DNA from: Rhodocyclaceae bacterium
GTDB taxonomy: Bacteria; Pseudomonadota; Gammaproteobacteria; Burkholderiales; Rhodocyclaceae
DNA length: 64,000 bases
Direction: 5' to 3'
Assembly: GCA_018883265.1 (NCBI GenBank)
Contig: VEQK01000006.1
Span: 1 to 64,000, forward strand
Of this stretch, positions 1 to 64,000 are shown piece after piece. Position 1 is the stretch's first letter; every line of letters starts with the position of its first letter. Both the position numbers and the translations under genes were made by a program. Under the pieces are notes generated by a model. That model was not told the DNA's origin. It saw only the letters and a list, made by a program, of their open reading frames with translations, and ran no database searches.

Positions 1-2
1 AT

Positions 3-272
3 TCGCAGTTGCAATACAACCCGATGAACGGCACCTGGAAGTATCTGCCGCCCAATTCCCAGCCGATCTACAACCCGCATTCGGGTAACTGGGATATGGG
101 GCCAAAGGATTCGGTGCAGAAATACAACCCGATGGATGGCAGCTGGCAGACGACGAGCCCGAAGGCGGAGATGAAGTACAACCCGTATGGTGGTACGTGG
201 TCTTACGAGCCGCCTGGGTATGACCTGGAATACAACCCGTTTGATGGGCAGTGGGAGTATCCGTCGTGGTAA
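3..272 (+). CDS. YNPxxGxW tandem-repeat protein, 3' end only
   Basis: The reading frame is open at the window's left edge, so the true start lies upstream; the TTG at 9 is not a convincing start. The visible 90 residues are almost entirely five copies of an 18-residue repeat, each opening with YNPxxGxW (YNPMNGTW, YNPHSGNW, YNPMDGSW, YNPYGGTW, YNPFDGQW); the last is cut to 13 residues by the stop. Between cores the linkers are rich in Pro, Ser and charged residues. No signal peptide or membrane segment is visible in this part. I do not recognise a characterised family. The fixed spacing and conserved Tyr, Pro, Gly and Trp suggest a short structural repeat or ligand-binding module. Function unknown. 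Confidence 0.75.
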   Translation, partial: SQLQYNPMNGTWKYLPPNSQPIYNPHSGNWDMGPKDSVQKYNPMDGSWQTTSPKAEMKYNPYGGTWSYEPPGYDLEYNPFDGQWEYPSW

Positions 273-284
273 GGGGGGCGAACC

Positions 285-380
285 ATGTTTGAACAGTTCG
301 TTCGAGGCGCCCTGTGGTTTGTTGCGGCTACCTATGTGGTGGCGACGTTCAAGACCCTGACCCTGGCGCTGACGGCTTGA
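285..380 (+). CDS. 31-residue hydrophobic peptide
   Basis: An ATG at 285 follows a purine-rich ribosome site (AAGGGGGGCG, 271-280) and lies 12 nt after the stop of the repeat-protein gene, so the two are probably cotranscribed. The product starts MFEQFVRGALWF, has a single hydrophobic stretch (about residues 9-22) and ends TLTLALTA. This is compatible with one membrane helix. It is too short for family assignment. Position and ribosome site support it; coding status is otherwise unproven. Confidence 0.45.
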   Translation: MFEQFVRGALWFVAATYVVATFKTLTLALTA

Positions 381-387
381 AATAAAA

Positions 388-410
388 AACCCGCCACACG
401 GGCGGGTTCT
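388..410 (-). terminator. Rho-independent terminator of tRNA-His
   Basis: An 8-bp stem (AACCCGCC / GGCGGGTT) is followed on the minus strand by TTTTTTATT. It lies 9 nt beyond the CCA end of tRNA-His and would end that transcript. It may also slow transcription arriving on the plus strand from the small peptide gene. Confidence 0.75.
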
Positions 411-418
411 TGAATGCT

Positions 419-495
419 TGGGGCGATCGACGGGACTCGAACCCGCAACACCCGGGATCACAACCCGGTGCTCTACCAATTGAACTACGACCGCC
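419..495 (-). tRNA. tRNA-His (GTG)
   Basis: The minus strand folds into a cloverleaf with acceptor GCGGTCG/CGATCGC, anticodon loop TTGTGAT (anticodon GTG) and T loop TTCGAGT. The extra G at -1 (495) and C73 are histidine identity features, and CCA is encoded (421-419). It lies 17 nt downstream of a truncated tRNA-Arg copy, which suggests it was once part of a Pro-Arg-His operon and was separated from its promoter by an insertion. Confidence 0.95.
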
Positions 496-512
496 ACTGT
501 TACAACTAAATC

Positions 513-557
513 TGGCGCGCCCGGCGAGACTCGAACTCACAACCTACGGCATAGAAG
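513..557 (-). repeat. 3' fragment of tRNA-Arg (TCT), candidate att repeat
   Basis: These 45 bp match 44 of 45 bases of the 3' end of the intact tRNA-Arg at 10228-10272, from the encoded CCA back into the anticodon loop, with no 5' half. The two copies are direct repeats. Duplicated tRNA 3' ends of this kind are the usual scar of tyrosine-recombinase integration, and here they frame about 9.7 kb. Confidence 0.85.
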
Positions 558-903
558 AGCCTAAGATCTCGTTGGCGCTGCTCCGATTAATTTTCAAGTA
601 TAGCGTGTTTTAGCGGAGCTGAATAGTCGCAATCGCCTTGCTCAATGAGGTCTGACAACAAAAAAAGGATTACCGGCAACGTGAGAAACACTACAGGTGC
701 CCCGATCCTGAGAAGCCATCGCGCCTGTTTTTTCTAGGTCGTCGAAGTCTAAGGGCAGCTGAGCTTAACAGCAGGCTACCGAGAAAGAGGGTTGGGAATC
801 GATAGGCACATTTTTCTTCCTTAAAAGACAATCTCTGAAACGAGATCTGCGGCGGAGAAAGCAAGGTCTCCTCAATAAGGATATCCGTGCGCGGCCCAGG
901 TCT
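558..903. other. Gene-free stretch inside the putative island boundary
   Basis: No convincing reading frame is present. On the minus strand a TATACT hexamer at 602-597 could be the -10 of a replacement promoter for tRNA-His, with only a poor -35 (TATTCA, 625-620). Nothing else recognisable was seen; it may be decayed island sequence. Confidence 0.4.
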
Positions 904-2790
904 TTATAGCTGGTAACTCAATTTAAGGCGCTGTTGAAGGTTCTTGGCCTGTTTGAAGGCCTCCTTAAGAATTCTACGGTCAAGCTGATTTAAGCGTTTG
1001 ATATAAATCCGATTGTTGCCAAGTCCACCATCTTTAAGATCGAGATGTTGAAGTCTTAGGCGCATGAGCTGGATAAAGTGAAATGCTTCGATGAAGGCTT
1101 CCGTATCGGTTCCTGACCCTCCCACGCATTGGGCTGTGTCGCGCAGACGAGTCGCCGTCGATGGTGTCTGGATGCCATTGGCGAGTGCCATCACTCGTGC
1201 GGCGTCCACAAAAATCCGAGCCCCAAATTTTTTCAGATCGATAAAAGGCTCGCCATTCTCATCGGCTTCGGTCTGGAAGTCTCGGATCACGCCTAGTGGC
1301 GGGGTTGCGGACATCGCATTAGAAGCAAGCATGCGCAAAAAGCCCGAATTACTCCGGCTTTCACGTGTCAGAGCTTCTGCCATACGTTCGGCAAGATCAA
1401 AGCGCCCGAAGAGTGGTCGGAAATCAAAGAAAATTGTGGCGTTAAGAAGTGCATCTGGATGGGGTTCTCGAATCCAATGGCGGAAGCAATCCTGCCATTC
1501 TTCAAGTGTCATGCACCACTTGGGATTGCTGGCCATGATCTCGCCTTGGCAGAGCGGAAATCCGACCGTATCCAGATCCTTGTTCACGTCCAGAGCAAAA
1601 GCCATGAGACGCTCTTTGAGGGCAGTAGCGTTCTGTCCGGGCCCAGTGAGATAAACGATCCCATTATCTTGATCGGTGGACAGCGTCTGCTCTTCACGTC
1701 CCTCGGAGCCAAAGGCCAGCCAGGTCCATTGGATATCTTTGAGATCGTGTTTGGTCAGATTAAGTCTAAGCACCCGATCCGTGATGGCGTCGTTCAAGGT
1801 AGATATAAAGCGCGTCAATTGTTCCGCACCAACACCCTGTGCCAACATATTAAACACGGTATGTTGAATGTCACGCATTGCACTCTTCAGGGTGAATGCG
1901 TTCTCAGCTTTTTCGATTTTACGGCGCACCTGACCCAGGCCGACGCGTTGCAAAGCGAATAAGTCACGTTCCGAAATAACGCCAGTGAGTTTGCCACCAT
2001 CATCGATAATAATCAGATGCCGGATACCGTGCGCCGCCATGGCCAGCATGGCATCATAAGCGGTTGCCGATTGTTGCAGCACTGCGGGTGGAACGGTTAT
2101 TACTTCAGCAATCGAGTTCTGGAGCGAAACGCCTCCAAGAATGACGCGACGAACTACATCCGTTTGGGTCATCAGGCCAATCGGTGTTTGCTGATCATTG
2201 ACCACAATGACTGAGCCAGTCTCTTCGTCGCCCATGATGCGGATAGCGTCAATGATCGGTGTGTTCTCAGTAACGGCGATCGCTGGGCGCTTGATCAGAT
2301 CTTGTAGCCTCGTATTGAGTGACTGTGACTCGACGGCTTGCTGCGCAAATTGGGATTGCAGTTGTTTGCGTGATTCGCTGACCAAACGCGCAAGATAATT
2401 GTTGCAGTGCTTCGAGATAACCGGGCTTAACTCCAGAAGCTTCTGAAAAGAGGGTGCATCGATTTCAAGCAGCTTGCATGGCTGGGTTGCCCGAAAAGTA
2501 TAGGTTGATGCTTGTTGGGTTGTTACTGCTCGTATCGGGAAAAACTCGCCCGGCGACAAGGTCCATTCTTCGGCATCACTGGATTCGGTTGCGACCGATG
2601 TCGCTCTGACTTTCCCTTCGATGATGATAAAGATGGAGCGAGCTACTCCCTGTTGGGGTGATACAACAATCTCCCCTTCGGCCTTGTTAATGACTGAGAG
2701 TTTGGGCAGTAAAAAAATTCCGGCAACTTCTTCAAGTTGGTCAAAAGGAGGGTAGTTGCGAAGCAGGGAGAGGTTATCGGTAGTCATCAT
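904..2790 (-). CDS. cNMP-binding/CBS-domain DUF294 nucleotidyltransferase
   Basis: This 628-residue cytosolic protein has four parts in order: a cyclic-nucleotide-binding-like domain (about 20-140), two CBS domains (about 160-290), a DUF294 nucleotidyltransferase domain and a C-terminal DUF294-associated substrate-binding domain. The nucleotidyltransferase signature GSEGREEQTLSTDQD spans residues 361-375, with the acidic pair D373/D375. Proteins of this architecture are common in proteobacteria and usually sit beside a DnaQ-like exonuclease, as here (next gene upstream on the same strand, 137 nt away). The substrate is unknown; CBS and cNMP-type domains suggest allosteric control by nucleotides. 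Two adjacent ATGs (2790, 2787) are possible starts, with AAAGG just upstream. An FNR-like box lies about 90 nt upstream. Confidence 0.85.
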   Translation of the reverse strand: MMTTDNLSLLRNYPPFDQLEEVAGIFLLPKLSVINKAEGEIVVSPQQGVARSIFIIIEGKVRATSVATESSDAEEWTLSPGEFFPIRAVTTQQASTYTFRATQPCKLLEIDAPSFQKLLELSPVISKHCNNYLARLVSESRKQLQSQFAQQAVESQSLNTRLQDLIKRPAIAVTENTPIIDAIRIMGDEETGSVIVVNDQQTPIGLMTQTDVVRRVILGGVSLQNSIAEVITVPPAVLQQSATAYDAMLAMAAHGIRHLIIIDDGGKLTGVISERDLFALQRVGLGQVRRKIEKAENAFTLKSAMRDIQHTVFNMLAQGVGAEQLTRFISTLNDAITDRVLRLNLTKHDLKDIQWTWLAFGSEGREEQTLSTDQDNGIVYLTGPGQNATALKERLMAFALDVNKDLDTVGFPLCQGEIMASNPKWCMTLEEWQDCFRHWIREPHPDALLNATIFFDFRPLFGRFDLAERMAEALTRESRSNSGFLRMLASNAMSATPPLGVIRDFQTEADENGEPFIDLKKFGARIFVDAARVMALANGIQTPSTATRLRDTAQCVGGSGTDTEAFIEAFHFIQLMRLRLQHLDLKDGGLGNNRIYIKRLNQLDRRILKEAFKQAKNLQQRLKLSYQL

Positions 2791-2828
2791 GTGTGGCCTT
2801 TAGTGCGTACGAATCAAATCTACCTTTT

Positions 2829-2845
2829 TTGTTGCGATGCAACAA
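2829..2845. promoter_or_regulatory. Perfect inverted repeat in the leader of the DUF294 gene
   Basis: TTGTTGC-GAT-GCAACAA, 7-bp arms with a 3-bp spacer, lies about 40 nt upstream of the start at 2790. It sits near the transcription start predicted from the FNR-like box at 2874-2887. It could be an operator or a small RNA hairpin. The factor is unknown. Confidence 0.4.
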
Positions 2846-2873
2846 CCGATCGCAGCTTAAAAAGATGCAATTG

Positions 2874-2887
2874 TTGACGTAAATCAA
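2874..2887 (-). promoter_or_regulatory. FNR/ANR-like box upstream of the DUF294 gene
   Basis: Read on the minus strand, TTGAT-TTAC-GTCAA matches the FNR consensus TTGAT-N4-ATCAA at 9 of 10 positions. Its centre is about 90 nt from the start codon, which would place a class II start site about 49 nt before the ATG. No strong -10 was identified. A run of AATCG/AATCA pentamers (2891-2915) lies just upstream. Confidence 0.4.
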
Positions 2888-2927
2888 ACCAATCGAATCG
2901 AATCAAATCAAATGAGAAGATAGTCTG

Positions 2928-4325
2928 TTACAGACCTTGGTTAGTTGCGTTTTTGACAAAGGAAGCCAAAGACTGCAGTTTCCCGGCGAATCGGATCAGG
3001 ATCTTGTAAGTGTCTTTGTCAAACTGAGCAGACTTGTCTTCAAGCAGTGCCCAGATCTCTTCCTCGCTGCGTGCGCTACCCAGGTATGCCCAGTTCTCGA
3101 TCAACAGCATCTCTTTGCCTTCTTGCAGAAAGGCCGGGCCATTGAAGGGCCACGTCTTGATTTTGAGTTTCCCCAACCCCGTCAGCAGGCGTGTGTCATG
3201 GACGATTGTTGGCTCCTCACCGATGCAGGCGCCAAGACATTTTTTTAACTGTCGACCAAAGCAGGCTGATCCTGGCTTCACTTTCTCCAGTCCCATAATT
3301 GCTTTGCAGAGAGTGTGTTCCTCGGCGATTTCTGTCAGTGCCTTTAATGCCTCGCGTTTGCTTTTGAATAAGCCATACAAATTGGCGGTTGTCGCGAAAT
3401 CCAGCTCACTGGCATAGGCTACATGTAACTTTAATCCATTTGTCTCTACTTGCAGCTGGATGGAACAAAGCTCGTTGTTGCGTCTTAACTGACGGTTGTG
3501 CGTAGGCTGCAGCTTCTTCACCAGTGCCGCCTCTTTGAGTAATGCACCGATCTCGCCCCCGGTCCTGATGTGTTCAATCCGGCGAACTTGCTGTGACAGA
3601 CTCATTTCCTTAGCGGAAGTCACATCCGCCGTGAAATGAGACATCACCCGCTGGCGGATATTGACCGACTTTCCAACATACAAGGGCAGGTCGTTCTCAC
3701 CGTAAAAGAGATATACGCCCGGTGACTCCGGCAAGCCATCAATCATCGTCAGATCGATATGCGTTGGGGTACTGGGTCGACCCAGAAGCACTTTGAGCGC
3801 TTCTTGAATCGTCTCTTGCGGAATGGTGGCCTGGATCTTCTCCCAGAACTGGTAAATCAGCTGGGCATCAGCCAGAGCCCGGTGGCGTCCGGATACCTTG
3901 AGGCTGTGGCGTTCAATCAGAGTGTCCAGATTGTGCTTAGGGTGGCCGGGGTATAGACGCCTAGAGAGCTTGACCGTACACAGCGTTTTGGCGCTGAAAT
4001 CGATACCCTCCCGCAAAAAAGACTGCTTCAGGAAAGCGTAGTCGAATCGGGCATTGTGGGCGACAAAGAGTCGACCTTCCAGCATCTTGTAGACTCGACT
4101 GGCTAAATCACAGAAGCGGGGTGCCTCTGCCACCATCTCATTACTAATACCGGTCAGGCTCTCGATAAACCCCGAGATACGTGTTTCGGGATTGACCAGA
4201 GAACTCCACTCCTGAACACCCGACTCATCGACCAGAATGATGCCGATTTCCGTGATGCGGTCTTGAGATGCGGTAGCGCCAGTAGTCTCTAGGTCAACGA
4301 AGGCGAGTCGCTCGGTTCCTGCCAT
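2928..4325 (-). CDS. DnaQ-like 3'-5' exonuclease fused to GIY-YIG (Cho/UvrC-like) nuclease
   Basis: This 465-residue fusion has a DEDDh exonuclease at the N terminus: VDLETTG near residue 11, HNARFDYAFLK near 95, and HRALADAQ near 148 supplying the catalytic His and Asp. It resembles the proofreading epsilon subunit of DNA polymerase III. A GIY-YIG domain (about 200-285) follows, beginning PGVYLFYG with LPLYVGKS, related to UvrC and Cho. The C-terminal third contains several Cys and resembles Cho-type proteins. The fusion recurs in proteobacteria and is probably used in DNA repair, but its substrate is not established. It lies between an unknown 142-residue protein (30 nt upstream) and the DUF294 gene, all on the minus strand. 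Confidence 0.85.
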   Translation of the reverse strand: MAGTERLAFVDLETTGATASQDRITEIGIILVDESGVQEWSSLVNPETRISGFIESLTGISNEMVAEAPRFCDLASRVYKMLEGRLFVAHNARFDYAFLKQSFLREGIDFSAKTLCTVKLSRRLYPGHPKHNLDTLIERHSLKVSGRHRALADAQLIYQFWEKIQATIPQETIQEALKVLLGRPSTPTHIDLTMIDGLPESPGVYLFYGENDLPLYVGKSVNIRQRVMSHFTADVTSAKEMSLSQQVRRIEHIRTGGEIGALLKEAALVKKLQPTHNRQLRRNNELCSIQLQVETNGLKLHVAYASELDFATTANLYGLFKSKREALKALTEIAEEHTLCKAIMGLEKVKPGSACFGRQLKKCLGACIGEEPTIVHDTRLLTGLGKLKIKTWPFNGPAFLQEGKEMLLIENWAYLGSARSEEEIWALLEDKSAQFDKDTYKILIRFAGKLQSLASFVKNATNQGL

Positions 4326-4355
4326 GTCTGACGGATTTCGATATCGGTTGTACGA

Positions 4356-4784
4356 TCATCCAAGAATTCGTTTAAGTACCAAGAGATCGTTTGTGTACTC
4401 ATGATCGCATTCACTGTTTGACAGAGAAAAGTGCTCGAGTAGATTTAATATTGAGCGCCTGAATTGGTCGTTGTTCCTAGCGGCGGGTTCGATCCTCCGA
4501 TAAAAAGTTGCTAGAGCCTCGTTTTCTCCTTTCTTCTCTGCATCAAAGACGTAGTCCACTAGCGTTCTCAAGGCAGTCACTTCTCCCGCGCGACGTGAAG
4601 AGTCCTCGTTGACTCGGTTGTCATCAATCGTCAGTGAAAATTTGATGGCATTACTGAACAAGGAGTCGACCGTTGCATTGAGCTCCTGGTCATTAAGGTT
4701 TTCCGATTCCATGACAAGTAACCAAGCGTTACGATGCGCTTCCATGATGAATGGTGAGGCTTTTTTGATGATTTCTTGATTCAT
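4356..4784 (-). CDS. Hypothetical 142-residue protein
   Basis: The product is acidic, largely helical and soluble, with no signal peptide or membrane segment (start MNQEIIKKASPF, end LLVLKRILG). I do not recognise a family. The ATG is preceded by TAGGAATT, a plausible ribosome site. The gene ends 30 nt before the exonuclease/GIY-YIG gene on the same strand, so it is probably the first gene of that transcript and may work with it. Base composition here is more AT-rich than in the housekeeping core. Confidence 0.6.
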   Translation of the reverse strand: MNQEIIKKASPFIMEAHRNAWLLVMESENLNDQELNATVDSLFSNAIKFSLTIDDNRVNEDSSRRAGEVTALRTLVDYVFDAEKKGENEALATFYRRIEPAARNNDQFRRSILNLLEHFSLSNSECDHEYTNDLLVLKRILG

Positions 4785-4960
4785 AATTCCTACTATTCTA
4801 CTTGGTTATGTTCGAATTAGCCCACCTTAAGAGTCAATCGTAAGACTCAGATCCCCAAAACTGTCTCTGGTTTAGAGGTTGATGCTGTACTGGAGTGAAT
4901 TGATACACTCATTTTTTGGAGAGCCTGAAGCGCAAGCAAATATAAAGTTAGGACAATTTG

Positions 4961-5014
4961 TAATTTGGGCTCTGGCGCCGTAAGGTGTGGGGGTTCGAGT
5001 CCCTTCCTGCACCA
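4961..5014 (+). pseudogene. tRNA-Leu-like 3' relic
   Basis: The segment resembles the last ~54 nt of a class II tRNA-Leu: the 3' anticodon stem, a short variable arm (GGCGCCGTAAGGTGT), a T arm with loop TTCGAGT, and an end TGCACCA. The 5' half is missing and the T and acceptor stems pair poorly, so it should not make a tRNA. It ends 8 nt before the photolyase start and runs opposite to the other tRNAs. It may be an older integration scar. Confidence 0.5.
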
Positions 5015-5022
5015 CGAAAACT

Positions 5023-6285
5023 ATGAGATTGATCGTTTATTGGTTCAGAAACGATTTGCGCCTGGAAGATAACCCGGCGTTCTCTCAGGCATGCATTGAC
5101 GCGGACGTTTTGCTGCCGATTGTCATTCATGACACCAAACAGGATCTCAACACCCCATGGGGCTTTAAGCGCGTCGGGCTGTGCCGTCGGCAGTTTGAGC
5201 ATGAATCTATAACGGCACTAAAAATACAATTGCAGAGCATCGGTTCAGACCTTATCGTGCTCAAAGGCAGCCCTGTCGAAGTCATCACAGAAACGCTACA
5301 CAAGCTCGGCGCTCAGAGCGTGTACACCCAGAAGATTGAAGCGCCCGAAGAAAATCAGGACACAGAGCGTCTTAACGCTATGGGCGTTGATGTCAGGGAG
5401 TTCTGGCAATCGAGTATGCTGGATCCTGCCGACTTACCATTTGAATTGAAGAGCATGCCTGAGTCGTTTTCTCGTTTCAGGCAACGTATTGAAGCGGCAA
5501 AACTGACATATGCCACTCCCGTGGCCAAACCAACCCGAGTGCCGCCTCTGCCCAAAAACCACCCGGAGTCTGACCCGTTTACCGGGGGGTGTGGTACATC
5601 GATGGCCTTGCCCTTTAAAGGCGGGGCACAAAATGCCCAGAACCACATCGATCAGTATTTTTTGCGCCGTTTGCCTGACACGTACAAAAAAACGCGTAAT
5701 CAACTCATGGGCATGGATTATTCTAGTAAGTTTTCTCCCTGGCTTGCATTGGGGTGTTGCTCAGCCAGGTCGATCGCGCATCGACTCAACGCGTATGAGC
5801 AGCAATTTGGTGCGAATGAGGGCACCTACTGGTTGTGGTTCGAGCTCTTATGGCGAGACTATTTCGAGTTTCTGGCCTTCAAGTACGGTAAAAAACTTTT
5901 TAGAGCCCGCGGACTCTCAGATCAAGGCAGTGTTACGTTTGATGCGCGTTCGTTTGATCAGTGGATCACAGGACGAACAGAAAATTCGTTCATCAATGCC
6001 GGTATGACAGAACTCTCTCAGACCGGTTATCTTTCAAACAGAATGCGTCAAATTGTGGCCAGCTATTGGATCTACGATATGCAAGGTGATTGGCGCGCAG
6101 GGGCGTCGTGGTTCGAGTCCCAACTGATGGATTACGATGTTTACAGCAATGTGGGTAACTGGTTGTATATTGCAGGTCGCGGCACAGATCCTCGCGGAGG
6201 CCGGCATTTTAATGTGGTCAAACAGGCGCTAGAACATGATCCGGACAACCGTTACCAACATCACTGGCTAAGAACACCGTTATGA
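5023..6285 (+). CDS. cry: Cryptochrome DASH-type photolyase
   Basis: This 420-residue flavoprotein is of the photolyase/cryptochrome family, DASH subgroup, which repairs cyclobutane pyrimidine dimers (mainly in single-stranded or looped DNA) using blue light. The photolyase start MRLIVYWFRNDLRLEDN sets the ATG at 5023; a longer frame from 4987 only reads the tRNA relic. DASH hallmarks are GMDYSSKFSPWLALG, WFELLWRDYFEFLA, TGYLSNRMRQIVAS and DYDVYSNVGNWLYIAGRGTD near the FAD and lesion pocket. No clear Shine-Dalgarno precedes the ATG. Its stop overlaps the start of the next gene (ATGA), so the two are translationally coupled. Confidence 0.9.
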   Translation: MRLIVYWFRNDLRLEDNPAFSQACIDADVLLPIVIHDTKQDLNTPWGFKRVGLCRRQFEHESITALKIQLQSIGSDLIVLKGSPVEVITETLHKLGAQSVYTQKIEAPEENQDTERLNAMGVDVREFWQSSMLDPADLPFELKSMPESFSRFRQRIEAAKLTYATPVAKPTRVPPLPKNHPESDPFTGGCGTSMALPFKGGAQNAQNHIDQYFLRRLPDTYKKTRNQLMGMDYSSKFSPWLALGCCSARSIAHRLNAYEQQFGANEGTYWLWFELLWRDYFEFLAFKYGKKLFRARGLSDQGSVTFDARSFDQWITGRTENSFINAGMTELSQTGYLSNRMRQIVASYWIYDMQGDWRAGASWFESQLMDYDVYSNVGNWLYIAGRGTDPRGGRHFNVVKQALEHDPDNRYQHHWLRTPL

Positions 6286-6977
6286 CAGACACCCTATCGC
6301 TCATTGCCAGGATGTATCTCGCCATCGGGGTCATTTTTGCAGTATGGCTCATCGTGATGGCGGGTTATCAACTGGACAGGTTTGATCGGCAGAATCTCAA
6401 TAAGGGCGCCGCGGCCGGCATCCTGTTACTTTGTATCTTGGCCTGGCCTATCGCAATGATTCACCGGCCAAAGGCGCTGGTTTCGGTGAGAGCCTTGGCG
6501 CCGATCGATTACCGATCAGCAGCGTTTATGCGCGAGCGCTACAGGCTGTCTCAAGCGTTGCCGCATTGTTCTTCACGCGTCTGTTTTTCCCCGACGAAAG
6601 AGGGCGTCAAGATGGCCAGTCACCTCTTTAGCCCCGCGGAAATTGAATCCACTGCAGCGAAGCCTATCAAGCGGTATTGGCTTTCCCAGGATGAAGAAAC
6701 CCAGATCATTCGTTGGGTGCGCAGCTCAGATCTCAATGATGCAACGCCTGTTGATGTTCCCTGGATCTGGACAGGATTTATTCACCTTGCTGACGAAATG
6801 CTCAGACAGGGCCTGGGCAAAACCCATTGCGTCCAATGCGACAAAGCATATTCGGCCACCGAATTAAGGTCTGATAATGATTCAAGCGCCGGTGATTCTA
6901 ATCAAAAGCGTCTGCTTTGCCCGGCAGGGCATACGGTATTGGAGCTGCAACGCAAACAACCCCCAGCATTAAACTGA
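6282..6977 (+). CDS. Unknown membrane protein with C-terminal cysteine motif
   Basis: This 231-residue protein overlaps the photolyase stop by 4 nt (ATGA). Two hydrophobic segments (about residues 7-28 and 42-60) suggest a two-helix membrane anchor. The soluble C-terminal part carries CVQCDKAY and, about 30 residues later, LLCPAGH, which together look like a zinc-ribbon or metal site. I do not recognise the family. Coupling to the photolyase suggests cotranscription, but no shared function can be inferred from sequence alone. Confidence 0.65.
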   Translation: MTDTLSLIARMYLAIGVIFAVWLIVMAGYQLDRFDRQNLNKGAAAGILLLCILAWPIAMIHRPKALVSVRALAPIDYRSAAFMRERYRLSQALPHCSSRVCFSPTKEGVKMASHLFSPAEIESTAAKPIKRYWLSQDEETQIIRWVRSSDLNDATPVDVPWIWTGFIHLADEMLRQGLGKTHCVQCDKAYSATELRSDNDSSAGDSNQKRLLCPAGHTVLELQRKQPPALN

Positions 6978-7019
6978 GGCCGGTTCAAGGGTTTTTCTGA
7001 GTACGGCGAGGTCGTTAAT

Positions 7020-7044
7020 AAAAAAAGCAGGTCTCACAACCTGC
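7020..7044 (-). terminator. Rho-independent terminator
   Basis: A 6-bp stem GCAGGT/ACCTGC (7027-7032 and 7039-7044) is followed on the minus strand by at least six T. It lies 34 nt after the stop of the small gene at 7078-7272 and gives it a complete single-gene unit together with the FNR box upstream. Confidence 0.65.
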
Positions 7045-7077
7045 CCGCAAATGTTTCCCAAGCCATCTACCGCTTCT

Positions 7078-7272
7078 TCAGATGCGCTCCGTGACTTCAT
7101 CACAAGGACGCAGCAACTGACCCGAATCGGACTCAACGGCTCTGACGGAAAAATTCGGGAACGAACACCGGATCAATCGGATATGACTCAGCACATCATC
7201 TCTCGACGCTTCCAGGGACTCATAGAAAGTCCACTGTCCCGTTCTCAAGGCCATGATCTCAATGTTATACAT
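7078..7272 (-). CDS. Small protein of 64 residues under a predicted FNR promoter
   Basis: I chose ATG 7272 (MYNIEIMALRTGQW) because GGGAGA lies 5-6 nt upstream; an ATG at 7284 would add four residues and precede that ribosome site. The product is soluble with no signal peptide and two Cys (IRCSFPNF and RPCDEVT). Similar small proteins exist in other bacteria but I know no function. A perfect FNR box is centred about 93 nt upstream and a terminator follows, so this looks like an independent, oxygen-responsive gene on the minus strand. Confidence 0.65.
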   Translation of the reverse strand: MYNIEIMALRTGQWTFYESLEASRDDVLSHIRLIRCSFPNFSVRAVESDSGQLLRPCDEVTERI

Positions 7273-7358
7273 CTTGTCTCCCATCTACTTTTTTTGAAGT
7301 TTGCAGTAACAGCATAAGTCATATGGATCGAGATACAAGTTCATGCGCGGTTGATTAT

Positions 7359-7372
7359 TTGATCTGGATCAA
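7359..7372 (-). promoter_or_regulatory. Perfect FNR/ANR box
   Basis: TTGAT-CTGG-ATCAA matches the FNR consensus at all ten fixed positions. On the minus strand TATCTC begins 23 nt past the box, close to the spacing of a -10 in class II FNR promoters, which would start transcription about 50 nt before the ATG at 7272. The box lies between the end of the DraG-like gene (7404) and the small gene, so the small gene is the only reasonable target. Confidence 0.65.
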
Positions 7373-7403
7373 ATTAACCCGATAAATGCCGGATCAACAT
7401 GCA

Positions 7404-8489
7404 TCAGGCATGCTGACAGACCTGATCGGCGAGGCGTTTGGCGTCGTCGAGGTAAGTCTGCGCATTTTCCAACCCCGTCAAAAACCGCTCAGGGATGCCT
7501 GAAATACCAGTTTGCGCCCCGACCAGGGCACCGGTCAAAATGGCCCGGGCCTGATTCTGGCCGCCGCCATTAACAGCATTGAGTACAGCCAGTTCAAAAT
7601 TATTCGCAAAGCGCGCCGCCAGGTAGTAGGCCGCTGGGAACTGGTGATACACCGCACAGGGCATACCGTACACCAGCGACACTTTCCACGCCGGGTTGAT
7701 ATCAATGTCGGGATCGATGGCTGCGGCTGCAATGTTGGAGGGTGTTAGAAGCGCGTCAGGCGACGGAAAACTACCAGGCCTGAACGTTTCTCTCTGGCTG
7801 GTTTTGGGGGCCTGAAGGTTCTCGGCAGTAACGGCATGAAAGGGCAGTTGACCGCTCTTGACGCGTGCCATGAGCTTACTCGACAACGCCGTATCCAACG
7901 GGTGCCCTTCGACGAGCATCCCCAGCACCGCCCCATAAGCCACGGTCATGGCGAGGACGGTGCCATCATTCTGAGTCAGGAGGGTATTGCGGCTCACTGC
8001 CGAAGCCAGTTCAGCCGGTTCAAGCGCATACCGGATGGCAATCGCCAAGGTGCGCTCCGCCGCTTCGGTTGTATCGGCGTTGCCCGCGACCTCGCCCCAA
8101 GGCAGACCCGCTTCAACCCGTAATTGCCAGGCCGAACGGATCGATTGGCTGGTGTACCCGCCAGGGCCACGCATCGGGGTGCCATCGATCAATGGAAAGA
8201 AGTCTTCGTCCATCCGCCGGCAAAAATCGGCTTCATCATAGCCACCCGCGTCCACCAGTGAGCGCAAGGTCAGCGCCAGCAACCCCCCGGCTTGAGACGA
8301 TTGCCCGGCTTTCATGCCGGCGTGATACCAACCCGGTTTGGGTGCCGTGTAGTCGCTAATCCACGGCCCATAATTGGCGCGGAGCGCGTTCAGGTCGTAG
8401 TACCAGTGGGGCCCTAAAGCCAAGGCATCGCCAATAAAGGCGCCCATGATCGCCCCGACCACGCGATCCTGTAACGACCGTTCAGTCAT
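7404..8489 (-). CDS. ADP-ribosylglycohydrolase (DraG) fold protein lacking metal ligands
   Basis: This 361-residue protein starts with the family's GAFIGDALALGPHW motif and ends with the matching helix NGGGQNQARAILTGALVGA. Canonical ADP-ribosylhydrolases hold two Mg ions with a TDDT motif after the first helix and a D-T-D-T motif near the C terminus. Here those positions read AGQSSQAG and GGGQNQ, so the acidic ligands are gone. It may bind ADP-ribose without hydrolysis or use another chemistry. It starts directly after the gdhA stop with no gap, so the two share a transcript. DraG proteins elsewhere control nitrogen enzymes, which makes the pairing suggestive. Confidence 0.75.
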   Translation of the reverse strand: MTERSLQDRVVGAIMGAFIGDALALGPHWYYDLNALRANYGPWISDYTAPKPGWYHAGMKAGQSSQAGGLLALTLRSLVDAGGYDEADFCRRMDEDFFPLIDGTPMRGPGGYTSQSIRSAWQLRVEAGLPWGEVAGNADTTEAAERTLAIAIRYALEPAELASAVSRNTLLTQNDGTVLAMTVAYGAVLGMLVEGHPLDTALSSKLMARVKSGQLPFHAVTAENLQAPKTSQRETFRPGSFPSPDALLTPSNIAAAAIDPDIDINPAWKVSLVYGMPCAVYHQFPAAYYLAARFANNFELAVLNAVNGGGQNQARAILTGALVGAQTGISGIPERFLTGLENAQTYLDDAKRLADQVCQHA

Positions 8490-9833
8490 TTAAACAACGC
8501 CCTGGGCTAACATCGCATCGGCCACTTTGACGAACCCGGCGATGTTGGCGCCATCCACATAACTCACCGAGCCATCGGGGCGGCTGCCATAGTGCAGGCA
8601 AGCGTTGTGGATGCCTTTCATGATTTCATGCAGTCGAAGATCCACTTCTTCGCGCGGCCACGACAGGCGCATCGCATTCTGGCTCATCTCCAGGCCAGAC
8701 GTGGCAACGCCACCGGCATTGCTGGCCTTGCCCGGGGCGTAGAGCACTTTTGACTCTTCGAACAGTTTGATCGCGTCGGCTGTGCACGGCATATTGGCGC
8801 CCTCAGCCACGCACTGTAAGCCGTTCTTGATTAACAGTCGGGCATCCATCTCATCGAGTTCGTTTTGGGTCGCGCAGGGCATGGCCACATCGACAGGAAT
8901 CTGCCATGGTTTGGCGCCTGCGATGAACTGCGAACCCGTGACTTCGGCAAAATCACTGACGCGCCCATAGTCACGATTTTTGATTTCCATCAGCCGATTG
9001 AGTTTTTCCGGTGTGAACCCGGCGGCATCAAACACGGTGCCACCCGAGTCAGAAACGGTGAGTACCTTTGCCCCAAGGCTCATGGCTTTCTCAACCGCAT
9101 ATTGCGCCACATTACCCGAGCCAGACACTGCCACCCGCATACCTGCCAGTGTTTTGCCGGCATGATTCAGCATCTCTTCGGCAAAGTAGACCGTGCCATA
9201 ACCGGTGGCTTCAGGACGAATCAGCGAACCACCAAACGACAGCCCTTTGCCAGTAAAAACACAGTCAGCCTTATTGGCCAGTTTCTTCATCATCCCGGCC
9301 ATGTAACCGACTTCGCGGCCACCGACACCGATATCGCCCGCAGGCACATCGGTATCCGAACCGATATGACGATACAACTCGGTCATGAATGCCTGACAGA
9401 AGCGCATCACCTCGCCATTGCTGCAACCCTTGGGGTCAAAATCCGAACCGCCTTTGCCACCGCCCATGGGTAAGGTGGTCAGTGCGTTCTTGAAGGTTTG
9501 CTCGAAGGCCAGAAACTTGAGGATGGACAGATTCACCGAAGGGTGGAACCGGATGCCCCCCTTGTAAGGCCCGATGGCCGAACTGTGCTGAATCCGGTAG
9601 CCGCGATTTACACGCACCGCGCCCCGGTCATCAATCCAGGACACGCGAAACATGATGATTCTCTCCGGTTCAACCAGGCGCTCGAGCAAAGCGTGTTCGG
9701 TATACTGGGGGTGGGTCGCAATAAAGGGCCACAGACTTTCCATCACCTCAGCAACCGCTTGCAGATACTCCGGCTGCCCAGGATTACGATGTTTGATCTG
9801 CGCAATGAAACTGTCTAAATCGGCGTGATTCAT
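8490..9833 (-). CDS. gdhA: NADP-specific glutamate dehydrogenase
   Basis: GdhA makes glutamate from 2-oxoglutarate, ammonia and NADPH in the cytosol. The protein follows E. coli GdhA along its whole length, with RFHPSVNLSILKFLAFEQ, the catalytic-lysine loop TTLPMGGGKGGSDFDPKG, GDIGVGGREVGYMAGM and the Rossmann motif GSGNVAQYA. ATG 9833 gives 447 residues, the E. coli length, and has GGAG six nt upstream; ATG 9845 adds four residues. It is the first gene of a unit with the DraG-like protein. It lies at the right end of the island framed by tRNA-Arg repeats, yet looks like an ordinary housekeeping gene. Confidence 0.95.
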   Translation of the reverse strand: MNHADLDSFIAQIKHRNPGQPEYLQAVAEVMESLWPFIATHPQYTEHALLERLVEPERIIMFRVSWIDDRGAVRVNRGYRIQHSSAIGPYKGGIRFHPSVNLSILKFLAFEQTFKNALTTLPMGGGKGGSDFDPKGCSNGEVMRFCQAFMTELYRHIGSDTDVPAGDIGVGGREVGYMAGMMKKLANKADCVFTGKGLSFGGSLIRPEATGYGTVYFAEEMLNHAGKTLAGMRVAVSGSGNVAQYAVEKAMSLGAKVLTVSDSGGTVFDAAGFTPEKLNRLMEIKNRDYGRVSDFAEVTGSQFIAGAKPWQIPVDVAMPCATQNELDEMDARLLIKNGLQCVAEGANMPCTADAIKLFEESKVLYAPGKASNAGGVATSGLEMSQNAMRLSWPREEVDLRLHEIMKGIHNACLHYGSRPDGSVSYVDGANIAGFVKVADAMLAQGVV

Positions 9834-9867
9834 GCCCAACTCCATCTCTAATCAATGTTCCCATTGT

Positions 9868-9927
9868 GCACCGATATGGTGCGAATGGGGGGCTGTGTTG
9901 GAGTGGGCGCCATCAAATAGCTTGATG
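9868..9927. promoter_or_regulatory. Two inverted repeats upstream of gdhA
   Basis: GCACC-GATAT-GGTGC (9868-9882) and CATCAA-ATAGC-TTGATG (9911-9927) lie 35 and 78 nt upstream of the gdhA start. Either could be an operator for nitrogen or amino-acid control. No known factor's consensus is matched convincingly. Confidence 0.35.
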
Positions 9928-9954
9928 CCGCAGGCGTTACCCCATGCGATCGGC

Positions 9955-9981
9955 AATAAAAAAGGCGCCCGCAGGCGCCTT
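9955..9981 (-). terminator. Rho-independent terminator of the tRNA-Pro/tRNA-Arg transcript
   Basis: An 8-bp stem (AAGGCGCC/GGCGCCTT, loop CGCA) is followed on the minus strand by TTTTTTATT. It lies 247 nt beyond the 3' end of tRNA-Arg and just upstream of gdhA, separating the two transcripts. Confidence 0.7.
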
Positions 9982-10227
9982 GGTGTGTCCCTAAGGGTGG
10001 GTTAGTTACCCGGGCTTGTGGCTGCCGATTTTTTACCGGCTTGTTAGATCGAGTTATGTTCGGCCTGCTTAGAATTTTCGTGCTGGTCGTAGACATAACG
10101 GCCATGCCGCAAAGGAAACGCTCACCCGGGAAGCGAAGAATGCTGTCGGCAGCCTGTAAGACCTTGAAAAGTGCCAACGGAAAAACCGTTGGTGCATTCC
10201 ACTGGAAGTGGCGCAACTAAAGGCTTT
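9982..10227. other. Non-coding stretch between tRNA-Arg and its terminator
   Basis: No supported gene. A long minus-strand frame crosses it but runs through the terminator, so it is unlikely to be coding. It contains a perfect 7-bp hairpin (CCAACGG/CCGTTGG, 10174-10192) followed on the minus strand by CACTTTT, a possible early terminator. If transcription continues, the rest could yield a processed RNA of about 240 nt. Confidence 0.35.
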
Positions 10228-10304
10228 TGGCGCGCCCGGCGAGACTCGAACTCACAACCTACGGCTTAGAAGGCCGTTGCTCTATCCGGTTGAGCTACGG
10301 GCGC
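10228..10304 (-). tRNA. tRNA-Arg (TCT)
   Basis: The minus strand folds into a full cloverleaf with acceptor GCGCCCG/CGGGCGC, anticodon loop CTTCTAA (anticodon TCT), T loop TTCGAGT, G73 and encoded CCA. Its 3' 45 nt recur at 513-557, so its 3' half is a candidate integration site. tRNA-Pro lies 35 nt upstream on the same strand. Confidence 0.95.
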
Positions 10305-10339
10305 CTCACTTCACGCGCTACTTCGGATGCTACAAAAAC

Positions 10340-10417
10340 TGGTCGGGGCGGTGGGATTCGAACTCACGACCTCCTGGTCCCAAACCAGGCGCGATAACCG
10401 GACTACGCTACGCCCCG
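10340..10417 (-). tRNA. tRNA-Pro (TGG)
   Basis: The cloverleaf has acceptor CGGGGCG/CGCCCCG, anticodon stem-loop CCTGG-TTTGGGA-CCAGG (anticodon TGG) and encoded CCA. It is the first gene of the tRNA-Pro/tRNA-Arg transcript, with a clear promoter just upstream. Confidence 0.95.
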
Positions 10418-10428
10418 ACAAGCTTGAG

Positions 10429-10458
10429 ACTATAGCGGAAAGGGGGCTTTCCCGTCAA
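10429..10458 (-). promoter_or_regulatory. Sigma-70 promoter of the tRNA-Pro/Arg operon
   Basis: On the minus strand TTGACG (10458-10453) and TATAGT (10434-10429) are separated by 18 bp. The predicted start falls just before tRNA-Pro. The spacer contains the inverted repeat GGAAAG/CTTTCC, which may also weakly terminate prmB, whose stop lies 2 nt upstream of the -35. Confidence 0.7.
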
Positions 10459-10460
10459 GG

Positions 10461-11351
10461 TTACAGCAGTTTTTGCAGCGATGCCTGGTCGATGAGGAAG
10501 ACAAAGTCGCTACCGCCCGCCGTATCCAGCCAAACGAGTGGCAGATCGGGGTAGGTGGCTTCCATGGCATCACGGTTATGACCGATCTCGACAACCAGCC
10601 AGCCACCGGGCTTGAGTGTTTTGGCGGCCTGACGCAGGAGTGTGTGGACCAGATCCAGACCATCGCTGCCACCGGCCAGAGCCATTTCGGGCTCGTGCCG
10701 GTATTCCGATGGCAGGGTATCCATCGAGGCGGCATCCACATAGGGCGGGTTGCTGATGATGAGGTCGTATTGCTGCTCTAGCACCGGGGCCATCAGGTCG
10801 CCCTGGTGCAGTTTTAAACGATCGCCAATGCCGTACATGTCGACGTTGAGTCGGGCGACGTCCAGTGCCTCGGGCGAGAGGTCAACCGCATCGACCTGAC
10901 TGTTGGGAAAATGCAGTGCGGCCAGAATGGCCAGGCAGCCGGAGCCGGTGCAGATATCGGCGACACGGGTTATGGCGGCAGGGTTTTGCACCCAGGGTGC
11001 CATGTCGTCCATGATGAGCTCGGCGATGAACGAGCGGGGCACGATGACGCGGCGGTCGATCTTGAAAATGTACGGGCCCAGCCAGGCTTCGCCCAGGATG
11101 TAGGCGAGCGGCGCTTTGGTGGTGCAGCGTTCGATGAGGCGCGCTTGCAGTGTGGCGCGATTGGCATCCGATAGCGGTTGTGACCAGTGCTTGTCGAGCT
11201 CGTCGAAAGGCACATCGAGCGTGGCGCTGATCAGCCAGGCGATTTCGTCTTCGGGGCAGGTACAGCCGTGGCCGAAGCTGAGGCCGGCCTGGTTCAGCTG
11301 GTCGACGGCGGCTTCGTAGAAGGCGGCAACGCTATTGGCGGGTGCGGTCAT
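10461..11351 (-). CDS. prmB: 50S ribosomal protein L3 N5-glutamine methyltransferase
   Basis: PrmB methylates a glutamine of ribosomal protein L3 using SAM. The protein has the PrmB-type N-terminal helical domain, the SAM-binding motif DICTGSGCLAILAA and the N5-glutamine methyltransferase signature NPPYVD. ATG 11351 (MTAPANSV, 296 residues) lies 10 nt after the dapE stop; a longer frame from a TTG at 11381 would overlap dapE. It is the last gene of a dapD-dapE-prmB cluster. PrmC is the other family possibility, but the N-terminal region and the dap neighbourhood favour PrmB. Confidence 0.88.
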   Translation of the reverse strand: MTAPANSVAAFYEAAVDQLNQAGLSFGHGCTCPEDEIAWLISATLDVPFDELDKHWSQPLSDANRATLQARLIERCTTKAPLAYILGEAWLGPYIFKIDRRVIVPRSFIAELIMDDMAPWVQNPAAITRVADICTGSGCLAILAALHFPNSQVDAVDLSPEALDVARLNVDMYGIGDRLKLHQGDLMAPVLEQQYDLIISNPPYVDAASMDTLPSEYRHEPEMALAGGSDGLDLVHTLLRQAAKTLKPGGWLVVEIGHNRDAMEATYPDLPLVWLDTAGGSDFVFLIDQASLQKLL

Positions 11352-11361
11352 GCCGGGGCGC

Positions 11362-13352
<1,991 letters not shown>

Positions 13353-13441
13353 GGCTTTAAAAAGGGCTTGAAAGCCTTTCATTATACGGGAAATGCCGGT
13401 TTAGCCTCCGGCCGGGCAGCCAGATTTTTTATGGGTCGCGT

Positions 13442-16015
<2,574 letters not shown>

Positions 16016-16025
16016 CTTGAATTAA

Positions 16026-17336
<1,311 letters not shown>

Positions 17337-17362
17337 ACGCCGCAGTCGCTTCCGTTTTTTGC

Positions 17363-17728
17363 ATGCGTCCCTCAACCGCCATCCTGCTGGGTCTGGCAGT
17401 GGTCATTCAGTACCCGCTATGGCTGGGCAAGGGCGGCTGGCTAAAGGTATGGGAAAGTGATCGGCAGTTAAGCCAGCAGCGCGAGACGAATCGCCAGCTC
17501 GAACTGCGCAACGCCGGTCTGGAAGCGGAAACCCGGAATCTCAAGTCCGGCCTGGAAGCGGTTGAAGAACGTGCCCGTTATGAACTGGGTATGATCAAGG
17601 CCGACGAAGTGTTCTATCAGTTGCCGAAACGATCTGTGCCGGCGGCTGCTCCCGCGACAGCAAACGCCCAGGGGGTTGAAATACCAGCACCTGCGGCCAC
17701 CCCAAAGGAAACAAAGGAATCACAATGA
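17363..17728 (+). CDS. ftsB: Cell division protein FtsB
   Basis: FtsB is a small bitopic inner-membrane protein that joins FtsQ and FtsL in the divisome. The 121-residue product has an N-terminal membrane helix (about residues 6-22), a coiled coil (about 33-75, LSQQRETNRQLELRNAGLEA) and the conserved EERARYELGMIKADEVFYQ. The Ala/Pro-rich C-terminal tail is longer than in E. coli FtsB (103 residues). Location after eno is typical. It overlaps the FKBP gene by 4 nt. Confidence 0.9.
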   Translation: MRPSTAILLGLAVVIQYPLWLGKGGWLKVWESDRQLSQQRETNRQLELRNAGLEAETRNLKSGLEAVEERARYELGMIKADEVFYQLPKRSVPAAAPATANAQGVEIPAPAATPKETKESQ

Positions 17729-18237
17729 GCGGACTTGTACATCGCAATACGGTGGTCACCCTAGATTACAGTGTGACGGATTCCGAAGGTCAGGTGGTGG
17801 ATGATGGCCGCAACCCGATTCGCTATCTGCATGGCGGTTATGGCGATATCTTCGATCGCATCGAAGAGACGCTCGAAGGCAAACACGTTGGCGACTCTGT
17901 TACGGTGAAACTGCAGCCCGATGAGGCCTATGGGGATTACGATCCGGAGCTTGTTCAGATCGAACCGGCTTCACGTCTGCCCAAGGAAATCAAGGTCGGC
18001 ATGCAGTTCGAAGGCGCTCCTGAAGGCGCCGACGAAGACGATGTGGTGATCTATCGTGTGACTGATATTGCCGATGGCAAGGTGGTGATGGATGGTAATC
18101 ACCCGCTGGCAGGTATGTCGCTGGTGTTTACCTGTACGGTGCGCGACGTGCGTCCGGCCACCGAAGATGAACTCGAAGATGAAACGGCAAGCGATGATGA
18201 CGATGGCGAGGGCCCGGGCCCGGTCGTCATTCACTGA
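17725..18237 (+). CDS. FKBP-type peptidyl-prolyl isomerase (SlyD-like)
   Basis: This 170-residue cytosolic isomerase/chaperone has the SlyD layout: an FKBP domain (NTVVTLDYSVTDSEGQ, LHGGYGDIFDRIEETLEGK), an inserted flap domain (about 75-125), then MDGNHPLAGMSLVFTCTV. The C-terminal tail is acidic (DDDDGEG) and lacks the His/Cys-rich nickel-binding tail of E. coli SlyD, so a nickel role is not indicated. Coupled to ftsB by an ATGA overlap. Confidence 0.9.
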   Translation: MSGLVHRNTVVTLDYSVTDSEGQVVDDGRNPIRYLHGGYGDIFDRIEETLEGKHVGDSVTVKLQPDEAYGDYDPELVQIEPASRLPKEIKVGMQFEGAPEGADEDDVVIYRVTDIADGKVVMDGNHPLAGMSLVFTCTVRDVRPATEDELEDETASDDDDGEGPGPVVIH

Positions 18238-18267
18238 TCATTACGAAAGACGAGTCTTGCTGTCGGA

Positions 18268-19284
18268 CTAATTGGCCCGTGGCGCTTCGGCCTGGTCGGG
18301 CTGTGTCTCATTCTCCGGGAGGTTGTCCAGGCTGAGCGGTGGCCAGGGGAAGGATTCGAACTTGAATTCAGTGCGACGGATCGGGTCATCGCCGGCCTTG
18401 TCGTTGCGTTCGATGCGAACTTCTACCCATCCCTGTTGAAGGGCGCCATAAGTCCCGACCCGGGTGAAGTTCTGATACGGCAGGTTGCTGGTCGGGTTGA
18501 TTAAAGGATGATCGATCCGGTGTGCACCGCCGCCGCCATGGACAAGCAATACCTGCCCCGGAAAATTTTCGGTTTCCGTTCTGAGTAGTTGCAGTAGTGG
18601 CAGATAACCGGGTGAAGGTTCCGACACGCCCGGCTGGCTGAACTCAGGGTCACCATACATCACGATGACCAGCATGTTGAGTTTTGCTTCTCGCGCACGG
18701 GTAAATGCGTCTGAAAGCCAGCCCAGCACCGCCGTATTCCGGTCCTTATATTCGCTGCTGGCTTCTTCTTTCTTGCCCCAGTGATTGTTGTCACCGGTGA
18801 CATTGAGCGTGACAAACAGTGCCGGGCTGGATTCCCAGCGCATGAGCTCGGGGTATGTTGCCTGGCGAACGAGGGGCAAGCTGGGTTCGCCCAGGCTGCG
18901 ATTGCCCTGGTAGTAAGTTTTGCGCAGCAGATTCAATCGTTCTTCCGGTGCGAATTTAGTGCACAGAATCCACTCGGCATCGCCGGGGATATAGAACGCA
19001 GGCAGGGGAGCTTTGGCAAAGACCGGATAGGCCGCCAGCAGGTTGGCGTCCTGGCAACCCTGTTCAGACGGTTTGAGTCCCCCTGTAAAGATGGCAAGAG
19101 ACTCCCGCTTGTCAGCCATGTCGTCCAGCATCCCCTTGAGATAATCCTGATGCTCCGGAGTCATATATACATCACCGATGAGACCGAAGCTGACGGTTTC
19201 GCCGAAGGCGGGTAACGCCAGACTCATGCCGATGAGCCAGGCGGTCAGCCGGTTGATACGGGGTTTATTGACGATCCGGTGCAT
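18268..19284 (-). CDS. Exported metallophosphoesterase-like protein
   Basis: The 338-residue product has a signal-like N terminus (hydrophobic run LTAWLIGMSLALPAFGE, about residues 14-30), so it is probably periplasmic. The body resembles the calcineurin-like fold: FGLIGDVYM at the first strand, IPGDAEWILC at the third motif and LLVHGGGGAHRID at the usual GHxH position. Several metal-ligand positions depart from consensus (no DxH, no GHxH), so activity is uncertain. It lies alone on the minus strand between the FKBP gene and mutS. Function unknown. Confidence 0.65.
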   Translation of the reverse strand: MHRIVNKPRINRLTAWLIGMSLALPAFGETVSFGLIGDVYMTPEHQDYLKGMLDDMADKRESLAIFTGGLKPSEQGCQDANLLAAYPVFAKAPLPAFYIPGDAEWILCTKFAPEERLNLLRKTYYQGNRSLGEPSLPLVRQATYPELMRWESSPALFVTLNVTGDNNHWGKKEEASSEYKDRNTAVLGWLSDAFTRAREAKLNMLVIVMYGDPEFSQPGVSEPSPGYLPLLQLLRTETENFPGQVLLVHGGGGAHRIDHPLINPTSNLPYQNFTRVGTYGALQQGWVEVRIERNDKAGDDPIRRTEFKFESFPWPPLSLDNLPENETQPDQAEAPRAN

Positions 19285-19308
19285 AAGACATGGGGTTGGG
19301 ATAGGGGA

Positions 19309-21981
19309 TCAGTTTCTTGCTTTGGTTTTAAGCTGGTACAGGAGATCCAGTGCTTGTCGTGGGGTGAGGCTGTCAGGGTCGATGGTGGCCAGTTCGGCAA
19401 TCAGCGGGTGTGATTCGGATAACGGTTCGGGCACGGTTGGTGTTGCATCCGGCACGTCAAAGAAATCATTCTGCCCCAGATCACCGTCGGTAGGTTGCTG
19501 ACGCACGGATTGCGATTCGAGTTCAAGCAAGGTCCGGCGTGCATCGCGGACTACGGCCGACGGGATGCCGGCCAGTGAAGCGACTTCGATCCCGTAGCTC
19601 TGGTTCGCCGGGCCGGCCTGCACGCGGTGCATGAAGACAATGCGGTCGTGGTGTTCGACGGCATCGAGGTGGACGTTTTCCAGCTGTCTGAATTTCTCGC
19701 CAAGGCGTGTCAATTCGAAATAGTGGGTGGCAAAAAGGGTGAGTGATCTGTTCTGGCGAAGCATCTGCTTGAGCACGGCAGAAGCCAGCGCCAGACCGTC
19801 GAACGTTGATGTGCCGCGGCCGATTTCATCCATGAGCACCAGACTGCGTTCGTCGGCCTGGTTCAGGATAGCGGCGGTTTCGGTCATCTCGACCATGAAA
19901 GTGGAACGGCCGGAGGCCAGATCATCAGAGGCCCCGATGCGTGTGAATAACGCGTTGATGCGGCCGATGCGCGCCGAGGTGGCGGGAACGTAGGAACCGA
20001 TGCGAGCAAGCAGCACGATCAACGCCGTCTGGCGCATGTAAGTCGATTTGCCACCCATGTTAGGGCCGGTGATGAGCAGGCACTGGCGATCCGGGTGTAG
20101 GCGGGTGTCGTTATCGACGAACGGCATGCCCTCTCTACTTAAGGCCTGTTCGACAACGGGGTGTCTACCTTCGCGAATCTCGATCTCTGGGATCGGGCTG
20201 AATTCCGGGCGGCACCAGTTGCGTTCGAGCGCCGTGACGCTAAAGCTACCGACCAGATCCAGTTCGGCGATGTCGCCGGCGATGGCTTTGAGGGCAATCA
20301 CATCCGGTTGCAGCTGTTGCAATAGTTCATCGTAAAGCAGCTTTTCCCGGCTTAGCGCCCGATCCTGGGCGGACAGTGACTTGTCTTCGAAGGTCTTGAG
20401 TTCTGGGGTGATGTAACGTTCGGCGTTCTTGAGTGTCTGCCGACGGCGATAGTGTTCCGGTACTTTGCCGGATTGCGCTTGTGAGACTTCGATATAGAAG
20501 CCGTGTACCCGGTTGTATTCGACCTTGAGTGTGGGGATGCCGGTCGCTTCACGTTCACGGGCTTCAAGCTCAAGCAGAAAATCGCCGCAGTGGGTCTGGA
20601 TATTGCGCAGCTCATCGAGATCTGCGTCAAAGCCATCGGCGATGACGCCACCATCGCGAATGTGAACAGCGGGTTCCGGGCGTATCGCGTGGCTGAGCAG
20701 GCTGCCAAGTTTTGCAGGAATCGTCGGATCAGACAGACGGGTGGCGAGAGAGGACAGCGCTTCGTGGTCGATCGCATTCTGTCGCAGTTGGTTGATGATT
20801 GCGCCCAGCGTTGGCCATTGTTGCAAGGTGTCACGCAGGCTGGCGAGTTCGCGCGGGCGTACGGATAGAAGGCCGATACGGCCAGCAACCCGTTCGATGT
20901 CGCAGAAGCTGTTGAGTAGTACGCGCAGTTGTTCGAGCAGATCCTGTCGATTGAGCAGCGTTTCGATGATGTGGAGGCGGCAATCCGGCAAGCGATCATC
21001 GGCGAATGGGTGGTGAAGGGCGTGACGCAATGCGCGGGACCCCATAGCGGTGCAGGTGCGATCCAGAATGCTGAGTAATGTCGTGTTATCAGACCCGGAC
21101 TGGCTGGCGAGACGAAGTGATTCGGTCAGTTCAAGATTACGTCGGGTAATGCCGTCCATGCGCAGATACTGGTTCGGGCGTTCGACCTGAACGGTACTGA
21201 TACCCAGCATGTCGGCTTTACGGAATTGTGTGGCCTGGATGTAATCGAGTAGCGCGCTACAGGCGGCCAGCGCAGGCTGATCTTCGTTTTCGTCGATGCC
21301 AAAGGCGGTGAGCGAACCGGCTTTCAGCGCGCTACACAATGACCGTGTGCCGGTTTTGCTATCAAATAACCAGTCGGCACGGCGTGTCGCTTTGCCGGCA
21401 TTGTCTGGCCACTCGGCATTGTCGGGAAACAGGATTTCCGAAGGGTCGATGCGGCCAAGCAGGGCGCCGAGCTGGTCGACACCTATTTCGCCCAGGGTGA
21501 TGCGTCCTGCTGCCAGTGCGATCCAGGCAGCGCCGATGCGGGAGCCTGCCGGGTACAGCGCCATAAGATGGCTCTCGCGACGCTCATCCATGAGCGAGGC
21601 ATCGCTCACGGTTCCCGGTGTCACGATGCGGGTGACAGCGCGTTCGACGGGGCCCTTGCTGGTGGCCGGGTCGCCGATCTGTTCGCAGATGGCGACGGAT
21701 TCGCCGGCTTTGACGAGCCGGGCAATATACTGGTCGGCCGCATGAAAGGGCACGCCGGCCATACGGATGGGTTGACCGTTGGATTGGCCGCGGCTGGTCA
21801 GCGTGATATCGAGCAGACGAGCAGCCTTGATCGCATCATCGAAGAAGAGTTCATAGAAATCCCCCATCCGGTAAAAGAGGAGGGTTTCCGGTACCGTTGC
21901 TTTTAATGCAAGGTACTGGCGCATCATCGGCGTATGCGTAGCGTTCGGGGTCGTTGCGTCGGCAGAGGGTTTCGTACTCAT
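19309..21981 (-). CDS. mutS: DNA mismatch repair protein MutS
   Basis: MutS recognises mismatches and, with MutL, starts repair. The 890-residue protein has the mismatch-binding N terminus ([28 protein letters not shown], containing the Phe-x-Glu wedge), connector, lever and clamp domains, and an ATPase domain with Walker [10 protein letters not shown] near 640, [19 protein letters not shown] and the ATHYFELT switch. The C-terminal region is typical. Single gene on the minus strand, 24 nt before the metallophosphoesterase-like gene. Confidence 0.97.
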
Positions 21982-22014
21982 CGCTGAATCGCCACGTGGC
22001 CGGGGGTATCAGAC

Positions 22015-22806
22015 TCAGGCTGCTTTCAGATGTTTCTGAATGATTTGCAGCAACGGCGCGTGAACCTTAGGTGCGCCGGCCACGAGATCACCGGTGTTCA
22101 TATGATCGTTGTTGCCATTAAGGTCCGTCACGAAACCACCGGCTTCCTGAATCATCAGTGTACCGGCGGCGATGTCCCACGGCGAAAGACCAAATTCCCA
22201 GAAGCCATCCAGGCGTCCGGCGGCGACGTAGGCCAGATCCAGTGAGGCAGCGCCGGGACGACGCATACCGGCCGTTTTTTCGGTGAGTTCGCGGAAGGCG
22301 CCCATGTAGGCATCGACGCGGTCAAAGGCGCGATAGGGGAAACCGGTGCCGATGAGGGCATCGGTCAGACGATCGCTGCGGCTGACGCGCACGCGGCGAT
22401 CATTGACGAAGGCGCCACGGCCTTTGCTGGCAGTGAATAGTTCATTGCGGATCGGGTCGTAGATCACACCGTGAGCGATTTGCCCTTCCTGAGCCAGCGC
22501 AATTGAAACGGCATACTGCGGAAACCCATGGATGAAATTGGTGGTGCCGTCGAGCGGGTCGATAATCCATTCGAATTCGGATTTGCCCGGGGTCTTGCCG
22601 GTTTCTTCCGCTAGAATGCCGTGGTTCGGATAGGCTTCCAGCAGGATTTCCTTGATGGCATCCTCGGCAGCGCGATCGATCTGCGTGACGTAGTCGCTCT
22701 GACCTTTGCGGGCGACCTGCAGGTTGTCGAGTTCGAGCGCAGCTCGGTTGATGATCTGGCCGGCACGACGTGCGGCCTTAACGGCAACATTCAGAAAGGG
22801 ATGCAT
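22015..22806 (-). CDS. suhB: Inositol-1-monophosphatase family protein SuhB
   Basis: SuhB hydrolyses inositol monophosphates and, in E. coli, also acts in rRNA antitermination complexes. The 263-residue form starting at ATG 22806 (MHPFLNVAVKAARRAG) aligns with the E. coli start; the frame extends 11 residues upstream. Metal-site motifs are EETGKTP, WIIDPLDGTTNFIHGFP and SPWDIAAGTLMIQEAGG. It is divergent from trmJ, a common gammaproteobacterial arrangement. Confidence 0.94.
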   Translation of the reverse strand: MHPFLNVAVKAARRAGQIINRAALELDNLQVARKGQSDYVTQIDRAAEDAIKEILLEAYPNHGILAEETGKTPGKSEFEWIIDPLDGTTNFIHGFPQYAVSIALAQEGQIAHGVIYDPIRNELFTASKGRGAFVNDRRVRVSRSDRLTDALIGTGFPYRAFDRVDAYMGAFRELTEKTAGMRRPGAASLDLAYVAAGRLDGFWEFGLSPWDIAAGTLMIQEAGGFVTDLNGNNDHMNTGDLVAGAPKVHAPLLQIIQKHLKAA

Positions 22807-22914
22807 ATCAGGGACACAGAGCAAGTGGCGGAACCACACTGGTTCGCCGTAATGCGCGTATTGTACCTGTTGGCCGCGTGCCGGTCGATATTGCAGTCAG
22901 GACTAACGACTTAG

Positions 22915-23706
22915 ATGAGTACCCACATTTCCCGGCAGACGGCGGCTTCCAGCGTATTCCTGCACAGCCAGAGAATCGTGTTGTGTCGTCCATCGCACCC
23001 CGGTAATATTGGCGCCGTCGCACGCGCCATGAAAACGATGGGGCTGGGGCAGGGTACGCAATTGATTCTGGTCAATCCGCTGTGTGCGATCGATGAGGTC
23101 GCCGTTCGCCGTGCATCGGGCGCGGCGGATCTGCTGACCGCCTGCCGAATCGTGGATTCTTTGCCGGCAGCGCTGCACGGTTGTGTGGGTGTCTTCGGTA
23201 TGACAGTGCGCGCCCGTGAGTTGGGGCCGGAACCCGTAGCACCCCGATCTGCAGTGATGGAGGCGCATGGCTACTGGCAGAAGGGCGGGGTTGGCTCTGC
23301 CTTTGTTTTTGGAAATGAAACGAATGGCCTGAGCAATGAGGAACTGCAGTATTGCCGGGCCGAGGTCACTATTCCGACCGACGCCCAGTACGGTTCATTG
23401 AATCTTGCGGCGGCGGTTCAGATCATGACCTACCTGTTGCGCGAGCAGTCCGGTGCTGTTCTGAACGAGGCAGCAACCGGCGCCACACGCTATGGGTCGG
23501 ACCTGGCGCCGTCGGATGCCGTTGAAGGTTTCTACGGGCAGCTGGAAGCGGCGCTGATCGACGCTGGTTTTCATGATCCCGAAAGACCGCGCCGACTCAT
23601 GCCCAAGATCCGGCGGATTTTCGAGAGAACACGGCTTGAGGTCGATGAAGTCAATATTCTGCGCGGGATTGTCAGTGCGTTATCCGCTCGGACGAAGGTT
23701 GATTAA
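22915..23706 (+). CDS. trmJ: tRNA (cytidine/uridine-2'-O-)-methyltransferase TrmJ
   Basis: TrmJ methylates the 2'-OH of residue 32 in several tRNAs using SAM. The 263-residue SPOUT-fold protein has the family motifs VLCRPSHPGNIGAVARAMKT, FVFGNETNGLSNEEL and GSLNLAAAVQIMTYLL that form the trefoil-knot SAM site. The C-terminal helical region is typical. It lies upstream of cysE and the isc operon, as in many gammaproteobacteria. Confidence 0.94.
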   Translation: MSTHISRQTAASSVFLHSQRIVLCRPSHPGNIGAVARAMKTMGLGQGTQLILVNPLCAIDEVAVRRASGAADLLTACRIVDSLPAALHGCVGVFGMTVRARELGPEPVAPRSAVMEAHGYWQKGGVGSAFVFGNETNGLSNEELQYCRAEVTIPTDAQYGSLNLAAAVQIMTYLLREQSGAVLNEAATGATRYGSDLAPSDAVEGFYGQLEAALIDAGFHDPERPRRLMPKIRRIFERTRLEVDEVNILRGIVSALSARTKVD

Positions 23707-23805
23707 AAGACTCAGGATTAGTACAATTCAACCTATGGCAGACAGCCTGGCTCGGTCACCAAAGCCGTTTAAAAACAAATAAATAAACCATATAGTTGGC
23801 AGACA

Positions 23806-24561
23806 ATGTTAAAGTCAATCCGCGAAGATATCCGGTCGATTTTTGACCGGGATCCGGCAGCCCGATCCACGTTGGAAATTATCACGTGCTATCCGGGTGT
23901 GCACGCGATGCTATTTCATCGCCTGGCGCACAAGTTGTGGCAGTGGCATCTGTATTGGCTGGCGCGCTTTCTGTCGCATATCTCGCGGTTTCTGACCGGT
24001 ATCGAGATTCATCCGGGCGCCACGATTGGTCGCCGGTTCTTTATTGATCACGGTATGGGGGTGGTGATCGGTGAAACGGCGATCATCAGGGACGATGTGA
24101 CGATCTATCATGGGGTGACCCTGGGCGGCACCAGCTGGAACAAGGGCCGACGCCATCCGACGCTGGAGAATGGTGTCGTCATTGGCGCCGGCGCCAAGGT
24201 GCTGGGGCCGATCGTGATCGGTGCCGGGGCGCGCGTTGGCAGCGATGCCGTGGTGGTTAAAGATGTGCCTGCCGGAGCAACGGCTGTCGGTAACCCGGCA
24301 CGTATTATTGAAAGTGAGCAGGCAGCGTCAGCCAATACGCCGCAGGCAGTCAAGGCCGGATTTACCGCCTATGCCATCAATAAGGATGCCAGTGACCCGT
24401 ACGCCAGGGCATTGCATGCGCTGCTGGATCATGCCGCCGAGACGGATCAGCGCCTGGAGCAGCTGTTGAAGAAGCTGGAGGCCTCGGGCGTGCAGGTAGA
24501 CGAGGCAAATGCTGTGGCCGATAAGTTTGATCCGCAATACCTGAGCAAAATAGTTGACTAA
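23806..24561 (+). CDS. cysE: Serine O-acetyltransferase
   Basis: CysE acetylates serine with acetyl-CoA, the first step of cysteine synthesis. The 251-residue protein begins [20 protein letters not shown], has a hexapeptide-repeat left-handed beta-helix ([25 protein letters not shown]) and a C-terminal tail. Catalytic Asp and His lie in the FIDHGMG motif. Its stop codon overlaps the -35 of the iscR promoter, so cysteine supply and Fe-S assembly genes are neighbours. Confidence 0.93.
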
Positions 24562-24582
24562 TGGGGTGGGCGCCCGTATAGT
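24554..24582 (+). promoter_or_regulatory. Sigma-70 promoter of the isc operon
   Basis: TTGACT (24554-24559) and TATAGT (24577-24582) are separated by exactly 17 bp, close to consensus. The predicted start is near 24589, giving a leader of about 53 nt. The -35 overlaps the cysE stop codon. Confidence 0.75.
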
Positions 24583-24602
24583 TGATAAAAATACTTGGAT
24601 AT
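24578..24602 (+). promoter_or_regulatory. Type 1 IscR binding site
   Basis: The 25 bp fit the E. coli type 1 IscR consensus (ATASYYGACTRWWWYAGTCRRSTAT) at 20 positions. The site covers the -10 and the predicted transcription start, where bound [2Fe-2S]-IscR would repress. This supports Fe-S feedback control of the operon. Confidence 0.65.
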
Positions 24603-24641
24603 AGGGATCTAACCCTGGTCCAACCTCAGTAGGAGCCTGAC

Positions 24642-25112
24642 ATGCGATTGACGACCAAAGGCCGCTTTGCGGTGACCGCCATGATTGATCTCGGTCTGAA
24701 TGGTGGCGAACGACCAGTGACGCTGTCCGCGATCAGCGAGCGTCAGAATATTTCACTGTCCTACCTGGAGCAACTATTCGCCAAGCTACGCCGTCACGGC
24801 ATCGTGGAGAGCGTGCGTGGCCCGGGAGGTGGTTACTGTCTGGGGCGGGAGGCGGCCGAGATTACGGTCGCGGATGTGATTCTTGCCGTCGACGAACCGC
24901 TGGATGCGACTCAGTGCGGCGGTCGCGAGAACTGCAAATCGGAACACCGTTGCATGACCCACGATCTGTGGTCAACGCTGAACCGCAAGATGCTGGACTA
25001 TCTGGCATCGGTGAGTTTGGCTGGCCTGGTGGATCAACAGCGCCAGCGGACGGATAAGCAACAACCTGGCGCAGCAAAAGCGGTTACCTTCAACGTCGCC
25101 CAGGCGGCATGA
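24642..25112 (+). CDS. iscR: Fe-S cluster assembly transcriptional regulator IscR
   Basis: IscR is an Rrf2-family repressor that senses Fe-S status through a [2Fe-2S] cluster. The 156-residue protein starts MRLTTKGRFAVTAMIDL, has a winged HTH (ISLSYLEQLFAKLRRHGIVESVRGPGGGY) and keeps the cluster ligands: three Cys spaced six apart (CGGRENC, CKSEHRC) and the His three residues later (CMTHDLW). AGGAG precedes the ATG. It heads the isc operon and has a predicted own site on its promoter. Confidence 0.96.
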   Translation: MRLTTKGRFAVTAMIDLGLNGGERPVTLSAISERQNISLSYLEQLFAKLRRHGIVESVRGPGGGYCLGREAAEITVADVILAVDEPLDATQCGGRENCKSEHRCMTHDLWSTLNRKMLDYLASVSLAGLVDQQRQRTDKQQPGAAKAVTFNVAQAA

Positions 25113-25128
25113 GGACAGCGGATAGATC

Positions 25129-26310
25129 ATGAGTGCAGCGCTCTACCTGGATTACAACGCGACCACTCCGGTAGACCCGGTCGTGCTGGAGGCGATGCTG
25201 CCATTTCTGACGGCGCAGTACGCCAATCCATCGGCGACCTATGAAAACGGACGCCTGGCGCATCGCGCGATTGATCATGCCCGTGAGCAGGTGGCGGTAG
25301 CCATTGATGCCGATCCATCGGAAGTGATTTTTACGGCGAGCGGTAGCGAGGCCAACAATCTGCTGATTCAGGGTCTGGCCCGGGCACATCGCGCCGGTAC
25401 AGGTGAAGCCCTGCATCTGGCTTGTGCGGCGACGGAACACCCGTGCGTTCTGGCGCCGATGCGTGCTTTGCAGGGTGAAGGTTCCGGTTTTAACGAATTG
25501 CCGGTTGATCCGGATGGTGTCGTGGTGGGCGAGACATTGAAAGCGTTGACCGGACACACCCATCTGGTTTCGGTCATGCTGGCCAATAATGAAACGGGTG
25601 TTGTGCAACCGGTGACTGAATTGGCGGGCACTTTTCGTGAGTCGCACAATGGCTGGTTCCACAGCGACGGCGTGCAGGCCTTCGGCAAGCACCCTGTGAG
25701 CTTTCGCGCACTGAATGACGCCGGTGTGTCGGCGTTGACGATCTCGGGACACAAGATTGCCGGGCCGAAGGGCGCCGCAGCACTTGTCCGTGACCGCGGG
25801 TTAGCCTTGCAACCGCTGATCTATGGTGGTGGGCAGGAGGGCGGTTTGCGCTCCGGTACCGAGAATGTGGCGGCCATCGTCGGTTTTGGCGTGGCTTGCG
25901 AACGCGCGGCTGCCAACCTTGCAGAACGGACAGAACAGGCACTTACGAGCCAGGCCTGGCTCGAGAACGCGCTGCGCCAACGCGGTGCGGTGATCTTTGG
26001 CGAAGGCGCTCAGCGTCTGCCGAATACGACCTATGCGGCTTTTCCAGGGATCGATGGTGAGACGCTGGTTTCGTTGCTGGATCGTCAGCACGTGGCGATT
26101 TCGAGTGGCGCCGCCTGTGGTTCGGGCAAGGCGGGAGCATCCCCCGTGTTGCAGGCCATGGGTGTCGATCTGGCGCTGGCCAAAGGCGCTATTCGTATCA
26201 GTCTGGGCATGATGGCTCATGCCCCAAGTGATAAGCATTCCGTTGAACGCTTTGTGGCGCAACTGGATACGGTTTTGAGTCAGCTACAGCGGTTTGCCGC
26301 AGTAGCCTGA
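25129..26310 (+). CDS. Second cysteine desulfurase (NifS/IscS-like)
   Basis: This 393-residue PLP enzyme should release sulfur from cysteine as a protein persulfide. The PLP lysine is in ISGHKIAGPKG and the catalytic cysteine in SSGAACGSGKAG. It is clearly distinct from the IscS that follows 21 nt later, which has the classic [14 protein letters not shown] loop. A desulfurase between iscR and iscS is an addition to the E. coli operon. It may be specialised by sulfur acceptor or expression. I cannot name the subfamily. Confidence 0.88.
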   Translation: MSAALYLDYNATTPVDPVVLEAMLPFLTAQYANPSATYENGRLAHRAIDHAREQVAVAIDADPSEVIFTASGSEANNLLIQGLARAHRAGTGEALHLACAATEHPCVLAPMRALQGEGSGFNELPVDPDGVVVGETLKALTGHTHLVSVMLANNETGVVQPVTELAGTFRESHNGWFHSDGVQAFGKHPVSFRALNDAGVSALTISGHKIAGPKGAAALVRDRGLALQPLIYGGGQEGGLRSGTENVAAIVGFGVACERAAANLAERTEQALTSQAWLENALRQRGAVIFGEGAQRLPNTTYAAFPGIDGETLVSLLDRQHVAISSGAACGSGKAGASPVLQAMGVDLALAKGAIRISLGMMAHAPSDKHSVERFVAQLDTVLSQLQRFAAVA

Positions 26311-26331
26311 CGTTCTACTCTGGAGTCTGAC

Positions 26332-27540
26332 ATGAAATTCCCTGTGTATCTGGATTATTCGGCAACCACGCCTATCGACCCGCGTGTGGTCGAGGCCATG
26401 CTGCCTTATCTGACCGAGAAGTTCGGAAATCCTGCGTCGCGTTCACACCAGTATGGCTGGGATGCCGAAGCGGCCGTCGAGAATGCACGCGAGGAAGTTG
26501 CTGCACTGGTCAACGCCGATCCCAAGGAAATTGTCTGGACGTCGGGGGCGACCGAAGCCAATAACCTGGCGATCAAGGGTGCCGCCAATTTCTATCAGAG
26601 CAAGGGTAAGCATCTAATCACGTTGAAAACCGAACACAAGGCCGTGCTCGATACGATGCGTGAGCTGGAGCGCCAGGGCTTTGAAGTCACTTACCTGGAC
26701 GTGCTGCCAAACGGGCTCGTTGATATGGCGGCACTCGAAGCCGCACTGCGTCCGGACACGATTCTGGTATCGATCATGGCGGTGAACAACGAGATCGGCG
26801 TGATTCAACCCATTGCCGAAATTGGCGAGCTGCTGCGGAGCAGGGGCGTTCTTTTCCACGTCGATGCGGCGCAGGCGACCGGCAAGATCGATATTGATCT
26901 GGGCAAACTCAAAATCGATCTGATGAGTTTCTCGGCGCACAAGACCTATGGCCCGAAGGGCATCGGCGCGCTGTATGTGCGCCGCAAGCCGCGCGTCCGC
27001 CTGGAAGCCCAGATGCATGGTGGTGGTCACGAGCGCGGTATGCGCTCGGGCACCCTGGCGACCTTCCTGATCGTGGGTATGGGCGAGGCGTTCCGGTTGG
27101 CGCGTCTGGAAATGAAGGCAGAGAACGAACGAATTCGCGCGCTGCGTGACCGTTTGCTCAAGGGGCTGTCGGATCTGCCGGAAATTCATGTCAACGGCGA
27201 CCTGGAGCACCGCGTGCCACACAATCTGAATATCAGTTTCGCCTATGTCGAGGGTGAGTCGCTGATGATGGCGGTCAAGGATATCGCCGTATCCTCGGGC
27301 TCGGCCTGTACCTCGGCGTCGCTGGAGCCATCGTATGTACTGCGTGCCCTGGGACTGACCGATGAGCTGGCGCATTCGTCGATCCGCTTCTCGATCGGTC
27401 GTTTCACCACACAGGAAGACATCGATTTCACGGTGGATCTGTTACACAAGCAGATCGGTCGTCTGCGTGAACTATCACCCCTGTGGGAAATGGTTCAGGA
27501 AGGTATCGACCTCAATTCGGTTCAATGGGCTGCGCACTAA
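26332..27540 (+). CDS. iscS: Cysteine desulfurase IscS
   Basis: IscS provides sulfur for Fe-S clusters, tRNA thiolation and cofactors. The 402-residue protein starts [23 protein letters not shown], has the PLP lysine in [12 protein letters not shown] and the mobile-loop cysteine in [21 protein letters not shown], and ends with NSVQWAAH as in typical IscS. GGAG precedes the ATG. It sits between the second desulfurase and iscU. Confidence 0.97.
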
Positions 27541-27571
27541 GCGCCCGGTATTAGAAAGAAGGAGTCTCATC

Positions 27572-27955
27572 ATGGCATATAGCGTTAAAGTGATCGATCA
27601 CTATGAAAACCCCCGTAACGTCGGTTCCTTCGGCAAGGAGGATGAGGGTGTCGGCACAGGTATGGTCGGTGCACCCGCCTGCGGCGACGTGATGAAGCTG
27701 CAGATCAAGGTCAACAAGGAAGGCGTGATTGAAGACGCCAAGTTCAAGACTTATGGTTGTGGTTCGGCGATTGCGTCCAGCTCGCTGGTGACCGAATGGG
27801 TCAAGGGCAAGAGCGTGGACGAAGCGCTGGAGATCAAAAATACCGCCATCGCCGAAGAACTGGCGCTGCCGCCGGTCAAAATCCATTGCTCGATTCTGGC
27901 TGAAGACGCGATCAAGGCGGCCGTGGCCGACTATAAGAAAAAGCTGGGTGCCTGA
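27572..27955 (+). CDS. iscU: Fe-S cluster scaffold IscU
   Basis: IscU is the scaffold where the [2Fe-2S] cluster forms before HscA/HscB-assisted transfer. The 127-residue product starts MAYSVKVIDHYENPRNVGSF at an ATG with AAGGAG upstream; a longer open frame (from 27362) overlaps iscS and is not the real start. Conserved ligands are in APACGDVMKL, YGCGSAIASSS and PPVKIHCSILAEDA, the last containing the HscA-binding LPPVK motif. Confidence 0.97.
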   Translation: MAYSVKVIDHYENPRNVGSFGKEDEGVGTGMVGAPACGDVMKLQIKVNKEGVIEDAKFKTYGCGSAIASSSLVTEWVKGKSVDEALEIKNTAIAEELALPPVKIHCSILAEDAIKAAVADYKKKLGA

Positions 27956-27987
27956 TTGGTTGTGGCGTAAATACGGAGTAAAAGATC

Positions 27988-28311
27988 ATGAGCATCACGA
28001 TGACGGAAGCGGCTGCCAAACATGTGGGCAAGGCGTTAACGCAGCGAGGTAAGGGTATCGGCCTGCGTCTGGGCGTGCGGACTGCCGGCTGCTCGGGCAT
28101 GGCCTATAAGCTTGAGTACGTCGACGAACTGAATCCGGACGATCTGGTCTTCGAGTCAAGTGGCGTCAAGATCGTGATCGATCCGAAAAGCCTGGCCTAC
28201 CTGGATGGCACCGAACTGGATTTCACCCGCGAAGGATTGAACGAAGGATTCAAATTCAATAACCCCAATGTCAAGGACGAATGCGGTTGCGGTGAATCCT
28301 TCCATGTCTGA
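27988..28311 (+). CDS. iscA: A-type Fe-S carrier IscA
   Basis: IscA is an A-type carrier that binds iron or Fe-S clusters and helps deliver [4Fe-4S]. The 107-residue protein has the three conserved cysteines: one in [14 protein letters not shown] and a CGCG pair in [13 protein letters not shown]. It begins [13 protein letters not shown]. Its last 8 nt overlap hscB. Confidence 0.95.
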
Positions 28312-28858
28312 TCCGCTGGTTTCGGTAGATCGTCTCAATGCCGATTTCTTTACGCTGCTTGGCCTGCCGAAACAATTCGGATTGAATCAGGCTGCGCTGG
28401 ATAGCCGTTTTAGAGAGCTGCAGCGGGAGGTTCATCCCGATCGTTTTGCGGCCGCTGACGATGCTGCACGGCGCGCCTCGATGATGCTGGCGACACAGAT
28501 CAACGAGGCTTATCAGACGCTGCGCTCCCCGCTTAAACGTGCGACCTATCTGCTGAATCTGGCCGGTCTGGATGTGGGTGCTGAATCGAATACTGCAATG
28601 TCGCCCGAGTTTCTGATGCGTCAGATGGTCTGGCGCGAACAACTTGATGATGCCCGCAGCGACGGTGATCTGACGGCCCTGACACAACTGCAGGCGGAGA
28701 TCGATGACGAGGTTGCCGGGGCTTATGGAAATCTGGCAAACGCGCTGGATAAGGGATCAGAAACCACGGACGCCGTCGAGACTGTCCGGCGGCTCATGTT
28801 TCTGGAAAAATTACACCAGAGCATTAATGATGCGATCTTCGATATGAATGATTGCTGA
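28304..28858 (+). CDS. hscB: Fe-S cluster co-chaperone HscB
   Basis: HscB is a J-domain protein that delivers IscU to HscA and stimulates its ATPase. I chose ATG 28304 ([20 protein letters not shown]), which overlaps the iscA stop; the frame opens further upstream at 28268 but only inside iscA. The J domain carries HPDRF (the HPD motif), followed by the three-helix IscU-binding region. The product is 184 residues, near E. coli HscB (171). Confidence 0.94.
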
Positions 28859-28910
28859 ACCGCCGCTTTATTGAACCAACTTCAGAGTTTTAAACCCCGA
28901 GTCGAATTTC

Positions 28911-30827
28911 ATGGCCTTGCTGCAAATTGCCGAACCCGGCGCTAGTCCGTTACCGCACCAGACACGTCACGCGATCGGTATCGATCTGGGCACGACCAAT
29001 TCCCTGGTGGCCAGTGTGCGCTCCGGTATAGCGCACGTCATGAACGATGTTGAGGGCCGGGCTCTGGTACCGTCCGTTGTCCGTTACATGGAAGATGGGT
29101 CGGTGCTGGTTGGTTACGATGCACTGAAGGCCATTGCTAAAGACCCGAAGAATACGGTGGCTTCGGTCAAGCGCCTGATGGGTCGAGGCTACAGCGATAT
29201 CGAACATCGGGAAAATCTGCCGTTGGATCTGGTCGATGTTCCCGGTATGGTGAGTGTGAAGACCCGCCAGGGTGTGAAGACCCCGGTGGAAGTATCGGCC
29301 GAGATTCTTCGCGTTCTGAATGATCGGGCCCAGCAGACCTTGAAGCAGGATATTGTCGGCGCCGTCATCACGGTGCCGGCCTATTTTGATGACGCGCAGC
29401 GCCAGGCAACCAAGGACGCCGCGCGGCTGGCGGGTCTCAACGTCTTGCGCCTGCTGAATGAACCGACGGCGGCGGCTGTGGCTTATGGGCTCGATAACTC
29501 CGCCGAGGGTGTCTACGCCGTCTATGACCTGGGCGGCGGTACCTTTGATATTTCTATTCTGCGGCTGACGCGCGGCGTCTTCGAAGTACTGGCTACTGGA
29601 GGCGATTCGGCCCTGGGCGGCGATGACTTTGATCGTCGCATCTACTGCTGGGTGCTGGATCAGGCCAAACTCAAATCGCCACCGACGGTTGAAGATACGG
29701 CCTTGCTGCTGTTGCGCGCCCGTGAAGCCAAGGAATATCTGTCGACGCATCCGGAAGCCCCCATAACTGCCCGACTGGCCTCCGGCGAAATCGTAGATCT
29801 GACGCTGGACATGGCGACCTTTGCCGAGATCAGTCAGACGCTGGTGTCGAAAACGCTACAGCCAGTAAAAAAGACACTGCGCGATGCCGGCCTGCGTGTG
29901 GCAGAGGTACAGGGTGTTGTGATGGTCGGCGGCGCAACCCGAATCCCGCTCATTCAGCGCGCCGTGGGTGAATTCTTTAAACAGGAGCCCTTGAATAATC
30001 TGGATCCGGACAAAGTCGTTGCACTGGGCGCTGCGATTCAGGCCAACCTGCTGGCGGGTAATCGTGCGCCGGGCGAAGACTGGTTGCTGCTGGATGTGAT
30101 TCCCTTGTCGCTTGGCCTTGAAACTATGGGGGGCCTGGTCGAGAAGGTGATCCCGCGGAATTCCACATTGCCCGTTGCACGTGCCCAGGAATTCACCACC
30201 TACCGTGACGGTCAGACGGCAATGATGATTCACGTGGTCCAAGGCGAACGTGAGCTGGTCGATGACTGCCGTTCGCTCGCGCGCTTCGAGCTGCGGGGTA
30301 TTCCACCTATGGTGGCGGGCGCCGCCCGGATTCGTGTGACCTTTCAGGTCGATGCCGATGGTTTGCTGTCGGTGACCGCGAGCGAACAGACGACGGGTGT
30401 TGAAGCGCATGTCGAGGTCAAGCCTTCCTATGGACTTTCCGACGATCAGATTACGGGAATGCTCAAAGCCTCGGTCGATAACGCCCGCGATGATGCCCAG
30501 ACCCGTGCCCTGAAGGAAACGCAGGTCGATGCGCAGCGCCTGATTGAAGCTGTCCGCTCGGCATTGGTCGAAGATCGTCATCTCTTGAACGATGCCGAGT
30601 ATCAGTTGATCGAATCGGGTATCGTGAAATTACAGACAGCCAGCCTGTCCGGTAATCGTCGTCAGATGACGATTGCGATGGATGATCTGGATGCCGACTG
30701 TAAAGACTTCGCAGGCCGTCGCATGAACCAGGCCGTGAATCGCGCCCTTTCGGGAAAATCGATTGAATCGGTTGAGGCTACGATTGAACAGCTGCATCAG
30801 CCGAAGATGGTGAAGGAATCCAAATGA
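28911..30827 (+). CDS. hscA: Hsp70-type chaperone HscA
   Basis: HscA is a specialised Hsp70 that binds the LPPVK motif of IscU and drives cluster transfer. The 638-residue protein starts [10 protein letters not shown], has ATPase motifs [58 protein letters not shown] and [12 protein letters not shown], then the substrate-binding domain. It is separated from hscB by 52 nt with no evident ribosome site, and overlaps fdx by 4 nt. Confidence 0.96.
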
Positions 30828-31165
30828 CCCAACTGACTGTATTGCCACACCCGGAGTACTGCCCGGACGGCGCAATTCTCGAAGCTCCGGAAGGCGTATC
30901 GATCTGCGAAACGCTTCTGGAAAACGGGATCGAAATCGAACACGCCTGCGAATGCTCCTGCGCCTGTACGACCTGTCATGTGGTTGTGCGCGAGGGCTAC
31001 AACTCCTTGAACGAGCCGGACGAGCTGGAAGAAGATCTGCTCGATAAAGCCTGGGGGCTGGAGCCGGAATCACGCCTGTCGTGCCAGGCCATCGTGGCCG
31101 CGACGCCGCTGGTGGTTGAAATTCCCAAGTACTCGATCAACATGACACGGGAAGGGAAACGCTGA
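30824..31165 (+). CDS. fdx: [2Fe-2S] ferredoxin of the isc operon
   Basis: This adrenodoxin-type [2Fe-2S] ferredoxin supplies electrons for cluster assembly on IscU. The 113-residue protein has ligands in [17 protein letters not shown] and LSCQAI, the pattern of E. coli Fdx. Its ATG overlaps the hscA stop (ATGA), and iscX follows after 2 nt. Confidence 0.95.
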
Positions 31166-31167
31166 CC

Positions 31168-31365
31168 ATGGGACTCAAATGGACCGATACGCTCGACATC
31201 GCCGAGGCACTCATCGAAGCGCATCCGGATCAGGATCCGACACAGATTAATTTCGTCGATCTGATGAACTGGGTTGCTGCGCTGCCAGATTTTGATGATG
31301 ATCCAAAGCGCTGTGGCGAGCGTATATTGGAAGCGATCCAGCAAACCTGGATCGACGAACAATAA
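31168..31365 (+). CDS. iscX: Fe-S assembly protein IscX
   Basis: IscX is a small acidic protein that binds IscS and iron and modulates cluster assembly. The 65-residue product (MGLKWTDTLDIAEALIEAHP, DLMNWVAALPDFDDDP) matches the family in length and motifs. It is the last conserved gene of the operon, 2 nt after fdx. Confidence 0.94.
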   Translation: MGLKWTDTLDIAEALIEAHPDQDPTQINFVDLMNWVAALPDFDDDPKRCGERILEAIQQTWIDEQ

Positions 31366-31399
31366 CCTGCTACGCTATTCTTAAGTGAAGGAGGTTCTT

Positions 31400-31639
31400 A
31401 TGGATACCCCGATTCATTCAATCAACAATCTCTTCAAGCAACTGGGCTTGCCGAGTGATACGGCGGAAGTCGATGCCTTCATCGAGATGCACCGGCCGTT
31501 GCCTGATCATTACCTGCTGCAGGAGGCGCCATTCTGGACTGCTTCACAAGCCACGTTTCTGGCCGAGGAAATCGAAGATGACGCCGATTGGGCCGAAGTG
31601 GTCGATGAGCTGAATGCGCGACTGCGCGAGCCCACCTGA
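31400..31639 (+). CDS. DUF2789 family protein
   Basis: ATG 31400 follows a strong ribosome site (AAGGAGG). The 79-residue product (MDTPIHSINNLFKQLGLPS, FWTASQATFLAEEIEDDADW) matches the DUF2789 family, found in gammaproteobacteria and without known function. It is acidic and soluble. It lies 34 nt after iscX on the same strand and may be the end of that transcript; serB converges on it with a 1-nt gap. Confidence 0.82.
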   Translation: MDTPIHSINNLFKQLGLPSDTAEVDAFIEMHRPLPDHYLLQEAPFWTASQATFLAEEIEDDADWAEVVDELNARLREPT

Positions 31640-31640
31640 A

Positions 31641-32498
31641 TCAGGCTGGCGGACTTGACGGATAAATCGTCAGGAGCGCGTCCAGTCCCGCATGGTTGAT
31701 CGCATGCGTGGCTTTGGCCTGGGTGGCAGGTTTGGCATGATAGGCCACCGAAGTGCCGGCTTCGGCCATCATCAGCAGGTCATTGGCGCCGTCGCCCACC
31801 GCCATGACCTGATTGCGCTCCAGACCGAATTCCCGGGTCAGTTCAAGTAGTGTTTCAGCCTTGGCCTGCGCGTCGATGATGGGGCCGACGACACGTCCGG
31901 TCAGTTTGCCGCTGACAATTTCCAGTTCGTTCGATGTGGCGAAATCCAGGCCGAGTTCGATCCGCAAACGTTCCGTAAAGTAGGTAAATCCGCCGGAGAG
32001 CAGTGCCGTGTGAATGCTGGCGTTCTGCAGGGCATCGAGGAGTTCGCGGGCGCCGGGATTGAGTAGCAGTCTTTCTGAAAAAACCCGTGCCAATACGCGT
32101 GCATCGAGGCCCGCCAGGACGCCGACGCGCTTCTGCAGACTTTCGCGATAATCCATTTCGCCGCGCATTGCGGCTTCGGTGATCTCCGAAACTTCCGCCT
32201 TGCGCCCTGCAAAATCGGCCAGTTCGTCGATGCACTCGATGTTGATGAGTGTCGAGTCCATGTCGAAGACCACCAGCTTGAAGTCATTGAGCGTACGGCC
32301 GGAAGGCGCCAAGGCCCAGTCCAGTTGTTCGTTGTTCAGTCCGGCACGGATTGAATCGGGAACAGCATCAGTCGCGATGTCGGTGAAACGGATCGCCTGC
32401 ACACCCTGGGGCCTGATGGCTACAGGGCGCAGTTGTGTCTGTATGGATTCAATCAGATAGGTGGGTACCGGCCCGCCAAAGACGACCAGGTCGTTCAT
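31641..32498 (-). CDS. serB: Phosphoserine phosphatase
   Basis: SerB makes serine from phosphoserine; serine is also the CysE substrate. This HAD-family enzyme of 285 residues has motif I VVFDMDSTLI, motif II LLSGGFTYF and motif III/IV AVGDGANDLLMM. ATG 32498 is preferred over the TTG at 32501. It lies directly after aroG (3 nt gap) on the minus strand and ends against the DUF2789 gene. Confidence 0.93.
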   Translation of the reverse strand: MNDLVVFGGPVPTYLIESIQTQLRPVAIRPQGVQAIRFTDIATDAVPDSIRAGLNNEQLDWALAPSGRTLNDFKLVVFDMDSTLINIECIDELADFAGRKAEVSEITEAAMRGEMDYRESLQKRVGVLAGLDARVLARVFSERLLLNPGARELLDALQNASIHTALLSGGFTYFTERLRIELGLDFATSNELEIVSGKLTGRVVGPIIDAQAKAETLLELTREFGLERNQVMAVGDGANDLLMMAEAGTSVAYHAKPATQAKATHAINHAGLDALLTIYPSSPPA

Positions 32499-32501
32499 CA
32501 A

Positions 32502-33593
32502 TCAGCCCTTGACTGTTTCACGTGCGGCGAGGATCGGGCGAAGGCGTCTGGCCGCGTCACGGATCATGTCTTCGGTGGTCGGCCAGTTGACGCAGGCATC
32601 GGTGACCGAGCAGCCATAAGTCATCTGGGTACGGTCAGCCAGAATAGGCTGATTGCCGGCGACCAGATTCGATTCGATCATCAGACCGGTAATGTTCGTG
32701 TTGCCGGCGACGATCTGGCTGATGACATCGGCCATGACCAGTGGCTGCAGATCCGGGTTCTTGTTGCTGTTGGCGTGCGAGCAGTCGACGATGACGTTAG
32801 GCAGCAGCTTGGCCTTGCTCATGGCGTTTTCGGCCAGCGTAACCGAGACGGTGTCGTAGTTCGGACGGCCGTCGCCGCCGCGCAGCACGATGTGGCCGTA
32901 GGGGTTGCCCTTGGTGCGCACGATGGCAACGCGACCATCGCTGTTGATGCCGAGGAAGCTGTGCGGACGGCTCGCCGAGAGGATGGCATTGATGGCGATG
33001 CTGAGATCGCCATTGGTGCCGTTCTTGAAGCCGACCGGCGTCGAAAGGCCCGAGGACATCTCACGGTGGGTTTGCGACTCGGTGGTACGGGCGCCGATGG
33101 CGTTCCAGGCGATGAGGTCACCCAGATATTGCGGCGAAATCGGATCCAGTGCTTCGGTGCCGGCGGGCAGGCCGAGTTCGTTAACAGCAAGCAGAAATTC
33201 CCGGGCCTTGGCCATGCCGGCGTCGACCTTGAAGGAATCGTCCATGTCCGGGTCGTTGATGTAACCCTTCCAGCCGACGGTGGTGCGCGGCTTTTCGAAG
33301 TAGACGCGCATGACGATCATGAGCGCATCGGAAACCTCATCGGAAAGGGTCTTGAGACGACGCGCATAATCCAGACCCGCTTCGGGATCGTGGATAGAAC
33401 AGGGACCGACGACAACGAAGGGGCGCGGATCCCTGTGCTCGAGAATATCGATGAGCTGCGCGCGTCCCCGGGAAACGGTCTCGGCAGCCTTGGCGCTGAG
33501 GGGTAATTGCGCCTGAATCGCTTCCGGTGTCGGCATCGGATCGAACGATGCGATGTGCAGGTTGCTGATGGGCTGAGTCGCGCTTTGAGTCAT
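32502..33593 (-). CDS. aroG: 3-deoxy-7-phosphoheptulonate synthase (DAHP synthase, type I)
   Basis: This enzyme joins PEP and erythrose 4-phosphate, the entry step of the shikimate pathway. The 363-residue protein is of the AroF/G/H type: VVVGPCSIHDPEAGLDYARR, the metal cysteine in the same motif, RVYFEKPRTTVGWKGYINDP, and SNKNPDLQPLVM. Which aromatic amino acid inhibits it cannot be told from sequence. It forms a unit with serB. Confidence 0.92.
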   Translation of the reverse strand: MTQSATQPISNLHIASFDPMPTPEAIQAQLPLSAKAAETVSRGRAQLIDILEHRDPRPFVVVGPCSIHDPEAGLDYARRLKTLSDEVSDALMIVMRVYFEKPRTTVGWKGYINDPDMDDSFKVDAGMAKAREFLLAVNELGLPAGTEALDPISPQYLGDLIAWNAIGARTTESQTHREMSSGLSTPVGFKNGTNGDLSIAINAILSASRPHSFLGINSDGRVAIVRTKGNPYGHIVLRGGDGRPNYDTVSVTLAENAMSKAKLLPNVIVDCSHANSNKNPDLQPLVMADVISQIVAGNTNITGLMIESNLVAGNQPILADRTQMTYGCSVTDACVNWPTTEDMIRDAARRLRPILAARETVKG

Positions 33594-33627
33594 GATCGGA
33601 TCCGTGCGGTTCGGGTGGTATGTACGG

Positions 33628-36600
33628 TTACTTGTTTTTCATGGCCTTCGCGAGATCGGCCGGAGATTTTTCCAGTAATCCGCAAAGCTCGCGGAACGAC
33701 TGAATGCGCTGTGAGAGCGTCGGCATGTGCCGCGAAAGGATTATTCTATCCTGACCGGCCAGTTTCATGTCTCGTCGGTTCTGGATGAGCCAGAGTAATG
33801 TCATCGGGTCTGCAGGCGTCTTCGGGCCGAACTGGACAAGAATCTGATCCTGATTGATGTCGACTTTGGTCATGCCCCAGCGGTCTGCCTGCAGACGGAT
33901 CTGGTGCGTGGCGATCAGTGATTCTGCCTGTGGCGGCAACGCGCCGAAGCGGTCAATGAGTTCTTCCTGCAACAGCGTGAGTTCATCGGCATTGTCTGCA
34001 TTAGAGAGTCGTTTGTAGAGATTGAGTCGTTCGTGCACATCCGGGCAGTAGGCATCCGGTAGCAGTGCCGGTACGCGCAGGTTGATCTCCGTACCAATGC
34101 CCAGCGGTTGCTCCAGGTCCGGTGTTTCGCCCGCTTTCATGGCCTTGACGGCGCGGTTGAGCATTTCGCTGAACAGGGCAAAGCCGACTTCCTGAATCTC
34201 GCCCGATTGTGAATCGCCGAGAACCTCACCGGCGCCACGGATTTCCAGGTCGTGCATGGCCAGATAGAAACCCGCACCCAGCTCTTCCATCATCTGGATC
34301 GCTTCCAGACGTTGTTTTGCGGCTTTGGTCAGGCCCTTCATGTCCTGCACCATGAGGTAGGCATAGGCCTGATGGTGCGATCGGCCAACGCGACCACGGA
34401 GTTGGTGCAACTGTGCCAACCCGAACTTGTCAGCGCGGTTGATCAGAATCGTGTTGGCGTGCGGGTTGTCGATACCGGTTTCGATGATGGTGGTACAGAG
34501 CAACACGTTGGCGCGCTGCTGCGTGAATTCGCGCATGACGCTCTCCAGCTCACGCTCGTTCATCTGGCCGTGACCGATGACGATCCGGGCTTCGGGAACC
34601 AGTTTGACGAGGCGTTCCCGCATATTTTCGATGGTGTCGACTTCGTTGTGCAGGAAATACACCTGGCCGCCGCGATTGAGTTCACGCAGAATCGCCTCGC
34701 GGATGATGCCATCCGACAAGGTGTGGACAAAGGTCTTGATCGCCAGTCGTTTCTGGGGAGCGGTTGCGATCACCGAAAAGTCACGCAGGCCCTCCAGCGA
34801 CATGGCCAGTGTGCGAGGAATAGGTGTCGCGGTGAGGGTCAGCACATCGACCTCGGCACGCAGGGCTTTCAGCTGTTCTTTCTGTTTGACGCCGAAGCGA
34901 TGCTCCTCGTCGATGATTAGTAGTCCGAGTCGTGCGAATTTGACATCATTCTGGATGAGGCGGTGGGTGCCAATCACGATGTCGGCTCGACCATCCGCCA
35001 ATTCGTCGAGTGCGGCCTGGCTTTCTTTGGCCGTCCGGAAGCGCGAGAGTTCAACAACCCGCACGGGCCATTCGGCAAAGCGGTTGCGGAAGTTTTCGGC
35101 ATGCTGTTCGCAAAGCAGCGTCGTCGGACAGAGGACGGCGACCTGTTTGCCGCCAGCGACGGCAGCAAAGGCTGCGCGCAGCGCAACTTCGGTCTTGCCG
35201 AAGCCGACATCGCCGCAGACCAGCCGATCCATGGGTTGGCCGGATCGCATATCGGAGAGCACGGCGTCGATGGCGACGGATTGATCGATGGTTTCTTCAA
35301 AACCGAATCCATCGGCGAAGCGTTCATAATCGTTTTCGGACCACTCGAAGGCATGGCCCTGGCGTGCCGCACGCGTGGCGTAGAGCGCGAGCAGCTCCGC
35401 GGCCGTATCCCGCGCCTGCAGGGCGGCTTTGCGTTTGGCTTTTTCCCATTGGCCGCTGCCGAGCGTATGAATCGGCGCATGATCCGGGTCGCCGCCGGAA
35501 TAGCGGCTGATCAGATGCATCTGCGAGACCGGTACGTAGAGCTTGGCCTCGTTGGCAAATTCCAGCACCATGAATTCGGTATCGCCATCACCCAGATCGA
35601 GGTGAGTCAGCCCCCGGTAACGGGCAACACCGTGCGTTTCGTGAACCACAGGGTCGCCGATGCGCAGTTCAGTCAGATCCCGTAGCCAGTTATCGACGCC
35701 CGACTTCTTGCGTACCTGCTTTTTCCGGCGGGGTATGCCGGCAAAGAGTTCGGTTTCGGTTACCAGCGCCAGGCCGGGCATCCGGAAGCCGAAGTGCAGG
35801 GCGCCGGTGATGAGCACCAGGCTGTCACCGGACGCCAGAGCCTCGCCCAGCGTTTCTGCAAGCCGGACAGCGAGGCCGCCCTCTTGCAGAAGTGTCAGAA
35901 TGCTCTCGCGGCGCCCCGGTGTTTCGGCGATTACAACGGTCGTTCCCGTATGCTGGTTGAGGAAATCACGGAAAGCGCCAAGTGGATCCTCGCTGCGACG
36001 GTCCAGGCTGATGGATGGCAGCGCTTGAACCGGGCTAGTGCGAGTCGATGGATCCCCAAGCAGCAATCTGGGTGTCTGGTGGAATTCGGCAAAGAAGCTT
36101 TCTTCGCTCAGGAATAATTCTTCCGGCGGCAACAGGGGACGTGCTTTATCACCGCGATGGAGGGTATAGCGCGAGCGGACTTCCTGCCAGAAATGCTGCA
36201 CGGCCGGGCTCAGGTCTGCCGTGAACAGCACCAGTGGTTGGGCTTCGGGATCGGGCTTGCCGGTGAGGCCGGCATTGCGCAGGTAATCGATGACCGTGCC
36301 GGTCTCACCTTCCTCGAAAAAGAGCGGCAGGTAGTACTCGATCCCAGCTGGTAAGGTGCCTTGAGAAACATCCCGGTAGATGCCCGTTTTTGCCGGGTCC
36401 CCCTCGAAGACTTCGCGGAAACGCTGGCGAAACAGTGTCCGGCTCCGGTCATCGGTCGGGAATTCGCGTGCCGGTAGGAGCTGAACTTCGGGGACCGGAA
36501 AAAGTGTACGCTGGCTGTCGACATCAAAGGTCTTGATGCTTTCGATTTCCCGGTCGAAGAGATCCAGACGAAAAGGCAGCGCGCTACCCATCGGGAACAG

Positions 36601-37149
36601 ATCGATCAGACCACCACGGATCGAGAATTCACCCGGTGAGATGACGTTGGTGACAGCTTGATATCCGGCCAGTCCGAGTTGTGCCCGAAGCGCGGTTTCG
36701 TCAAGCGCCTGTTTCTGACTGAAGCTGAACGAATGTGCGGCCAGAAAGGCTGGCGGTGGCAACCGGTATAGCGCAGTCTGCACTGCCACCAGGAGGATGT
36801 CGCACTCACGCCGCTGTAAGGCGGAGAGGGTGGCCAGGCGTTCCGAGATCAGGTCATGGTGGGGCGAGAATGGGTCGTAGGGCAGTGTCTCCCAATCGGG
36901 TAGTTGCCTTATCCGGCTATCCGGAAGGAGCCACAGGAGTTCCTCGTATAGTCGCTGGCGTTCGAGGGCGTCTGTCGTAAAAACGACGAGCAGCGGATGC
37001 GATTTTCTTGCCGAAAGTTCGGCGATCAGCAGACTCTGGGCGCCGGCAGGAATCCCCGCCATGACATGGCGCTGGCCGATGTCCGGCAGCCGGTCTGGAA
37101 TCAGTCCGATAGGAAGGGCGGGAAGTCTGGGTAAAGCGGGTGAATGCAT
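33628..37149 (-). CDS. mfd: Transcription-repair coupling factor Mfd
   Basis: Mfd removes RNA polymerase stalled at lesions and recruits UvrA. The 1173-residue protein has an N-terminal UvrB-like region (about 20-330), an RNA-polymerase-interacting domain near 490-560 (DLTELRIGDPVVHETHGVARYRG), an SF2 translocase with Walker A CGDVGFGKTEVALRA and IDEEHRFGVKQKE, a C-terminal helicase lobe and the TRCF domain. It is divergent from ispD. Confidence 0.96.
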   Translation of the reverse strand: MHSPALPRLPALPIGLIPDRLPDIGQRHVMAGIPAGAQSLLIAELSARKSHPLLVVFTTDALERQRLYEELLWLLPDSRIRQLPDWETLPYDPFSPHHDLISERLATLSALQRRECDILLVAVQTALYRLPPPAFLAAHSFSFSQKQALDETALRAQLGLAGYQAVTNVISPGEFSIRGGLIDLFPMGSALPFRLDLFDREIESIKTFDVDSQRTLFPVPEVQLLPAREFPTDDRSRTLFRQRFREVFEGDPAKTGIYRDVSQGTLPAGIEYYLPLFFEEGETGTVIDYLRNAGLTGKPDPEAQPLVLFTADLSPAVQHFWQEVRSRYTLHRGDKARPLLPPEELFLSEESFFAEFHQTPRLLLGDPSTRTSPVQALPSISLDRRSEDPLGAFRDFLNQHTGTTVVIAETPGRRESILTLLQEGGLAVRLAETLGEALASGDSLVLITGALHFGFRMPGLALVTETELFAGIPRRKKQVRKKSGVDNWLRDLTELRIGDPVVHETHGVARYRGLTHLDLGDGDTEFMVLEFANEAKLYVPVSQMHLISRYSGGDPDHAPIHTLGSGQWEKAKRKAALQARDTAAELLALYATRAARQGHAFEWSENDYERFADGFGFEETIDQSVAIDAVLSDMRSGQPMDRLVCGDVGFGKTEVALRAAFAAVAGGKQVAVLCPTTLLCEQHAENFRNRFAEWPVRVVELSRFRTAKESQAALDELADGRADIVIGTHRLIQNDVKFARLGLLIIDEEHRFGVKQKEQLKALRAEVDVLTLTATPIPRTLAMSLEGLRDFSVIATAPQKRLAIKTFVHTLSDGIIREAILRELNRGGQVYFLHNEVDTIENMRERLVKLVPEARIVIGHGQMNERELESVMREFTQQRANVLLCTTIIETGIDNPHANTILINRADKFGLAQLHQLRGRVGRSHHQAYAYLMVQDMKGLTKAAKQRLEAIQMMEELGAGFYLAMHDLEIRGAGEVLGDSQSGEIQEVGFALFSEMLNRAVKAMKAGETPDLEQPLGIGTEINLRVPALLPDAYCPDVHERLNLYKRLSNADNADELTLLQEELIDRFGALPPQAESLIATHQIRLQADRWGMTKVDINQDQILVQFGPKTPADPMTLLWLIQNRRDMKLAGQDRIILSRHMPTLSQRIQSFRELCGLLEKSPADLAKAMKNK

Positions 37150-37167
37150 ACTCGGGCACGTTTTGCC

Positions 37168-37191
37168 TGTTGGCCAGGTGTTCGGCCAACA
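37168..37191. promoter_or_regulatory. Inverted repeat between mfd and ispD
   Basis: TGTTGGCC and GGCCAACA form perfect 8-bp arms around an 8-bp spacer in the divergent mfd-ispD intergenic region, 18 nt upstream of the mfd start. It could be an operator or a leader hairpin. No factor recognised. Confidence 0.35.
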
Positions 37192-37250
37192 AGGGCGTGA
37201 TTATAGGGCGTGCCGAGGCTCTCACGATAGTGGGCTGATAGAATCATGGC

Positions 37251-37970
37251 ATGAGCAGACGCTATTTCGCCGTCATTCCCGCCGCTGGCACGGGCAGCCG
37301 TTTTGGCGGAGATGTGCCTAAACAGTACCTGCCCCTGCACGGCAGCCCGTTGATTCGCCATACCATGGGTGCGTTGTTGGCAGACCCGAGAATCGAGCGG
37401 GTTGTTGTGGTCCTGGCGCCGGATGACGCATTCTGGGATGAGGACTGTACCCCGGTGGGAATGTTGGCACGAGTCAGTGTTGTTCGTGAGGGCGGCGCCA
37501 CCAGAGCCATTTCTGTTATCAATGGAATCAAATGGTTAATCGATAACATTAAAGCAGAACCCGATGATTGGCTGCTGGTGCATGACGCGGCGCGCCCCTG
37601 CCTTAATTCTGTCCAGTTATCGTCTCTGATCGATGGTCTCAAGGATGACCCGGTGGGTGGTCTGTTGGCGATTCCTGTCGCTGATACGCTAAAACGTGCC
37701 GATACGGTTTGCCGCGTCGAGGCGACGATTGATCGCCAGAGGTTATGGCAGGCTCAGACGCCGCAAATGTTTCCTATGGGTCTATTACACATGGCTTTGT
37801 CGAGCGGCAGCCTAGACGGTATCACCGACGAGGCTTCCGCCATCGAGCGGTTGGGACAGCAGCCGAGGCTGGTAGCGGGCAGTCTGACCAATCTTAAAGT
37901 CACCTATCCCGAAGATTTAGCGTTGGCCGAGATGATTCTTTCAGCCGACCAAGCCAGGAGCAACACATGA
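37251..37970 (+). CDS. ispD: 2-C-methyl-D-erythritol 4-phosphate cytidylyltransferase
   Basis: IspD makes CDP-ME in the MEP isoprenoid pathway. The 239-residue protein has the CTP-binding signature [36 protein letters not shown] and AQTPQMFP. It overlaps ispF by 4 nt, the usual pair. ftsB is not adjacent here, unlike E. coli where ftsB-ispD-ispF are joined. Confidence 0.95.
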
Positions 37971-38473
37971 TCCGTATCGGACAAGGCTATGACATTCACG
38001 CGCTCGTCGCCGGGCGCAAACTGATTATTGGCGGCGTCGAGATTCCCCATACGCAGGGCCTCGACGGCCATTCGGATGCCGACGTGCTGCTGCACGCCAT
38101 TATCGATGCACTGCTAGGTGGCGCCGCTTTGCGGGATGTCGGGTTCCATTTTCCGGATACCGATCCGGAATTTGCCGGCGCCGACTCCCGATCGCTGTTG
38201 CGCGAGGCCATGCGCCGCGTGGAAGCGGCCGGTTATGGCGTCCTCAATATCGATTCGACGGTCATCGCCCAGAGCCCCAGGTTGTCGCCGCATGTGCCGG
38301 CCATGATTGCCAACATTGCAGCGGATCTTGGTTTGCCGGAAAAAGACATCAACGTTAAGGCCAAGACGAACGAGCATCTCGATGCCGTTGGTCGCAAGGA
38401 AGCGATCATTGCCCAGGCCGTGGTGCTGCTCGGCGAGCTGGCGGATGAAGAGGATCATGACCATGATGATTGA
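37967..38473 (+). CDS. ispF: 2-C-methyl-D-erythritol 2,4-cyclodiphosphate synthase
   Basis: IspF cyclises CDP-ME-2-phosphate to MEcPP. The 168-residue protein has the zinc ligands in GQGYDIHAL (Asp, His) and [11 protein letters not shown], and the [19 protein letters not shown] motif. The C-terminal tail EDHDHDD is acidic and His-containing. ATGA overlap with ispD. Confidence 0.95.
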
Positions 38474-38500
38474 CCGGCTGTTCAGCGCCTTGGGTATCCG

Positions 38501-39238
38501 ATGATCAAACTCCTGAGCCTGGAAACGGCGACCGATCACGGCAGTTATTGTCTCTGGTGCGGTGACGTGGACTCTGCGGCGGCCGATGTGCATACGGTGA
38601 CGTGCCCGCCGGAACAGCCTCATGCGGAGACGCTTCTGCCGTTGTTGCGTCAGTCTCTGGCGAAACGGGGTTGGTCCGTTCAGGATCTCGATGCGGTGGC
38701 GTATGACGCCGGCCCCGGCATGTTTACAGGTTTACGGGTGTCTGCCGCACTGGCGCAAGGGCTGGCGTTTGCCTCAGGCAAACCGGTGATCGGTGTCTGT
38801 TCTCTCGAAGCCCTGGCCGAGTCGGCTTTCGAGCGGGTATCCGTGCAACGTGTGCTGACACTGCTCGATGCGCGAATGAATCAGATTTACGCGGCCGCCT
38901 GGGAACGTAAGGTCGATGGTACCTGGAATCCACTGCTGGCGTCCTGTCTGGTCGATCCTGGCGCGATGGATGCCCTGGTGGCTGCTACGGGTGTCTGCAG
39001 TTTTGACGCTGTGGCCGGGACAGCGCTCAATGAATATCCCGAAGTTGTGGCCTGGTGTGACGGGCGCAAACTCCGGGATTCGCAGGTGCGGAGCCCGGAT
39101 GCTGCTGCTGTGGCAGTGCTGGGTGCGCGACGCTTCGCACGCGGGGACGTACAGGATCCTGCCGAGGCAATCCCGGTTTATGTTCGTGATCGGGTTGCTC
39201 TGACGAGCGCCGAACGGGCCGCCGGGTTGGTGCTTTGA
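38501..39238 (+). CDS. tsaB: tRNA threonylcarbamoyladenosine biosynthesis protein TsaB
   Basis: TsaB is the partner of TsaD and TsaE in making t6A37 of ANN-decoding tRNAs. The 245-residue ASKHA-fold protein has AVAYDAGPGMFTGLRVSAALAQGLAF and the LTLLDARMNQIYAA strand. It lies between ispF and rimI, the common tsaB-rimI pairing. Confidence 0.9.
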   Translation: MIKLLSLETATDHGSYCLWCGDVDSAAADVHTVTCPPEQPHAETLLPLLRQSLAKRGWSVQDLDAVAYDAGPGMFTGLRVSAALAQGLAFASGKPVIGVCSLEALAESAFERVSVQRVLTLLDARMNQIYAAAWERKVDGTWNPLLASCLVDPGAMDALVAATGVCSFDAVAGTALNEYPEVVAWCDGRKLRDSQVRSPDAAAVAVLGARRFARGDVQDPAEAIPVYVRDRVALTSAERAAGLVL

Positions 39239-39240
39239 CG

Positions 39241-39747
39241 ATGCCTCGGGCGCTGGCGGAGCTCGCTCAGAGCGATGTGGCTGCCGTTGCAGCCATTGAA
39301 GCGCGACAACACCTGACCCCCTGGGGCGCCAGCAGTTTTGAAGATGCGTTGCGGTGCGGTTGGCACACGACGGTGCTGCGCGATGAGGTCAACCCCGGTC
39401 TGCCGACTGTGGTGGGCTACTTTGTTGCGATGAGCGCCGGCGATGATGAGGAGTTGCTGACCTTGACCGTAGCACCGGAATACGAGGGCCGGGGCTACGG
39501 CCGTATCTTGCTGGAAACGTTGTTGCTTGAAGCAACGGCACGTGGCGCCAAACGGCTCTTCCTTGAGGTGCGCCAGAGCAATCAGCGGGCCATTCACCTT
39601 TATGAGACCGCCGGCTTTAAAATGACCGGCATGCGCAAAAATTACTATGTCACGCCCGCCGATTCTGTTTCCGGGCGACCAGCTGGTCGTGAAAATGCCC
39701 TGCTGATGGTGCGCGTTCTTAATGCATTGAAGGAATCTCCGGCATGA
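39241..39747 (+). CDS. rimI: Ribosomal protein S18-alanine N-acetyltransferase
   Basis: RimI acetylates the N-terminal alanine of ribosomal protein S18. This GNAT protein of 168 residues has the acetyl-CoA motif VAPEYEGRGYGRILLETLL and the C-terminal NQRAIHLYETAGFKMTGMRKNYY. ATG 39241 is chosen over TTG 39235, which overlaps the tsaB stop. It overlaps the uracil-DNA glycosylase gene by 4 nt. Confidence 0.9.
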   Translation: MPRALAELAQSDVAAVAAIEARQHLTPWGASSFEDALRCGWHTTVLRDEVNPGLPTVVGYFVAMSAGDDEELLTLTVAPEYEGRGYGRILLETLLLEATARGAKRLFLEVRQSNQRAIHLYETAGFKMTGMRKNYYVTPADSVSGRPAGRENALLMVRVLNALKESPA

Positions 39748-40520
39748 GCGCCCCCGTGACGCGTCAGCGGCGTCAACTGGATGAAACCCAATGGCTGCAG
39801 GCTATGGGGATCGACCCATTCTGGATCGAGCCGGCTGCCAACGCAGGGACCCATACTTCGCACACCGCTGAAAGCGTAGCGTCGTCAGACACGGTTTTGA
39901 ACAACGTTGCTACCGGGGGGACTGACAAGGCCAGCACGGTGGTGACCCCTGTCGCCGCAGACTGGAAGGCCCTGGAAACTGCGATGCGTGATTGTCGTGC
40001 CTGTGCACTCTGCAATGATCGTAAGCAGGTCGTGCCCGGTTCGGGCGACCGGCACGCCACCTGGTTAATGGTTGGTGAGGCGCCCGGCGCCGAAGAGGAT
40101 AAGGCGGGATTGCCTTTCGTTGGCAAGGCCGGCAAGTTGCTAGACGCCATGTTGGCGGCATTAGATCTGAATCGTCAGACAGGTGTTTACGTCGCCAATT
40201 CGGTGAAGTGTCGGCCGCCGGAGAATCGGACACCGGAAGGTGCCGAAATCGACGCCTGCAATCATTTTCTGGCCCGACAGATTGAATGGATCCAGCCCGA
40301 AGTTATCGTGGCGCTCGGTAAGCCTGCGGCTTATGCGGTACTCGGGCGTGAAGCTTCGATTCAGAGCCTGCGCGGTACCATTCATTACCGGGAGCAGGGG
40401 GAGCGTCGTATTCCCGTTGTGGTGACGTACCACCCGGCCTATCTGTTGCGGCAACCCGAAGAAAAATGGAAATCGTGGCAGGATCTGCTACTGGCCCGGT
40501 CAGTACTGGCCGGGCGCTGA
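39744..40520 (+). CDS. Family 4 uracil-DNA glycosylase
   Basis: This enzyme removes uracil from DNA. After a variable N-terminal linker (about 85 residues, low complexity), the catalytic domain has CRACALC, VGEAPGAEEDKAGLPFVGKAGKLLDAML, YVANSVKCRPPENRTPEGAEIDAC and VTYHPAYLLRQPE. The four Cys bind a [4Fe-4S] cluster in this family, linking it to the isc genes upstream. 258 residues. Coupled to rimI by an ATGA overlap and convergent with lplT. Confidence 0.92.
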   Translation: MSAPVTRQRRQLDETQWLQAMGIDPFWIEPAANAGTHTSHTAESVASSDTVLNNVATGGTDKASTVVTPVAADWKALETAMRDCRACALCNDRKQVVPGSGDRHATWLMVGEAPGAEEDKAGLPFVGKAGKLLDAMLAALDLNRQTGVYVANSVKCRPPENRTPEGAEIDACNHFLARQIEWIQPEVIVALGKPAAYAVLGREASIQSLRGTIHYREQGERRIPVVVTYHPAYLLRQPEEKWKSWQDLLLARSVLAGR

Positions 40521-40537
40521 GCCTTTGGAGAATCCGC

Positions 40538-41803
40538 TTAGTGGGTGGTGGTGTCGTCGAGGTGGATGACGTCGTCGTGCATACGCTGATTGGCCTCGAA
40601 TCGCCGTTTGATCAGATACATGTTGCCGGCGACGAATAGACCGAATAGTACAATGACGGTAAAGATCGACATGTCGAGGCGCATCATCAGGTAATAGAGG
40701 CCCGTCATCATGAGGATCGAGAGATTCTCGTTGAAGTTCTGGACGGCAATCGAGTGACCGGCGCCCATGAGGATGTGGCCACGATGCTGGAGCAGGGCGT
40801 TCATGGGAACCACGAAGTAGCCCGACAGGTAACCGATGATCACGAGCAGCGGCACGGCCACCCAGAAGTCGGTGACGAAGTTCATGATCATCACCACGAA
40901 GCCCATGGCGATGCCCATCGGAATCACATTGACCGATTTGCGCAACGTAATGCGTTTGGCCGCCATGATGGCCCCGGCCGCGACGCCGACCGCGACCACG
41001 CCTTGCAGCATGGATGACTTGGAGAGATCGAGATTGAGCGCGGCCTCGGCCCACTTGATGACGATGAATTGCAGCGTGGCGCCAGCGCCCCAGAACAGGG
41101 TCGTGACCGCCAGCGAGATCTGACCCAGCCGGTCGCGCCAGAGAAGCTTCAGGCAGTGATTGAATTCGTGAATCAGGAAAAACGGGTTTTTGCTGAGGGC
41201 CTTGTGATCAACCCCCGTGTCGGGGACGTAGAGATTAAAAATAGCGCCAATCACATAGAGAACGCCGACGATGGCAATCGTTATCTCACCCACGGTATCA
41301 ATCCCGGTTTCAACTACGGGTAGATCGAAGCTGAGCAGCGTCTGGGCGACATTGGGGCTGATCAGCATACCCCCGACCAGAACTCCCAGGATAATGGCAC
41401 CGACGGTCAGGCCCTCGATCCAGCCATTGGCCACTACCAGCAGACGCGCCGGCAGATATTCGGTAAGAATGCCATACTTGGCCGGGGAGTAGGCGGCGGC
41501 CCCGAGCCCGACCACCGCATAGGCAATCAGCGGGTTGACGGTAAAGAACATCATGGCGCAGCCGATGATTTTGATGGCATTGCTAATGAACATGACCCGC
41601 CATTTAGGCATCGAGTCGGCAAAGGCGCCCACGAAAGCGGCAAGCACCACGTAGGACAGGGTAAAGCTGGTCTTGAGCAGCGGCTCGTACTCCGACGGCG
41701 CCTGCATCTCGCGGAGGGCGGCAATGGCAGCAATCAGTAAGGCGTTGTCGGCCAGCGCAGAAAAGAACTGCGCCGCCATGATGATGTAAAACCCGAACGG
41801 CAT
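40538..41803 (-). CDS. lplT: Lysophospholipid transporter LplT
   Basis: LplT is an MFS-type inner-membrane flippase for lysophospholipids. ATG 41803 (MPFGFYIIMAAQFFSALADNALL) gives 421 residues; the open frame runs further upstream into the divergent alr region and is not a plausible extension. About 12 hydrophobic segments are visible, with AAYSPAKYGILTEYLP as a family motif. No aas acyltransferase partner gene is adjacent. A GGAAG lies 12-16 nt before the ATG. Confidence 0.9.
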   Translation of the reverse strand: MPFGFYIIMAAQFFSALADNALLIAAIAALREMQAPSEYEPLLKTSFTLSYVVLAAFVGAFADSMPKWRVMFISNAIKIIGCAMMFFTVNPLIAYAVVGLGAAAYSPAKYGILTEYLPARLLVVANGWIEGLTVGAIILGVLVGGMLISPNVAQTLLSFDLPVVETGIDTVGEITIAIVGVLYVIGAIFNLYVPDTGVDHKALSKNPFFLIHEFNHCLKLLWRDRLGQISLAVTTLFWGAGATLQFIVIKWAEAALNLDLSKSSMLQGVVAVGVAAGAIMAAKRITLRKSVNVIPMGIAMGFVVMIMNFVTDFWVAVPLLVIIGYLSGYFVVPMNALLQHRGHILMGAGHSIAVQNFNENLSILMMTGLYYLMMRLDMSIFTVIVLFGLFVAGNMYLIKRRFEANQRMHDDVIHLDDTTTH

Positions 41804-41971
41804 GCTTTTGCGTGCTTCCTGCCTGTAAAAAACAGGGTGTTTTATAGCACGAATAGCATGACAAAAGATTGTGCGCTGCAACGATCCTGCGCTGTGTATA
41901 GCCTTTGCAATTAACCGTTTGTTCCAGAGCGGACCGGGCACCGGTAGCGTCGAACAGGTAGAATCCGGTTC

Positions 41972-43102
41972 ATGCCTCAATTGCCCCATTCTCCAGCCGC
42001 TGACGGCCGTCCGCTCGTTGCCTCATTCTCGCGTACGGCGCTAGCGCACAATGGTCAGCGTGCCCGGAAGCTGACTCCGCCCGGGGGACAGGTGCTGGGC
42101 GTGATCAAGGCCGATGCCTATGGGCACGGCCTGCTGGAATCGGCGGCCGCCATCAAGGATTCTGTTGATGGCTTTGCGGTTCTGGAGCTGGCCGCGGCCA
42201 GACAATTGCGAGAGCACGGATTAGATGCTCCGATCCTGATGCTCGAAGGTTTTTATGGTGCTGCCGAATTGACCGAATTTGCTGCACTGGCTTTGACGAC
42301 TGTGTTGCACCGGCTGGACCAGATCGATGTGCTGGCCAGGGCGACGCTCGTTCAACCCATGCCGGTGTTTCTGAAACTCAATAGCGGCATGAACCGGCTC
42401 GGGATCACGCTGGCGGATGCCCGTTCGGCCTATGAGCGTTTGCAGTCGCTGTCGCAGGTAGCATCGGTGACGGTGATGACGCACTTTGCCGATGCCGACA
42501 ATGCGCGCGGCACAGGTTGGCAGCTGGCCCGCCTGACGCAGGCCTGGCCCGACGTCATGACCGCGCGGACATCGTTTGCCAACTCGGCGGCCTTACTCAG
42601 CGGCCCGGCAACGCGTGATGCGCTCGGCGATGTCGTGCGCCCGGGCATCATGCTTTACGGGGCATCGCCCTGGGGTGCTAGCGTCCCGGGAAAAACCGCT
42701 ACTGAACTCGACTTGCGACCCGTGATGACGTTGCGGAGTGAACTCATTGCGATCCAGGACATCCAGGCGGGTGAACGCGTTGGTTATGGTGGCACTTTTA
42801 CCGCAGATCGGCCGATGCGGATTGGCGTGGTGGCCTGTGGTTATGCGGATGGCTACCCGCGCCATGCCACCAACCAGACCCCCATTCTGGTTGAGGGCGA
42901 ACGCACCACACTGACGGGTCGCGTTTCGATGGATCGTCTTTGCTGTGATGTCAGCGATTTCCCCAAAGCCCGGGTCGGAAGCCCCGTGACGCTGTGGGGC
43001 AATGGACTCCCGGTGGACGAGGTGGCCGACAGCTCGGGCACAATTTCCTATGAACTTTTTTGCGCACTCGCACCGCGCGTGCCTCGCCTCTGGCAGGATT
43101 GA
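41972..43102 (+). CDS. alr: Alanine racemase
   Basis: Alr interconverts L- and D-alanine for peptidoglycan. The 376-residue PLP enzyme has the cofactor lysine K46 in VIKADAYGHG and the catalytic tyrosine in VGYGGTFTADRP. A single alr is seen in this window, so it cannot be called biosynthetic or catabolic. It is 6 nt upstream of radA and divergent from lplT. Confidence 0.94.
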   Translation: MPQLPHSPAADGRPLVASFSRTALAHNGQRARKLTPPGGQVLGVIKADAYGHGLLESAAAIKDSVDGFAVLELAAARQLREHGLDAPILMLEGFYGAAELTEFAALALTTVLHRLDQIDVLARATLVQPMPVFLKLNSGMNRLGITLADARSAYERLQSLSQVASVTVMTHFADADNARGTGWQLARLTQAWPDVMTARTSFANSAALLSGPATRDALGDVVRPGIMLYGASPWGASVPGKTATELDLRPVMTLRSELIAIQDIQAGERVGYGGTFTADRPMRIGVVACGYADGYPRHATNQTPILVEGERTTLTGRVSMDRLCCDVSDFPKARVGSPVTLWGNGLPVDEVADSSGTISYELFCALAPRVPRLWQD

Positions 43103-43108
43103 TTGTCG

Positions 43109-44470
43109 ATGGCCAAGACAAAAACGCTCTATTCCTGCACTGAATGTGGTTCGACGCAACCCAAGTGGCAGGGCCAGTGTCCGGATTGCATGGCCTGGAA
43201 TACCCTGGTCGAAACTATAGCTGAAAAAGCCGTCGCGTCGACGCACCGATTTGCCAGCCTCGCGCCGACGAGTGGTGTTCAGACACTCGGCAAAGTCGAG
43301 GCGCGTGAAGCGCCACGCCTAAGTTCGGGCATTGATGAATTTGATCGCGTGCTCGGCGGCGGTCTGGTCTCGGGTGGTGTCGTGCTGATCGGCGGCGACC
43401 CCGGTATTGGCAAAAGTACGCTGCTGTTGCAATGCCTGGCCTCGGTTTCCAGTCGAATGCCGGTGCTCTATGTGAGCGGTGAAGAATCGGCCGAGCAGAT
43501 TGCCTTGCGGGCACAGCGGCTGGATGTTGATGCGCCCGAATTGCCGCTTTATGCGGAAATTAATCTGGAAAAGATTCTGGCGACGCTGGAAGCACGCCAG
43601 CCGCGCGTGGCGGTGATCGATTCGATACAAACGGTCTGGTCGGATGCGCTGACTTCGGCGCCGGGTTCCGTTGCGCAGGTACGCGAGTGCGCCGCGCAGC
43701 TGACCCGTTTCGCCAAACAACACGGTATTACGCTGCTGTTCGTGGGGCATGTCACCAAAGACGGCACGCTGGCCGGACCGCGCGTGCTCGAACATATCGT
43801 CGATACGGTGTTGTACTTCGAGGGCGATACGCATTCCAGCTTCCGTCTGGTACGCGCCTTCAAAAACCGTTTCGGGTCGGTCAACGAACTCGGTGTGTTC
43901 GCGATGACGGAGAAGGGCTTGAAAGCGGTGTCTAATCCGTCGGCGCTGTTCCTGTCACGTCACCCGGAGCCAGTACCCGGATCATCCATCGTGGTGACGC
44001 AGGAAGGCTCCCGTCCTTTGCTGGTGGAAGTGCAGGCGCTCGTCGATCAGGCACTGGGCAACCCGCGTCGGCTCACCGTGGGCCTGGAGTCGCAACGCCT
44101 CTCGATGCTGCTGGCGGTGCTGCACCGTCATGTCGGCATTCACTGTGCGGATCAGGATGTGTACGTCAACGCCGTCGGCGGTGTGCGGATCAATGAACCG
44201 GCTGCCGATCTGGCGGTGATTCTGTCGATCCTGTCGTCTTTCAGGAATAAGCCGCTCGATCAGAAACTCTGTGTTTTCGGCGAGGTGGGGCTGACGGGCG
44301 AGCTGCGTCCCTCGCCACGCGGCCAGGAGCGCCTGAAGGAGGCGGCCAAACTGGGGTTCACCCATGCCTTGATTCCGGTTGCCAACGCCCCCAAATCCGC
44401 CATACCGGGCTTGACTGTGATCGCCGTTCGGCGACTCGACGAAGCCGTTGACCGCGCTTTTGCGCTCTAA
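43109..44470 (+). CDS. radA: DNA repair protein RadA
   Basis: RadA is a RecA-like ATPase and helicase that processes recombination intermediates. The 453-residue protein starts with a zinc finger ([18 protein letters not shown]), then Walker [13 protein letters not shown], the RadA motif [13 protein letters not shown] and a C-terminal Lon-like domain ([20 protein letters not shown]). ATG 43109 is preferred over TTG 43103. Confidence 0.95.
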
Positions 44471-44483
44471 GTTCAGGATCCCG

Positions 44484-46718
44484 ATGTCCATTGATTTTTC
44501 GGCGCTGCCGAAGCCGCTCTTCAGTTACCGCAAGTACTGGGCGCAACGTTTTGGTACGGCGCCCTTTCTGCCCATGTCCCGTGCCGAAATGGATCAGCTC
44601 GGCTGGGACGAGTGTGACATCATTCTGGTGACGGGTGACGCTTACATTGATCATCCCAGTTTCGGTATGGCGCTGGTCGGGCGACTTCTGGAAGCTCAGG
44701 GGTTTCGCGTGGGCATCATCAGCCAACCGGATTGGCATTCGGCTGAAGACTTCCGTCGTCTGGGTAAACCCAGACTGTTTTACGGCATCACTGCCGGCAA
44801 TATGGATTCGATGGTTAACCGCTACACCTCGGATCGCAAGATCCGCTCCGATGATGCGTATACGCCGAATGCCGAACCGAACAAGCGGCCGGATCGCGCC
44901 GTGGTGGTGTACAGTCAGCGCGCTCGTGAGGCCTATCCCGACACCACGGTGATTATCGGTTCCATCGAAGCCAGTCTCCGCCGCATCGCCCACTACGATT
45001 ACTGGTCGGACAAGGTCCGACGCTCGGTGTTGCCCGATAGCAAGGCCGATCTGCTGATTTTTGGCAGCGCCGAACGGGCGTTGGTGGAAGTAGCTCATCG
45101 TCTGGCCCGGGGTGAAAGCGCCAGCCAGATCCGGGATGTGCGAGGCACAGCGTTCATGACGCCACCCGGTTGGTTGCCCGGTGAGGATTGGCAGGTGGTC
45201 GATTCAACCCAGATCGACCGACCAGGGCGCATTGAACCTCATGTCGATCCTTATGCGATGGACATGGGTGCCGCCAAACCTGCGGTTGTCGATGGTGCAC
45301 AGCCGGTGCAGATTATTCCGCGCAAGGAAGAGATTGCCGCACATCGCAAGGTGCGCCAGCACACGGCGATTCGACTGCCCTCCTATGAGCAGGTGAAAGA
45401 TGATCCGGTGATGTACGCACATACTTCGCGCGTCTTTCATCTCGAGTCGAATCCCGGAAATGCCCGGCCGTTGATCCAGGGGCATGGTGAGCGCAACGTC
45501 TGGCTGAACCCGCCACCATTGCCGCTGAGCACGCCAGAGATGGATGCGGTATTCGATTTGCCGTATGCGCGTGCGCCGCATCCCGCCTATGGCGATGCCA
45601 AGATCCCCGCCTGGGAAATGATCCGCTTCTCGGTCAATATCATGCGCGGCTGTTTCGGGGGCTGTACCTTCTGTTCGATTACCGAGCATGAAGGTCGCAT
45701 CATCCAGAGTCGTTCGGAAGAATCGATTCTCAAAGAGATCGAGGCGATTCGCGATAAGACACCGGGCTTTACAGGCATTATTTCCGACCTCGGCGGCCCA
45801 ACGGCCAACATGTACCGGTTGGCCTGCAAGGATCCGAAGATCGAATCGTCGTGCCGCAAGCTGTCCTGTGTGTTTCCGGATATCTGTGACAACCTCAATA
45901 CAGATCATGGCCCGCTGATTCAGCTCTACCGCAAAGCGCGCGCGCTGCCGGGCATCAAGAAGATTCTGATCGGTTCGGGTTTGCGCTACGACCTCGCCGT
46001 GCGTTCGCCGGAATACATCAAGGAACTGGTGACGCATCACGTGGGTGGTTATCTGAAGATTGCACCGGAGCACACCGAGTCTGGGCCGCTCTCCAAAATG
46101 ATGAAGCCGGGCATTGGTGCCTATGAGCGTTTCAAGCAACTGTTCGAAGCGGCCTCGCGGGCTGCGGGTAAGGAGCAGTACCTGATTCCGTATTTCATTG
46201 CGGCGCACCCCGGCACCAGCGATGAGGATATGTTGAATCTGGCGCTGTGGCTCAAACGCAATAACTTCCGCCTTGATCAGGTGCAGACCTTCCTGCCGAC
46301 GCCCATGGCGCTCGCCACCACGATGTACCACACGCGCAAGAATCCGTTACGCGGCTTGAAGGGTGGGGGAGAGAACGTCGACGTGATCCGTGAGGGACGT
46401 CGTCGTCGGCTGCACAAGGCATTCCTGCGCTATCACGATCCGGCCAACTGGCCGATGCTACGCGAGGCGCTCAACGCCATGGGGCGTAGCGACCTGATCG
46501 GTAACGGCAAGAAACAACTGATTCCGGCCTGGCAGCCTAAAGGCTTTGAAAATGGACGTCGTCGTGCCGAGCCGAGAACGGCGCGCGACCACGTGCACTC
46601 ACCGACCCGTCAGTCGGTATCGCCGGCGCGTAAGGCAGTTGCCGACGGCAACGTCAGTCGACCCGTTAGTCCCAGTGCCAAGAGGACGCCGGCGGGACGT
46701 CGCTCCGTCAAGCGTTAG
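44484..46718 (+). CDS. ygiQ: Radical SAM protein YgiQ (UPF0313)
   Basis: This 744-residue protein belongs to the UPF0313/YgiQ radical SAM family, whose reaction is unknown. ATG 44484 ([24 protein letters not shown]) is 13 nt after radA. The radical SAM cysteines are in [19 protein letters not shown] (CxxxCxxC). The C-terminal 70 residues are basic and Ser/Arg-rich. [4Fe-4S] clusters tie it to the isc operon in supply but not in genomic position. Confidence 0.92.
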
Positions 46719-46727
46719 TCTGCTGTG

Positions 46728-47180
46728 TTAATTGAGCGTTGAGGTACAGGCTGGACAACGGCGTGCATCGACTGGAATCTGTGTACAGCACTCCGGGCAG
46801 GTCTTGGTCGTTGGAGCGACGTCTTCCTTGGGGATCAGTCGATCTGCGGCATTGTTGTAGCCCTTGACCACCCAGAACACGGCAAAGGCGATGATGAAGA
46901 AGCTCACGGCTGCGTTGGCAAACAGGCCGTAATTGAGTGTGACCGCACCGGCCGCTTTGGCGGCGACAGGTGTGGCATAGGGCCCGGGCACCGTACCTTC
47001 CTTCAGGACGAGAAAAAGGCTGGAAAAATCCAGACCACCGAGCAGTAGTCCCAGCGGCGGCATCAGCACATCGTTGACCAGACTGCTGACAATGGTGCCG
47101 AAAGCGGCGCCGATAACGACACCAACAGCCATATCCAGCGCATTACCGCGCATGGCGAACTTGAAAAAATCCTTGAACAT
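46728..47180 (-). CDS. mscL: Large-conductance mechanosensitive channel with C-terminal zinc ribbon
   Basis: MscL releases solutes under hypo-osmotic stress. ATG 47180 (MFKDFFKFAMRGNALDMAVG) has GGAGAAAGAC directly upstream and gives 150 residues. Two membrane helices (about 15-45 and 75-100) are followed by a tail with CPECCTQIPVDARRCPAC, a two-CxxC zinc-ribbon pattern in place of the usual charged helix bundle. This variant exists in other bacteria but its role is not known. Confidence 0.93.
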   Translation of the reverse strand: MFKDFFKFAMRGNALDMAVGVVIGAAFGTIVSSLVNDVLMPPLGLLLGGLDFSSLFLVLKEGTVPGPYATPVAAKAAGAVTLNYGLFANAAVSFFIIAFAVFWVVKGYNNAADRLIPKEDVAPTTKTCPECCTQIPVDARRCPACTSTLN

Positions 47181-47254
47181 GTCTTTCTCCATAAACCGGG
47201 CGGCGCCAGTAGAATGTGCGCATTATCCTTCAGGAATACAGTAAAGGGCTATTC

Positions 47255-47653
47255 ATGGTTGTCCCACGCGTTGATCAGACCTATTACGAGCTTCTCGGTG
47301 GCGAGACGGCCCTCCGTACGCTGGTCGATGACTTCTATGATCTGATGGCGTTAGATGAGCGTTTTTCAGGGATTCGTGCGATGCACCCGCAGGATATGAG
47401 TACCTCGCGCGATAAGCTGTTCTGGTTTTTGTCCGGCTGGTTGGGTGGCCCACCACTCTTTGAAGAGAAGTTCGGCCATCCGCGCTTGCGTGCCCGTCAT
47501 TTACCCTTTGCCATCGGTACCGCCGAGCGGGATCAGTGGATGACCTGTATGACCGAATGCCTGGAAAAGGCACCGGTCTCGGAGCCGACCCGCCGGGCAC
47601 TGATCGAGGCGCTGTTTAAAACCGCCGACTGGATGCGCAATAAGGACGTTTGA
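47255..47653 (+). CDS. Group II truncated hemoglobin
   Basis: A 132-residue truncated (2/2) globin of the TrHbO type: YELLGGETALRTLVDDFYDLM, FWFLSGWLGGPPLFEEKFG, HPRLRARHLPFAIGTAERDQWM. The proximal His is in ARHLPF and the WLGGP motif is characteristic. ATG 47255 is chosen; a GTG at 47216 would add 13 residues but conflicts with family length. Likely ligand binding or NO/O2 chemistry in the cytosol. Confidence 0.9.
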   Translation: MVVPRVDQTYYELLGGETALRTLVDDFYDLMALDERFSGIRAMHPQDMSTSRDKLFWFLSGWLGGPPLFEEKFGHPRLRARHLPFAIGTAERDQWMTCMTECLEKAPVSEPTRRALIEALFKTADWMRNKDV

Positions 47654-47716
47654 CGGGATATCACGGTCTGGTCGGGTCTGGCGCCGATTCCCAAGCGCCT
47701 GAAATCTATCGATTTC

Positions 47717-47725
47717 TGCTATAAT
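47717..47725 (+). promoter_or_regulatory. Extended -10 promoter of typA
   Basis: TGC-TATAAT (TG at 47717, TATAAT at 47720-47725) is a perfect extended -10. The -35 region is weak, as is usual for this class. It gives a leader of about 75-80 nt before typA. Confidence 0.6.
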
Positions 47726-47740
47726 TGAAAGCTTGTTTTG

Positions 47741-47774
47741 ACCTGTTGCATCGCATCAATATGCGGTGACAGGT
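47741..47774 (+). promoter_or_regulatory. Leader hairpin upstream of typA
   Basis: ACCTGT (47741-47746) pairs with ACAGGT (47769-47774), and inside it CGCAT (47752-47756) pairs with ATGCG (47761-47765) around a CAAT loop. The stem-loop occupies the 5' UTR between the extended -10 and the typA start at 47810. It could affect translation, which would be of interest because BipA acts in ribosome assembly under stress. Confidence 0.45.
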
Positions 47775-47809
47775 TACCTCCGCTTTCACACATTCCCGGT
47801 TGAGTACAC

Positions 47810-49660
47810 ATGTCCGCACGCCCGATTCGTAACATTGCCATCATCGCCCACGTTGACCACGGTAAAACCACCCTGGTTGACCAGCTTCTGCGCCAATCCG
47901 GCACCTTTGCCGCCCACCAGCAGGTGGACGAGCGCGTGATGGACTCGAATGACCTGGAAAAAGAGCGCGGCATTACGATTCTGTCGAAGAATACGGCCGT
48001 CGAATACAACGGGATCCACATCAATATCGTTGACACCCCGGGCCACGCTGACTTCGGCGGTGAGGTCGAGCGCGTGCTGGGTATGGTCGATGGCGTGGTG
48101 CTGCTGGTCGATGCCGTCGAAGGCCCGATGCCGCAAACCCGTTTCGTGACCAAGAAGGCCCTGGCACTGGGTTTGCGCCCGATCGTGCTGGTCAACAAGG
48201 TCGATCGTGACGGTGCCGATCCGGACAATGCCGTGAACCTGACGTTTGACCTGTTCGATAAGCTGGGCGCGACCGATGAGCAGCTGGACTTCCCGATCGT
48301 CTACGCCTCGGGTCTGAACGGCTGGGCCGCGATGTCGCTGGACGCGCCACGTGAAGACATGAAGCCGCTGTTCGACACCGTGCTATCGCATGTGCCGGCA
48401 CCCGATGCCGACGTGGACGCACCGCTGCAGTTGCAGATTTCAGCCCTGGATTATTCGTCGTACGTCGGTCGTATTGGCGTGGGCAAAATTATCCGTGGTC
48501 GGGTCAAGACCGGTCAGAACGTGATGGTGATGTTCGGGACCGACGAAGAAGCCGCCGAACATGATCGTCAACCGATCAAGGCCAAGATCGGCCAGGTATT
48601 CGGTTACAAGGGACTGAACAAGGTCGAGATGGATGAAGGCCAGGCCGGCGATATCGTGCAGATTACCGGGATCGAAGATCTGGTACTTGGCTGTACCGTG
48701 ACCGATCCGGATCAACCGGAATCGCTGCCGCTGCTCAAGATCGATGAACCGACGCTGTCGATGCAGTTCATGGTTAATACCAGCCCGCTGGCCGGCACCG
48801 AAGGCAAGTTCGTCACCAGCCGCCAGCTGCGTGACCGCCTGCACAAAGAATTGCTGACCAACATGGCGCTGCGTGTGCACGATACCGCTAACGGCGACAT
48901 CTTCGACGTGGCCGGTCGTGGCGAACTGCATCTGGGGATTCTGCTCGAGAACATGCGCCGCGAAGGTTACGAAATGGCCGTGGGTCGTCCGCGAGTCGTG
49001 AAGCGCATCATCAACGGCGTCGAGTGCGAACCTTACGAAATGCTGACCGTCGATGTGGAAGAAGATTCCCAGGGCGGTGTCATGGAAAGCCTGGGTCAAC
49101 GTAAAGGCGAAATGCTGGACATGGTGCCGGATGGCCGTGGTCGCGTCCGTATCGAATACAAGATTCCGGCGCGTGGTCTGATCGGTTTCCAGGGCGAGTT
49201 CATGAACCTGACCCGTGGTAATGGTCTGATGAGCCACGTGTTCGACGAATACGCCCCGGTGAAAGAGGGCGGCGTTGCCGAACGTCGTAACGGCGTGCTG
49301 ATTTCTCAGGACGATGGCGAAGCCGTCGCTTACGCGCTGTGGAAGTTGCAGGATCGCGGCCGTATGTTTGTGAACCCGGGCGAGAAGCTGTACGAAGGCA
49401 TGATCATCGGCATCCATAGCCGTGAAAACGATCTGGTTGTCAACCCGATCAAGGGCAAGCAGTTGACCAACGTGCGTGCCTCGGGTACCGATGAAGCCGT
49501 GCGCCTGGTACCACCGGTTCAGTTGTCACTGGAAGGCGCCATCGAGTTCATCGCCGATGATGAGCTGGTGGAACTGACGCCAAAATCGATTCGTCTGCGT
49601 AAGCGTTACCTCAAGGAACACGAGCGTAAGAAAGCCTCGCGCGAAACGACCGCTGCTTAA
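47810..49660 (+). CDS. typA: Ribosome-dependent GTPase TypA/BipA
   Basis: TypA (BipA) is a translational GTPase for ribosome assembly and stress adaptation. The 616-residue protein has G-domain motifs [26 protein letters not shown] and [12 protein letters not shown], followed by domains II, III, V and the BipA-specific C terminus ([14 protein letters not shown]). A bidirectional terminator follows. Confidence 0.96.
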
Positions 49661-49710
49661 GCAATCGCGTTCAGCGGGACACCCTGTGTCTCGCGTGAAT
49701 CTGCAGGCAA

Positions 49711-49742
49711 CAAAAAACCCGCCAATTGGCGGGTTTTTTGTT
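49711..49742. terminator. Bidirectional terminator between typA and efp
   Basis: An AT-flanked stem AACCCGCC/GGCGGGTT with loop AATT has A-run and T-run on both sides (CAAAAAACCC to GGGTTTTTTG). It can end typA on the plus strand and efp on the minus strand. Confidence 0.85.
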
Positions 49743-49755
49743 GGGCTCGGGTGAA

Positions 49756-50316
49756 TTACTTCACGCGGGCACGGTACTCGTCAGTGCGGGTATCGATTTC
49801 GATCTTGTCACCGATTTCAACGAAGGCCGGCACCTGAAGTTCGAAGCTGGTCGGCTTGATGCGGGCCGGTTTCATGACCTTGCCCGAGGTGTCGCCCTTG
49901 ACGGCCGGTTCGGTGTATTCGACTTCGCGCACCACGGCGGTCGGCAATTCCACCGAGATGGCTTTGCCATTGTAGAACACCACTTCGCAGGCCATGCCGT
50001 CGTCCAGATACTTCAGAGCGTCGGTCATGTTTTCGCCTTCGACTTCGTACTGGTTGTACTCGCCGTCCATAAAGACGTACATCGGATCGGCGAAGTAAGA
50101 GTAGGTCACTTCCTTGCGGTCGAGCACGACGATTTCGAACTTTTCATCGGCCTTGTAGACTGCTTCGCTGCCGCTACCGGTGAGCAGGTTCTTCATTTTC
50201 AGCTTGACGACGGCCGCGTTGCGACCCGATTTGTTGTATTCGGCCTTCTGGACGACCAGCGGCTCGCTGCCGACCATGATCACGTTACCAGCGCGCAGTT
50301 CCTGTGCTGTCTTCAT
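49756..50316 (-). CDS. efp: Elongation factor P with Arg32
   Basis: EF-P relieves ribosome stalling at polyproline. The 186-residue protein starts [20 protein letters not shown], and residue 32 at the tip of the loop [10 protein letters not shown] is Arg, the residue rhamnosylated by EarP in Pseudomonas and Neisseria. The EarP gene is next upstream on the same strand, consistent with this modification. Confidence 0.95.
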
Positions 50317-50391
50317 AATTCCGTACTTTCCTGATTGCGGGAGTCTATCGATCCGGTCGTGACCCGGGCGGGGTCAAGGCCGTAAAACCCA

Positions 50392-51444
50392 TCATTTTAC
50401 CAGATCGGCTACAAAAGCCCGGAGCTGCGTGACCAGATCCGCCTGTTTTAACAGGCTTTCCCGCCAGCGTTGTGCATTGGCTTGGAGGGCGGGCCGCATA
50501 CGCAGGATCTCTGGCCACAGGCTGCCGCACAGAGCGCGATCGCCACAACCGTTCCAGGCCAGGATAAATCGCATGAAAATGTCGCGTTCCCGGGCAGTCA
50601 GATGCGCCGGATCGAGGTACCGGTCGTAAAAAGCCTTCAGTTTGACGAGGTGCGTCGCCGCCTCCTGGGGATAGATCTGCCAGAAGACAGGCAGGGCGGA
50701 CCATTGGGCCCGGACAAAGGAATCTTCACCCCGCACGAATAGGAGATCATGGGTCTGCAGGAGGGCATCAAACCGGGATTGGGGTACAAAAGGCAGCTGC
50801 TCGATGCGGTAGTTGCCCGGCAGAACAGGGTTGGCGTCGAGTTGTGCGATGATCGGACAGGGCGCGACCGAGAGGCTGACGTCATGCTGCGCAGCCAGCC
50901 AGTAAGGCAGTGCGGGTTGCGCGTAACCAAAGAGATAGATTCGTAACGGTGAGCCGGTGCCAGTCGGGCCATCGCTCACCATGAGATCCGGTTCCCGCAG
51001 CAGGCCACCGCTATCGGGTGTAAACCCCGGAAAGTAGAAATGTTTCAACAGCGGATAACGCGGATGGGGCGAGGGCAGCTTGTGATTCGAGCCGACCCAG
51101 TCTTCTGCCGAAAGATACTCCAGGTTGATCCAGACAGGGGCCTTACCGCTGGCCGCACAGTTCGCCATGGCGGCAACGTAGGCCGCCGGGGGATCGCAGG
51201 CAAAGGCTTCGATCACGACATCGGCCACCTCCATCACGGTGAATGACTGCGTCGAATCGGGCCATGGGTAGATATCGATTGAATGATCGTGGGGTGCCGG
51301 CCCAATCAGCAGGTTCAGGACCTCGGGTTGATCAATCCACAGGGTGACACGTTCGCCGCGTTGGGCAAGGTCTACCGCCAGCCGCCAGCAGACGCCGGCA
51401 TCGCCGTAATTGTCGATGACCCGGCAGAAGATGGCCCAGTGCAT
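50392..51444 (-). CDS. earP: EF-P arginine rhamnosyltransferase EarP
   Basis: EarP (DUF2331) transfers rhamnose from dTDP-L-rhamnose to Arg32 of EF-P. The 350-residue GT-B-like protein has the N-terminal motif FCRVIDNYGDAGVCWRLA with the conserved Asp residues of the family, and LKAFYDRYLDP near the C terminus. The rml genes for the donor are not in this window. It lies upstream of efp and downstream of a DUF1289 gene. Confidence 0.9.
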   Translation of the reverse strand: MHWAIFCRVIDNYGDAGVCWRLAVDLAQRGERVTLWIDQPEVLNLLIGPAPHDHSIDIYPWPDSTQSFTVMEVADVVIEAFACDPPAAYVAAMANCAASGKAPVWINLEYLSAEDWVGSNHKLPSPHPRYPLLKHFYFPGFTPDSGGLLREPDLMVSDGPTGTGSPLRIYLFGYAQPALPYWLAAQHDVSLSVAPCPIIAQLDANPVLPGNYRIEQLPFVPQSRFDALLQTHDLLFVRGEDSFVRAQWSALPVFWQIYPQEAATHLVKLKAFYDRYLDPAHLTARERDIFMRFILAWNGCGDRALCGSLWPEILRMRPALQANAQRWRESLLKQADLVTQLRAFVADLVK

Positions 51445-51461
51445 GGATAGCGATCGGCCGG

Positions 51462-51644
51462 TTAAACGCCGGCGCGTGCCTCCAGCTGCGCCATGATTTC
51501 CAGCCGTTGATCTTCGCTCATGCTTGACCAGCGCTTGAGTTCCTCAAGCGTCCGGAAGCAGCCGATACAGAAGCGGTTCTGCTCGTCCATACGACAGATG
51601 TTGATACAGGGCGTCGAAACTTCGGGCTTGATGCGGCAGGCCAT
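51462..51644 (-). CDS. DUF1289 small cysteine-rich protein
   Basis: The 60-residue product (MACRIKPEVSTPCINICRMD, NRFCIGCFRTLEELKRWSSMS) matches the DUF1289 family, with a CxxxC...CxxC pattern that could bind metal. Function unknown. It precedes earP by 17 nt on the minus strand. Confidence 0.85.
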   Translation of the reverse strand: MACRIKPEVSTPCINICRMDEQNRFCIGCFRTLEELKRWSSMSEDQRLEIMAQLEARAGV

Positions 51645-51762
51645 GGTGGTGATTCCTGAGTAGAGGCGTGCATTTTAAAGCCTAACTGACCGGGCTGCGA
51701 AATGACGTTTGGACGGTTGTCGTGGCATAGTGTGAAAAGAAAGCACACTGGAGAGAAAGCGC

Positions 51763-52218
51763 ATGGATTCACGGTATCTGGAAGACTTGAAGATGGGCGA
51801 CACATTCATCTGCCCGGGTGTCACGATTACGGAGTCCGATATCATCTCGTTTGGCATGGCATTCGACCCGCAACCGTTTCATGTCAATGCGCTGTCGGCA
51901 TCCAATTCTATCTACGGCGGTTTGATTGCCAGTGGTTTTCATGTGGTTTCACTGAGCTTCCGCCTGTTTATGCAGCTCGGCGTTTTTCATGATTCCAGCA
52001 TGGGTTCGCCGGGTATTGATGAAGTGCGCTGGACCATGCCGGTGCGTCCGGGCGATACGTTGCATTCCGAGGTGATTGTCGAGTCGGTTGCGTTATCGCG
52101 CTCAAAGCCGGACCGAGGCGTCGCCAAACTCAAGTTCATGGTGATGAACCAGCGTAGCGAGGAAGTGGCGTCGTATTACCTGAACCTGATGCTCAAATCG
52201 CGCTCCGTATTGGGCTGA
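51763..52218 (+). CDS. MaoC-like hot-dog dehydratase/hydratase
   Basis: A 151-residue hot-dog protein with the MaoC motif FDPQPFHVN (hydratase Asp and His) and IASGFHVVSLSFRLFM. It may act on acyl-CoA or acyl-ACP, but the substrate cannot be read from sequence. GGAGAG lies upstream of the ATG at 51763. It is convergent with czcA. Confidence 0.82.
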   Translation: MDSRYLEDLKMGDTFICPGVTITESDIISFGMAFDPQPFHVNALSASNSIYGGLIASGFHVVSLSFRLFMQLGVFHDSSMGSPGIDEVRWTMPVRPGDTLHSEVIVESVALSRSKPDRGVAKLKFMVMNQRSEEVASYYLNLMLKSRSVLG

Positions 52219-52239
52219 CAGCGACAAGTCACATAGCCG

Positions 52240-55200
52240 TCAGGATGTCTTTTCGCGTTTGACCAACCGGGAGAACATCACAGGCAACAGATAGAGCGTA
52301 CATATGGTGGCGGAGATGATGCCACCGACGATCACGACGGCAAACGGCCGTTGCGTTTCCGAACCGATACCGCTCGAGATCGCTGCCGGCAAAAGTCCGA
52401 GTCCGGCCATCAGTGCGGTCATGATGATCGGGCGCATGCGGAGAACCGCACCTTCGCGAACTGCCTGATCAAAGGGTTTTCCGTTCCGGAGCATTTCGAC
52501 AATTTCTTCGACCATGATCACACCATTCTGGATTGCAATACCGGAAACGGCGATGAAGCCGACGGCGGCAGAGATCGAGAGGTGCAACCCGCTGACCGCG
52601 AGGCCGAAGAGGCCACCGATGAGGGTCGTCGGCGCCAGTGCCAGAATGATGGCGGCAATCTTGTAGGAACGGAACATCCAGAACAACAGGCCAAAGATGG
52701 CGACCAGACTGGCCGGTACGATGACCTTGAGGCGAGCCATGGCGCGTTGCTGGTTTTCAAACTGTCCACCCCAGGTCATGGTGTAACCGGGTGGGAGCGC
52801 AACCTCCCGTTTGACTTTGCGTTGCGCTTCCTTGATGAAGCTACCCATGTCGCGGCCGGACAGATTGGCCTTGACGGATACGGCGCGCATACCAGCCTCA
52901 CGCGATATCCGCGATGCCCCCTGTTTGACCTCGATGTTGGCGATTTCGCCGAGCGGGATCGTGTGATTACCATCGCCCGGGAGTTCGATTGCTAGTGAGG
53001 AGATGTCATTGATCGACGCCCGGTTGGCCTGAGACATCCGAACCGTGACGTCATAACGGCGATCACCGTCGTAGAAACCCGTTGCCTCGAAGCCGCCCAT
53101 GGCCGTCTCGAAGGTGCGATTGAGATCAGCGATTGAGATACCGAGTCGTGCCATTTTTTCCCGATCCGGGATCACCGAGATTTCGGTTTGTCCCCCTACC
53201 TGGATCGCTGCCACTTCGACGGCACCCTTGATACCGGCAATGAGGCCTGCAACGTGATCCGCTTTTTCCTGGAGGATATTGAGATCCGGGCCGAAGATCT
53301 TGATCGCGATTTCACCCTTGACGCCGGAGAGCGATTCTTCAACGTTGTCCTGGATGACCTGAGAGAAGTTGGTGGGCACACCGGGCATGGCGTTGAGTCC
53401 GGCGCTCATGTCTTGAACAAGAGCTTCTTTGGTTGCGAATCGCCATTGAGAGCGGGGCGCCAAGTCAACCAAGACCTCTAGGTTGTTCGAGCCTTTGGGG
53501 TCGGTACCCTCATCAGGTCTGCCGACCTGAGTAATAATTTTGCGCGCCTCGGGATAATTGCTGATGTAGGCGCGAACCGAACGCTCTACGTCGCGTGTCT
53601 GATCAATGTGCGTTGCCGGCGGCAGCATGATGGTCAACCAGATATTGCCTTCGTCCAGCTTGGGCAGAAACTCTGTACCGATCACCGGAATCATGAAGAG
53701 TGACGCAATGAGCGCACCTACCACCCGGAAATAGATTTTTCTGGGGGTTGCCAGGAACGCGGCCAACTTCTGCTTGTACTTCTGCTGCCAGCGGTTCATC
53801 CACTCGAGGTGCGGCTCTAGCAGTGGCTCTTTATCCACCATATACGCGAGCAGGGTGGGCACATAGGTGAGCGTCAGAAGAATGGCGCCCAAAAGGGCGC
53901 ATGACAGCGTCAGCGCAACTGGCGAGAAAATTTTGCCTTCAACGCGCTGAAACGTGAAAATCGGTACGAAAGCCAGAATGATGATGGCTTTGGAATAGAG
54001 AATGGGCGAAGCCAGTGTCGAGACAGTATTCTTGAGCGCATTGAGACGCCAAACTGGGCGGTTGTGTCCGAGATGGTCGAACTCGGGTCCCGTCTGCAGT
54101 GTCATCTTGACCATGAGCGCTTCAACCACCACGACGGCGCTATCAATGATGATGCCGAAGTCGACTGCTCCCAGAGAAATGAGATTCGCCGAGACCTTGA
54201 ACAGGTCCATCATGATGAAGACAAAGAGGAGCGTTAACGGAATCAGACTGGCGACGACAAGCGATACCTTGAGGTTGCGCAGAAAAACAACGAGAACACC
54301 GATGACCAGCAATGCACCCAGAATCAGGTTATGGCTAACCGTGTTTACGGTGTTGTTCACCAGCTCGGTCCGGTCATAAAGCGGCCTGATCCTGAAGCCC
54401 GGCGGCATATGCTCCTGGCTATTCAGCCAATCGACTTTCTCGCGCACGCTTTCGATGACGACCGCCGGATTTTCACCGCGCAGCATCATGACGATGCCTT
54501 GGACGACGCCCTCGTGTTGAACCATAGTACCCGCGTCAGCACGCAGCGCGACGGAGACACTACCGGTGATCGGCGCACTGCCTACCACCACATCAGCGAC
54601 ATCTCTCACCAGAATGGCACGACCGTTCTCCGAGCGGACGACGGTGAGCTGGATATCTTCAAGGTTCCGGTAAATCCCGGTGCTACGCAACACGAGGCCT
54701 TCGCTACCGCGTCGCAGAATGCCACCACCGGTACTGTCGTTATTGGCACCGACCGCCTCTGCCAGCTGATTGAGCGTGACACCGTAGCGTCGCATGGCGA
54801 CCGGATCCGCGTTTACCTGAATTTCCTTGACCGTACCGCCGAAGCTGGTGACATCGGCAATGCCCGGCGCGCGCCGGATCACGGGTCGGACGACCCAATC
54901 CTGCACGACGCGGATTTCGTTGAGCGGTGTGCCTTCGGGAGCTTCGATGACATAGCGGAAGATCTCGCCAACGGCGGTAGTCAGCGGTGCAAGCGTCGGC
55001 GTGACACCGGGCGGCAAGGTGACGCCCTGCAGTTTTTCGAGTACCTGGCTTCGGGCAAAGCGATCCTGCGTGCCGTCACTGAAGATCAGGGTAATTACCG
55101 AAAGACCGGTCATCGAGACGGAACGTTGTTGCGTGACGCGCGGCACGCCACTCATCTCCCGCTCGATCGGCAGCGTGACGCTACGCTCGACTTCTTCAGG

Positions 55201-55371
55201 TGCCTTGCCCGGCACCTGGGTGATGACCTGCACCTGGACATCCTGGACATCCGGAAACGCTTCGATCGGCAAATCTTGCAGCGTGCGTATCCCCACGATA
55301 CTCATGATGGCAAACGCCAGCAGAATAAACGCCCGCTGATTGACCGCGAAGTTGACGAGCTGGCGCAGCAT
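52240..55371 (-). CDS. czcA: Heavy-metal RND efflux pump, inner-membrane subunit (CzcA-type)
   Basis: This 1043-residue RND transporter exports metal ions across the envelope together with CzcB and CzcC. It has twelve membrane helices and two large periplasmic loops; TM4 carries the HME-RND signature DFGIIIDSAVVVVE, closest to CzcA/CnrA and unlike the CusA pattern for monovalent Cu/Ag, so divalent cations (Co, Zn, Cd) are most likely. Metal choice cannot be proven from sequence. It overlaps czcB by 1 nt and is the last gene of the operon. Confidence 0.9.
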   Translation of the reverse strand: MLRQLVNFAVNQRAFILLAFAIMSIVGIRTLQDLPIEAFPDVQDVQVQVITQVPGKAPEEVERSVTLPIEREMSGVPRVTQQRSVSMTGLSVITLIFSDGTQDRFARSQVLEKLQGVTLPPGVTPTLAPLTTAVGEIFRYVIEAPEGTPLNEIRVVQDWVVRPVIRRAPGIADVTSFGGTVKEIQVNADPVAMRRYGVTLNQLAEAVGANNDSTGGGILRRGSEGLVLRSTGIYRNLEDIQLTVVRSENGRAILVRDVADVVVGSAPITGSVSVALRADAGTMVQHEGVVQGIVMMLRGENPAVVIESVREKVDWLNSQEHMPPGFRIRPLYDRTELVNNTVNTVSHNLILGALLVIGVLVVFLRNLKVSLVVASLIPLTLLFVFIMMDLFKVSANLISLGAVDFGIIIDSAVVVVEALMVKMTLQTGPEFDHLGHNRPVWRLNALKNTVSTLASPILYSKAIIILAFVPIFTFQRVEGKIFSPVALTLSCALLGAILLTLTYVPTLLAYMVDKEPLLEPHLEWMNRWQQKYKQKLAAFLATPRKIYFRVVGALIASLFMIPVIGTEFLPKLDEGNIWLTIMLPPATHIDQTRDVERSVRAYISNYPEARKIITQVGRPDEGTDPKGSNNLEVLVDLAPRSQWRFATKEALVQDMSAGLNAMPGVPTNFSQVIQDNVEESLSGVKGEIAIKIFGPDLNILQEKADHVAGLIAGIKGAVEVAAIQVGGQTEISVIPDREKMARLGISIADLNRTFETAMGGFEATGFYDGDRRYDVTVRMSQANRASINDISSLAIELPGDGNHTIPLGEIANIEVKQGASRISREAGMRAVSVKANLSGRDMGSFIKEAQRKVKREVALPPGYTMTWGGQFENQQRAMARLKVIVPASLVAIFGLLFWMFRSYKIAAIILALAPTTLIGGLFGLAVSGLHLSISAAVGFIAVSGIAIQNGVIMVEEIVEMLRNGKPFDQAVREGAVLRMRPIIMTALMAGLGLLPAAISSGIGSETQRPFAVVIVGGIISATICTLYLLPVMFSRLVKREKTS

Positions 55372-56717
55372 TACTTGGCGTTCTGGCTAAGTTCGGAGGA
55401 GAGAAGGAGAGCGCCAACCGTGACGACCTTGTCACCCGGTTTGATCTCCGAATCTGGTTTCAGCCAGATCCACTGGTGATCCTGAAATGCCACGTCGACA
55501 CGCTGACGGCGGAATATGCCGGGCTCCTTTTCGACAAACACGGTGGTGTAAATGCCAGTCGTGATCAGCGCCGAAATCGGAATACGGACTACCATCGCCG
55601 CATTCGGATCCAGCAGTTGTGCACGGCCGAACATTTCCGGTTTCAGTTTCATGTCCGGGTTATCGATCTCTGCACGAATCTGCACGCGGCGCATTTGTGG
55701 ATCCAGCATCGGCGAGATGCGCGTGACTTCGGCTTTGAATGTCTGGCCGGGCAGGTTGTCGAAGCTGACCAGCATGGTGTCACCCACGACAATGCCCGCC
55801 GCGCTCTGTTCGGGCGCATCGACGACGACCCAGACGTGCGACAGATCAGAGATCACGGCAACGGGATCCGCCTGATCCGGTCGAACCTCCCGACCCGGGT
55901 TTACATTGATTTTGGCGACCACGCCGCCAATTGGTGCGCGTAGCGTCAGACGTTCGGAATCCGGAGCGGGCTGACCATAGGGCACCAGATTGGCGATACG
56001 TAGATAGGCGCGCTTGGCTTCGGCATCGGCAATTTTGGAATCGGCCTCGGCGACCTCGTAGTCCCGACGGGCAATGGCTTCGCCGGCGAGTAATTCCTTG
56101 GCGCGCTGATAATGGGCTTTCTTGCGCTTCGCATCGGCATCGGCCTTATGCCAGTCGGTCAGGGCGGTGCCGTAATCGGGCGAATCAATGGTGACCAACG
56201 GATCACCGGCTTCTACCCGGTCCCCCAGTTGCGCATGTTGCTGAACGACCCGTCCGCTGAGCGATGGGTGGACCAGGGTCGTGCGCGAGTCATCCATTGA
56301 GACACGTGCCGGAATGGGCGAACCGACTGGTAAAGGCGTTTCGCTGACCGGCTCGGCACGAATAAAGGCAAGCTGTGGGGCACCATTCTTGAAGTGAATC
56401 TCGTCTTCCTTGACCTTGAATGTCGGCAGTTCGGGGCCTTCGCCGATGGAAAAGTAGAGCACCATGATCAGAAAAATCCCGAAAATGCCGGTGTACCAGA
56501 CTTTGTCCTTGAACTCACGGGATTCCTGGTAACGCGTTTTCCAGATCGGAATCTGGGTGGTTAGATAGGCAGTTAATGACACCAGCGTCGGATGATGCCG
56601 AAGCTTTTCCCAAAGCTGTTTCAGTCGTCCGGAGACTTCGTCGGAATGCCAGAAGTCGAGCGCGCCGGACCTGAAGAGCGCCAGGGCACGTTGGATGCGG
56701 ATACGGGCACGATTCAT
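55371..56717 (-). CDS. czcB: Heavy-metal RND membrane-fusion protein (CzcB-type)
   Basis: The 448-residue membrane-fusion protein bridges the RND pump and the outer-membrane channel. It has a cytosolic N-terminal extension of about 75 residues before a single membrane helix (IFGIFLIMVLYFSI), then hairpin and lipoyl-like domains (TLVHPSLSGRVVQQHAQLGDRVEAGDP) and a beta-barrel. The N-terminal extension is longer than in typical CzcB. It overlaps czcC by 4 nt and czcA by 1 nt. Confidence 0.88.
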   Translation of the reverse strand: MNRARIRIQRALALFRSGALDFWHSDEVSGRLKQLWEKLRHHPTLVSLTAYLTTQIPIWKTRYQESREFKDKVWYTGIFGIFLIMVLYFSIGEGPELPTFKVKEDEIHFKNGAPQLAFIRAEPVSETPLPVGSPIPARVSMDDSRTTLVHPSLSGRVVQQHAQLGDRVEAGDPLVTIDSPDYGTALTDWHKADADAKRKKAHYQRAKELLAGEAIARRDYEVAEADSKIADAEAKRAYLRIANLVPYGQPAPDSERLTLRAPIGGVVAKINVNPGREVRPDQADPVAVISDLSHVWVVVDAPEQSAAGIVVGDTMLVSFDNLPGQTFKAEVTRISPMLDPQMRRVQIRAEIDNPDMKLKPEMFGRAQLLDPNAAMVVRIPISALITTGIYTTVFVEKEPGIFRRQRVDVAFQDHQWIWLKPDSEIKPGDKVVTVGALLLSSELSQNAK

Positions 56718-58120
56718 TTGACGTTGGCTCCGGGTAGATCAGGCAACTCCTGACGACCGTTCGGTAGATTAGCGGGGGTGTGCTGCGCCACGGGCGAATC
56801 GTAATGCGCCGGCTTGGTCAGGGTCACGGATTCGGTCAGACTCGCGAGAATGCGGATAGCACCGGAGGCTCGTGCGGCTTCGGCACGGGCAATCACAGCC
56901 TCGACTTCGGCCTGGCGCACGATACGTTTGGTATCCAGATATTCAAAGGTGCTCATCGCGCCACGAGTGTAGGCGACATCGGCAGCCTTATCCGTGCGGC
57001 GGGTGGACTGCAATGCCATCTCATGCAGGCTACGCAGGCGGGCATTGGCCTGATCGAGCTCGTGAATCAGTAGCTTCGATTCCGAGCGCGCGTTGCGTTC
57101 GGTTTGCAGCATGGCAATTTCGGCCTGAGTCATCTCGGCCATGCTGCGCCGGATATCTCCCTCGAAATCGTTGCCGGTGAAGAGCGGGATCGCAATACCA
57201 CCGCCCACCGAGTTGATGACCGTCGGGTTGTTTCGCTCGTAGTGCACCCCCACCGTAAAGTCACGGGTGCGTTGCGCGCGCGCCAGTTCGATGGCCTGCT
57301 TGGCGGCAGAGAGCCGGGCGCGGGCGGCCTGCACATCTGGGCGTTTCTCGGTTGATCCATCCAGTAGTTTTTCGGCATCCTGGTGGCTCATGGCCGGTGG
57401 CCAGTCACCCCGGGTATTCAATAACTGATGCTGCATCTCGTGGCCAAGCAGGCTGGAGAGCATTGCGCTGGCGCGTGATCGGTCACGCCGTGCCATCTGC
57501 GCTTCTGCTAGCAGCCGGGCGCTATCGGCCTCGATGCGACCAAGATCAGCACCTGATAAATCACCCGTCTTGAAGCGGAGCTTGGCCTTTTCACTTACGC
57601 GCTCCGCATGTAACAGATTGGCTTCCGAAATCTGGGCGCGCTGTTCCGCAACCCGCAGGTCCAGCCATGCGGACAGCACCCGCATTTTTTCCTGACGTAT
57701 GGTCTCCTGCAGATCCCACAGGGTGGCCTGGTTCATGTCATTGGCTTTCGCCAGGCGCAGATCCCGTTTGTTGCCACGCTCAAAGGGTTGATCAACCCGC
57801 ACGATCGTGTCCAGCGCGTTCATCTTGAGACCGTACTGATACTGGGAGTTATCGACGCCGCTGGTATTCACCGACATCACGGCATTGGGCCGTGCGCCGG
57901 CGGTGATGATATCGGCGCGGGCGCCTTCGATGACTGCCTGGGCATTCTGGATCTGGGCGTTATGGCGCAGCGCCAGATTTTCGGCTTCCAGATACCCAAT
58001 GCCGACCGGCTGTGAATCTGCCTGTGCGCCGATGGCGATCATGAGCAAAGACGCAAGGAGACCGCCGACCAGGCATTGTCGGACGAGTTGATGAGCGCTA
58101 CGGGAATTTCTATGATGCAT
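56714..58120 (-). CDS. czcC: Outer-membrane channel of the metal RND pump (CzcC/TolC family)
   Basis: The TolC-family channel forms the exit through the outer membrane. ATG 58120 (MHHRNSRSAHQLVRQCLVGG) gives a clear signal peptide (LVGGLLASLLMIAIGAQA); the frame extends 19 residues further upstream, into the regulatory repeats. The mature part has paired OEP repeats (about 50-230 and 260-450). The first gene of czcCBA, with a candidate response-regulator site 17 nt before the ATG. Confidence 0.88.
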   Translation of the reverse strand: MHHRNSRSAHQLVRQCLVGGLLASLLMIAIGAQADSQPVGIGYLEAENLALRHNAQIQNAQAVIEGARADIITAGARPNAVMSVNTSGVDNSQYQYGLKMNALDTIVRVDQPFERGNKRDLRLAKANDMNQATLWDLQETIRQEKMRVLSAWLDLRVAEQRAQISEANLLHAERVSEKAKLRFKTGDLSGADLGRIEADSARLLAEAQMARRDRSRASAMLSSLLGHEMQHQLLNTRGDWPPAMSHQDAEKLLDGSTEKRPDVQAARARLSAAKQAIELARAQRTRDFTVGVHYERNNPTVINSVGGGIAIPLFTGNDFEGDIRRSMAEMTQAEIAMLQTERNARSESKLLIHELDQANARLRSLHEMALQSTRRTDKAADVAYTRGAMSTFEYLDTKRIVRQAEVEAVIARAEAARASGAIRILASLTESVTLTKPAHYDSPVAQHTPANLPNGRQELPDLPGANVK

Positions 58121-58136
58121 TGCGCGCTTATCATGC

Positions 58137-58153
58137 CTTAAGGAAGCCTTAAG
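58137..58153 (-). promoter_or_regulatory. CTTAAG-N5-CTTAAG response-regulator box
   Basis: Two CTTAAG hexamers are separated by exactly 5 bp (11-bp period), the spacing bound by OmpR-family regulators such as PmrA and QseB. Each hexamer is palindromic, so direction is not set. The box lies 17 nt before the chosen czcC start. No two-component genes are in the window. Confidence 0.5.
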
Positions 58154-58187
58154 GTCTATTCGCAGCGCACCACGCAACAGAAACGAA

Positions 58188-58215
58188 AAGGCCCCAGATT
58201 TGACTCTGGGGCCTT
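58188..58215 (-). terminator. Terminator left from the tRNA-Asn gene
   Basis: An 11-bp stem (AAGGCCCCAGA / TCTGGGGCCTT) is followed on the minus strand by TTTTCG. It lies 6 nt beyond the CCA of the tRNA-Asn fragment and would have ended the original tRNA transcript. Confidence 0.6.
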
Positions 58216-58220
58216 GTGTT

Positions 58221-58266
58221 TGGCTCCTCGACCTGGGCTCGAACCAGGGACCTACGGATTAACAGT
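58221..58266 (-). pseudogene. 3' fragment of tRNA-Asn (GTT), attachment site
   Basis: The 46 nt correspond to the 3' half of tRNA-Asn from the anticodon loop (CTGTTAATCC) through the T loop (TTCGAGC) to the encoded CCA. The 5' half is absent, and AT-rich sequence leads into a tyrosine recombinase. This is the pattern of an integrated element boundary whose intact tRNA should lie at the other end, beyond the window. Confidence 0.85.
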
Positions 58267-58343
58267 ACTTAAAAAACGCTTTTCCCGTCTGCTCTCCGAG
58301 GGCGTGATACGCTGGAACCCGCGTGTTTGCTGACCCTCTTGTA

Positions 58344-58374
58344 AACATTAATAAGTGTGTGTTAAATTAATGTT
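58344..58374. promoter_or_regulatory. Inverted repeat upstream of the integrase
   Basis: AACATTAAT and ATTAATGTT form perfect 9-bp arms around a 13-bp spacer, about 55-85 nt before the integrase start. This is a candidate operator, or a recombinase/excisionase arm site. Confidence 0.45.
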
Positions 58375-58384
58375 GAGATGTTTG

Positions 58385-58404
58385 GGTAGGCAGAAGGTAG
58401 GCAG
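58385..58404. repeat. Direct repeats GGTAGGCAG upstream of the integrase
   Basis: Two copies of GGTAGGCAG (58385-58393 and 58396-58404) start 11 bp apart, one helical turn, between the attachment site and the integrase gene. Candidate binding sites for integrase or excisionase. Confidence 0.45.
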
Positions 58405-58427
58405 TTTTGATCACACAGGAGAAACGC

Positions 58428-59828
58428 ATGGAAAACGCACAAGCTCGGGCTGCAACCCGAGGCGACAGCGACAAAGAGAAGACGACGCTCGCAGACCCTC
58501 GGCACGTCAATTTCACGAACGCATTCATTAAAGAAGTCCCGCTGCCCAAAACAGGGCGCGAACATTACTGGGACACCAAAGAGCGCAACCTCGGTTTACG
58601 GGTAACGCCTCGGGGTCGCACCCTCATTATTCGCGTCCGGGTGACGGGTGAGAATTCGAGCAAGGTAAAGGAACGAAATCTCGACGAGCAAAACGACGTT
58701 AAGAAAGCTCGCGACGAAGCCGCTGCGCGACGTGTAGAGCTCCGGAATGGTATTGACCGGGACGAGGAGAGAAAACGCGCTGCGGATCGAATGCACAAGG
58801 AAGAGGCCCTGCGTAAGATCCAGAAGGTAACCCTAGAACAGGCGCTCGAGAATTACATCGCAGCCCGTGCCGAAGGTAAGCCTCTGGGCGACCGCACGAT
58901 CGCCGACTATCGGTACATGATGCGCGGAATGCTGGCCAAGGTTAAGGACGTACCCCTCGAAGAATTCACCCGGCCTTTCTGCGTCGCGCTGATTAAACAA
59001 ATAACTGCTGATATCGTCAAGCGGAGCCAGAAAAGCATTAAGGCGAGCGGTGCCGAGGATCGCAAAGAGCGAACCGGCGTCCGGGCGAATTACGCGCTCC
59101 GGTTGATTCGGCTGCTCTGCCGCACTTATCGGATCGGGAATCAGGAGTGGGGTAAGTTCGAGGGCTTCGACTTCCCGTGGCACGAAGAAAATCCAAGAGT
59201 AACCACCCTCGATAGTGAGTACAACCACGGGACAGCGATATGGAATGCGCTCTCATCGCATCGATGCGACTCGGGTGCGAATTACATTAAAGCTATTCTG
59301 CTGACCGGTTGTCGCCGTAGCGAGCTGTCTGGGTTAAAGGTCGAGCAGGTTAATCTCGACAAGCGGACGATCACGCTGCCGACCACGAAGAACGGGACGG
59401 AGTTTGTTATCCAAATGAGCGACCAGCTCGTCGAGCTCATTACGCCCCTGATGAAGCACGCCGAGACGCGTAAGAATAAGAAACTAGACCGCGCTGGCGA
59501 AGACAAGCTCCCCGGCGAGAAGGTTTTTTCCGGAGCAGGGGATCCGCGTAAGCTCTTGCTCGCTGTCGGCAAGGTGATCGGCGAAGAGTTCACGCTACAC
59601 TCGCTGCGAAAGTATATGACCGACTCAATGATGAGTCTCGGCGTGCCTTACCCTGTCATTAAGTCATGCCTTAACCACAGCATGAAGAAGAGCCGGGACG
59701 TAACGCTCCGCAATTACGCCCACGCAAAGCCAGGGCAGATGCGCGCAGCGTGGCAAAAACACGCCGACGCCGTGGTGCCTACGACTGCGGAAATTATTAA
59801 CCTCGACTCGCGCCGGAGCGCAGCATGA
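58428..59828 (+). CDS. Tyrosine recombinase (integrase)
   Basis: The 466-residue integrase has an N-terminal arm-binding region, a core-binding domain (about 125-215) and a catalytic domain with R296 (TGCRRSEL), H391 and R394 (HSLRKY), H417 and nucleophile Y430 (RNYAHA). ATG 58428 has AGGAG upstream; a TTG at 58407 would add seven residues. It lies next to the tRNA-Asn fragment and should catalyse integration and excision of the element. It overlaps the next gene by 4 nt. Confidence 0.93.
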   Translation: MENAQARAATRGDSDKEKTTLADPRHVNFTNAFIKEVPLPKTGREHYWDTKERNLGLRVTPRGRTLIIRVRVTGENSSKVKERNLDEQNDVKKARDEAAARRVELRNGIDRDEERKRAADRMHKEEALRKIQKVTLEQALENYIAARAEGKPLGDRTIADYRYMMRGMLAKVKDVPLEEFTRPFCVALIKQITADIVKRSQKSIKASGAEDRKERTGVRANYALRLIRLLCRTYRIGNQEWGKFEGFDFPWHEENPRVTTLDSEYNHGTAIWNALSSHRCDSGANYIKAILLTGCRRSELSGLKVEQVNLDKRTITLPTTKNGTEFVIQMSDQLVELITPLMKHAETRKNKKLDRAGEDKLPGEKVFSGAGDPRKLLLAVGKVIGEEFTLHSLRKYMTDSMMSLGVPYPVIKSCLNHSMKKSRDVTLRNYAHAKPGQMRAAWQKHADAVVPTTAEIINLDSRRSAA

Positions 59829-60331
59829 GCAAGTACAAACTCAAACGCTTAATTGACCAGTTCACCGAAAACCCACGGGAGCACCAAAACGCGAGCAACG
59901 TGCGCCGTCTCTACGACGACAAGAAAAAGGAGCTCCGGGTCGAGACCGCTCTGCCGAGCGTTAAGGAATTCGAGCGGCGAAAGTTCCGTTTCGGCACCGC
60001 TTCGGAAAGCTGGGCCGCTCTGCACCAGATCGCGAAGGCAATAGAGGAGGGCAAGCCCATCCCCGCAGTCCCGGCGGTTTGGTTACTCTCTGCACTCAAC
60101 GCCATGGCCGAGGATAGTCCGAAGGAGCTCGTCCGGGCACTCGGCTTTGTGCAGAAGGGGAGATCCCGCACGCTTAATCATTTCGACGTGCTCAACCGCA
60201 TGGCGTTTTTGATTGAGAAGGAGGGGCTTCCGCAGACCGAAGCGGCCCGAGTTTGTGCGAGTGAGTTCGGCTGTCACTTCGAGACGGCGCTCTATTACTG
60301 GCGGAAAAAACGGGACGTTTTCTCAAAGTAA
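59825..60331 (+). CDS. Unknown mobile-element protein, paralogue A
   Basis: A 168-residue basic, soluble protein coupled to the integrase (ATGA). Its region from GTASESWAALHQIAKAIEEG to ETALYYWRKK aligns along its length with the product at 60711-61061 (GTVTESWAALESLAEALMKG to KTAYRWYRAE), so the two are paralogues. The C-terminal part (TEAARVCASEFGCHFETALYYWRK) resembles a helix-turn-helix. No family recognised. Confidence 0.7.
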   Translation: MSKYKLKRLIDQFTENPREHQNASNVRRLYDDKKKELRVETALPSVKEFERRKFRFGTASESWAALHQIAKAIEEGKPIPAVPAVWLLSALNAMAEDSPKELVRALGFVQKGRSRTLNHFDVLNRMAFLIEKEGLPQTEAARVCASEFGCHFETALYYWRKKRDVFSK

Positions 60332-60387
60332 GCACAAGTAAAAATAAATTTGAATTAATCAAAGTCCGCTCTTAAACTAACCCCATC

Positions 60388-60410
60388 GCCGCATCCGTGC
60401 GGCACTTTTT
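60388..60410 (+). terminator. Rho-independent terminator
   Basis: A 6-bp stem GCCGCA/TGCGGC with loop TCCG is followed by ACTTTTT. It lies 57 nt after the paralogue A stop and ends the integrase transcript, separating it from the HTH gene. Confidence 0.65.
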
Positions 60411-60461
60411 AACCCTCGCATATTAGTAAATCATCGTAATTCCTAACTTGGAGAAGTAACC

Positions 60462-60686
60462 ATGACAAAGAAGCAAAACAAGGCGGTAACAGTCGACCTC
60501 AATCAACTGCTCACAGTGCAAGAGCTCTGCGAGATCCTGCATTGCCACCCGGTAACGCTCTGTTACCACCGCCGCAACAACACCGGACTGCCGTTTATGA
60601 AACTCGGTCGCCGCGTTTACTACCGCCGCGCTGACGTTGAGGCGCTCCTCGCGAGCAACTTCCGTGGCGTACCGGTCGCAGCCTAA
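60462..60686 (+). CDS. AlpA/Xis-like helix-turn-helix protein
   Basis: The 74-residue product has a MerR-like HTH_17 domain (LLTVQELCEILHCHPVTLCYHRR, LPFMKLGRRVYYRRADVEALL). Such proteins in mobile elements act as excisionases or integrase activators. GGAG lies upstream of the ATG. It is the first gene of the second transcript and is followed by paralogue B. Confidence 0.8.
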   Translation: MTKKQNKAVTVDLNQLLTVQELCEILHCHPVTLCYHRRNNTGLPFMKLGRRVYYRRADVEALLASNFRGVPVAA

Positions 60687-60710
60687 ACATTGATCACACA
60701 GGAGAAAACA

Positions 60711-61061
60711 ATGGGAACATATTCACCAAAGCCCGGAACAGTTACGGAATCATGGGCCGCGCTTGAAAGCCTAGCCGAAGCGCTCATGAAAGGAGCGACA
60801 CCTCCGAAAGCCGCCGCAAAATGGTTTGCAGAGGCGGTTACACACAGCCGCAGCCGCGACCCGCTACAGCTCGTTCGCGATCTGGGGCTCTACGTTCACG
60901 GACGCCGCCGTGTTGCAAATGTTGAGCGCCTCACCGAGCTGGTTAACAAGCTGATCCAGAGCGGTAATTCAATCATGCACGCTTGTGAATTGGCCGCTGC
61001 TCGCATGGGTTGCTCAACCAAAACCGCATACCGCTGGTACCGCGCGGAGGTGAAGAAATGA
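60711..61061 (+). CDS. Unknown mobile-element protein, paralogue B
   Basis: A 116-residue protein homologous to paralogue A but without its N-terminal 55 residues. It ends with a helix-turn-helix-like segment (HACELAAARMGCSTKTAYRWYR). ATG 60711 follows the leader TTGATCACACAGGAG, shared with the integrase. It overlaps the next small gene by 4 nt. Confidence 0.65.
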   Translation: MGTYSPKPGTVTESWAALESLAEALMKGATPPKAAAKWFAEAVTHSRSRDPLQLVRDLGLYVHGRRRVANVERLTELVNKLIQSGNSIMHACELAAARMGCSTKTAYRWYRAEVKK

Positions 61062-61216
61062 AGAAGTTATCGCAAGGAGGTGCTCGTGAGGGAGCAGGTC
61101 ACAAGCTCTTATACGGGGAAGAGACAAAGTGCATGCGCGTGCCGGTTAGCCGCGTGGCCGCAGTCCGAGCCTTTTTGTACTCGCTGCTCGACGAAGAGAG
61201 AAAAGCCAAACGCTAG
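61058..61216 (+). CDS. Small basic protein with GGAREGAG motif
   Basis: A 52-residue protein (MKKLSQGGAREGAGHKLLYG, MRVPVSRVAAVRAFL). The glycine-rich GGARxGAG motif followed by a MRVP strand recurs in small phage and plasmid proteins of unknown function. Its ATG overlaps the paralogue B stop. Confidence 0.6.
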   Translation: MKKLSQGGAREGAGHKLLYGEETKCMRVPVSRVAAVRAFLYSLLDEERKAKR

Positions 61217-61223
61217 AAAAGGT

Positions 61224-61247
61224 GAAGCCCGGCTGCAACCGGGCTTC
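61224..61247 (+). other. Strong hairpin between small genes
   Basis: A 9-bp stem GAAGCCCGG/CCGGGCTTC with a 6-nt loop lies just after the 52-residue gene. There is no T-run, so it is more likely an attenuator, RNA-processing or stability element than a terminator. Confidence 0.45.
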
Positions 61248-61281
61248 GAGTCGATTTAATCACACAGGAAAGAGTTCTTAA

Positions 61282-61329
61282 ATGACTAACGACATTTTAA
61301 CCCCGACTAATTGGTGCCGCAATGCGTAA
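61282..61329 (+). CDS. Putative 15-residue leader peptide
   Basis: An ATG at 61282 follows CACACAGGAAAG, a variant of the shared leader, and encodes MTNDILTPTNWCRNA. Its stop overlaps the ATG of the next gene at 61322, so it could couple translation. It may be chance. Confidence 0.3.
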   Translation: MTNDILTPTNWCRNA

Positions 61330-61516
61330 GCACGAGCGGATCCTCACCAAGCTGGCCAATGAGTGCCGCGCCGTGCTGTCAAAAACCAACGGCGGGCACA
61401 TGAAGCTCACAGGGGACGGGTGGACTGTTTTCACATCCTCGACCCCGAGCGATCACCATTCAATTAACCAAGTCCGCCGCGATATCCGTCGCGCTCTGCG
61501 GGAGATCCACGCATGA
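61322..61516 (+). CDS. HicA-like small protein
   Basis: A 64-residue protein (RAVLSKTNGGHMKLTGDGWTVF, SSTPSDHHSINQVRRDIRRAL). The GGHxKL strand and SSTPSDH resemble HicA-fold proteins found in phages and islands; HicA toxins are mRNA interferases using a His in this position. No HicB antitoxin is seen, so it is not called a toxin-antitoxin pair. ATGA overlap with the next gene. Confidence 0.5.
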   Translation: MRKHERILTKLANECRAVLSKTNGGHMKLTGDGWTVFTSSTPSDHHSINQVRRDIRRALREIHA

Positions 61517-64000
61517 CAACAATTACAGTCGCACAGTTACCACCCAACGCCCGGGCATACATTGAATGCCCGTCTTCCCTCGATATCAAAGACGCTCCGG
61601 CGGATATGCGTACAAGTGGGAGCAAGATCAAAGTCGCGCCTAGGCTCTGCAAGCTGATCTCACCCAAAGGCGAGAAGCTCTCACAGTACGCCTCGGGGCG
61701 GGAATTCGTTTTTTCCCGTCACGAGGTAGAGACGCTCCCGAAGCTTTACGAGCTTCTGCAAGTCTGCTCACGCCATGATCGAGTGATCGTTATGGGAGTA
61801 GCCACAGGGGAATGGTTAGAGCACCCCAAGGCCGCGTATCGTCGCCTCTCGATAGGTAAGCACGGGTTATGGAAACACGAGGACGGCAGGGACGTCCCCT
61901 GCGTTATCGATATGCCACCGAGCCGCCTCCTGACCATTGATATTGACGGCTGCAAAGAGAATCAACCGCTGCCGGATTTCGACCCGCTTAACCCGATCCC
62001 GGCAATTAACGCCCACGTCCTGCCATTACTCGGAGAGGCGTTTACGGATTGCGGGTATATCGCCAACCTGACCGCAGGGACAACACTCGACCCAGAGCAA
62101 TTTCCCCGCATTCGCCTCTGGTTTTTGATGAAGAACGAGCTCTCGGAGCAAGGGCGCAAAAACCTTCTGATTAACCTCGCAGCGACGACCCCTGATCTGG
62201 CCATTGACCCGAGCTCGGTAAAAGCCGCGCAGGTTAATTACACCGCTTCGCCGATTGTCGTCCCGGAGTTGACCTTCGACACGCTGCGAGACCCCCTCGC
62301 ATACGCACAGGAAGACATTCTGCCGCGTCGCTGGTTTATGGTTGAGGGTAACCCCTTGGACGTAGCCGAGCCGCACGTTGTAGAGCGTGGGGTGAGCTCG
62401 TCGGGCAATCAGGACTTCAACCTCTACGCGGTAAACGAAGAGTTAAACGCCCTAGAAACTCCCGGGGACGAGATCCACAGCAAGATCCTGACCTGTACTT
62501 ACAACCTCGCGCGCAACCACGGCACCGGGCTATCGACCGAGAACGCCGTCGCGATGATCAAGCGCCGCCTCGTTGAGCTATCGCAGCCGGGGGAGCCGCT
62601 GCACTCACGAGCTGATCGGATAAACGGCGCAGACTTGGAGCATGAAATCACCAGCGCCTACACCGGAGCTCTGGATATGAGCGGCTGCTTGCGTCCGCTT
62701 CACGTTATCGACGACGAAGACGAGGGGAGCACCACGTTAAGCGAGGCGGCAATGCTGCTTAAAGACACCCTCAAAGATGCGCTGTCAAATCGTAGCCACA
62801 AGGTGCACGTCATTAAGTCGAGCTGCGGGCTCGGGAAAACTCGCACCATGCTGGAGACCATTAAAGAAGACGGCGGCGTCTGTCATTTTTACGTCCCCGA
62901 CCATAACAAAGCCGCCGAGCTAGTCCGCGACGCCCGGGCGGCTGGCATCGAGACTGTGCACATCAAGGGTAAGACCGGTCTCGACGATGATGACAACCCG
63001 CTCTGCATGAAACGCGAGGCGCTTTTAGAGCACCCCGGCTCGGAAGAGTTTCAACACATTGGCGGCGTAATGGTTTGTAAGAATTGGCGCTCGGGTGGGT
63101 TTAATGCGAGCAGTTTTGACGAAGAGGACGGAAAAGGCGGGGAGAGCTACTGCCCGCATTACAACGAGTGCGGATATAACGCCCAGTTCAAACAACAGGC
63201 CCAGCTCTACGTCTTCGCCCATGCCAATCTGACACACACATCAAAACTCGGCTTAAAGCGCCCCGACTTCGTCGTCATTGATGAGGATCCGATCCCGGCA
63301 CTGACCAAAACCCGACGTTACAGACTGGAAACGCTAAAACGCTGGCGTTTTATCAGCACGCGCCGGGTTATCAACCGCCTTTGCCGCGCATTGTTTGAGG
63401 GTAAGGACTTACTCCAAGCGTTTTACGAGTGCGCGGAAGAGTATCGCAAGGAACACGGCCTAGACGGCGAACAGGGGCCGGAGATCGGTCTCGACGGAGA
63501 GCTCTACGAGAGCGAAGACGAAGCAATGGATCTCGACGAGGTCGCGGAAATGCTCCTCAATCGACTGCGTGGGCAAGCCTACGCCGCGCTCCGTGAGGAC
63601 GCCGGTAACCTAGACCCTAGCATGACCCCCGAGGAGACCCTCCGGCGCGTCAGTAAGGAGCGAATCTCGGCACCATGGGTGGATCTCTTCGATTTGCTGC
63701 AAAAAGCCTTACAAAACGACGAGAGCACCTTGCCGGGCGTTTATAAATTACACGACGGGAGCATTCTCGTCGGATCCATTAAAGCGCCAACCGCCCCCAT
63801 GGGCAAAAAGGTGATCCTCCTCGACGCAACCCCGAACGTCATCGCTTTGCGCTCGATCTACGGGGATCGCTTCCGTCTGGTAGGGTTTTCGGTAAAGGAG
63901 AACCTTTTCGAGATCCAGATCGCAGCCCGTGGATTCGGAAAAACCGCGATGGTTAAAAAGGTCGAGGGTGAGACCGCCGGGCACGATAACCGCGTTAACG
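61513..64000 (+). CDS. Primase-like/Fe-S helicase-like mobile-element protein, truncated by window
   Basis: The frame is open from ATG 61513 to the window end (at least 829 residues). The first ~420 residues hold LLTIDIDG (D143, D145) and RIRLWFLM with DPSSVKAAQVNYTASP, resembling archaeo-eukaryotic primase-type domains of mobile elements. A helicase-like region follows: Walker A CGLGKT (G439-T443) and Walker B FVVIDEDP (D590-D592). Between them C498, C522, C547 and C553 and the phrase VFAHANLTH match the layout of XPD/DinG Fe-S helicases. Likely the element's replication protein. It overlaps the upstream gene by 4 nt. Confidence 0.7.
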   Translation, partial: MTTITVAQLPPNARAYIECPSSLDIKDAPADMRTSGSKIKVAPRLCKLISPKGEKLSQYASGREFVFSRHEVETLPKLYELLQVCSRHDRVIVMGVATGEWLEHPKAAYRRLSIGKHGLWKHEDGRDVPCVIDMPPSRLLTIDIDGCKENQPLPDFDPLNPIPAINAHVLPLLGEAFTDCGYIANLTAGTTLDPEQFPRIRLWFLMKNELSEQGRKNLLINLAATTPDLAIDPSSVKAAQVNYTASPIVVPELTFDTLRDPLAYAQEDILPRRWFMVEGNPLDVAEPHVVERGVSSSGNQDFNLYAVNEELNALETPGDEIHSKILTCTYNLARNHGTGLSTENAVAMIKRRLVELSQPGEPLHSRADRINGADLEHEITSAYTGALDMSGCLRPLHVIDDEDEGSTTLSEAAMLLKDTLKDALSNRSHKVHVIKSSCGLGKTRTMLETIKEDGGVCHFYVPDHNKAAELVRDARAAGIETVHIKGKTGLDDDDNPLCMKREALLEHPGSEEFQHIGGVMVCKNWRSGGFNASSFDEEDGKGGESYCPHYNECGYNAQFKQQAQLYVFAHANLTHTSKLGLKRPDFVVIDEDPIPALTKTRRYRLETLKRWRFISTRRVINRLCRALFEGKDLLQAFYECAEEYRKEHGLDGEQGPEIGLDGELYESEDEAMDLDEVAEMLLNRLRGQAYAALREDAGNLDPSMTPEETLRRVSKERISAPWVDLFDLLQKALQNDESTLPGVYKLHDGSILVGSIKAPTAPMGKKVILLDATPNVIALRSIYGDRFRLVGFSVKENLFEIQIAARGFGKTAMVKKVEGETAGHDNRVN

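Follow-up and report, generated by a model that had tools for sequence, protein, structure and literature searches.

The 64,000-nucleotide stretch of Rhodocyclaceae DNA analysed here (contig VEQK01000006.1, hereafter the window) ends within a gene whose product is probably a primase-helicase replication protein of an integrative mobile element, in which an integrase and an AlpA-like regulator are followed by the fusion gene. From an ATG at 61513 on the plus strand the frame is open through the window end and up to contig position 64938, and encodes 1141 residues in full, 829 inside the window and 312 outside it. The initial annotation had placed the gene at 61513-64000, which is right as far as it goes and incomplete, since the ORF reaches position 64938. 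The motifs that it had claimed (a DxD, RIRLWFLM, a Walker A, VFAHANL and a DED Walker B) were all located by script in the order given, VFAHANL at residues 567-573, and its four cysteine numbers are exact by the same means. Beyond the window, the script placed GRLRAV from residue 968, inside QSRGRLR (965-971). The features are the following:

58407..59828, plus strand: tyrosine integrase (PF00589, E 9.6e-15; phrog_1, E 2.1e-32), ATG 58428 being the likely true start
59825..60331, plus strand: small ORF of no confident family (Pfam, PHROG)
60462..60686, plus strand: HTH_17, AlpA/excisionase-like regulator (PF12728, E 2.8e-11; phrog_66, excisionase and regulator, E 6.3e-6)
60690..61061, plus strand: small ORF with weak HTH matches below cut-offs (Pfam), ATG 60711 being the likely true start
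61010..61216, plus strand: small ORF, phrog_21736-like (E 9.1e-7)
61322..61516, plus strand: small phrog_2053/2089-like ORF (E 3.9e-8) that overlaps the fusion gene's start
61513..64000, extending past the window to 64938 of the contig, plus strand: primase-like/helicase fusion gene (ORF)
61513..62712, plus strand: N-terminal AEP-like region, residues 1-400 (eight-row alignment A7)
61939..61947, plus strand: D143-x-D145 (in TIDIDG, 141-146), AEP motif I-like, invariant in 8/8
62107..62130, plus strand: RIRLWFLM, residues 199-206, at the place of AEP motif II (alignment)
62206..62208, plus strand: D232, candidate third catalytic Asp, invariant in 8/8
62827..62841, plus strand: Walker A, GLGKT, residues 439-443
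63004..63006, plus strand: Cys498, first of four conserved cysteines (two alignments)
63076..63078, plus strand: Cys522 (two alignments)
63151..63153, plus strand: Cys547 (two alignments)
63169..63171, plus strand: Cys553 (two alignments)
63274..63288, plus strand: Walker B, VIDED, residues 588-592
63817..63831, plus strand: LLDAT, residues 769-773, at the place of SF2 motif III, with conserved Asp771

Comparison of sequence profiles and predicted models shows the C-terminal half to be an XPD/DinG-type SF2 helicase that has a four-cysteine insertion between motifs I and II. The conserved residues K442, D590-E591 and Q965/R969/R971 correspond to the Walker A, DE-type Walker B and QxxxR-type motif VI of an SF2 core. 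A profile of the helicase family aligned with XPD 4a15 (chain E 3.5e-4, stretch E 0.0084), Cys1 and Cys2 facing cysteines, and with DinG 6fwr (E 0.0021) over a range that includes Cys3 and Cys4. AlphaFold models, built from small alignments of 20 and 18 rows, were obtained for the window fragment (pTM 0.50; pLDDT below 50 in 267 of 829 residues) and for a complete relative (pTM 0.75). Foldseek placed DinG 6fwr (E 8e-7) and then XPD 3crv (E 3.7e-6) at the top for the window model, and all six matches at E<=0.001 were DinG, XPD or CasDinG; the best ten for the relative, with E from 4.8e-11, were DinG, XPD, CasDinG and one chain of a pre-initiation complex, presumably Rad3. VIA-align superposed the window model on DinG 6fws_B (Z 16.3, rmsd 5.8, 283 aligned), and for the relative's model DEAD-box proteins stood merely one to two Z units under XPD/DinG. 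The PADLOC type IV DinG model matched residues 29-205 of the Zeimonas relative (E 3.8e-5); its match to the window protein, from Walker A to Walker B, is weak (E 0.047), and the other two of the four proteins given, from JX202564 and Skermanella, were without any match at E<=0.1. Conservation of the cysteines and the best Foldseek matches therefore make an XPD/DinG-like helicase of this half, and the earlier proposal to that effect is borne out by profile alignment, by the AlphaFold check with its Foldseek and VIA-align comparisons, and by PADLOC for the Zeimonas relative.

Searched at E<=5, the window protein had no match to Pfam DEAD_2 (PF06733), and neither did any of 13 genomes, its own among them; Helicase_C_2 did not match the window protein, which also scored under the ResIII/DEAD cut-offs that some relatives exceed. 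As a single query against the PDB, the protein gave nothing under E 0.36. In the PDB profile matches Mfd (E 1.5e-4, slightly ahead of XPD), RecG and NS3 also appeared, and they were not taken as kin because their matches are confined to the Walker A region.

The four-cysteine pattern between Walker A and Walker B is confirmed, by sequence comparison, to exceed chance. In an alignment of 19 modules, the window protein included and two of them truncated, Cys1 is present in 17/17, Cys2 in 18/18 and Cys4 in 18/18 of the modules reaching the column, and Cys3 in 17/18, the exception being Sulfitobacter, with an alanine and a cysteine nearby. Alignment A6, from which the window protein is absent and which overlaps the former in at least Zeimonas and near copies of two others, has all four cysteines invariant in 18/18 rows, and the profile derived from it recovers the window gene with an E of 1.2e-61. 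In the window model residues 524-545, between the cysteines, have a pLDDT <50.

From a sequence perspective, the N-terminal half is probably primase-like, and may represent a divergent archaeo-eukaryotic-type primase (AEP) with Asp143, Asp145 and Asp232 as metal ligands. The three aspartates are invariant in alignment A7, and three recognised domain types (Toprim_3, Prim-Pol and BT4734-like) occupy the same place in relatives; on these grounds the assignment is held to be probable. It is held no higher because the classic motif II sxH histidine of the AEP superfamily is replaced by arginine in the window protein and because profile and fold searches gave no match. The N-terminal region had no match among Pfam, PHROG, NCBIfam (a scan of two proteins) or PDB profiles, no curated AEP model recognised it, and the initial proposal of a primase-like domain fused to a helicase holds firmly for the helicase part only. 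In the window model the order of strands and helices at residues 139-231 fits an RRM-like palm; the helicase filled the rows of the fold searches, and VIA returned no AEP row, which counts neither way. The motif II residue is Arg in the window protein, Skermanella, G1025, L031 and L048, and His in Zeimonas, a B. safensis plasmid and L045. Relatives of the N-terminal region stand in L017, L011, L023, L045, L031 and L048, and as a separate ORF in L032/L007. Profile comparison matched this AEP-like set with neither the Prim-Pol nor the BT4734-like domains that relatives carry, and a single family for the three is not claimed.

The strongest evidence on function comes from modular fusions, which, read from sequence, point to replication. 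In relatives, which form a scattered family carried by plasmids and mobile elements, the helicase module is fused to a Toprim_3, Prim-Pol, BT4734-like or window-type N-terminal domain, or stands alone, and the helicase tree requires 13 changes of the N-terminal label where the minimum possible is 4. Eight scanned relatives (L009, L014, L016, L018, L019, L033, L036 and L037) are without a primase domain; the tree labels of this class were partly Pfam-scanned after the tree was made, L009, L014, L016, L018, L019 and L033 being then confirmed, and L046 carries an unassigned label in the tree although a BT4734-like match was found. Ten rows were left out of the tree: five presumed duplicates (L032 with a 100% match; L028, L034, L038 and L041 with equal scores or the same species, unaligned), two truncated rows (Falsihalocynthiibacter and Methylorubrum), L049 for its position at a contig end, and both halves of L043. 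A 4,170-bp circular plasmid record, typed as non-mobilizable, has one of the relatives as its sole annotated gene. Zeimonas arvi encodes the AEP-like region and the helicase in two overlapping ORFs, placed after ORFs that read as an integrase and an AlpA-like gene, and on Skermanella pSR-5 an annotated AlpA-family gene also lies upstream of the relative.

Single-sequence searches were nearly blind to these relatives. Among 395 genomes of the Rhodocyclaceae family only the gene itself was found; pattern scans of viral and genome contigs with the window protein, and of viral contigs with two relatives, gave no relative, and a tblastn search of 50,697 phage records gave none either, whether the query was the window protein or the Zeimonas helicase. 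The whole JX202564 protein matched 4,254 plasmid and 106 phage records, searches used solely for choosing longer plasmid matches; the 40 phage matches listed of the 106 all fall within query residues 7-424, mostly in the Toprim part. One of four class-level genome matches (G997; 50 positions, E 3e-4) reads as an ordinary DEAD-box helicase and was dropped.

As regards the chemistry of the two halves, the four cysteines may hold a 4Fe-4S cluster, and the N-terminal aspartates may be catalytic. That the cysteines instead bind zinc or nothing, the helicase being XPD/DinG-like in fold only, is unlikely: metal identity cannot be read from sequence, and a literature abstract describes a vestigial FeS domain in CasDinG, but such a reading has to accommodate four cysteines invariant throughout A6, as well as Cys1 and Cys2 opposite XPD cysteines which we take to be cluster ligands. 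We likewise give little credence to an AEP domain that has degenerated, no longer catalyses and binds only DNA or the host primase. The replaced motif II histidine and the missing profile match would suit it, whereas the aspartate triad is intact in all eight rows; the arginine form occurs in five of them, spread over at least two parts of the helicase tree, and is for this reason regarded as tolerated.

At the level of function, a primase-helicase associated with conjugation (TraC-like), priming the transferred strand rather than serving vegetative replication, is quite improbable. One relative is annotated as 'DNA primase TraC', two relatives sit 4 to 5 kb away from MobF relaxase genes, and the plasmid of a third is of the MOBF type; against this, the 4,170-bp plasmid record has no second annotated gene, 24 of 30 matching plasmid records are typed as non-mobilizable, and Pfam found a relaxase in 0 of 12 scanned neighbours of the window gene. 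A DinG-kind helicase of repair or defence on mobile DNA, comparable to CasDinG of type IV CRISPR and with an accessory N-terminal domain that is not a primase, appears very unlikely. Its fold neighbours do include CasDinG and the Hachiman helicase HamB (E 1.3e-3), the PADLOC type IV model matches Zeimonas and weakly the window protein, and the eight relatives without an N-terminal primase domain would agree with it, but two of the four proteins escape that model and the fusions to Toprim_3, Prim-Pol and BT4734-like domains point to replication.

If the protein is indeed the primase-helicase of an integrative element, the element would first be excised and the protein loaded at its origin. The helicase would then move 5' to 3' on the lagging-strand template, by analogy with DinG-type helicases, the same protein could lay primers in cis on that template, and a host polymerase would extend them. 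At most a primase and a helicase would thus share one chain; the 'single-polypeptide replisome' of the initial annotation goes too far, because no replicative polymerase domain was recognised. Directly behind the fusion gene lie two identical tandem copies of a 59-nt palindrome, which are not called an origin because the flanks of eleven relatives carry other, shorter repeats and blastn over the collected loci finds the unit in this contig only. For exact repeats of 12-30 bases, a comparison of 58000-58449 with the remainder of the contig end gave nothing beyond a shared 18-nt leader, and neither an origin nor attachment repeats were identified from relatives' flanks, repeat comparison or blastn.

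Repair, transcription and type IV CRISPR are the settings in which XPD/DinG helicases are known. A search of one literature library gave no description of the present protein. A broader reading, which we advance tentatively and at somewhat less than even chances, is that of an undescribed modular family of mobile replicons in which an XPD/DinG-type Fe-S helicase would act as replicative helicase and initiator, repeatedly re-paired with at least four primase domains, one of them a new AEP family in which His and Arg alternate at one active-site position. Were this the case, the element's replication could come under the control of redox state or iron supply. A helicase partnered with exchangeable primases would place the XPD/DinG class in replication; the family would offer a natural series of primase swaps on a single motor, and plasmids with genes annotated merely as 'hypothetical' or 'toprim domain-containing' would gain replication proteins.

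Among known systems, XPD, DinG and CasDinG share with the window protein the SF2 helicase, the four cysteines between motifs I and II and the best fold matches, while the window protein differs by its primase-type fusion, by carriage on plasmids and elements in its family and by having no DEAD_2/Helicase_C_2 match. P4-type integrative elements have a similar order of integrase, AlpA-like regulator and primase-helicase gene, but the helicase of P4 alpha belongs to SF3, unlike the SF2 helicase of the window protein. M. jannaschii Q58352 is a DinG/Rad3-type helicase. The plasmid Rep CyRepX2 (Slr6090) is described as structurally like Q58352 (PMC10899382); the word 'primase' occurs 0 times in the main text of that article, and the comparison with the window protein is by description only. 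The All3500 family of the PrimPol-PV1 supergroup is reported to consist of fusions, carried by mobile elements, of an AEP domain with a remote SF2 helicase (PMC5862659), which is its likeness to the window protein; its helicase is likened there to UL9/pVOG9714, which sets it apart by description only, and 'DinG' occurs 0 times in the main text of that article, a text search giving one match to those letters. CyRepA1 (NF042913), one of the cyanobacterial plasmid replication proteins and reported as required for replication of pSYSA (PMC9978351), likewise joins a primase and an SF2-type helicase on one chain. NF042913 had no match in the window protein or in its own genome, and CyRepA1 aligns with the helicase-family profile only around Walker A, over 46 columns, having a single cysteine between its own Walker A and B where the window protein has four.

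The fusion protein is likely a primase-helicase serving the replication of an integrative element, as judged from its sequence and predicted structure. The open reading frame starts with an ATG at position 61513 and meets no stop codon inside the window, which covers bases 1 to 64,000 of a contig of 71,917 bases (assembly size, 1.86 Mb); the frame closes at contig position 64938, and the protein has 1141 residues. All the motifs named in the initial annotation were located by position, the numbers of the four cysteines (Cys498, Cys522, Cys547 and Cys553, here Cys1 to Cys4) being exact to the residue. The motifs of both SF2 helicase halves are present, because the chain continues past Walker B with the following:

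aa 769-773: LLDAT, after Walker B
aa 888-890: VGR, outside the window
aa 965-971: QSRGRLR, outside the window

Single-sequence searches gave no significant Pfam, PHROG or NCBIfam family for the protein. The four cysteines are nearly invariant among the modules that reach the respective column in an alignment of 19 (window included, two truncated), with 17/17 for Cys1, 18/18 for Cys2, 17/18 for Cys3 and 18/18 for Cys4. They are invariant in all 18 rows of a second alignment, A6, made without the window protein, which overlaps with the former (Zeimonas is in both, and L034/L028 look like near copies of Komagataeibacter/Rhodovastum). A profile of 17 modules aligned with the XPD of T. acidophilum (4a15; E 3.5e-4 over the whole chain and 0.0084 over its main aligned stretch), placing Cys1 and Cys2 opposite XPD cysteines and, in a second, weak stretch, the "CPY" phrase of Cys4 opposite a "CPY" of XPD. 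The same profile met DinG 6fwr (E 0.0021) at profile positions 124-176, a range taking in Cys3 (127) and Cys4 (133). Since Mfd outranked XPD in this PDB search (E 1.5e-4) and RecG and NS3 came close, all three over Walker A alone, the fold was assessed independently.

AlphaFold2, run on the window fragment (829 residues) together with 19 relatives, gave a model (mean pLDDT 63.3, pTM 0.50) that is good at residues 411-500 and over most of 556-650 and poor at 511-550, which hold Cys522 and Cys547. Its six Foldseek matches at E<=0.001 are DinG, XPD, DinG, XPD, DinG and CasDinG, and in VIA-align the top 18 rows are all DinG, XPD, CasDinG or TFIIH-type complex chains (DinG 6fws_B: Z 16.3, rmsd 5.8, 283 residues aligned). 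The complete helicase of Zeimonas arvi, modelled with 17 relatives, reached a mean pLDDT of 76.7 and a pTM of 0.75, with about 87-93 in the cysteine region. Its ten best Foldseek matches are DinG, XPD, CasDinG and 5sva_Y, a pre-initiation-complex chain that we take for Rad3, with E from 4.8e-11. In VIA-align it superposed on the TFIIH-complex chain 6ro4_B at Z 16.8 (472 residues, rmsd 4.9) and on DinG 6fwr at Z 15.8 (461 residues, rmsd 4.2), DEAD-box proteins being interleaved from rank 8 (Z up to 14.9, 165 to 303 residues).

The PADLOC model of type IV DinG matched residues 29-205 of the Zeimonas helicase (E 3.8e-5) and, weakly, residues 419-591 of the window protein (E 0.047); the JX202564 and Skermanella proteins gave no match to it. 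This result makes the alternative of a DinG-like repair or defence helicase carried on mobile DNA slightly more likely and slightly lowers confidence in the replication protein; we regard the alternative as improbable. Together with the conserved cysteines, the fold and PADLOC matches make the XPD/DinG-like assignment of the helicase half the firm part of the prediction, in agreement with the initial annotation. As Pfam DEAD_2 has no match in the window protein, the helicase is placed beside that family and not inside it.

The N-terminal half is probably an AEP-like primase. A region of the window type was found in eight proteins: those of the window, Skermanella rosea pSR-5, G1025, Zeimonas arvi, a Bacillus safensis plasmid record, L045 (an alphaproteobacterial MAG), L031 (IMG/VR) and L048 (Hyphomicrobium). 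In Zeimonas arvi it is encoded on its own, by an ORF that shares 88 bases with the helicase ORF in a different frame. The primase-like reading first proposed gains from Asp143, Asp145 and Asp232, invariant in all eight, and from the order predicted in the window-fragment model, strand(DxD)-helix-strand-strand(motif II)-helix-strand(Asp), of a kind that fits the AEP palm; however, profile searches with the set of these regions gave no confirmation as AEP. Where AEP motif II would lie, the proteins of Zeimonas, B. safensis and L045 carry His, and the other five, the window's included, Arg. By reading, a second AEP-like stretch (VDLD ... SPSGTGVR) lies ahead of the window-type domain at the start of the G1025 locus, as if two primase domains were in tandem.

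The same helicase carries other N-termini: Toprim_3 in JX202564, Salipiger, Roseomonas, Roseivivax, Loktanella, L035, L040 and L043 (below the cut-off in L029), Prim-Pol PF09250 in Rhodovastum, L028, Bosea, L039, L042 and L044, and BT4734-like PF08800, an AEP clade, in L046 and L047. In L009, L014, L016, L018, L019, L033, L036 and L037 the helicase starts at most about 120 residues into the chain, and scans found no primase domain in them; L030 and L050, which have long, unassigned N-termini, gave none either. A tree of 33 helicase modules requires 13 changes of primase label against a minimum of 4, and one of 200 shuffles was as low, so the labels are more clustered than shuffled ones; well supported branches alone call for at least four changes for the window type and at least five for Toprim, gains and losses not being told apart. 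The window's nearest row is G1025 (25% identity), and its place is unsure because branches are long, its own measuring 1.85.

The gene is rare. With the own genome always included, a single-protein search found it in 2/399 genomes of the order, and 4/369 of the class matched at E<=0.001 and 7/398 of the phylum at E<=1e-10; one of the four class-level matches was discarded because it looked like a common DEAD-box helicase. Searching by pattern with alignment A3 brought in a further 19 loci from genomes and four from IMG/VR. The helicase genes of a Flavobacterium bin (L037) and a Methylotenera bin (L038) are equal in length and scores; one of these bins is probably wrong. By tblastn, the fusion protein had no match in 50,697 phage records and a single one in 72,556 plasmid records, JX202564, a 4,170-bp circular record of an uncultured bacterium. 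Its sole annotated gene, a 1074-aa "TraC", has Toprim_3 (E 3.2e-13) in front of the helicase, and the longest ORF outside it has 113 aa; a close relative of 1047 aa (L035) comes from a Ferrovibrio MAG, on a contig of 3,938 bases. The Zeimonas helicase ORF matched no phage and 30 plasmid records, whose named hosts are presumably alphaproteobacteria. The B. safensis U14-5 plasmid (NZ_CP015609.1), which carries a member of the family, is assigned to Bacillus, whereas the other named plasmid hosts are proteobacterial; the sequence may be misassigned or may have been transferred widely.

As read from its genes, the layout is that of an integrative element carrying its own replication gene. The fusion gene is preceded by genes for a tyrosine integrase (PF00589) and an AlpA-like HTH protein; by reading, Zeimonas arvi has an integrase-like ORF, an AlpA-like ORF and then the AEP-like ORF and helicase, and in pSR-5 the third gene upstream is annotated as AlpA-family. 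An 18-nt leader, identical at 58407-58424 (before the integrase gene) and 60690-60707 (before the ORF at 60690), is probably a ribosome-binding leader common to the two. Neither attachment sites nor the element's other end could be found on the contig, which ends at 71917. Behind the fusion gene, the locus (L002) holds:

L002:6954-7012 and 7025-7083 (contig 64953-65011 and 65024-65082, beyond the window): a 59-nt near-palindrome with 27-nt arms, present in tandem as two identical copies
L002:9194-9751, minus strand: serine resolvase (PF00239, E 7.3e-49), some 2.3 kb downstream of the fusion gene
L002:11784-12170 and 12167-12463, minus strand: overlapping small ORFs, presumably a HepT/MntA-type pair
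L002:12764-13777, minus strand: ORF near the contig end that resembles an integron integrase (IntI)

The first 59-nt copy starts 14 bases past the stop codon, and the pair is a candidate origin, terminator or binding site.

In the best supported mechanism, we infer that the element would first be excised, that the fusion protein or a neighbour would recognise the origin, and that the helicase, its four cysteines holding a 4Fe-4S cluster, would unwind 5' to 3' while the N-terminal domain lays primers on the same strand. DnaB has 5' to 3' polarity, and DinG and CasDinG are reported to move likewise; because the polarity is the same, the fused primase would follow the lagging-strand template. The single-polypeptide replisome proposed earlier goes too far, since no replicative polymerase was recognised in the fusion protein.

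Mobile-element primase-helicases are already known, and the fusion protein would be one with an XPD/DinG-type motor. Searches of a PMC text collection that covers few subscription papers found no description of such a helicase fused to a primase, which does not prove novelty. The nearest systems described are AEPs joined to remote SF2 domains that Kazlauskas et al. (2018; PMC5862659) compare with UL9, CyRepX2 (PMC10899382) and CyRepA1, a primase-helicase Rep shown to be required for pSYSA (PMC9978351), which the profile of the window's helicase family meets only around Walker A; the SCCmec pair (PMC7581432) is of a different kind from the XPD/DinG-type primase-helicase.
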